DNA of 32,904 nt from NCBI GenBank assembly GCA_005779305.1, contig SXJR01000573.1:1-32904 (forward strand), written 5' to 3'. The position numbers and the translations under genes are program-made. This document shows, piece by piece, positions 1 through 32,904 of the stretch. Source of the stretch: Myxococcales bacterium (lineage in GTDB: Bacteria; Myxococcota_A; Polyangia; Haliangiales; Haliangiaceae). The notes below the pieces were generated by a model. The model saw only the letters and a program-made list of their open reading frames with translations, was not told the origin of the DNA and ran no database searches. Position 1 is the stretch's first letter. Each line of letters starts with the position of its first letter.

Positions 1-170
1 CTACCACCACCACCACCCCCGCCACCGCCACCGCCACGGTCCACGCATGCGCCGGCGATGCACACGCGGGCACCCTTGCAATCGGTGTCCTTGCCACACG
101 GCCCGGGCGACAACGCCGGACCGGAACAGGCTGCAACGAGCACGCTCGCCGGCAGCCACATCATCTTCAT
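1..170 (-). CDS. Lipoprotein with Cys-rich motif, 5' part only
   Basis: Reading leftward from an ATG at 170, 56 codons are open to the window edge, so only the N-terminus is visible. It begins with a short basic/hydrophobic signal ending in LVAAC (Cys15), a good lipobox. A compact Cys-rich segment follows (CGKDTDCKGARVC...GACV), then a run of 11 glycines at the window edge encoded by a GGT/GGC repeat. The DTDCKG...C pattern is common in secreted myxobacterial proteins, where its function is unknown. The poly-Gly is probably a linker to a downstream domain outside the window. Being a lipoprotein is well supported; its role cannot be judged. Confidence 0.6.
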   Translation of the reverse strand, partial: MKMMWLPASVLVAACSGPALSPGPCGKDTDCKGARVCIAGACVDRGGGGGGGGGGG

Positions 171-225
171 CACGAGTCTCAACCTAACAGACCAACCAAC
201 TAACCCCCCACACCTACCACGGGGA

Positions 226-501
226 TTAGGCCTTGGCGAGATCGTTCGAGAACCGCTCCGCCAGCTTCTCGAAGTAACGGCGGGTCTCCTCCAGGATCGA
301 TGGGTCCTGGTCGGGGTACATCCGGATGCCGTGGGCACCGTGGGGGTCGGTGGTCACCTGCCCGACGGGCAGGCCACCGACGATGCCGGTTCGCTCGTGA
401 TAGAGGAGCGCGAGCACCTCGGAGTGGCTCTCGGGTACGAGGAACGTGCGCCGCCCCAGCTCGGGCTTGCCGTCCTTGAAACCCTCGATCAGCTTGGCCA
501 T
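226..501 (-). CDS. Hypothetical 91-aa protein
   Basis: Short protein starting MAKLIEGF with an AAGGG ribosome-binding site five bases before the ATG. It has no signal peptide or membrane segment, so it is probably cytoplasmic. The composition is balanced (Glu/Lys/Arg with regular hydrophobics) and the C-terminal third looks helical (residues about 68-90). I do not recognise a family. It is divergent from the DSBA-type gene at 581, with 79 bp between them. Third-position GC and the clean RBS argue that it is a real gene. Confidence 0.7.
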   Translation of the reverse strand: MAKLIEGFKDGKPELGRRTFLVPESHSEVLALLYHERTGIVGGLPVGQVTTDPHGAHGIRMYPDQDPSILEETRRYFEKLAERFSNDLAKA

Positions 502-580
502 GAAACCCTTGCGAGTGTATCGCTGGAGGTCGGGGTGTCAAAGCGGCTTGTACCCCTCGATAACGTGAGAAGGTCGGCCG

Positions 581-1894
581 GTGCACGTCGAGTTCTGGTT
601 CGACTTCTCGTGCCCCTACGCCTACCTGGCGTGGCCGCGCGTCGAGGAGATCTGCGCGCGCGCCGGCGTCCGTCTGGTTCTCGCGCCGATGCTGCTCGGC
701 GGTGTCTTCCGCCTGACCGGCGCCGGCGCTGGCCCGATGGCGACCCTGTCGCCTCCCAAGGCAGCCAACAACCTGCGCGACATGGCGCGCTGGGCGGATC
801 GCCAGGACGCGCTGTTCGCCTTGCCGTCGGCGCACCCGATGCGCACCGTGCGCGCGCTGCGCACGCTGCTCGGCCTGCCCGAGGCGCGCTGGCCCGCCGC
901 GATCCACGCGCTCTACGCCGCCTACTGGCAGCGCGGTGACGACCTCACCTCCGACGACGCGATCGGCCGTGCCTTGGCCGGCGCCGGGATCGAAGCCGCC
1001 GAGATCGCCGCCGCCCGCGCCCACGCCGACGGCGACGCCGCCCGTGAAGAGCTGCATCGCCGCACCGACCAGGCGGTCGCCCACGGCATCTTCGGCGCCC
1101 CGGCGATGGTGATCCATCGCGACGACGCCGCGCCGATCCTCCTCTGGGGCCAGGATCGCCTCCACTGGCTCGCCGCCGTGCTCGCCGGCTGGGATCCGGA
1201 CACGGAGCGCCCGCCGATCACGCCGCGCGCCGACGGCCACGCGCCCGCGCCGGCCCTGCCCTCGCCGCCTCTGGTCGACTTCTGGTTCGACTACAGCTCG
1301 CCGTTCGCGTACCTGGGCGCCACCCAGATCGCGTCGGTCGCGGCCGCGGCCGGCGCCACCGTGCGCTGGCGGCCGATGCTGCTCGGCGGGCTGTTCAAGG
1401 ACCTGGGCACGCCCGACGTACCGCTGTTCGCCATGCCGGAGGCCAAACGCGTCTACCTGTCTCGCGAGATGAACCGCTGGGCTCACTGGTGGGGGGTACC
1501 CTTCCGCTTCCCGGGCCGCTTCCCCATCCGCACCGTTGCGCCGCTGCGGCTCACGCTCCTCGCCGGCGGGGCTGCGCCCGCCCTCGCCGCGCGCATCTTC
1601 GCGGCCGCCTGGGTCGAGGACCGCGACATCGCCGACCCGACCGTCTTGCGCACGCTGGCCGCCGACGCCGGCGTCGATCCGATGCTGGTCGATCGCACGG
1701 GCGAGCCTGGCGTGAAGCAGGCGCTCGTCGACGCCACCGCCGCCGCCCGCGCCGCTGGTGTCTTCGGCGCGCCGACCTGCGTCGTGCACGATCCCGGCGG
1801 CCCGCTGCTGTTCTGGGGCCAGGATCGCCTCGAGCTCGTCGACGCCGCGCTGCGCGGCTGGCGCCCGTCGCGCGAGCCGGGCGAGCCGTCGTGA
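581..1894 (+). CDS. Tandem DSBA / 2-hydroxychromene-2-carboxylate isomerase-like protein
   Basis: The 437-aa protein is two copies of a thioredoxin-fold DSBA/GST-kappa-like domain. Domain 1 (about 1-205) begins with FDFSCPYAYL and domain 2 (about 231-430) with FDYSSPFAYL; both contain a PMLLGG motif and end with FGAP and WGQDRL signatures. This family includes the glutathione-dependent HCCA isomerase, whose catalytic Ser lies just before the Pro of the SP motif. Domain 2 keeps that Ser (Ser240) while domain 1 has Cys11 in its place, so the halves may differ in chemistry. Single-domain homologues are about 200 aa, so this is an internal duplication or fusion. The start is GTG at 581 with GAGAAGG upstream. 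Its stop overlaps the start of the YhhN gene by four bases, implying translational coupling. The substrate is unknown. Confidence 0.85.
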   Translation: MHVEFWFDFSCPYAYLAWPRVEEICARAGVRLVLAPMLLGGVFRLTGAGAGPMATLSPPKAANNLRDMARWADRQDALFALPSAHPMRTVRALRTLLGLPEARWPAAIHALYAAYWQRGDDLTSDDAIGRALAGAGIEAAEIAAARAHADGDAAREELHRRTDQAVAHGIFGAPAMVIHRDDAAPILLWGQDRLHWLAAVLAGWDPDTERPPITPRADGHAPAPALPSPPLVDFWFDYSSPFAYLGATQIASVAAAAGATVRWRPMLLGGLFKDLGTPDVPLFAMPEAKRVYLSREMNRWAHWWGVPFRFPGRFPIRTVAPLRLTLLAGGAAPALAARIFAAAWVEDRDIADPTVLRTLAADAGVDPMLVDRTGEPGVKQALVDATAAARAAGVFGAPTCVVHDPGGPLLFWGQDRLELVDAALRGWRPSREPGEPS

Positions 1895-2586
1895 GCGCCG
1901 GCCTCCTCGGCGTGATCGCCACCGTGGTGTGCCTGGGCGCGCTCGCCGCCCTCGTCGCCGCCGAGGTCCGCCGCGATCGCGCCGGTCGCTTCCGCTGGAA
2001 GCCGCTGGCATCGATCGCGTTCGTCGCCATTCCGCTGCTCACCGGCGCCCTGGGCGCCGACGGCCGCGCCGGCGAGGTCGCGGCCTGGGTCACCGCCGGC
2101 CTGGTGCTGGGCGCGATTGGCGACGTCCTGCTCATGTTCGAGGCCGAGCGCGCGTTCCTGGGCGGCCTGGCCTCGTTCCTGCTCGGCCACCTCGCCTACG
2201 CGGTCGCCTTCGCCCGCATCGTGCCGCCGGGCCGATGGGGCGAGGGCGGCATGCTCGGCGTCCTCGCCGCCGCGCTGGTCGCCGCCGCCTTGGTCCTGCG
2301 CTGGCTGTGGCCCAAGCTCGGCGCCATGCGCGGGCCGGTCATCGGCTACGTCACCGTCATCACCGCCATGGTGCTCGGCGGCGTCGCCGTGTCGGTGCAC
2401 AGCGACGCGGTCGATCCGACCGCGCCGATCCTCGCCACCGCCGGCGCCATCGCGTTCTACGCGTCGGATCTGGCCGTCGCGCGCGAGAAGTTCGTCGTGA
2501 AGGACGTGTGGAACCGGGCGATCGGCCTGCCGCTGTACTACGGCGCGCAGCTCCTGATCGCCTGGTCGGTTGCCTACCGACCGTGA
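1891..2586 (+). CDS. YhhN/TMEM86-family membrane protein (lysoplasmalogenase-like)
   Basis: 231-aa integral membrane protein with about eight hydrophobic segments. The family signature is visible: GDVLLMF followed by FLGGLASFLLGHLAYAVAF, with conserved acidic and His residues in the membrane, and a late segment ending YYGAQLLI. Characterised members of the YhhN/TMEM86 family cleave the vinyl-ether bond of lysoplasmalogen; the activity here is inferred from the family only. The GTG start at 1891 overlaps the previous TGA (GTGA), so the pair is almost certainly one operon. Upstream in-frame codons belong to antisense-like reading of the previous gene and were excluded. Myxobacteria are known to make plasmalogen-type ether lipids, which makes the family activity plausible. 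Confidence 0.85.
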   Translation: MSAGLLGVIATVVCLGALAALVAAEVRRDRAGRFRWKPLASIAFVAIPLLTGALGADGRAGEVAAWVTAGLVLGAIGDVLLMFEAERAFLGGLASFLLGHLAYAVAFARIVPPGRWGEGGMLGVLAAALVAAALVLRWLWPKLGAMRGPVIGYVTVITAMVLGGVAVSVHSDAVDPTAPILATAGAIAFYASDLAVAREKFVVKDVWNRAIGLPLYYGAQLLIAWSVAYRP

Positions 2587-2593
2587 GCGCCCA

Positions 2594-2761
2594 CTAACCC
2601 TTCTTGCGCGAGGCCTTGGCCCGGCGGCGCTTCTTGTTCCGGTTGAGGCCGCGCTTGTGGGCCGCCTTCTTCTTCGCCTTCATCTTGCGGTCGCGCAGGA
2701 AGCGCTCGCGCTTGTACTTGGGGCGGTTCTTCAGCTTCTTCTTGGAGCGTCCTGCAGCCAC
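2594..2761 (-). CDS. Small highly basic protein (55 aa)
   Basis: A GTG start at 2761 is preceded by AACGAGG at good spacing. The product is 55 aa and about half Lys/Arg (VAAGRSKKKLKNRPKYKRE... ending RRRAKASRKKG), with no hydrophobic stretch. Such composition is typical of small ribosome-associated or nucleic-acid-binding proteins, but I cannot assign it to a named ribosomal protein. Third positions are almost all G or C in this frame. It is convergent with the YhhN gene, seven bases from its stop. The hydrophobic-looking reading of the opposite strand here is a shadow of this gene. Confidence 0.65.
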   Translation of the reverse strand: MAAGRSKKKLKNRPKYKRERFLRDRKMKAKKKAAHKRGLNRNKKRRRAKASRKKG

Positions 2762-2850
2762 GGCTAACCTCGTTGACGGATTCCGGTTTTCGGGAGGCCG
2801 CAGTCTAGTCGAGTCAATCTTGGCGTCAAGAGCGACGCGACCGCGTAACC

Positions 2851-3504
2851 ATGCGTCTCCATGGGCGTAGGTTCCACATGCCGGCGGTTGTGGCCCCTGA
2901 GATCGGCTCGCCCACGCCGGTCTCGACCCGCCGACCGGTTCGGCAAGCGCTGCTCGCGGCCGCGGTTTCGCTCGCGTACGCGGCGGTCGTGCTGGCGGTG
3001 GTCGCGCTGCGCCACGAGCTCGGCGACCTGCCCCGGCCCTGGCTCGTGTCGTACCTGGCGGCGTGGCTGGTCGGGTTCGGACTGCCGGTCTGGGTCTCGC
3101 TGGTGCCGCGCACCGGCAGCATGATGCCGCGCTGGCGGCTGGGCCGCGCCTTCGCCATCGTCAACGCCATCGGCTTCGTGGCCGCGGGTCTCCTGGTGCC
3201 GCGCAGCGCGCCCACCAGCCTCGACCGCGGCCTCGCCTCCGCTCACGGCTGCCTCTCGATCGGCCTGGTCACGGCCATCTTGCCGGTGGTGGTCGGCACC
3301 CTGCTCCTGCGTGGCGCGGCCCCGGTCGGCTCCCGCGCCACCGCCGCCGCGCTGGGCGCCTCGGGGGGCGCCCTCGGCGGGCTCGTCCTCCACCTCCACT
3401 GCCCGATCGCCGACGGCGTTCACCTCGGCCTGGTACACGGCAGCGTGGTCGCGATCGCCGCGCTGCTCGCTGCGGCGTTGGTGCCGCGCGCGCTCGAGCC
3501 CTGA
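2851..3504 (+). CDS. NrsF-like (DUF1109-type) membrane protein, putative anti-sigma factor
   Basis: Up to 217 aa with six predicted membrane helices after a polar N-terminus. Near the C-terminus is an intramembrane motif LHLHCP...VHLGLVHG (His181, His183, Cys184, His191, His196 counted from the ATG at 2851). That pattern and the six-helix layout match the NrsF/DUF1109 group, whose characterised members hold ECF sigma factors at the membrane and respond to metal or redox stress. No ECF sigma gene adjoins it here, so that role is inferred from the family. ATG at 2878 (MPAVVAPE) is an alternative start and removes a basic leader. It is convergent with the next gene with a 20-bp gap. Confidence 0.65.
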   Translation: MRLHGRRFHMPAVVAPEIGSPTPVSTRRPVRQALLAAAVSLAYAAVVLAVVALRHELGDLPRPWLVSYLAAWLVGFGLPVWVSLVPRTGSMMPRWRLGRAFAIVNAIGFVAAGLLVPRSAPTSLDRGLASAHGCLSIGLVTAILPVVVGTLLLRGAAPVGSRATAAALGASGGALGGLVLHLHCPIADGVHLGLVHGSVVAIAALLAAALVPRALEP

Positions 3505-3524
3505 GCGGGTGCGGGCGCGGCGCG

Positions 3525-4940
3525 CTACTTCACGACGACTGGCTGCGAAGCCACCGGCGCCCAGAAGAAGCCGAAGCGGCGGAAACGCTCCTCGAGGCCG
3601 GGGAAGGTGTACGTGCCGTCGGGCCGCATCGTGGGGCCACCGTCCCAGTTGGTGGGGCGCTTGCGATCGTGCGGGGCCGGCACGACCAGCGAGCCGACGT
3701 AGTCGCCCTTGGCGTACACCTTGTCGATCTGCTCCGACATGCGGGCGATGTCGGCGGCCGAGACCACGCCGTTCGAGGTCGCCTGGTAGAACTGCACGGT
3801 CACGCGCACCGGGAAGCGCGGATCGCGCTCGATCTTGAGCCCGTCGAGCTCGGTGTACGGGCCCTCGGTCTCGCCGTGGCCGAGCACCGCCACGTCGACG
3901 TCGGAGTCGCGGCTGCGATCGGCGGCGCTCTTGGTGGCGGTCGGCGGCGAGGGCACCGCGCCCTCGGCCTCGGCGAGCGCCATGCCGCCACCACCCATGC
4001 CGGTGCCGTAGCCCATGCGCGCCACTTCCTTCTGCTTGAGCGGCACCTGGATGAGCATCAAGAGATTCGCGTCCTCGCCCAGCGAGGCGGCGGCTTCGCC
4101 GTTGGCGGTGGTGCCCTTGCGCTGCACGTCCTTCATGCGCTCGGCGATGAGCGGCGCCTTCTGGCCGTCCTGGTTGAAGTAGAGGCGCTGGCCCCAGCTA
4201 CCACCGCCGGTGACGGTGTCGCGGTTGTTGTCGATGATGGTCATACTCGCGCCCTGGCGCGTGACCAGGATGGTGAGCACGCCCGGGTTCTCGGCGTAGG
4301 ACTGGTAGTTGAAGATGACCGGCCAGAACGTCGCCTTGCCGTCCTTGGGCACGGGCAGGAACGCGTGCTGCGCGCTGACCAGCACGTGTTTGTCGCGCTT
4401 GGCGGCCAGGAGCGAGCCCTTGAGGATCTTGCCCTTGCCGGCGTGGCTCAGGTAGCGCGACGGGTTGGCGAGCAGCTGGGTCAGCGTGATGGTGTCGAGC
4501 TTGCCGCCCTTCTGGTTGCCGACCGGGATGTAGATGCGATCCATCCGCACGTCGGCGGTCTTGTCGCTGAAGTTGTCGTGGCGGATGACCGGCATCAAGT
4601 AGGTCTGCCGGCCGTGGGCGTCGTTGGAGGCCTCGACCTCGATCGTCACGTCACTGATGTTGGGGCCGACCGAGCTGCCTTCCCAGCGTCCGGTGTCCTC
4701 CCACATGACGTTGACGATGCCGAGGCCCTTCTTCTGGACCAGGGTCTGCGCGTCCTGGTCGGAGACCATGCCGGCGACCTGCTGGACGATGTCCGCGAAG
4801 CTGCCCTGCGCCATCGGTTGCGCCGACACGGCCGGGCTGAGGAGCGCGGCGGTGGTGGCGGCGGCGAGCGCGGCGCGGGTGAGGCGCGGACGGAGGTGGA
4901 GGTTGCGATGGGTGGCGGGGGGGGCGTGGCGGGGGCTCAT
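3525..4940 (-). CDS. Secreted protein of unknown function
   Basis: 471 aa from an ATG at 4940 with AAGGAGA upstream. A basic, Ala-rich signal peptide ends with AVSA before Gln41 (signal peptidase I type), so the mature protein is exported. The mature part is mostly beta-like with two notable regions: a Gly/Met-rich linker (GYGTGMGGGGMALAE) about two-thirds along, followed by an Asp/Ser-rich low-complexity stretch. I recognise no catalytic motif or family. The reading frame stays open upstream of 4940, but the RBS and signal peptide fix the start. It is divergent from the 163-aa gene at 5059, sharing a 118-bp intergenic region. Confidence 0.8.
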   Translation of the reverse strand: MSPRHAPPATHRNLHLRPRLTRAALAAATTAALLSPAVSAQPMAQGSFADIVQQVAGMVSDQDAQTLVQKKGLGIVNVMWEDTGRWEGSSVGPNISDVTIEVEASNDAHGRQTYLMPVIRHDNFSDKTADVRMDRIYIPVGNQKGGKLDTITLTQLLANPSRYLSHAGKGKILKGSLLAAKRDKHVLVSAQHAFLPVPKDGKATFWPVIFNYQSYAENPGVLTILVTRQGASMTIIDNNRDTVTGGGSWGQRLYFNQDGQKAPLIAERMKDVQRKGTTANGEAAASLGEDANLLMLIQVPLKQKEVARMGYGTGMGGGGMALAEAEGAVPSPPTATKSAADRSRDSDVDVAVLGHGETEGPYTELDGLKIERDPRFPVRVTVQFYQATSNGVVSAADIARMSEQIDKVYAKGDYVGSLVVPAPHDRKRPTNWDGGPTMRPDGTYTFPGLEERFRRFGFFWAPVASQPVVVK

Positions 4941-5058
4941 CGAGGAATTCTCCTTGCTGATTGCACGCACGACGGCGGCGCTTGATCTGCGCCCTTGCAA
5001 ACGACCGCGACGCCTGGGGAAGTCGCGGTACAACCATCGCCGCCCGAGGCGAGGGCCC

Positions 5059-5550
5059 ATGGACGACACCTGGACACCGCTGGATCTTGGCGTCGTGGGG
5101 CCGCTCCGCGACGCCACTCGCGCCGACGCCGAGCGCGCCTTCGCGCGGTTGATGGAGGTGCGCGCCGGGCGCGTGCGGACGCTCGAGGCGCTGGCCGGCA
5201 CCGGCGACACCCGCGCGCTGAGCTCGTGGCTGGCGACGACGGCGCGCGCGCTCGGGGTCGAGCGCACGTCCGACCTCGCCGTCGACGCTGCGCTGTGGCT
5301 GGGCGAGCGCATCATCTCGCGCGCCGCCGACGACGGTGGTGGCCTGCGCTGGGAGCTCTACACCGGCGTGAAGAAGTCGACCGGCTACCAGCGCGCGGTG
5401 CTCACCGGCTTCCGCAAGGTCGACGACCCGCGCTACTACGTGGACGTCGCCCACTTCGTGGCGTCCTGGCTCGAGCTCTGCGCCCGCCGCCGCGCCGCCC
5501 GGGAAGATTTTCTCGTCACGATCGAGGACACGACGCTGGCTGATGCCTGA
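5059..5550 (+). CDS. Hypothetical 163-aa protein
   Basis: Starts MDDTWTPLDL with a purine-rich GAGGCGAGGG just upstream of the ATG. The protein is soluble, mainly helical in appearance, without signal peptide or membrane segments. It contains a Trp/Tyr-containing middle section (RWELYTGVKKSTGYQRAV) and a final acidic stretch. I do not recognise the family. It is convergent with the N-formylglutamate amidohydrolase-like gene, with a 24-bp gap. Frame-specific third-position GC supports coding. Confidence 0.7.
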   Translation: MDDTWTPLDLGVVGPLRDATRADAERAFARLMEVRAGRVRTLEALAGTGDTRALSSWLATTARALGVERTSDLAVDAALWLGERIISRAADDGGGLRWELYTGVKKSTGYQRAVLTGFRKVDDPRYYVDVAHFVASWLELCARRRAAREDFLVTIEDTTLADA

Positions 5551-5574
5551 TCGAGTCTGGGCCTCGGGCCTCGG

Positions 5575-6288
5575 TCAGAACGACTGATCGCGAATGTGCT
5601 CGAGCAAAGGCGCCAGGGCGTCGGCGACCCTGGCGCAGCCGCCGGGCGCGTGCGTGACCGCAAACGAAGTCTCGATCTGGATGCCCGCGTAGTGCTGGCC
5701 GGCGAGCTCGTGGCGCAAGGACGTGGTGATGCCCGGGCCGACGCCGCGGTAGGGCTGGTTGGCGCGCACGTCGAGCCCTGCGGCGCGCAGCCCGAACTGG
5801 AGGCGTTCGGCCAGCTCGGCCTCGAAGGCGAAGGCGGGATCGTAGAGCACACCCACGTCGAAGCGGCGGCTGCCAGGATCGAGCGAGGGATCGAAGCTGT
5901 GCGACGAGATCTGCAAGCAGGCACCGACCGAGACCAGCCGCGCCTTGACGTCGCGGCGCACCGCGCTCCAGTACGGCGCGTGGTACTCGGCCAGACGGCG
6001 CTCACGGGCGCCGGCATCGAGCTCGGCGTTGCCGGGAACGCTCGCGCCGTAGCTGACCCGCGGGATGACGTCGGGGTGCTCGGGCCCGCGGTTGAGGTCG
6101 ACCCACATGCGCGAGAAGGCGCCGGTGTGGACCGGCAGGCCGAGCGTCTCGCCCAGGCGCGCGCCGATCTCGTACGCGCCCGGATCCCAGCTCGCCTGCG
6201 AGCGCAACACGTCATCGGCGACGCCGAGGTCGACCCCGGGCGGAAGGGTCCACGACGCATGCTCGCAGGACAGCACGAGACCGATCAC
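5575..6288 (-). CDS. N-formylglutamate amidohydrolase family protein
   Basis: 237 aa with the hallmarks of the FGase (HutG-type) family: SCEHAS at residues 7-12, a DLNRGPEHPD motif at 64-73, an SSHSFDP motif around His130, and a late IQIETS. In the family these surround a metal-dependent amidohydrolase site that releases formate from N-formyl-L-glutamate in histidine degradation. Many distant members have unproven substrates, and no other hut gene is near, so the precise reaction is uncertain. The start used is GTG at 6288, directly before the conserved first strand; no strong RBS is visible. Divergent from the cupin gene. Confidence 0.8.
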   Translation of the reverse strand: MIGLVLSCEHASWTLPPGVDLGVADDVLRSQASWDPGAYEIGARLGETLGLPVHTGAFSRMWVDLNRGPEHPDVIPRVSYGASVPGNAELDAGARERRLAEYHAPYWSAVRRDVKARLVSVGACLQISSHSFDPSLDPGSRRFDVGVLYDPAFAFEAELAERLQFGLRAAGLDVRANQPYRGVGPGITTSLRHELAGQHYAGIQIETSFAVTHAPGGCARVADALAPLLEHIRDQSF

Positions 6289-6352
6289 GGGCAGAAGCTA
6301 GCAGGTGGCGATGACGCTGCATCGGGTACGCTCGCGCCGGCATCGATCCGAG

Positions 6353-6398
6353 AGGGGACGTTTCCGTCCCTTCTGGCCGGGGCACAGGTCCCCGGCCA
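6353..6398 (+). promoter_or_regulatory. Two adjacent stem-loops in the cupin gene leader
   Basis: Two perfect or near-perfect hairpins sit side by side, 44 bases before the cupin ATG. The first has a GGGACG/CGTCCC stem with TTTC loop (6355-6370, extendable by A-T and G-T pairs). The second has GGCCGGGG/CCCCGGCC with a 7-base loop (6375-6397, plus one T-A pair). No U-tract follows, so a simple terminator is unlikely. They could control translation or stabilise the mRNA; the function is not shown. Confidence 0.5.
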
Positions 6399-6441
6399 TT
6401 CACCCCCGCCGCGCGTCGCGTCGCGCGAACCTGGAGGCACC

Positions 6442-6921
6442 ATGTCGCTCACCCCGCCCGCGAAGGATCCGTCGACCCTCGAGGTCCGCAACAGCTCGGG
6501 TTACCCCGAGCCCTATCGCTCGCGCGTCCTGCCCCGCGAGAAGCGCGCGCTCGGCGATCCGCTCGGCCTGACCCGTATCGGCGTGAACCTGACCACGCTC
6601 ATGCCCGGCACCGAGTCGTCGATGCGCCACTGGCACACCGAGGAGGACGAGCTGGTCTATCTGCTCGAGGGCGAGGTGGTGCTGGTCATCGATGACGGCG
6701 AGCAGGTGCTCACGCCCGGCACCTACGCCGCCTTCCCGGCCGGCAAGCAGCTCGGCCACCACCTGGTGAACCGCAGCGATCGGCCGGCCCGCTACCTCGA
6801 GATCTCCAACCGCCACCCGGACGACGGCGCGACCTACACCGACCCCGCCGTCGACCTGGCCTATCGCAAACGACCCGACGGCACCGCCGAGTTCACGCGC
6901 AAGGACGGCACGCCGATCTGA
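6442..6921 (+). CDS. Cupin-domain protein
   Basis: 159 aa with a classic cupin_2 barrel. Motif 1 is HWHTEEDELVYLLEGE (His63, His65, Glu70 as likely metal ligands) and motif 2 is PAGKQLGHHLVNRS (His106/His107), separated by a loop of normal length. ATG at 6442 has GGAGG six bases upstream. Many cupins of this layout bind a single metal ion and act as small isomerases, dioxygenases or sensors; the substrate cannot be deduced. It lies downstream of two strong stem-loops and is convergent with the acyl-CoA dehydrogenase gene. Confidence 0.85.
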   Translation: MSLTPPAKDPSTLEVRNSSGYPEPYRSRVLPREKRALGDPLGLTRIGVNLTTLMPGTESSMRHWHTEEDELVYLLEGEVVLVIDDGEQVLTPGTYAAFPAGKQLGHHLVNRSDRPARYLEISNRHPDDGATYTDPAVDLAYRKRPDGTAEFTRKDGTPI

Positions 6922-6954
6922 TCCTGGCCGAGGTCCGAGGGCCGGAGGCCGAGC

Positions 6955-8769
6955 CTAGAACGCCTCGTCACTCATCTCCATCAGCGCCAGGTCGCCCTTC
7001 TCGATGATGCGGCGGCTGGCGCCGAGGCCGGGCAGGATCTCCTTGCAGTAGAAGCGCGCGGCCGCGACCTTGCCGTCGTAGAAGGGCCGCTCGCGCTCGG
7101 GCGCGGCGTCGCGCCTGTCCAGCGCCACCTGGGCGTTGACGAGGAGCCGCCAGCCGATCACGAGCTCGGCCAGCGCGAACAGGATGCGGTTGCCGTGCAG
7201 GCCGACGTGGTACGGCGACTGGCCGACCTTGCCCATCATGCCCATGAAGATGGCTGCGACCTCGTTCACCGCCTGCTCGAGCGCCGCCTTCTCGGCGGCG
7301 AGCGCCTCGGGCAGGCCCTTGGCGGTGGCCTGGATGTCGGCCACCAGCGCCTGCAACGTCGCGCCGCGATCGCGCGCCACCTTGCGGAAGAAGAGATCGA
7401 GCGCCTGGATGTGGGTGGTGCCCTCGTAGAGCGTGTCGATCTTCTGATCGCGGATGTACTGCTCGATCGGATAGTCCTGGCAGTAGCCCGAGCCGCCGAA
7501 GCACTGCAGGCTCACGCTCAGGAGCTCGTAGACCTTCTCCGACGAGTAGCCCTTCACCAGCGGCAGCAGCAGATCGTTGCGGCGATCGAGCTCCTTGGCG
7601 GCCTCGGTGCCGTAGCCGCCGGCCAGGAAGACCTGGTCCTGGATGTGGGCGGTGTAGAGCACCAGCGCGCGCAGGCCCTCGGCGAACGCTTTCTGCAGCA
7701 TCAGCATGCGGCGCACGTCGGGGTGGCGGATGATCTCCACCCGCGGCGCGCTCTTGTCGCCGGCGCGGGCCAGGTCGGAGCCCTGCTTGCGGAGGCGGGT
7801 GTAGGCCAGGGCGTTGGCGTACGCGGTCGAGAGCGACGCCATCGACTTGGTGCCGACGCCCATGCGCGCGTACTCGATGATGTGGAACATCTGGGCGATG
7901 CCCTCGTGGACCTCGCCGACCAGGAGGCCACGGCACGGCGCCTGTGCGCCCAGGGTCAGCTCGCACGTGGCCGAGGCCTTGATGCCCATCGTGTGCTCGA
8001 CCTGGGTCACGACCGCGCCGTTGCGCGCGCCCAGCGAGCCGTCGGCCTCGACCCAGAACTTGGGCACGATGAACATCGACAGGCCCTTGGTGCCGGGGCC
8101 ATGGCCCTCGGGTCGGGCCAGGACCATGTGCACGATGTTCTCGGGCTGATCGAAGTCGCCGTTGGTGATGAAGCGCTTCACGCCCTCGAGCAGGTACTCG
8201 TCGCCGGCGACATGGGTCGCCGTGGGGGTGCCGGCGCCGCCATCCGAGCCCGCGTCGGGCTCGGTCAGCACCATGGTGCCGCCCCAGTGCTTCTCGAGGA
8301 TGTTGTTCAGGTAGCGCTGCTTCTGGGACGCGGTGCCGAGCTCCTCGATCACCTTGGCGTGGAAGTTCCCCAGGATGTAGAAGGTGATCGACGGGTTGGC
8401 GCCGGCCATCAGCTCGAACGCGGCCCACGCCACCGTCGGCGGCGCTCCGTAGCCGCCCAGGCTCTCGGGCAGCTCGAGCTTGTTCCAGCCGTCGCGGTAA
8501 TAGGCGTCGAGGGCCGAGGTCAGGCTCTTCGGCAGGGTGACGTTGCCGGCGCCGTCGAAGGACACGCCCTGGCGGTCACCGTCGACGAACGCGGCCGCGA
8601 AGTGCTCCTGCACGAAGTCGCACAGGCCGGTGAGCGACTCCCGAGCGGCGTCGGCGTCGAGGGCCTGGAACGGCCCCTGGCCGAGGACGGTGCGCCCGAT
8701 GTCGAGCACCTCGAACAGGTTGAAGAAGATGTCGCGGAGGTTGGGTTGGTAATGACCGGCGGTCGCCAT
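6955..8769 (-). CDS. Acyl-CoA dehydrogenase
   Basis: 604-aa flavoprotein of the long acyl-CoA dehydrogenase type that oxidises acyl-CoA to trans-2-enoyl-CoA in the cytoplasm. An N-terminal helical domain leads into the beta domain with MVLTEPDAGSD (about 166-176) and KRFITNGD. The C-terminal domain contains CFGGSGYCQDYPIEQYIRD and LYEGTTHIQALDL, where Glu449 is the expected catalytic base. A further C-terminal helical extension of about 130 residues is seen in the DmdC/FadE-like subgroup, which explains the length above the usual 380 aa. ATG at 8769 directly begins the conserved region. No other beta-oxidation gene adjoins, so chain-length preference is unknown. Confidence 0.92.
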   Translation of the reverse strand: MATAGHYQPNLRDIFFNLFEVLDIGRTVLGQGPFQALDADAARESLTGLCDFVQEHFAAAFVDGDRQGVSFDGAGNVTLPKSLTSALDAYYRDGWNKLELPESLGGYGAPPTVAWAAFELMAGANPSITFYILGNFHAKVIEELGTASQKQRYLNNILEKHWGGTMVLTEPDAGSDGGAGTPTATHVAGDEYLLEGVKRFITNGDFDQPENIVHMVLARPEGHGPGTKGLSMFIVPKFWVEADGSLGARNGAVVTQVEHTMGIKASATCELTLGAQAPCRGLLVGEVHEGIAQMFHIIEYARMGVGTKSMASLSTAYANALAYTRLRKQGSDLARAGDKSAPRVEIIRHPDVRRMLMLQKAFAEGLRALVLYTAHIQDQVFLAGGYGTEAAKELDRRNDLLLPLVKGYSSEKVYELLSVSLQCFGGSGYCQDYPIEQYIRDQKIDTLYEGTTHIQALDLFFRKVARDRGATLQALVADIQATAKGLPEALAAEKAALEQAVNEVAAIFMGMMGKVGQSPYHVGLHGNRILFALAELVIGWRLLVNAQVALDRRDAAPERERPFYDGKVAAARFYCKEILPGLGASRRIIEKGDLALMEMSDEAF

Positions 8770-8794
8770 GGGCGGCCGCAGTTTACAGCCGAGG

Positions 8795-9625
8795 TCAGTT
8801 CACCGGACAGAGCACGGTGTCGCGGATCAGCTGCTGGGCATTCAGCGTGGTGGTGAAGCCGGCCGCGCGCGCGACGAACGACGAGGTGCGGCGCCAGCAA
8901 GCGTTGGCCCCGACCAGGCCGGTGAGGACCATCGAGCGCTGGCCCGAGCGGATGTCCTGCGCGGTCACCTGCTGATCGGAGCCGATACACGAGAAGCTCG
9001 CGGTGGCGCAGTCGCTGTTGTAGCTGCCCGCCGGCAAGCCCGTCGTCGCGCCGGCCGCGATGGCGAACATGGTCGGCACGCAGGTGCCGCCGGCGTCGCG
9101 CAGCTCGATGCGAACCGCGGTGATGCCAGCGCCACCGGGCATGGCACCGCAGTTGTCGCTGCCGGTGCCGGGTGTGGTGATGTTGAAGGCGAGGTCGCCG
9201 TGGGGATCGACGTCGAAGGCGACCGGATCGACGGCGACGACGGCGCCGGTGGTGACCCGCACGGCGAGGCGTCGGACCGGTCCATTCAGGGTGCCGCCCG
9301 AGCCCTCGAGCGACAGCTCGAGATCGTACTCGCCGGGTGGGAGCAGGCGCGACGTGCCCACGGCGCTGCCGCAGCTGAACGAGTCGACCACGCCGAAGAC
9401 CGCGCCGACCGGCACGATCTCGACGGTGACCGACGAACCGGCGATCTCGGCGCAGGTGATGGGCGCGCCCTGGTGGCCGACCGTCCACGAGACCATGAGC
9501 TGGCCCGGGGCGGGCGCGTCGGTGGGCGGGCGCGCATCGGGGAGGCCCACGTCGTCACTGCACGACCCGCCGGTGATCACGAAAGCGCCTGCGGCCAGGA
9601 ACGTCCCCAACGTCCGTTTCATCAC
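8795..9625 (-). CDS. Putative lipoprotein, beta-rich, unknown function
   Basis: 276 aa beginning MMKRTLGTFLAAGAFVITGGSC, a lipoprotein-type signal with Cys22. The residue at -3 is Gly, so the lipobox is weak. After a Pro/Asp-rich linker (DVGLPDARPPTDAP) typical of myxobacterial lipoproteins, the protein has two beta-rich, Ig/CNA-like halves with several cysteines (CAEI, SCGSAV, DNCGAM, TCVP, CATASFSC), suggesting disulfides outside the cytoplasm. No enzyme motif is seen. Starts at 9625 or 9622 are equivalent. It lies 25 bp upstream of the acyl-CoA dehydrogenase in the same direction, but the products do not look functionally related. Confidence 0.7.
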   Translation of the reverse strand: MMKRTLGTFLAAGAFVITGGSCSDDVGLPDARPPTDAPAPGQLMVSWTVGHQGAPITCAEIAGSSVTVEIVPVGAVFGVVDSFSCGSAVGTSRLLPPGEYDLELSLEGSGGTLNGPVRRLAVRVTTGAVVAVDPVAFDVDPHGDLAFNITTPGTGSDNCGAMPGGAGITAVRIELRDAGGTCVPTMFAIAAGATTGLPAGSYNSDCATASFSCIGSDQQVTAQDIRSGQRSMVLTGLVGANACWRRTSSFVARAAGFTTTLNAQQLIRDTVLCPVN

Positions 9626-9661
9626 CCCCCAGTCTACAGGAGGCTCGCGGCCCGCACGTCC

Positions 9662-10129
9662 CTAGATGCGCTTCTCGAAGCAGACGAAGTGACATGCGCG
9701 ACGGGGTGGCCGGTGATCGTAGGGAGCCGTCCCCACCTCGCGGTACCCGAGGCTGCGGTACCAGGAGCCCAGCTCCTCGCGTAGGTTGACGACGTCGAGG
9801 GTCACGACCGAGCACCCGAGCGCGGCGGACATCGCCTCGACCACGGCGACCAGGCGGTGACCGAGACCACGGCCCTGGAGCTCGGGCGCCACCGACAACA
9901 TCGACAGCCGGCCGCGACCGTCCTCCACGCGTACGTGCACCGCCGCGGCGAGCTCGCCGTCGACGCCGTCGAGCACCAGGAACTGGCCCTCTTCGGCGAG
10001 CCGTGCCACCTCGACCAGGCCAGTGCGATCACCGTCGACGAAGAAGGCCTCGACCTCGTAGGCGCGATTCACCAGCCGGCACAGGGCCGGCAGGTCGGCC
10101 ACGCCGGCGCGGCGCACGCTCGGCGCCAT
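9662..10129 (-). CDS. GNAT-family N-acetyltransferase
   Basis: About 155 aa from the ATG at 10129, immediately before the conserved VRRAGVADLPAL strand. The acetyl-CoA-binding motif is clear: MLSVAPELQGRGLGHRLV (V-x-P-x-xQ/R-G-x-G), followed by the amphipathic helix and a C-terminal WYRSLGYREVGT, typical of motif B. The acceptor is unknown (amino acid, amine, peptide or antibiotic are all possible). The frame stays open upstream to an ATG at 10186 and a TTG at 10216 with GGGAGAGG before it, so the protein could be up to 184 aa. Confidence 0.82.
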   Translation of the reverse strand: MAPSVRRAGVADLPALCRLVNRAYEVEAFFVDGDRTGLVEVARLAEEGQFLVLDGVDGELAAAVHVRVEDGRGRLSMLSVAPELQGRGLGHRLVAVVEAMSAALGCSVVTLDVVNLREELGSWYRSLGYREVGTAPYDHRPPRRACHFVCFEKRI

Positions 10130-10285
10130 CGGCCCGGCTCGAAACTCGTCCCGCGCGTTCGTGGTCGATGCGATCGCGAGCCCCATGAGCCCGTACCTAC
10201 CACGAACCCCCGACAACCTCTCCCCCGTCTCTGCCTCCCCCTCCCTCTCCCTCTCCCTTGCCCTTCTACGCTCTGGTCTCTTCTC

Positions 10286-11326
10286 TCAGCACCCCGTCAC
10301 CGTCCTCACCGTCGCCGGCGCCCCGACCATCCCCGGCGTCCACCACATCTCCATCCCGACCTCCCCGCTCAGCCACCTCCGGAACCACGCCGCCGTCACC
10401 CGCCGGGTGATGCCGTGAACCACCGCATCGGCGGTCTGCCCGCTGCTGCACGCCAGACAGGCCAGCCCGCAGTTCGCGCGGTCGCCGATCCAGTCCATGT
10501 GATCGGCCATCGCGATCGTGACCTCGACCGCGGCCGGCACCTCGCACGCCGCGGTGAAGTACCGCTGGTAGTTGTCGGCCGACGGTGCGCACCCCGTGTC
10601 GGTCAGCTGGCCGAGCACGGCCAGCGGCACCCGCAGGTTACCCATCATCTCGGGCGCGACCGACATCGAGCCGTCGTTGCCGAACGGCGGCAGCGCGTCG
10701 ACCGGATCCCAGCCGACCACCGCCTTGATGCGGCTGTCGAGGATGGCGGCGTTGATGCTGACCTTGCCGCCCAGCGAGTGACCGGCGACGCCGATGGCGG
10801 CGCCGTCGATCCGCGTCGCCAGGCCGCTGCCCGACGACAGCGCCCAGTCGATGACCTTGCCGACTTCGCGGGCCTTGTCCTGGTGGTTGCCCGACGCCGC
10901 GTAGTCGCGGGTGATGCACACGTGCCCCCAGGTGGCCAGGTGCTCGCAGAAGATGCGGTACTGGGAGCGGGCGAGCTGGAAGCCCGGCGACACCACGATC
11001 AACGGGAACGGGCCGGGGGCCGGGGTGGCGCCGCCGCTCGACGGCGAGTACACGGTGCCAGCGACGCTCGCGCCACTGCCGAGCGTGATGGTCACCGTGG
11101 CCTGGGTGTGCACCTGCCACGAGCCGGGCCCGCCCGGATCGGCAGTGCTCACCGGCGCGTCGATCGAGATCGCGCCGTCCCCGCCGCCGCCAGGGGCGTC
11201 GATGGCGCCGGTGGTGGCGTCCGGATCGGCGATACCATCGTCGTCGCCGCCGCCGCCGCCGCTGCATGCGGCGAGCGCGAAGGCGACCAGCACCGACGAT
11301 CGTGGCGTGGGCCGCGGCCGGGTCAT
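10286..11326 (-). CDS. Alpha/beta-hydrolase lipoprotein (secreted esterase-like)
   Basis: 346 aa with signal and lipobox ALAAC (Cys21), then a Gly/Asp-rich linker. The enzyme domain (about 70-340) has VSPGFQ at the oxyanion-strand position, the nucleophile elbow GHSLGG (Ser184), acidic candidates in GWDPVD (Asp207/Asp210) and a late His in ADHMDW (His276), completing a plausible Ser-Asp-His triad. Overall layout resembles the chlorophyllase/PAF-acetylhydrolase/cutinase-like group of secreted esterases; the true substrate is unknown. Several cysteines (CEHL, TGCAP, CEVP, CGLACLACS) suggest disulfides. The ATG overlaps the upstream MerR stop by four bases, so the two are co-translated and the regulator may control this enzyme. 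Confidence 0.82.
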   Translation of the reverse strand: MTRPRPTPRSSVLVAFALAACSGGGGGDDDGIADPDATTGAIDAPGGGGDGAISIDAPVSTADPGGPGSWQVHTQATVTITLGSGASVAGTVYSPSSGGATPAPGPFPLIVVSPGFQLARSQYRIFCEHLATWGHVCITRDYAASGNHQDKAREVGKVIDWALSSGSGLATRIDGAAIGVAGHSLGGKVSINAAILDSRIKAVVGWDPVDALPPFGNDGSMSVAPEMMGNLRVPLAVLGQLTDTGCAPSADNYQRYFTAACEVPAAVEVTIAMADHMDWIGDRANCGLACLACSSGQTADAVVHGITRRVTAAWFRRWLSGEVGMEMWWTPGMVGAPATVRTVTGC

Positions 11327-12177
11327 GGCTTGGGCGCTCCTGCGGCGTTTCGCAGCTCGGGGATGACCAGCTTGGCGCGCATGGCCACGACCAGGCGCTC
11401 GCCCAGGCGCGTGGCGTCGCGCGCGATCTCGTCGAGCGGCTTGGGCGGCAGGATCGAGCCGGCCAGCACGCGCCGGCGGAACAGCTCGATCTCGACTCGC
11501 ACCAGCGTGCGCACGGCGGCGGCGTAGGGCTCGAGGATCGGCATGGGAAACAGATCGCCCATGCCCTGCTTGCGGACCTCGTCGATGACCTCGAGGATCT
11601 CGAGATCGGCGCCGACGTAGAGCGGCTCGCCGCCGGCGACCGGGGTGCCCTCGACCAGGCCGCTCGCCGCCAGGTCGTCGAGCTCCTGGGCAGAGATGTC
11701 GAGGGTGGACAGGACCGCGCTGCGGGTCCGCGCCGGGCCGGCGTCGCGGCCCCGCACCGCCTGGGCGTCACGGGCGCCGGCTTTGATCGCCGGCTCGAGG
11801 TCGCCGAGGTGGCGACGCAGCGTCTCCTCGGCGTCCGCGCGCAGCGCCGCCGACGGCGGCGGCTCGAGCAGGTCGGCGATGAGCTTGAGGGGCAGGAAGC
11901 GCCGGCTCTGGAGATCCTTGATCACGCGCACGCGGTCGGCGAGGCGCGGATCGTAGTAGGCCATGGTCCGGCTGGTCCGGGCCTCGGCGCGCGGCAGAAG
12001 CCCCTCGCGCATGTAGTGCTTGATGGTCGGCGCCGCCACGCCAGCCAGGCGGGCGAGGTCCGAGATGCGGACAAGGCCGGTCCGGACCGCTGTCGACGCG
12101 CCCCGACGCAGGGTTGTGGCCCGGCCGGCGCGCCGGGGAGTCGGAGTCGGGGGAGCTTTGACGCGTGACCGGGCCAC
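11323..12177 (-). CDS. MerR-family transcriptional regulator
   Basis: 284 aa. After an Arg/Thr-rich tail (1-30), a MerR winged helix-turn-helix spans about 36-108: VRISDLARLAGVAAPTIKHY, EGLLP, AYYDPRLADRVRVIKDLQ and LPLKLIADLLE. The second half is helical and has no conserved metal-binding Cys pattern, so the signal is more likely organic or a protein partner. The stop overlaps the start of the hydrolase lipoprotein (ATGA), making it the first gene of a two-gene operon. It may autoregulate the pair, as MerR genes often do; no operator was identified with confidence. Confidence 0.88.
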   Translation of the reverse strand: MARSRVKAPPTPTPRRAGRATTLRRGASTAVRTGLVRISDLARLAGVAAPTIKHYMREGLLPRAEARTSRTMAYYDPRLADRVRVIKDLQSRRFLPLKLIADLLEPPPSAALRADAEETLRRHLGDLEPAIKAGARDAQAVRGRDAGPARTRSAVLSTLDISAQELDDLAASGLVEGTPVAGGEPLYVGADLEILEVIDEVRKQGMGDLFPMPILEPYAAAVRTLVRVEIELFRRRVLAGSILPPKPLDEIARDATRLGERLVVAMRAKLVIPELRNAAGAPKP

Positions 12178-12186
12178 GTTCCGAAC

Positions 12187-12327
12187 CTAGGTCAATTGCC
12201 GTCTCTTGGGAAGTAGGAAGTTTGACTTTCGATTGGCCAGCAGCACGTGCACGACGACGATAACCGTGCCGATCGTGAAGTCGGCCAGCCGGCCCGAGAC
12301 GGTTCCCATCCAGTCGCTCGTGATCAT
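12187..12327 (-). CDS. Possible one-helix membrane peptide (46 aa)
   Basis: An ATG at 12327 has GGAAGGACC just upstream. The 46-aa product has one hydrophobic segment (FTIGTVIVVVHVLLA) followed by a strongly basic tail (NRKSNFLLPKRRQLT), consistent with a cytoplasmic-tail single-pass peptide. Third-position GC is high in the first two thirds and drops in the tail. It lies between the MATE gene and merR in the same direction, and a CGCGGG-CAG-CCCGCG hairpin (12343-12357) sits just upstream. No homologue is recognised; it may be chance. Confidence 0.35.
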   Translation of the reverse strand: MITSDWMGTVSGRLADFTIGTVIVVVHVLLANRKSNFLLPKRRQLT

Positions 12328-12391
12328 CGCAGGTCCTTCCCACGCGGGCAGCCCGCGGCTGCCGAAAGCGGAGTTTGCGCGCTGAACATCG

Positions 12392-13819
12392 TCAGACAGC
12401 CTCGCAGGGCGACGTTTCGCCAGGGTGTCCTGACCGTGAAACGTCAGGAACTTCCACCCGGGTGACCCGGGCGCGGCTGGCTTGCGCCGACACCACCCAT
12501 GCATCGCGCCCGATCCGTCGCCACAGAATTGCAGCGCCGATGAAGATCTCCGCGGTGAGACCGAGCCACCCGCCGGCCGCACCCCACCCGAGGCGGAGTC
12601 CTACCACATAGGCCATGGGCGGGGTGAGCACCCAGGACGTGATCACGCCGACCATGGCCGGATAGACCACGTCGCCGGCGCCGCGCAGCACACCGCGGGC
12701 GATCACGTTGGCGGCATCGGCGACCAGGAACAGCGCCGAGATGCGCACCAGGGTGATGGTGATGTCCTCGAGGGTGCCGCGCCCTCCGCCGAGAACGGCG
12801 GCGAGCGGACCAGCGAGCACGACGAACACCACCGTGCAGATGGCCGTGTACGCGGCACCGAGCGCCAGCGCCCGCCTCGCCAGCGGTTTGACCAGGCCGA
12901 GCCGACCCGCACCGACGGCATTGCCCACCATCACCGACGCCGCCTCGGCCAGCGCGTGGGCCGGCAAGAACGAGACGTGGGTGAGCTGGAGGACGAGCTG
13001 GTGCGCCGCGGCGTCGGTCGCTGACATCTGCGCGATGATCGCGGTGAGCAGGAGGAACGCGCCTACCTCGAGGGTGAACTGGAGACCGGTGGCCGCGCCC
13101 TGCTGCCACAGCGCGCGCGCGTGCCGCGTGCTCCACGCCACGAGCGCGAGTCGGCGACGCATCGGCCAGGCCAGGCGGGCGAGCTCGGTCGCGTTGCCGA
13201 ACACGGTCGCGACGGCGGCGCCGAGCACACCCCAGCCGAGGCCGACGATGAGCACGACGTCGAGCGTGAGGTTGACCAGGTTGCCGGTGAGCGCAGCGCG
13301 CATGGGCGTCCGGCTGTCGCCTTCACCCCAGCGGGTCTCGCGCAGGGCGACGTAGACGAGGAGCATGGGTGCAGCCAGCGCGCGCACCCGCAGGTAGGTC
13401 GCGGCGTGTCCGCCGACCTCGCCGTCGGCGGTGAGCGCGCGCAGGAGCGGCGCCAGACACTCGGCGATGACGAGCGCGACCACACCCAGCCCGAGCGCGA
13501 AGATCACGCCGGTGCCGAGGTAGCGATCGGCCTCGTCGGGGCGGCCGGCGCCGATGGCTTGCGACACCAGGGTCTTGAGCCCGCGCAACACGCCGATGGC
13601 GAAGCAGAGCAGGCCGAACGAGATGGCGCCGGCCAGGCCGACGCCAGCGACCTCGGCGTCGCCGACGCGGGCGACGAACGCGGTGCCGACCAAGGTCATC
13701 GCGCTGTACGACAGCGTCGAGACCGCGATGGGCCACGACATGCGGAGCAGCTCGCGACCGGGTCGGTCGGCCCAGGCGAGGGTGGATGGGTTGCTGGATG
13801 CTGCGGGAAGAGAGCTCAT
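12392..13819 (-). CDS. MATE-family multidrug/cation exporter
   Basis: 475-aa inner-membrane protein with about twelve hydrophobic helices in two similar halves. Typical MATE features include an N-terminal LLRMSWPIAVSTLSYSAMTLVGTAFVARVG, SQAIGAGRPDEA in the first half and the matching VGNAVGAGRLG in the second. Proteins of this family export drugs, metabolites or dyes in exchange for Na+ or H+. The last 40 residues are a polar cytoplasmic tail, longer than usual. ATG at 13819 fits the normal family N-terminus. No biosynthetic enzymes adjoin, so the natural cargo is unknown, although small candidate peptides lie immediately upstream on the opposite strand. Confidence 0.92.
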   Translation of the reverse strand: MSSLPAASSNPSTLAWADRPGRELLRMSWPIAVSTLSYSAMTLVGTAFVARVGDAEVAGVGLAGAISFGLLCFAIGVLRGLKTLVSQAIGAGRPDEADRYLGTGVIFALGLGVVALVIAECLAPLLRALTADGEVGGHAATYLRVRALAAPMLLVYVALRETRWGEGDSRTPMRAALTGNLVNLTLDVVLIVGLGWGVLGAAVATVFGNATELARLAWPMRRRLALVAWSTRHARALWQQGAATGLQFTLEVGAFLLLTAIIAQMSATDAAAHQLVLQLTHVSFLPAHALAEAASVMVGNAVGAGRLGLVKPLARRALALGAAYTAICTVVFVVLAGPLAAVLGGGRGTLEDITITLVRISALFLVADAANVIARGVLRGAGDVVYPAMVGVITSWVLTPPMAYVVGLRLGWGAAGGWLGLTAEIFIGAAILWRRIGRDAWVVSAQASRARVTRVEVPDVSRSGHPGETSPCEAV

Positions 13820-13876
13820 GACACTTCACACCCGGCGCAGCCGCGGGGCTGCGCTTGAACAGGGTTGCGACGGCGG

Positions 13877-13892
13877 GCATTCCGAGGAATGC
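13877..13892. repeat. Short palindrome GCATTCC-GA-GGAATGC
   Basis: A perfect 7-bp inverted repeat with a two-base centre lies in the MATE upstream region and overlaps the ATG of the small plus-strand ORF at 13889. Size and position would suit an operator for the divergent MATE gene or an mRNA hairpin. No protein partner is identified. Confidence 0.4.
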
Positions 13893-14011
13893 GCGACGAC
13901 GACACGACGGCGCCCGTCGACTCGGCCTCGCTCAGGCTCGGCCGGCCAGGGGCGATCGGGGAGGAGCCGCCTGTGGCGGGCCTCGGCTCGATCTACTACG
14001 ACGAGAACTGA
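13889..14011 (+). CDS. Candidate 40-aa peptide
   Basis: ATG-started ORF of 40 codons (MRDDDTTAPVD ... GSIYYDEN). In this frame 38 of 40 third positions are G or C, far above the other frames, which favours coding. It is divergent from the MATE gene and convergent with a minus-strand ORF ending two bases away. Against it, the GAGGA directly abuts the ATG (poor RBS spacing), and bases 13914-13947 match the dispersed TTCGAC/CTCAGG repeat seen elsewhere in the window. No homologue or maturation enzyme is recognised. Confidence 0.35.
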   Translation: MRDDDTTAPVDSASLRLGRPGAIGEEPPVAGLGSIYYDEN

Positions 14012-14012
14012 C

Positions 14013-14252
14013 TCAGAGGATCAGTGCTGTCGCCAGGCTCCCGAGCGCGAGTAGCCACCACAGGCTTCGGCAATCGTCGGCGGCAGGAAGTCCATGCCGG
14101 TGACGTCGACGTAGCGGGGGTTCATGGTGGCGCGCTTCATGGGAGTTTCCGTCGAGGAAGTTGTACTTCTGTTCTGTCACGAGCGTGTACGGATCGTCAA
14201 CGTTCTCGTGTGGCAGGAATCGTTTCGACTTGTCGCGCGTTGTCATCTTCAT
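14013..14252 (-). CDS. Candidate small gene, possibly frameshifted
   Basis: A minus-strand ORF begins MKMTTRDKSKRFLPHENVDDPY with AGAGGG upstream and stays open for 79 codons to a hydrophobic end (SLWWLLALGSLATALIL). From about 14140 the coding bias changes to the +1 frame, where a second ORF (14021-14140, MKRATMNPRYVDVTGMDF..., 39 aa) has nearly perfect G/C third positions. Either two small genes overlap, or one gene of about 75 aa is split by a +1 shift at TCC-C-ATG. The start lies on top of the start of the plus-strand NlpC/P60 gene, which is unusual. Function unknown. Confidence 0.35.
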   Translation of the reverse strand: MKMTTRDKSKRFLPHENVDDPYTLVTEQKYNFLDGNSHEARHHEPPLRRRHRHGLPAADDCRSLWWLLALGSLATALIL

Positions 14253-15417
14253 GCGTCGTGCCCTCTCGATTGCGCTCCTCTCCGCTGCGATTTCCAGCGG
14301 GTGCAGCTCGTCGGCGAGCGGACAGCCGGCGAAGCGCGGCGCGGCCGGCGTGCCGGAGCCCGTGGCTGTCATCACGCCGTTCACCGACGGTGCCGCACCG
14401 GTCGCAGTCGGTCGCACCGATGTCGCAGGGCGGATCGTGGCGGTGCACGTGGTCTCGCGCGTCGGCGCCAGCGGCGCCGCCGACGCCACGCCCAAGCGCG
14501 CGCTCGCGCGCGACCCGGTCACGCTGTTCGCGCTGGTCGAGATCGAGCACGGCGGCAAGCGCTCCTTCTTCAGCGATGCACCGCTGGTGCGCTGGAACAA
14601 GAAGGAGCTGCGCCCGCGTCGGCTGGCCGACGCACCGGCGATGAAGCTGACGTGGTCGAAGATCGAGCCGACCACCAAGGACATGTCGAACACCGCCTCG
14701 GGCGGGTTCCGCTACGAGACCATCCCGTACGAGGCGACGCCGATGACGGCGAGCGGATCAGCGTCCGGCGGCTCCGTCGCCGCCGACGTCCACCCGACGC
14801 TCACGCCCGATCACGGCGACGGTCTGGGCACGATGCGCTACCAGCTCGTGGCCACCCAGGGCGATCGCCACGTGGCCAGCCCCGGTATCGACCGCCGCCG
14901 AGGCCGCGGCTCGGGCGGTCTCTCCGACGACGTTCACCGGGTGTCGCTGCGCAGCGACGATACGTTCCTCGGCATGATGACCGAGATGTACGGCCAGCCC
15001 TACATCTGGGCCTCGGCCGGCGGCACCGATCGCACCCATCAGAGCGAGCGGCTCGAGGGCAGCGACTGCGCCGACCTCATGGTCTACGGCGCGCGTCGCA
15101 CCGGCCTCGACATCCCCTACGGCTGGACCGGCTCGCTGGAGAAGCACGCTCGCGTGCTCGGCAAGGGCACGCTCGCCGACGACGGCGTGTACCGCGACGG
15201 GCGCGGCAACCCGGTCGCGTTCACGCGGCCCGGCGATCTGGTGCTGTTCCCGCGCCATGTCGGCGCGCTCGTCGAGGATCGCGGCACCCGCGGCGTGCTC
15301 GATACCGCGGACGTCATGATCCACACCCTCTTCGACTCGCCCAAGCAGCAGCCGATCGCCGACAGCGGCTACGCCGACAACCCGGTCAAGGTGCTGCGCT
15401 GGAAGGCAACCCGCTGA
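14251..15417 (+). CDS. NlpC/P60-like peptidase, lipoprotein
   Basis: 388 aa from the ATG at 14251. It has a signal sequence (MRRALSIALLSAAISSGC, Cys18) followed by a Ser/Gly linker, so it is probably membrane-anchored outside the cytoplasm. The C-terminal region (about 245-388) fits the NlpC/P60 (C40) fold: YGQPYIWASAGG, EGSDCADLMVYG with Cys273 as nucleophile, and RPGDLVLFPRHVGALVED with His336 as the partner. The family cleaves peptidoglycan stem peptides. The middle 200 residues are beta-like and unassigned. No RBS is clear before 14251; the frame is open upstream to 14161, but the signal peptide supports 14251. Convergent with the DUF1015 gene (15-bp gap). Confidence 0.8.
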   Translation: MRRALSIALLSAAISSGCSSSASGQPAKRGAAGVPEPVAVITPFTDGAAPVAVGRTDVAGRIVAVHVVSRVGASGAADATPKRALARDPVTLFALVEIEHGGKRSFFSDAPLVRWNKKELRPRRLADAPAMKLTWSKIEPTTKDMSNTASGGFRYETIPYEATPMTASGSASGGSVAADVHPTLTPDHGDGLGTMRYQLVATQGDRHVASPGIDRRRGRGSGGLSDDVHRVSLRSDDTFLGMMTEMYGQPYIWASAGGTDRTHQSERLEGSDCADLMVYGARRTGLDIPYGWTGSLEKHARVLGKGTLADDGVYRDGRGNPVAFTRPGDLVLFPRHVGALVEDRGTRGVLDTADVMIHTLFDSPKQQPIADSGYADNPVKVLRWKATR

Positions 15418-15432
15418 GCGGACCCGCCGCGG

Positions 15433-16662
15433 CTACAGCAGATCTTCGTCCGGATCGATGGTGCTGGTGACGATGCCGGGGGCGAGCGGCGGGTGCAGCC
15501 ACGACGCACGCGGCGGCAAGGTGTCGCCGAGCGCGGTCACGTTGAGAAGGGTGTCGGCCGACGGCGGCGGCAGGATGAACGCGGCCTGCGAGCGGGGCAA
15601 CGCCGCCAGGGCCTGGTCCGCATCGCTGGTGTGACGGACGTTGAGGCCGCCCTCGTGGGCGTCCGGCGCCAGCCCGAGGATGCGATCGAAGATCAGGCCG
15701 TGGAGGACCGAGACCGGGAGCTTGGCGACCATGGGCGTGCCGGCCACCCCCAGCGACTGCGGGTTCACGTGGGCGTCGAGGGTGAGCCGCCAGGCGTCGG
15801 TGTCGCCGGGGAACGCCACCACCATCGCCGGCTGGTGACCGGGCACGTCGGCGAGCGCGGCGGTGGCGGAGGCGGAGTCGCGGGCGCCGCCGACCACCGG
15901 CTCGATGATGAAGTACTCGCGGGCCCGCTCGAGGAAGCGGCGCGCGTCGAAGCCGTCGACGCCGGTGAGCAGACGGTGGCTGGCGCGCACCACCAGGCCG
16001 CCGTCGGCGCCGCTGCACAGGAACGTGGCGACGTACTGCGGCGACGCATACTGCGACAGTCCGCCCTTGGTGGCGGCCTCGAGGCGGTCGCGCACCGCAA
16101 GCGCGGCGGCATAGCGATGATGGCCGTCGGCGATCACCATCTTCCTGGGAGCGATCGCACGCCGCACCTTGCCGATCAGCTCGTTGTCGGAGATGCGGTG
16201 GACGACGTGGCGGACGCCGTCGGCCAGCGTGACATCGAGGGTCGCCGGCTTGCTGTCGACGGTGTGGAGCAGGCGCTCGAGCTCGCCCGACGGATCGGCG
16301 TAGAGCGCGAACGGGTGGGAGGCCTGCATGCGAGTGGTGTCGAGCACCGCGGCCCGCTCGTCGACGATCGCGGGCACCGTGCGCTCGGGCGACAGGATGC
16401 GGGCCTCGGCGGCGGTGGCGATGCGCATGGCGGCGATCACGCCGCGGCGGACCAGCGTGCGCCCGCCCCCGGGCACCGCGAAGTGCTGCGAGTAGCGATA
16501 GATCGCCTTGTACACGTCGCGCACCATCACGCCCGACGCCATCCACTCGGCAGCCGCGCGTGCCGTGGCCTCGGCCGCGCCCGGCACCGGCGATAGCACG
16601 CGGGTCAGATCGATCTTCGCCTTGTCGAACAAGATCCCGCGGAACGGCGCGATGTCCGGCAT
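15433..16662 (-). CDS. DUF1015-family protein
   Basis: 409 aa matching the DUF1015 (COG4198) family throughout. It starts IAPFRGILFDKAKI, continues with VRDVYKAIYRYSQHF, contains the signature IADGHHRYAAAL (about 176-187) and a late FIL...P segment. The family is widespread and cytosolic, often found next to serine biosynthesis genes, but its activity is not firmly established. Here it is last in the minus-strand run after purD, separated by 78 bp that hold a dispersed repeat. No signal peptide or membrane segment. Confidence 0.88.
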   Translation of the reverse strand: MPDIAPFRGILFDKAKIDLTRVLSPVPGAAEATARAAAEWMASGVMVRDVYKAIYRYSQHFAVPGGGRTLVRRGVIAAMRIATAAEARILSPERTVPAIVDERAAVLDTTRMQASHPFALYADPSGELERLLHTVDSKPATLDVTLADGVRHVVHRISDNELIGKVRRAIAPRKMVIADGHHRYAAALAVRDRLEAATKGGLSQYASPQYVATFLCSGADGGLVVRASHRLLTGVDGFDARRFLERAREYFIIEPVVGGARDSASATAALADVPGHQPAMVVAFPGDTDAWRLTLDAHVNPQSLGVAGTPMVAKLPVSVLHGLIFDRILGLAPDAHEGGLNVRHTSDADQALAALPRSQAAFILPPPSADTLLNVTALGDTLPPRASWLHPPLAPGIVTSTIDPDEDLL

Positions 16663-16700
16663 GCCGCCGAGGCTACACCAGAAGCGAGTCGGTGGATTCC

Positions 16701-16761
16701 CCCTGAGCCGGCGCTCCGGTCGCCCTGAGCCGCGCGGGCGTCAGCGAGCGCGAGTCGAAGG
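16701..16761. repeat. Dispersed TTCGAC/CTCAGGGCG-type repeat at purD end
   Basis: CCCTGAGCC appears twice here, followed by GCGAGCGCGAGTCGAAGG. This is the reverse-complement form of the module seen at 32551-32594. It lies between purD and the DUF1015 gene and overlaps the last codons of purD, so it appears to supply the final residues RPSTRAR. Confidence 0.5.
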
Positions 16762-18036
16762 ACGCATTCCGATATCACCACGCACCTGCATCCCCTCCAG
16801 CTCGATCCGCCCCACCGTCGCGTACGCCCGCGCCCGGGCCGCCTCGACGTCCTCACCCAGCGCCGTCACGCCGAGCACCCGCCCACCCGCCGACACGATC
16901 GCCTCGCCCTTGCGCGCGGTCCCGGCATGGAACACCACCACGTCCTCCCCATCAGCGCCCGCGGCCGCCTCCAGCCCGCCGATCACATCGCCACTCCGCG
17001 GCGCCTCCGGGTATCCCGCCGCCGCCACCACCACGCACACGGCCGCCCGCGGATCCCACGACAGCGCGCCGACCTCGAGCTTGCCGGTCGCCGCGCCCAG
17101 CAGCACCGCGCCCAGATCGCCCTCGAGCCGCGCCATCACCGGCTGGGTCTCGGGATCGCCGAAGCGGCAGTTGTACTCCAGCAGCCAAGGCATCCCATCG
17201 CCGTCGATCATCAGACCGGCGTACAGCACACCGCGGTAGTCGATACCCTCGGCGGCGAGCCCGGCCACCGTCGGCGTCAGCACCTCGGCGCGCACCCGGG
17301 CCAGGATCGCGTCGTCGACCCACGTGGGTGACACCGTGCCCATGCCGCCGGTGTTGGGCCCGCGATCACCGTCGAGCAAGGTCTTGTGGTCCTCGGCCGC
17401 CGCCAGGACCTCGACCCGCTCGCCGTCGGTCAGCGCCATCAGCGACACCTCGCGCCCGCTGATGCGCTGCTCGATCACCAGGGTCGCCCCGGCTTCACCG
17501 AACCGGCCGTCGAGCATGGCCCGCGCGGCCGCCCGCGCCTCGGCGGCATCGTCGGCGACCACCACGCCCTTCCCCGCGGCCAGCCCGTCGGCCTTCACCA
17601 CCACGCCAGTCCCCGCCGGCACCGCCCTGGCGGCTAGCTCCTCGATCGCGGCGTCGGCCTCCGCCACGGTCTTGCACACCCGGAACGCCGCCGTGCGAAT
17701 GCCGTGGCGCGCGAAGAGCTGCTTCGAGAAGGCCTTGGAGCCCTCGAGCCGAGCGCCATCGACGCCTGGCCCGAACGTCGGCACCCCGGCGGCCCGGAGC
17801 TTGTCGGCGATCCCCGCACACAGCGGCGCCTCGGGACCGACGACGACCAGATCCACGCCCTCTTCGACCGCGAGCTTCACCTGCCCGTCGAGGTCCATGA
17901 CCTTGACCGGCACGCACCGCGCGATCGCCTCCATCCCGGGATTGCCCGGCGCCGCGAGGACCTCGTGCCCACCCTTCGCCAGCCGCCAAACCAGCGCGTG
18001 CTCTCGTCCACCACTGCCGACGACGAGGATCTTCAT
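16741..18036 (-). CDS. purD: Phosphoribosylamine-glycine ligase
   Basis: 431 aa, the normal length for PurD (GARS), which joins 5-phosphoribosylamine and glycine using ATP in step two of purine synthesis. Seen are [20 protein letters not shown] (about 30-34), VVVGPEAPL, the ATP-grasp [20 protein letters not shown], and the PurD signature RFGDPETQ (291-298). All key motifs are intact. It follows the vWA lipoprotein by 43 bp in the same direction, an unexpected neighbour. The last residues (RPSTRAR) overlap a dispersed repeat and may be a recent extension. Confidence 0.96.
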
Positions 18037-18079
18037 CGCCGCGGAATTACCACCGCCACGAACTCCTGTCGATGGTCGG

Positions 18080-20092
18080 CTATTCCGGAATGTCGACGAC
18101 CGGCGGCACGAGGAAGTAGACCGTGCGTTCGTCGAGCTCGGTGATGCCGTCGCCGATGACCGTCACCGTCGCCTTGTAGAGCTGCGGCGTGTCGGTGGTG
18201 ACGATCGTGGTGTTCATCTTGGGGACCAGCTTCCAGCACACCGGGGTACCGGCGCGGACGTTGAGGTACTGGTCGGGGTAGATGTCGCCGTTGGAGTCCT
18301 GCTGCATGAGGTTGTTGGCGCACAGGGGGGTGCCGAGCTGCAGGGTCTCGAGGTGGTGGATGAACTCGCGCACGGCGTCGACGGTATCGGTCGGGTCGTC
18401 CTGGGGGATGGCGTTGAGATCGAGCGGCACCCCGGAGGCCAGCGTGCGCACGCCGTTCTCGATCGCCGTCGCGGCGTTGGCGTTGGCGCCGTCGAACACC
18501 AGCGGCGCGTTGAAGTTGGCGGCGTCGACGGCGCCGGTGCTGGTCGCCATCATCTGGAGGTCGGTCTGCACGGTCGAGCCGAGCCCGCCCGAGCCCATGA
18601 TGCCCATCAGCTTGGCGCCGCGGGCGTTCATGATCGGCAGGATCACGTTGGCCCAGTCGGGGCACTTGTTGGTGTCGCCGGGCGACAGCGGCACCTCGTC
18701 GGTGGTGAGCAAGATGACCGGCAGCACGCCCTCGCGGAAGCAGGGGTAGCCGAAGGTCTGGTAGCCGGCGGTGCGCGCCGGCGAGCCGGTGCAGGTGAGG
18801 CGCGGCGCCACGCCGGAGAGTCCGCACCCGGTGGCGGCGCCGCTACCGTTGCCGGTGATCGCCGAGTACACGCTGAACACCAGCGGCTCGGCGCAGCAAC
18901 CGGTGGGCTCGTTGATCGCCACGCTGGCGAAGCTGGGGTTAGGCTGGACGTCGACGTGGTTGACGTAGGTGTCGACGCCGCTGCCGGAGTAGCCGACGGT
19001 GCCGGCGCCGGCCCACAGGTCGGGGATGCACTGGCCGGGCTGGCCGGTGCCGAGCGGCGGACAGGTCAGGTTGCGGACCACGGTGGCCAGGTTGTTCCTG
19101 ACCGTGGTGATCTCCGACGTCATCGAGCCCGAGCGGTCGAGGATCACGTACATGTCGAGCGACTGCAGCGTGGTGCGGAACGGCAGGTCGTCGTCCATCG
19201 GCGACGGCGCCTCGTTGTAGGGCATCACGAAGACGAAGTCGCCGTTGGCCTGGGGGTTGTCAGCCGGGTCGAGCGGATCGGTCCCGGCGGTGGCCTCGAT
19301 CAGATCGGAGGCACCGTCGTTGTCGCTGTCGCCGTCGAGCGGATCGGTCTCGGCGCCATCGCGCACGCCGTTGCAGTTGTCGTCCTCGTCGCCGTCGGCG
19401 ACGCCGTCGTTGTCGCTGTCGCGATCGATGAAGTCGGCGCGGGTGTCGTCGTCGCTGTTGCGGGGCGGGCTGACGCTTCCCGACTCGATCTGGTCGGTGC
19501 GGCAATCGCCGTCGGAGTCGAGGTCGCGCCAGTTGCCGGTGCCGTCGTTGTCGAAGTCGAGCGGACCCTCGAACTGGTCGAGGACGGTGTCGCCGTCGGA
19601 GTCGGTGTCGCGGAAGTCGGGGGTACCGTCGTCGTCGCTGTCGATCTCGGCGCCGCCGGCGCCCAGCTCGACGCTGTCGGCGATGTTGTCGCCGTCGTCA
19701 TCGTTGTCGGAGAAGTTGGGGCGAGAGTCACCGTCGGGATCCTCGGTGCCGTCGACGCCGTCGGGCCGACCGTTGTCGTCGGAGTCGGTGTCGCGGAAGT
19801 CCTCGGTGCCGTCGCCATCGGAGTCGAACGGCGGCGTGTTGCGGTCGCCGTCGCCACCCTCGATCGAGTCGGGGATGCCGTCGTTATCGGAGTCGTCGTC
19901 CTCCCAGTCGGGCGTGCCGTCGCCGTCCGAGTCGGTGTTGCTCGACCGGCCCTCATGGGCGTCGGTGATGCCGTCGCCGTCGGCGTCACCCGACGACGGG
20001 TTGTCACCGTCATCAGCGCCGCCGCCACCGCCACAGCCAAACACGGCGACCGCGAGCAGCGCGGCCAGGGTTACGACTCGTGTGGTCTTCAT
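18080..20092 (-). CDS. Surface lipoprotein with TSP3-like repeats and a vWA domain
   Basis: 670 aa from an ATG at 20092 with GAGGAG upstream. The signal ends VFGC (Cys20). Residues about 30-285 are Asp-rich repeats of DxDxDGxxD type (thrombospondin type-3-like), expected to bind many Ca2+ ions and form a stiff stalk. A von Willebrand A-type domain follows from about 312, with the MIDAS motif DRSGSM (Asp319, Ser321, Ser323) complete and several paired cysteines (GCCAEP, CGLSG, PCF). The C-terminal 120 residues are beta-like. Such proteins usually mediate adhesion or binding at the cell surface; the ligand is unknown. It starts 29 bp after the stop of the 1482-aa lipoprotein, so the two are probably co-expressed. 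Confidence 0.85.
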
Positions 20093-20121
20093 CGTGTCTC
20101 CTCGTCGTCCTCGAATCGAAG

Positions 20122-23100
20122 CTAGTTGCACACGCCGGCCGTGCAGGTGCCGGCGCACCGCAGGAGGCCGCTGGCGAAGAGCGGGCTGGTGCATGCCTGA
20201 CCGGCCGCGACCGTGCCGGTCACGTTGAGCGTGAAGCCGCCCTGCTGTCCGTTGTAGCCGTCGACCAGGATGAAGTACGTCCCGGCCGCGACATTGGCGC
20301 GGGTGATCAGCGACAGGAACCCGGTGCCCGAGTCGTCATCGCACTGGAGCTGCATGCCGCAGCTCTGGTCCATGAACATGAGGATGGTGTCGGTGAGCGG
20401 CGTCGAGCCCTCGGTGTCGATGGTCAGCGTCTGCACCGGCACCGGCAGGGTCAGCGCGAACGGAACCTCGGCGCCGTTGAGGCCCTGACACGTGGGCGTG
20501 AAGTTGTTGGCCGCGCCAACGTTGGTGCCGCTGGACACGCCGGCGGTGATGATCGTGGCCGGGTCGGCCTCGCCGATGCAGGTGAACTCGGACGGCGACG
20601 CCGCCGAGAGGCAGCCGGTGTCGAGCGGGTAGTCGATGAAGCCGTCGCCGTCGTCGTCGACGTCGTTGGCGCAGGCCGGGCAACCCGCCATCGGGGTCGG
20701 GAAGCAGGTGTCGGCCTCGTCGTTGTCCGAGATGTCGACGCAGCCGGGATCGTCAGGGTAGCCGTTGGCACCGTCGCCATCGGCGTCGACGAGGTCGTTG
20801 CAGACGGTCGGGCGACAGGTCTCGGCGCCGGTGGTGCCGCCGCAGGTGTAGCCGGTGGTGCAGATGTAGAACGGCGCGCCCGGTGTACAGGCGGCACCGC
20901 CGGGCAGCTCGCCCTGCACGTTGAGGTTGTAGGCGCCGGTCAGGTTCTTGTCGTCGACGATGATGAAGTACTCGCCCTGGCTCACGTTGTTGAGCAAGAC
21001 CCGCGAGTCGCCGTTGCCGGCGGCGTTGTCGTCGCAGGCCAGGTCGGTGCCCGTGCAGTTGGTTCGGCGCACCGCCACCACGGTGTCGAGCGCCGAGCCG
21101 ATGGTGTCGACCCGCAGCCGGGCCAGCGGACGATCGACGATGAAGCGATAGATCTCGTCGCGGCCGTTGGTGCCGCACGACAGCGCCAGGTCGTTGAGGC
21201 GCGTGTTCATGGTGGCATTCACGACGTTGGCGCTGAACGTGAGGATGGGATCGGCCGAGGTGCACACGGCGGCCTCGACGTTGTCCGCCGCCGACGCACA
21301 GGTCGGATCCATCGGGTAGTCGGTGAAGCCGTCCAGGTCGTTGTCCACGTCGTCGCTGCAGATCGGGCAGCCCGCCATCGGGGTCGGGAAGCAGGTATCA
21401 GCCTCGTCGGGGTCGCTGACCGAGGTGCAGCCCGGATCGGTCGGGAAGCCGGGGAAGCCGTCGCCGTCCGCGTCGACCGTGTCGTTGCACGGACCGGGCA
21501 CGCAGGTCTCGGACCCGGCGGCGCCGGCGCAGATATAGGCGTCCGGGCACACGAAGATCGTGCTGGCCGGGTCGCACGACGCGCTGACCGGCAGCATGGC
21601 CTTGATGTTGAGGTTGTACGTGGAGTTGGCGCTGGTCTTGTCGTCGACCACGATGTAGTACTCGCCGATCGCCGGGTTGGCGATGGTGGCGATCGACGCG
21701 GTGCCGGCGCCGGGGCCATTGTCGTTGCAGACCAGGTCGGCCGCGCCACAGTCGCTGCGACGGATCGCGACCACGGTGTCGAGCGCCGAGCCAATGGTAT
21801 CGACGCGGAGCTGAGTCACCAGCCGGTCGAGGACCAGGCGATAGACCTCGTCGCGAGCGTTGGTGCCGCACGACAGGGTCAGATCGTTGGCCCGTCCGGT
21901 CGTCACGGCGCCAGCGACCTGGCCGGTCACGTTGATGACCGCGTCGGTCGACGCGCACTGGATCTCGCTGCCGTCGTTGGCCGAGACGCAGCCCGGATCC
22001 ACCGGGTAGTCGATCCACGGGTCACCGTCGTCGGAGACGTCGTTCGAGCACTGCGGGCACATCGGGCCCAGCGGGCAGTCGTCCGACTCGTCAGGATCCG
22101 AGACGTCGACGCACCCAGGGTCGGTCGGGAAGCCGGGGAAGCCGTCGCCGTCCTGATCGATGGTGTCGTTGCACGCCGCCGGCTGGCAGGTCTCGAGGCC
22201 GGGCGCACCGATGCAGGCGTGGGCCGACGGGCACACGAACAAGGTCGAAGCCGGGCTGCACGAGGCGCCGACCTGGAGCGTGCCGCGCACGTTGAGGTTG
22301 TAGGTGCCGGGGCTGGCGACGAAGCGGTCCTCGACGATGATGAAGTACTCACCGACGCTCACGTTGGTGAGGTTGATGAGCGAGTCACCGTTGAGCGCGG
22401 TGTTGTCGTCGCAGGCCAGATCGGCCCCGTTGCAGGTGCCGACCCGCACGTTGACCACGGTGTCGAGCACCGAGCCGAGGGTATCGATGCGCAGGTTGGT
22501 CAGCGGCCGCGGCACGATCAGGCGGTAGATCTCGTCGCGACCGTTGGCGCCGCACGACGGCGCCGCGTCGTTGAAGCGGCTGCCGATGCCGCCGACGCCG
22601 GCGAGGTTGCCGGTGAACGGGATCACCGGGTCGAACGAGGTGCACGGGGCCAGCTCGCTGGCCTGGGCGGCGAAGCCGCAGCCCGGGTCGTTGGGATAGT
22701 CGATGAAGGTGTCGGTGTCGTCGTCGACGTCGTTGGCACAGGCCGGGCAGCCGACGCCCACGGTCGGGAAGCAAGCGTCGCTCTCGTCGTCATCGGAGCT
22801 GTCGACGCAGCCCGGATCGCTCGGGAAGCCGGGCAAGCCGTCGCCGTCTTCGTCGACGGTGTCGTTGCACGCCACCGGCGTGCAGGTGGCGCCCGGCACC
22901 GTGCCGGTGCACTGGTAGCCGGGGCCACAGGCGAAGGCGGTCGAGGCCGGATCGCAGGCCGAGCCGTTGGCCCACACGCCGCTGACGTTGAGGTTGTACT
23001 GGCCGCTGGTGTTCTTGTCGTCGACGACGATGTAGTAGTCGCCGACCTGGAGGTCGATCAGGTACAGGGACGAGTCGCCGCTGCCGGCGCTGTCGTCGTC

Positions 23101-24570
23101 GCACTGCAGATCGAAGCCGGTGCAGCTCGAGCGGCGCAGCGAGAGCGCGGTGTCGATGGTCGAGCCGATGGTGTCGACGCGGATCTCGGCCAGGGCCGCG
23201 CTGACCCGCAGGAGCCAGACCTCGTCGCGGCCGTTGGTGCCGCAGGTGAGCGTCAGGTCGTTGGTCAGCGAGGCCGTGCTCTGGGCGGTGACGTTGCCGG
23301 TGAACAGGCGAACGGGATCGGCGCCGACGCAGTTGAACTCGCTCACCGCGCTGGCCGAAGCGCAGCTGGTGTCGGCCGGGAAGTCGGTCTGGCCGTCGTT
23401 GTCGTCGTCGACGCCGTTGCCGCACGCCGGGCAGCCGGCGCCCGGGCAGGTGTCGGACTCGTCGGCGTCGAGGGCCGAGGTGCACCCCGGATCGTTGGGG
23501 AAGTCGATGTCGGTGTCGCCGTCGTCGTCACGGCCGTCGCCACACACCGGCAGCTCGCAGCTCATGCCGGTCCCGCCCGCGGGTACGCGGCAGATGTGGT
23601 CGGGCGCGCACTCGCTCTCCATGGTGCAGGCCGCGCCCAGAGCGGCGTGCCGGGTGACGCGCAGGACGTAGCCGCCCGACGTCGCGGGGCCGCGGGCGTC
23701 CACGACCAGGAAGTAGGTGCCGGGATCGACGGTGACGGTGAACGACGAGTCGGTGTTGGTCGGGCCGATGTCGTTGTTGCAGACCAGCTCGGTGGTGGTG
23801 TTGGTGCACGCGCGGCGCAGGTAGAGGACGGTGTCGGCGGTGGTCGCCGGATCGTCGGTCGAGGCGACCAGGGTCTCGCGCTGGGCCACGGTGATCACGT
23901 AGACCGCCTCGGTGCCGGTGCCGACCGCCCCGGTGCAGCGCACCGGCATGAGGTTGGAGATGCCGGTGCCGAGGGTGCCGCTGACCATGCCGTTGGCCGG
24001 CAAGGGCAGGACCGAGGTGCCGTTGCCGCATGCGTTGGGCGAGATATCGAGCTCGGTATTGTCGGCCGCCGACGTGCAGTTCGTGTCGCCGCCGCCGAAG
24101 TCGATCATACCGTCGAAGTCGTTGTCCTGACCATCGCCGCACTCGGGGCAGTTGGGGCCGCTCGGGCAGTCGTCGGTCTCGCTGTCCTGGTTGGGCACCA
24201 GGCAGCCAGGGTCGTTGGGGAAGTCGATCTTGCCGTCGCCGTCGTTGTCGCGATCATCGTCGCAGTCGGGCAGGCCTGAGCCGAACTCGTCGGTGTCGGA
24301 GTCGCTCTCGCAGCCCGGATCGTCGGGGAAGTCGGTCAGGCCGTCGTTGTCGTCGTCGAGGCCGTTGTTGCAGGCGACCGTCGGATCCTGGTTCTCGCGA
24401 TCGTTGCCGGCCATACACGCCGGGTCGGCGTCGTCGGTGAGGCCGTCGAGGTCGTTGTCGACGTTGTCCTCACACTCGGGCGTCTCACTGCCGCCGCCGC
24501 AACCCGAACCAACAACGAGGACCGCGAAGCCAACCGCGGCCAGAAGACGTAGGAGTGCTGAGGAACCCAT
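20122..24570 (-). CDS. Giant surface lipoprotein with six PPC-like repeats
   Basis: 1482 aa with an N-terminal signal and Cys24 (VVGSGC). The N-terminus has four short Cys/Asp modules of the type CxNGxDDDxDGLxDFPxDPGC. Then come six units of about 230 residues, each with a PPC-like beta-sandwich (G-RDE-YR, [12 protein letters not shown], [19 protein letters not shown]) and a Cys-rich linker (CNDTVDxDGDGxPGFPxDPGC; ACANDVDDD). At DNA level the middle repeats recur with periods of 693, 684 and 690 bp. PPC domains (bacterial pre-peptidase C-terminal) are usually found in secreted proteins; the Asp-rich modules likely bind Ca2+. Probably a long extracellular fibre or coat protein; no catalytic domain is seen. 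It is downstream of purH by 83 bp. An RBS-like GGGAGGA lies rather far from the ATG. Confidence 0.88.
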
Positions 24571-24653
24571 GCGAATGGCGCAGCCTTGCCAGTTTCCTCC
24601 CGCTAGTCAATGGCTGCGACAGACGTGCGTGCGCCGGAATACAGGAGCCGGTC

Positions 24654-26258
24654 TCAGTGTCGAAAATGACGCATTCCGGTGAAGACCATGGCAAGGCCGT
24701 GCTCGTCGGCGGCGGCGATGACCTCCTCGTCACGGACCGATCCCCCCGGCTGGGCCACTGCGGTGGCGCCGGCCCGGGCCAGCACGTCGACCCCGTCGCG
24801 GAACGGGAAGACCGCGTCGGAGGCGACGGCGCTGCCGGCCAGCGCCGCGCCGGCCTTGAGCTCGCAGATCGTCACCGAGTCGACCCGGCGCATCTGGCCG
24901 GCGCCGATGGCGAGGGTGACGCCGCCTCTCGCGAACACGATCGCGTTCGACTTGACGTGCTTGGCGACGGTCCAGGCGAAGGCGAGATCCTCGCGCTCGG
25001 CGTCGGTCGGCGCCCGCCGGGTGGCGACCTTGGCGGTGCGCACGTCGACCAGACCGGTGTCGGCGCTCTGCACCAGCGCACCACCGGCCACCGAGCGCAC
25101 GACCGCGACCGCGTCGCCGGTGCGCGGCGTCCAGTCGCCGACGGCGCGCACCAGGCGCAGGTTCTTCTTGGCCGCCAGCGTCGTCCGCGCCTCGTCGGAA
25201 TACTCGGGCGCGACCACGCACTCGAGGAAGGTCTCGGCCAGGAGCGCCGCCAGGGCCCCGTCGACCGGCCGGTTGACGGCGACGATGCCGCCGAACGCCG
25301 ACACCGGATCGGCGGCGCGGGCCCGCTCGTAGGCCGCGGCCGGCGTGGCGCCCAGCGCCACGCCGCACGGGTTGTTGTGTTTCACCACCACCGCGGCGCA
25401 GTCGCGGAGCTCGAGCGCCAGCCCGAGGGCGGCGTCGAGATCGAGGATGTTGTTGTACGAGAGCTGCTTGCCGCCCAGGACCTCGCCGCGAGCGATGGTG
25501 GGCCGGCTCGCCGGCCAGCCGCCCAGCGGGGTGCGGGAGTCGGCGTAGAAAGCCGCGCTCGGGTGAGGGTTCTCGCCGTAGCGCAGGTCGTAGAGCTTGT
25601 GCCACTGCACACCGACGGTGTCGGGGTAGGCCCGGCGCGTCGGCGAGCTCTCGGGCGCGAGGGCGGCGGCCTCGTCGATCGACGACAGGTAAGCTGCGAT
25701 GGCGGCGTCGTAGGCCGAGGTGTGGGCGTAGACCTTGCGGGCCAGGCCGAGCCGGCGCTGGGCCGAGAGCGCGCCGCCGCCCGCCTTCAGCTCGGCGATG
25801 ACCGCGGCATAGTCCTCGGGATCGACCACGACCGTGACCCGCTCGTGGTTCTTGGCCGCCGAGCGCAGCATGGCCGGCCCACCGATGTCGAGGTTCTCGA
25901 TGGCGTCGCCGAAGACCACGCCGGCCCGGGCGAGGGTGGCCTCGAAGGGTTAGAGGTTCACCACCTCCTCGTCGATGGGCTCGATGCCGTGGGCCGCCAT
26001 CTCGGCCTCGTGGGCCGGCGTCGGCCGACCGAGCAGGCCGCCGTGGACGCGGGGGTGGAGCGTCTTGACCCGCCCGTCCAGGATCTCGGGCGCGCCGGTG
26101 AACTCCGAGACCTGCGTGACCGGCAACCCGGCGTCGGTCAGGGCCTTGGCCGTGCCGCCGGTGGAGAGGAGCACCACGTCGAGCTCGCGAAGGGCACGAG
26201 CCAGCTCGACCAGGCCCCGCTTGTCCGAAACCGAAAGGAGGGCACGGCGAACGCGCAT
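24654..26258 (-). pseudogene. purH: Bifunctional AICAR transformylase/IMP cyclohydrolase, interrupted by one in-frame stop
   Basis: The frame from ATG 26258 to 24654 is 534 codons, the normal PurH length (last two steps of IMP synthesis). It is broken only by TAA at 25950-25952, codon 103. Before it, the IMP cyclohydrolase part is intact: [31 protein letters not shown]. The sequence reaches VVNL and, after the stop, continues [29 protein letters not shown] in the same frame, so the stop replaces the Tyr of VVNLYPF (one base, TAC to TAA). The transformylase part is complete ([39 protein letters not shown]). The preceding residues IDEE differ from the family's usual hydrophobic strand. Sequencing error, recent mutation and split expression are all possible. 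Confidence 0.9.
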
Positions 26259-26273
26259 GAGCGCGCTGTTACA

Positions 26274-26900
26274 TCACTGACCTGGCCGTCGCAACAGACA
26301 CGCGCCGATCTCGTCGGGTGAGGGCGAGGACATCTTGAGCTTGAGCAGCCCGCGCACCTCGACCTGACGGATGCGCTCCCGGGTCAGGTTCATGATCTCG
26401 CCGACCTCCTCGAGGGTGATGCCGCCGCGCTGGGCGACATCGAGCGAGCAGGTGTCCTTCATGTCCCACGGCTCGAGATCGGGGAAGTTGATCTTGATCG
26501 AGCCGGTCTCGGGGTTGACGTCGAGGTAGAGGTGGAACTTGCACGCCACCCAGGGGCAGGGGCGGAGCTCCTCCGCGCACTCGGCGCGGGTCTTGGGCCG
26601 CTGGTCGTCGACCGGCGGGAACATGAGCGCGCCCAGCCGGAGCTCCTCGCGGGTGAGGCGCTTCATGGCGATGGTCTTCGAGCGCGGACGGGTGCGGCGG
26701 CGGCGGCGGCGGATCTTGCGGCTGACCTCGGGGAGGTCGCCGCCGGCGGTCGGCTCGGCGTCCTCGGCGTCGTCACCGTCGTCGGCGTCGTCGTCGTCGT
26801 CGTCGTCGTCCTCGACGCCGTCACCCTTGGCGTCGTCGTCGGCGTCAACGGCAGTGGCGGCCACCCTCTCGTCCTCGTCCTCGTCGTGGTTGGCGCTCAT
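26274..26900 (-). CDS. Sigma-70 region 4-like DNA-binding regulator
   Basis: 208 aa. The first 50 residues are acidic low-complexity, including eight Asp from a (GTC)8 tract at 26787-26810. A short RRRRRR patch follows (about 64-69). The conserved part (80-190) has [16 protein letters not shown], a PDLEPWD stretch, and a helix-turn-helix [19 protein letters not shown] (161-179) typical of sigma-70 region 4, which contacts the -35 element. Regions 1-3 are absent, so it cannot act as a full sigma factor; it may bind DNA or RNA polymerase as an accessory. It sits between a MerR-type gene (65 bp) and purH (15 bp), implying one transcript. Confidence 0.85.
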
Positions 26901-26965
26901 GTTCGGTCTCCTGGTTCGGTGCCCTTCGGGAATCGCCGCCGGCCGGGGCCGGCGCTGGTGAATCG

Positions 26966-27724
26966 CTAGAGGAGGTCCTCGGCCGAGCCGGCGGCGCCGC
27001 TCTTGCGGAGGAGCGCGGAGCGGGGTGCGGCCACCCGCTGGGCCAGCGCGCCCAGGCGCTCGACCAGCTCGCCGGCGATGCGGCGCACGTCGCCGAGCTC
27101 CTTGGCCACGCCGCGGCGGGCCTGGGGATCGAGGCGCTCGCCGGCGATGCCCTCGTCGAGGCGGGCCAGCAGCTCGGTCACCGACTCGTCGACGTTCTCG
27201 ACCAGATCGGTGAAGAGCAGGAACTGCTCCTGGATCTCCTCGATGGTGTAGCCCTCGCCCATCAGCCGCTTGACCTCGTTGATGCGGCGCACGGTCTTGG
27301 GCGGGTACACGCCGAGCGAGCCCTTGTTCTTGCCCTTGCGGCCGACGCGACGGCTGCGCGGCAGGAGGCCCTGCTGCACGTACTTGCGAAAGCTGGCCTC
27401 GGAGAAGCGCACGCCCCGCGACACGAAGACGTCGACGATCTGCACCGCGGTGATCCCCTCGCCGTGCTGGTCCTCGATGAGACGCAGCTCGTCGGGTGCG
27501 AGATACCCGGCGGGATCGCGGCGGGTTGCCCCGCCCTCGCCCTGGTCGCCACGCCGGCGCCGCGACACCAGGCCGGCGGCCAGCGCGCGCGTCCGCACAT
27601 CGGCCCCCACTGACACGACGAGCTCGTCGCCGACCAGCGCGTAGCTGGGCTCGCCGTACGTGGCGTACGGCGGCGCGGGCTCGATGTCGCTCGCGTGCGG
27701 CGACGGCGTGAGTGGCCGAGTCAT
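26966..27724 (-). CDS. MerR-like transcriptional regulator
   Basis: 252 aa from the ATG at 27724 with a GGGGGA sequence upstream. A Pro/Ala-rich N-terminal part (1-75) precedes a MerR-type DNA-binding region (about 91-170): [75 protein letters not shown]. The C-terminal 80 residues are a long helical region, likely for dimerisation. No Cys ligands are visible, so metal sensing is unlikely. The frame is open further upstream, but a good promoter at 27782-27810 lies inside that extension, which favours 27724. It heads the run with the sigma-region-4-like gene and purH. Confidence 0.82.
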
Positions 27725-27781
27725 GGTGCGATCCCCCAGAACGGAACGAATCGAATCCGATCGTCCCCGGTAAGTAGTGTC

Positions 27782-27810
27782 ACTGTATTCGTGTGAATGG
27801 AGTCGGTCAA
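27782..27810 (-). promoter_or_regulatory. Sigma-70-type promoter of the merR-like operon
   Basis: On the minus strand TTGACC (27805-27810) and TACAGT (27782-27787) are separated by exactly 17 bp, close to consensus. Transcription would begin near 27775, leaving a leader of about 50 bases before the ATG at 27724. The region is clearly less GC-rich than its surroundings. A second TTGACT occurs about 24 bp further upstream. Confidence 0.6.
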
Positions 27811-27919
27811 CGATACACAAGCGCGAAGAGTCAACTATTCCGCTGCAACTCTGTTCAGGTAGTGGCGCCGCTTCGCCACGCGCGCGATGGCGGCCCGCGG
27901 AGTACGCTCACCGTCGGAG

Positions 27920-28459
27920 ATGACCCCTCGATCGACTGTTCGCGCGACGGTGATCGCGACCGTGCTGGCGGCGGTCGCACCCGGCGCGCGGCCGGTAGAA
28001 GCCGACATCGACGGCGACAGCTTCGTCTCCGAGGCCCACGGCCTGCGCGCCAGCCTGCCCCGTGGCTGGCGCATCACCGAGTCGAGCGGTTATCCGCGGA
28101 CCCTGGTCTGGCTCAGCCGCTCGAAGCCGCGGGTCCGCATCGTCCTCACCGTCGACCCCATCGCCGCCGACTGCCGCAGCGGCGCCGCCTTCTGCAACCA
28201 CGATCCGATCGCGGCCGCCGACGTGCTGTCGACGCACCTGACCGGCGCCGGCTTCCGCGTGGTCTCCCAGCAGCGCACCCGCACGCCCGAGCTCGAGTAC
28301 GAGATCGGCCGCGCCTACCTGCGCCACGCCGTCATCGTCGTCGGCGACTCGCTGGTCAGCGTCATCCTGGCCGCCGACTCGCCGGCCGATCGCAGCTCGA
28401 TGGCGCGGACCTTCGACCGCATGGTGCAGAGCGTGCGCCCCCTGGCGATCACGCCCTGA
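27920..28459 (+). CDS. Small exported protein, unknown function
   Basis: 179 aa from the ATG at 27920, preceded closely by GTCGGAG. The first 28 residues (TVRATVIATVLAAVAPGA) look like an export signal. The mature domain has a pattern GLRASLPRGWRITESSGYP and RVRIVLTVDPI..., ending with SMARTFDRMVQSVRPL. This resembles the compact alpha/beta fold of small PsbP/DcrB-like exported proteins, but I would not name it on that basis. Two Cys (DCRSGAAFC) may form a disulfide. It is convergent with the M74 peptidase gene (19-bp gap). Confidence 0.72.
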   Translation: MTPRSTVRATVIATVLAAVAPGARPVEADIDGDSFVSEAHGLRASLPRGWRITESSGYPRTLVWLSRSKPRVRIVLTVDPIAADCRSGAAFCNHDPIAAADVLSTHLTGAGFRVVSQQRTRTPELEYEIGRAYLRHAVIVVGDSLVSVILAADSPADRSSMARTFDRMVQSVRPLAITP

Positions 28460-28478
28460 CCTCGGCGCGCGGCCCTGA

Positions 28479-29315
28479 CTACCAGCGGGTGCCGAAGTGC
28501 AGCATCGAGCCGATACGCGGCCGGCGCGCGATCTCGGCGGCCATGGCCTCCTCGACGGCGGTCTTGCGCGGCTTCTTGGGCGGCATCCGTGCGGTGTAGT
28601 CGCTACAACCGGTGTCGTCGGCCGCGCAGAACAGGCGCACGTGCATGTGATCGTCGTGGGGCGCCGAGTCGCCGGGCTGGGCCAGGAGCGAGCCGGCCAG
28701 GTCGATGACCGCGTCGGGTGCGCCGCTCGCGCGAGCCTCGTCGAGGACCAGATCGCGCAGCGGTGCGTAGAGGAAGATGTTGGCCACGCCGGGCCCCGGC
28801 GCCTCGACCAGCGCGCGCACCATCGTCCACTGCCGCTCGGCGTCGAACCACAGCGGCTCGCCCGCGTCGACGGTCTTGCCGCTGGCGCCGAAGTGCCGCA
28901 TCTCGGTCGAGTCCACTGGCTTGCCGCTGGCGTCGCGGGCGAACAGCACGAAGTCGACGTCGCGGCCGGTCTGGTGCGAGCGGTGGTGCGGCGAGCGGCC
29001 GCCGCCGGCGATCGACAGGTCGCCGACCGCGAGCCGGCTGCCGGGATGGGTCTCGGCCACGACGCGGCCGACGTGGGCGATCACGTCGACCAGCTCGTCG
29101 GTGCCGAACTGGGTGCCGCGGGCGGCCCAGCGCGGGTGCACCACGAAGCCCTCACCCTCGCGCGGCAGGCGGGTGCCGTCGATGAGCACGCCCTCGTTGG
29201 GCGGGCCCCACGACACCGTGGTGCCGTCGCCGACGACGCCGAGCTCGGCGCACGCGCCGGCGGTGAGGGCGGCGAGGAGCGCACCCAGCATCGCCGCGGG
29301 ACGGGTCACGACCAC
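28479..29315 (-). CDS. Penicillin-insensitive murein endopeptidase-like lipoprotein (M74)
   Basis: 278 aa with signal and lipobox TAGAC (Cys22). The MepA/peptidase M74 signature is clear: VGDLSIAGGGRSPHHRSHQTGRDVDF holds His110, His111, His114, Asp119 and Asp121, and HDDHMHVRLFC holds His220, Asp222, His223 and His225, the expected zinc and catalytic residues. The family cuts D-alanyl-meso-diaminopimelyl cross-links in peptidoglycan. E. coli MepA is soluble in the periplasm, while this one appears membrane-anchored. A basic C-terminal tail (PPKKPRK...) is extra. It is divergent from the Ig-like lipoprotein gene at 29582. Confidence 0.9.
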   Translation of the reverse strand: MVVTRPAAMLGALLAALTAGACAELGVVGDGTTVSWGPPNEGVLIDGTRLPREGEGFVVHPRWAARGTQFGTDELVDVIAHVGRVVAETHPGSRLAVGDLSIAGGGRSPHHRSHQTGRDVDFVLFARDASGKPVDSTEMRHFGASGKTVDAGEPLWFDAERQWTMVRALVEAPGPGVANIFLYAPLRDLVLDEARASGAPDAVIDLAGSLLAQPGDSAPHDDHMHVRLFCAADDTGCSDYTARMPPKKPRKTAVEEAMAAEIARRPRIGSMLHFGTRW

Positions 29316-29581
29316 GCTCCATTGTTCACGGGCGATCCCGGGATGCGCAAGATCGATGACGGGGTGGAGTGCACCTTCGACCGGCCGCGCTTTCGCTCGG
29401 CCGGCTCAGGGTGAACGGGTGCCGGCTCAGGGTGAACGGGTGCAGACTCGGGGGGGGGCCGGCAGATGGCTGGCGCTTTGTGGCAGGGTTCCGACACTGT
29501 TCGAACCCCCGGCCCCGGGTCCTGGCCGGGTTCCGCCAGGATGCGCACCTGGCCCCCACCTTGTAACGGTCGAGGGCGAGC
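29316..29581. repeat. Intergenic region with 21-bp tandem duplication
   Basis: This gap between two divergent lipoprotein genes holds no convincing gene. At 29401-29442 a 21-bp unit (CCGGCTCAGGGTGAACGGGTG) occurs twice without mismatch. The sequence just before it (CTTTCGCTCGGCCGGCTCAGG) is related to the dispersed TTCGAC/CTCAGG module found elsewhere in the window. A run of nine or more G follows near 29450. Promoters for both flanking genes must lie here, but none stands out. Confidence 0.6.
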
Positions 29582-30799
29582 ATGGCCGACCTCCGTCATC
29601 CCACCCACCCCGCCGTCCTCTCCTGCGCCTGCCTGGCCGCCGGCCTGCTCGGGGCCTGCACCCTCGACTTCGGCGACGACGGCGACGACGTCACCCCCGA
29701 CGCCCGGGTGGTCTTCCCCGACGCACCCAGCCCGGACGCCGCCGTCCCCACCGACGCGCCGATCGACACCCCCACCGACAGCCGCTTCGACGCTCCGCCC
29801 ACCCCGCCCGCCCTCGAGATCCTGAGCCCGGCCGAGAACACCCTCATCACGGGGCACGACAACGTCCGCATCGACGTCCGCGTCACCGGCAACCCGGTGG
29901 TCGGCTTCCAGCTCGCCATCGACGGCACCACCACCACCGCGCTCACCCTCTCGGGCCTGCCGCCGGGCGGCGACTGCTACCTGGGCTGCGACGTCATCGT
30001 GTCCTGGAACGCCGACACCATGCGCGAGGGCACCCACGTCGCCACCATCACCGCCAACAACGGCATGGGCGACATGGCCACGGACGCCGTCACCCTGCGC
30101 TTCGAGGACGCGCCCGAGATCACCTTCCAGCGCCCGACCGGCGAGGTCCGAGGCGCCAGCACCGTCGCCATCCAGGTCGCGGTCGTCGACCGCGGTCCGG
30201 GCAACATCACCGCCGCCCTCTCGATCGACGGCGTCACCGCCCAGAGCGCGACCTGGGCCGACTGCATCCTCGGCTGCACGCTCACCCGGAGCTGGAACAC
30301 CAGCACGCTCACCCCGGGCGTCCACACCCTGAGCATGACCGCCTCCGACGCGGCCGGCCGCACCAGCACCGTGACCCAGAGCGTGATCGTCGGCGACATC
30401 CCCTACGTCAGCCAGATCAACGTCAACGCCAGCGACGGATTCGGCACGCTCGAGGTCGAGGTCCACATGTACGACGCGGCCACCGGCGTCTGGCTCGGCT
30501 GCTCGGGCGACGAGTACGGCCTGGCCAACGTCGCCGTCGGCAACACCCTCTACGCGGTCACCGGCTACTTCGTCGACGCCCTCAGCCGCCCCCTCGGCGT
30601 CGACCAGCTCGCCGGCCGCAACGTCCGCCTGGTCGTCACCGAGGACGACTACATCGAGTGCCCGGCCACACCCCACTCCACCGACGAGATCATCGCCCAG
30701 GGCCCGTCGATCGCCGCCGCGTCCCTGGCCACCCTCTCGACCAGCTTCGGCAACGCCCTCCAGCTCACCACCCGCCACGGCCGCCCCCTGGCGCGCTGA
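29582..30799 (+). CDS. Lipoprotein with Ig-like domains
   Basis: 405 aa beginning with a signal and lipobox LLGAC (Cys26), then an Asp/Pro-rich linker (about 30-75) as in other lipoproteins of this window. Two Ig-like beta-sandwich units of about 100 residues follow. They share motifs (EILSPAENTLITG / EITFQRPTGEVRG; CYLGCDVIVSWNADTM / CILGCTLTRSWNTSTL; GTHVATITANN / GVHTLSMTASD), so an internal duplication is clear. Each carries a CxLGC pair, probably a disulfide. The last 130 residues form a different beta domain. No enzyme motif; an adhesive or structural surface role is likely. ATG at 29582 has GAGGGCGAG upstream. Confidence 0.82.
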   Translation: MADLRHPTHPAVLSCACLAAGLLGACTLDFGDDGDDVTPDARVVFPDAPSPDAAVPTDAPIDTPTDSRFDAPPTPPALEILSPAENTLITGHDNVRIDVRVTGNPVVGFQLAIDGTTTTALTLSGLPPGGDCYLGCDVIVSWNADTMREGTHVATITANNGMGDMATDAVTLRFEDAPEITFQRPTGEVRGASTVAIQVAVVDRGPGNITAALSIDGVTAQSATWADCILGCTLTRSWNTSTLTPGVHTLSMTASDAAGRTSTVTQSVIVGDIPYVSQINVNASDGFGTLEVEVHMYDAATGVWLGCSGDEYGLANVAVGNTLYAVTGYFVDALSRPLGVDQLAGRNVRLVVTEDDYIECPATPHSTDEIIAQGPSIAAASLATLSTSFGNALQLTTRHGRPLAR

Positions 30800-30811
30800 C
30801 CCGTCTGCCGA

Positions 30812-30825
30812 GACTCACGTGAGTC
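30812..30825. repeat. 14-bp perfect palindrome GACTCACGTGAGTC
   Basis: A perfect palindrome lies 12 bases after the stop of the Ig-like lipoprotein and just before the left copy of the repeat element. It could be a regulatory site or a boundary of the element; no T-run follows, so it is not a standard terminator. Confidence 0.5.
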
Positions 30826-30832
30826 ACTCCCA

Positions 30833-31098
30833 CCGGTCGCCCCGAGCGAGGCCGGCCGGCCTGGTCGAAGGGCGCACTCCGTGAATCAGGGCCCGAGGGC
30901 CGGTGGAGACCCCGGACGCGACGGCCTCGGGCGGCCGTGCGTGCGAGGTCCCTCGTCCGCTCAAACAGTCCTCGCGGTACGAGACGCCCAGCGTTTCGCC
31001 TGCACACCCACCACCACGCTGTCACGTGCCCCCGCGGGGCCGCTGCGGAACTCGCGGCCGAGGGATCCTCGCACGCACGTTGCCCGGGCCGTCGTGAC
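30833..31098 (-). repeat. Left, inverted copy of the kelch-flanking repeat
   Basis: Read on the minus strand, this matches the right-hand repeat at 32340-32594. The best block is 30949-30991 (GGTCCCTCGTCCGCTCAAACAG and onward), almost identical to the complement of the right copies. Further similar blocks cover GGCCGCTGCGGAACTCGCGG near 31040 and the TTCGAC/CTCNGGGCG module at 30833-30876. It is more diverged than the right copies are from each other. No convincing gene lies here; it fills most of the 358-bp gap 30800-31157. Confidence 0.75.
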
Positions 31099-31157
31099 GT
31101 CGCACCAACCGCGTGCACGCGACGCATCCTCGTGCCGGGTGCAGCGGACGTTGGTGA

Positions 31158-32114
31158 TCACGTCGGCATTACGAGGCGGTACACCGGGCCGTCCGACATG
31201 AACGCAAGGAGCGCGCCGTCGAGCCAGAGCAGGTGATGTGGCTCGTTCGGGAGACTCGGCAGCCGCGCCCACGCATCGCGCATGACGAGGTACTCGAATG
31301 TCTGGCCGGCCAGCAGCAGGACGATGCGGCCACCGCAATCGAGCAATCTCGGAGGTCCTGCTCCTCCTTCGGGCGGCGGCGCGAGGGGCTCCCACAGATC
31401 CGATCGCGGCTCGTAGCCCCACGTCGAGCACGTCTCGAGGTCGTCGCGCCGGACCATCAGCGCCGCGTCGGTCAAGCGCACCACGGCGAACGGATAGTCC
31501 GGATCCCCCGGAAGGTCCGCGAGCGAGCGCCACGTATCCGCTGCCGGGTCGTAGGCGCAGCCGGCCCCGAGCGTCTTCCACGTACCCTTCTTGACCTCGC
31601 CGGCCCAGATCCAGAATTCGCTCCCTGTCCACAGGTGCAGCCCGTTGGGCGTCGTCGGTGCGTTGGTCTTCGGAAGCTTGCGCCACACGTCGCGCGCCGC
31701 GTCGTACGCGGCACCGTTGAGGCGCGGCGTCCTCGGCCGCGGCGGCCTTTGGTTCCAACCGCCCCAGACAACGAGCTCGCGCCCGGTCCACGCACAACGC
31801 GCCAACTTGCGGACCGACGGTTGCCTCACCTCCGAGATCCGATGCGACGCACCGGTCGCGTCGATCCGCTGGCCGGGGTACATGCCGCTCCAGACGATGA
31901 GGTCGTCGCCGATCGAGACCACGATCCCACCGTCACGCCACCCCGACGGCGTGTCGAGTGATCTCCATTCGTTCGTGCGCGCGTCGTAGGCGAGGCCCCC
32001 GTCGGAGCGGAACCACACCACGCGCCCCGCGTGCACGATCGGACGCCCGTCGCCACGCTCTCGCGGGACCGTCGTCAGCTGGACCCAGCTCACGCGAGCA
32101 CCATCGCACGACAC
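31158..32114 (-). CDS. Kelch-type beta-propeller protein, N-terminus uncertain
   Basis: About 318 aa from a GTG at 32114 (alternative GTG at 32093). Five or more blade-like repeats of kelch type are visible: YDARTNEWRSL, YDAARDVWRKL, YDPAADTWRSL, YEPRSDLWEPL and YLVMRDAWARL, each followed by a hydrophobic strand such as GDDLIVWSG or GRIVLLLAG. This predicts a beta-propeller used for protein or glycan binding. The frame is open upstream to 32441, but that part is non-coding repeat DNA present twice more nearby. No signal peptide or good RBS is visible, so the gene may have lost its true 5' end when the repeat was placed there. Inverted repeats bracket it. Confidence 0.65.
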   Translation of the reverse strand: MSCDGARVSWVQLTTVPRERGDGRPIVHAGRVVWFRSDGGLAYDARTNEWRSLDTPSGWRDGGIVVSIGDDLIVWSGMYPGQRIDATGASHRISEVRQPSVRKLARCAWTGRELVVWGGWNQRPPRPRTPRLNGAAYDAARDVWRKLPKTNAPTTPNGLHLWTGSEFWIWAGEVKKGTWKTLGAGCAYDPAADTWRSLADLPGDPDYPFAVVRLTDAALMVRRDDLETCSTWGYEPRSDLWEPLAPPPEGGAGPPRLLDCGGRIVLLLAGQTFEYLVMRDAWARLPSLPNEPHHLLWLDGALLAFMSDGPVYRLVMPT

Positions 32115-32129
32115 GCCGAAACCCGCCCA

Positions 32130-32904
32130 CGCGCGGCTCTTCGACTCGGCCGCAGACGACCTCGCTCTGCGCGTCAGGTCCGGGTTGAGCCAGGCGTCCT
32201 GAATCCGCAAGAACGTCCGAGTTCCGCGACGACGGCCGGGTCTCGCAGAACGTCCGAGTCCCGCGAGGGCGGCCGGGGTGAGCAAGCCGCAAGGGCGGCC
32301 GGGGTGAGCTCTGGGCGTCCGGCTCGGTGGGTGCGACGGCACGCCGGCCGAGGTGACGTGAGCGCGGGGATCCCTCGGCCGCGAGTTCCGCAGCGGCCCC
32401 GCGTGGGCACGTGACTGCGTGGTGTCGAGGGTCGAGGGCAACGCGCCGTGCGTCTCGTACCGCGAGGACTGTCAGAGCGGACGAGGGACCCCGCGCGCGC
32501 GGCGCCGACGGCCGGCGAGCCCGAGGTCTCCACCACCCTCTCGGGGCGTGCGCCCTTCGACTCGGCCGCAGACGGCCTCGCTCAGGGCGGCCGGGTTGAG
32601 CGAGGTCCGGGTTGAGCGAGGTCCGGGTTGAGCCAGGCGTCCAGATCTCGCAAGAACGTCCGAGTCCCGCGAGGGCGGCCGGGTCTCGGTGGGCAGGACG
32701 TCACGCCGGCCGAGGTGACGTGAGCGCGGGGATCCCTCGGCCGCGAGTTCCGCAGCGGCCCCGCGTGGGCACGTGACTGCGTGGTGTCGAGGGTCGAGGG
32801 CAAAGCGCCGTGCGTCTCGTACCGCGAGGACTGTCTGAGCGGACGAGGGACCCCGCGCTCGCGGCGCCGACGGCCGGCGAGCCCGAGGTCTCCACCGCCC
32901 TCTC
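32130..32904 (+). repeat. Right-hand repeat array (362-bp period), continues past window
   Basis: A 203-bp block at 32340-32542 recurs at 32702-32904 with only four mismatches by eye, a 362-bp period; the window ends inside the second copy. Each block is preceded by a module TTCGACTCGGCCGCAGACGG...CTCGCTC (32136, 32556) and by CAAGAACGTCCGAGT. A 16-bp unit GTTGAGCGAGGTCCGG is repeated at 32595 and 32611. No credible gene is present: short ORFs here repeat in each copy and are Arg/Pro-rich shadows. Confidence 0.85.

Follow-up and report, generated by a model that had tools for sequence, protein, structure and literature searches.

Conserved hairpins in inverted pairs look like the ends of non-autonomous mobile gene cassettes, a family so far undescribed, in Myxococcota

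The window analyzed here, a whole stretch of 32,904 nucleotides on contig SXJR01000573.1 of a Myxococcales assembly (GCA_005779305.1), ends in a kelch-like gene set between copies of a non-coding repeat. The host backbone to the left carries a gene at 29582-30799 (+), probably for a secreted protein, which dnaK follows in relatives. A block of ~280 bp on the minus strand, the B-type end (30833-31111; hairpin core 30936-31079), comes next; its core is 99% identical to that of copy 316B. The kelch-like cargo gene occupies 31158-32114 (-) and encodes 318 amino acids when read from an in-frame GTG at 32114. Its 5' end adjoins 32136-32178 (+), the REP-like tail of a further A unit whose remainder is missing (86% identity to 32552-32594). 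The A-type end lies at 32323-32594 (+), with its core at 32357-32501 and its REP-like tail at ~32548-32594, and a second A copy stands in tandem at 32685-32904 (+; core 32719-32863), where the contig end cuts it. Elsewhere in the window, a 1482-aa, Asp-rich frame at 20122-24570 (-) contains at least 4 tandem repeats of ~690 bp.

A repeat search of the window pairs 30934-31111 with 32325-32503 and with 32687-32865 as inverted arms that are 81-87% complementary, and recovers 32323-32542 and 32685-32904 as a direct pair with 96% identity. When 32340-32594 is used as a query against the window's own genome (G000; 8.08 Mb, 75% complete, its contigs given C numbers), it matches 32702-32904 at 98% and 30833-31096 on the minus strand at 79%. 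Both searches bear out the layout proposed by an earlier sequence-only reading, with the repeat inverted at 30833-31098 and direct at 32340-32594 and 32702-32904. The two direct A copies represent one unit duplicated in tandem, and the element proper is thus B (30833-31111) ... A (32323-32594).

The same reading had placed a kelch-type gene between the inverted copies, and Pfam agrees by a narrow margin: Kelch_1 scores 20.3 bits against a cut-off of 20.1, and the remaining kelch models stay below cut-off. No kelch ortholog was found in 29 other genomes of the family, which yield partial kelch similarity only, or in plasmids. The GC3 of the gene is 0.846 versus 0.978 for the neighboring gene, a foreign-like composition. 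As had been claimed, the 5' end runs into repeat DNA: the frame remains open upstream into the A copy, as far as 32441, and no start convincingly accompanied by a ribosome-binding site was seen. The gene may therefore be truncated; its true 5' end is uncertain, and its own start has probably been lost.

The repeat is not confined to this locus. Nine long copies (~200 bp or more) are present in G000, three in the window and six on other contigs (two on C597, two on C316, one on C24 and one on C257), with E values down to 1e-109, far beyond chance. In addition, C94 carries a solo core fragment of ~139 bp, and on C309 the outer parts of a B end and an A end are fused, the middle being deleted. 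Three inverted pairs occur in this genome, ordered B-A in the window and A-B on C597 and C316; the copies on C24 and C257 are solo. Cores of one type agree closely (97% between 597A and 316A), and the A and B types are about 80-86% alike, with ~86% over the core. Copy 597B is a mosaic of B-type arms and an A-type loop, which suggests that the ends of one element may exchange sequence. The last ~45 bp of the block form a REP-like palindrome that is also dispersed alone and is the only part of the block that most congeners share.

Folding of the copies reveals a feature beyond what the sequence-only reading saw, namely that every copy is itself one long, imperfect and conserved hairpin. The core GCGAGTTCCGCAG ... 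CGAGGACTGTYTGAGC is conserved, and the arms diverge widely and remain complementary. In the middle of the stem lies an invariant internal loop, GCGAGTTCCGCAG opposite CGAGGA(C/CC)TGTYTGAGC; the terminal loop varies in length. Between genomes the arms are almost wholly different, with GCGAGTTCCGCAG and CGAGGA..TGTYTGAGC nearly constant.

A covariance model (R1) was built from 18 aligned copies of G000 and a second genus, G009, and the survey then covered 318 genomes of one bacterial class, mostly drafts or metagenome assemblies. Full-length R1 matches occur in 15 of the 318. The 3' motif CGAGGAN{0,2}TGTYTGAGC occurs in 58 of the 318, with a maximum of 95 sites in one genome, and lone single matches among these may be chance; a reversed-motif control yields almost no matches in the class scan. 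The viral contigs and plasmids searched give no matches. The genome with 95 motif copies, G309 (L247-L276), holds many of them in a ~185-bp unit that resembles a MITE and whose termini are inverted repeats like CTGAGAGAGCGAGAAA. On contig C233 of G119 (L236, L237), hairpins form tandem direct arrays of 2-3 units at ~220-bp spacing, located at ~19.1-19.7 kb and 71.9-72.2 kb, 52 kb apart and in opposite orientation.

Paired hairpins lie inverted, each with its motif's 5' side facing inwards. All 16 opposite-strand neighbor pairs tallied outside G309 run (-) then (+) (two-sided p = 3e-5), three each in G000 and G191, four in G131, two each in G011 and G031, and one each in G009 and G024. The tally was made by reading listed positions and leaves out G309, where pairs are widely spaced, take both orientations and are inconsistent. 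Chance neighbors within 2 kb are expected at 0.01-0.02 per genome. Same-strand tandem neighbors are present too (G005, G006, G106, G119 and G215). Within one pair, the two ends can be aligned along the whole hairpin, and past it they diverge on either side. Two end types are distinguishable in G031 (left-left 91, right-right 91, left-right ~80) and similarly in G191, and in this typing the pairs look like a transposable element whose left end differs from its right end. On contig C28 of G011, the two ends are 93% alike and ~70% alike to another element in the same genome. One inverted pair, on C319 of G009 (L075 ~3358-3430, 4543-4620), is flanked by a diverged duplication in which ~75 bp from the 3' end of the gene upstream are repeated.

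Alternative cargo exists. A GNAT acetyltransferase gene (Acetyltransf_1, 3.6e-17) lies between hairpins on G131 C83, and a glyoxalase/VOC gene (3.9e-15) on G011 C28. The C597 interior is a broken gene, a pseudogene with no Pfam match, and the interiors of C316, of pairs in G031 and G191 and of two G131 pairs are gene-free stretches of 110-250 bp. The interior of G024 C513 is an ordinary-looking periplasmic-binding-protein gene and could belong to the host, which we count against a cassette. On G011 C18, a PF05635 gene lies between one strong and one weak hairpin match. PF05635 is the S23/IVP protein of 23S rRNA intervening sequences (PMC4990558). A PF05635 gene adjoins hairpins in G010, G011 and G054, which is the point of resemblance to those sequences; here, however, the hairpins are not in rRNA, and several hairpin genomes lack any PF05635.

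The PF05635 genes in question sit ~90-310 bp inward of a hairpin in G010 (L220, L223, L224), G011 (L089, L216, L325) and G054 (L307), a proximity that in G010 and G011 is far above chance frequency. PF05635 genes also form inverted pairs, convergent or divergent, in multicopy units (L307 1092-2038, L308-L311, L312-L324) in G054, G006, G031, G005, G002, G003, G001 and G133. In G054 (L307) a near-perfect hairpin with ~30-bp arms precedes each PF05635 gene and stops just before the start codon, and hexanucleotide tandem repeats flank the units. We rejected PF05635 as a general mobilizer, as G131, G191, G119 and G034 have hairpins without it and most PF05635 genes have no hairpin. Other genes that recur beside hairpins across genomes belong mainly to common host families or reflect shared synteny.

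Comparison with congeners locates empty sites. The flanks of C597 enclose 1364 bp (1.36 kb) in G000 versus 12 bp in G005 and 13 bp in G001, and lie within ~230 bp of each other in G002 and G004; the insertion reaches to within ~35 bp of the hairpin tails. The solo core on C94 (~139 bp) is absent from G003, with 1 bp in its place, and from G004, with 15 bp. At the window locus, the left gene is shared by G005 and G001, in which dnaK follows after ~110-130 bp; G000 has the repeat-kelch block there instead; dnaK was not found in the 75%-complete G000 assembly, and the right junction of the window lies beyond the contig end. These congener sites are syntenic and empty. C597 is the clean case, and the other sites show extra DNA at the repeat with no precise cassette boundary. 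Both C316 (~1.26 kb versus 46-151 bp in relatives) and C309 (2.4 kb versus 10-65 bp) carry inserted DNA that exceeds the hairpins, and we count this too against a cassette. No clean target-site duplication was found: C597 has at most a decayed one (11/13 bp by eye), and none was seen at C94.

At C316 (L042 8014-8530), the inserted DNA also holds a gene for a TetR-like regulator, adjacent to the A/B pair and outside it, and the site lacks this gene in the compared congeners. The C309 insertion (L045 4272-6680) follows a FabI-like gene and holds a second kelch gene (653-aa frame) beside the fused B/A remnant. This kelch paralog lies inside the insertion and outside the remnant, so the idea that kelch genes and the repeat are specific partners was set aside as a curiosity.

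We interpret the block pair as both ends of a mobile gene cassette that is non-autonomous, with a probability of roughly 0.6, and the hairpin pairs more widely look like an undescribed family of such cassettes. The idea of a non-autonomous cassette, raised by the sequence-only reading, stands, given a dispersed repeat, alternative cargo and syntenic empty sites in congeners. The counter-case named in that reading, a block restricted in all relatives to one place, in fixed orientation and with no other cargo, does not hold. Each end would be a sequence of 150-280 bp that folds as a long imperfect hairpin, and the inverted ends would enclose dispensable cargo, here the kelch-like gene. A recombinase or transposase acting in trans would recognize the hairpin ends and move the pair together with its cargo; single-strand recognition and movement as a unit are the steps of this mechanism that we infer. 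Solo hairpins would be single-ended or MITE-like derivatives. The cassette in the window would have landed between the probable secreted-protein gene and dnaK, the latter placed by synteny with relatives, where the A end was tandemly duplicated and the kelch gene probably lost its start. No transposase or recombinase linked to the hairpins was found, which counts against the cassette.

ERIC, REP and BIME elements are intergenic imperfect palindromes dispersed in genomes, and the outer tail of the block, REP-like and common in congeners, resembles them. The hairpins might be individually mobile ERIC- or MITE-like palindromes that inserted repeatedly in the same permissive intergenic spots, with the enclosed genes arriving otherwise and the pair forming no unit. 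Solo copies are indeed common (C24, C257, C94, most of those in G009 and the 95 in G309), the solo copy on C94 is an insertion in its own right that relatives lack, the DNA inserted at C316 and C309 is larger than the bracket, and the window carries a tandem duplication of the A unit. We nevertheless regard this explanation as somewhat unlikely. Independent insertion sits poorly with 16 of 16 opposite-strand pairs in one orientation, where ~0.02 chance neighbors are expected per genome, with two end types that are consistently paired, with the close mutual likeness of the G011 C28 ends and with an insertion at C597 that arrived whole. The oriented pairs, differing cargo and two end types also set these hairpins apart from ERIC, REP and BIME. 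A REP/RAYT origin was rejected: RAYT genes (PF01797) are present in G000 and unlinked to the hairpin, none of the 3 scanned from G000 or the 11 from G009 having a hairpin nearby.

Covariation bears both on single-strand recognition by the cassette machinery and on a different proposal, that the hairpin is a transcribed structured RNA, either an RNA gene or a regulatory element, for which mobility is secondary. In an alignment of 64 copies, pairing holds in 96.5% of the stem cells, and the covariation score is 0.479 versus 0.130 for shuffles and 0.04-0.07 for slid structures, an effect size that leans upward because the alignment was fitted to the structure model. On the motif strand, G-U cells outnumber A-C cells by 48 to 13 in this alignment, which may itself favor G-U; the excess hints that one strand may be the folded one. 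Covariation around an invariant, asymmetric internal loop and the G-U excess are what a structured RNA would show, yet recognition of single-stranded DNA would yield the same covariation. Rfam gives no hairpin match above its gathering score, the flanks showed neither a conserved promoter nor a conserved gene context, and we consider the RNA proposal improbable.

The sequence-only reading had offered, as an alternative to the cassette, an invertible segment that could switch kelch expression through recombination between the inverted ends; the cassette part is upheld by dispersal, other cargo and empty sites, and the switch is highly improbable, since apart from the inverted copies and the exchange between ends suggested by the 597B mosaic, there is no linked invertase or adjacent recombinase, one orientation is seen (in one assembly), the kelch gene appears to lack a start and a ribosome-binding site that convince, the interiors of other pairs are gene-free, and the two ends in the window are only 79-86% alike.

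Several known systems share features with the proposed cassettes. Integron attC sites are folded and combine a conserved core with a terminal loop that varies, and their cargo is varied, acetyltransferases included; they form directly oriented arrays beside intI, whereas the hairpins here are inverted, with no integrase seen. The end hairpins of IS200/IS605-type elements share one strand orientation. In contrast to these and to REP-RAYT systems, the pairs here are opposite-strand (16/16), and no Y1 transposase gene is linked to the hairpin. The inverted orientation thus argues against both IS200/IS605-type ends and integron attC arrays.

The closest known kinds are mobile insertion cassettes (MICs) and TIME-COMPs. 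MICs, such as IS231-MIC of Bacillus cereus and mic-qnrD, carry a passenger gene between inverted repeats, have no internal transposase and are mobilized in trans; mic-qnrD has 24-bp imperfect inverted repeats at its ends, and the trans-acting transposase of MIC231 is known (PMC3913671). The hairpin pairs likewise hold a non-transposase gene between inverted repeats with no transposase inside, would be mobilized in trans, and show an insertion with an empty site in relatives (C597 in G001, G002, G004 and G005). They differ in their hairpin ends of 150-280 bp, in that no transposase was found and in having no clean target duplication. TIMEs are Tn3-derived miniature elements with 38-bp Tn3-type inverted repeats and 5-6-bp target duplications; a flanking pair, in either relative orientation, can also bracket genomic DNA and move as a composite, the TIME-COMP (PMC4133298). 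Here, the opposite-strand pairs have one fixed orientation and their ends are hairpins. We do not claim membership in either, since neither a cognate transposase nor a clean target duplication was found and the ends are of another kind. The conserved hairpin motif was not found in the partial collection of literature searched, and a search for MITEs in myxobacteria returned work on an Acidobacteria genome only.

A broader proposal, which we advance only tentatively, is a class-wide gene-capture system of Myxococcota, in which an unknown recombinase would act on a single-stranded conserved hairpin and cassettes would have inverted ends with freely varying arms and cargo, functionally comparable to integron cassettes. 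If the cassette interpretation is true, Myxococcota with large genomes harbor mobile gene cassettes of a type not yet described. A structure model and a 15-base motif can locate its ends, and its cargo, its distribution and the missing recombinase become searchable. Biochemistry would also gain a defined hairpin whose internal loop is invariant, and some orphan single genes in the intergenic regions of these large-genome Myxococcota would be explained.
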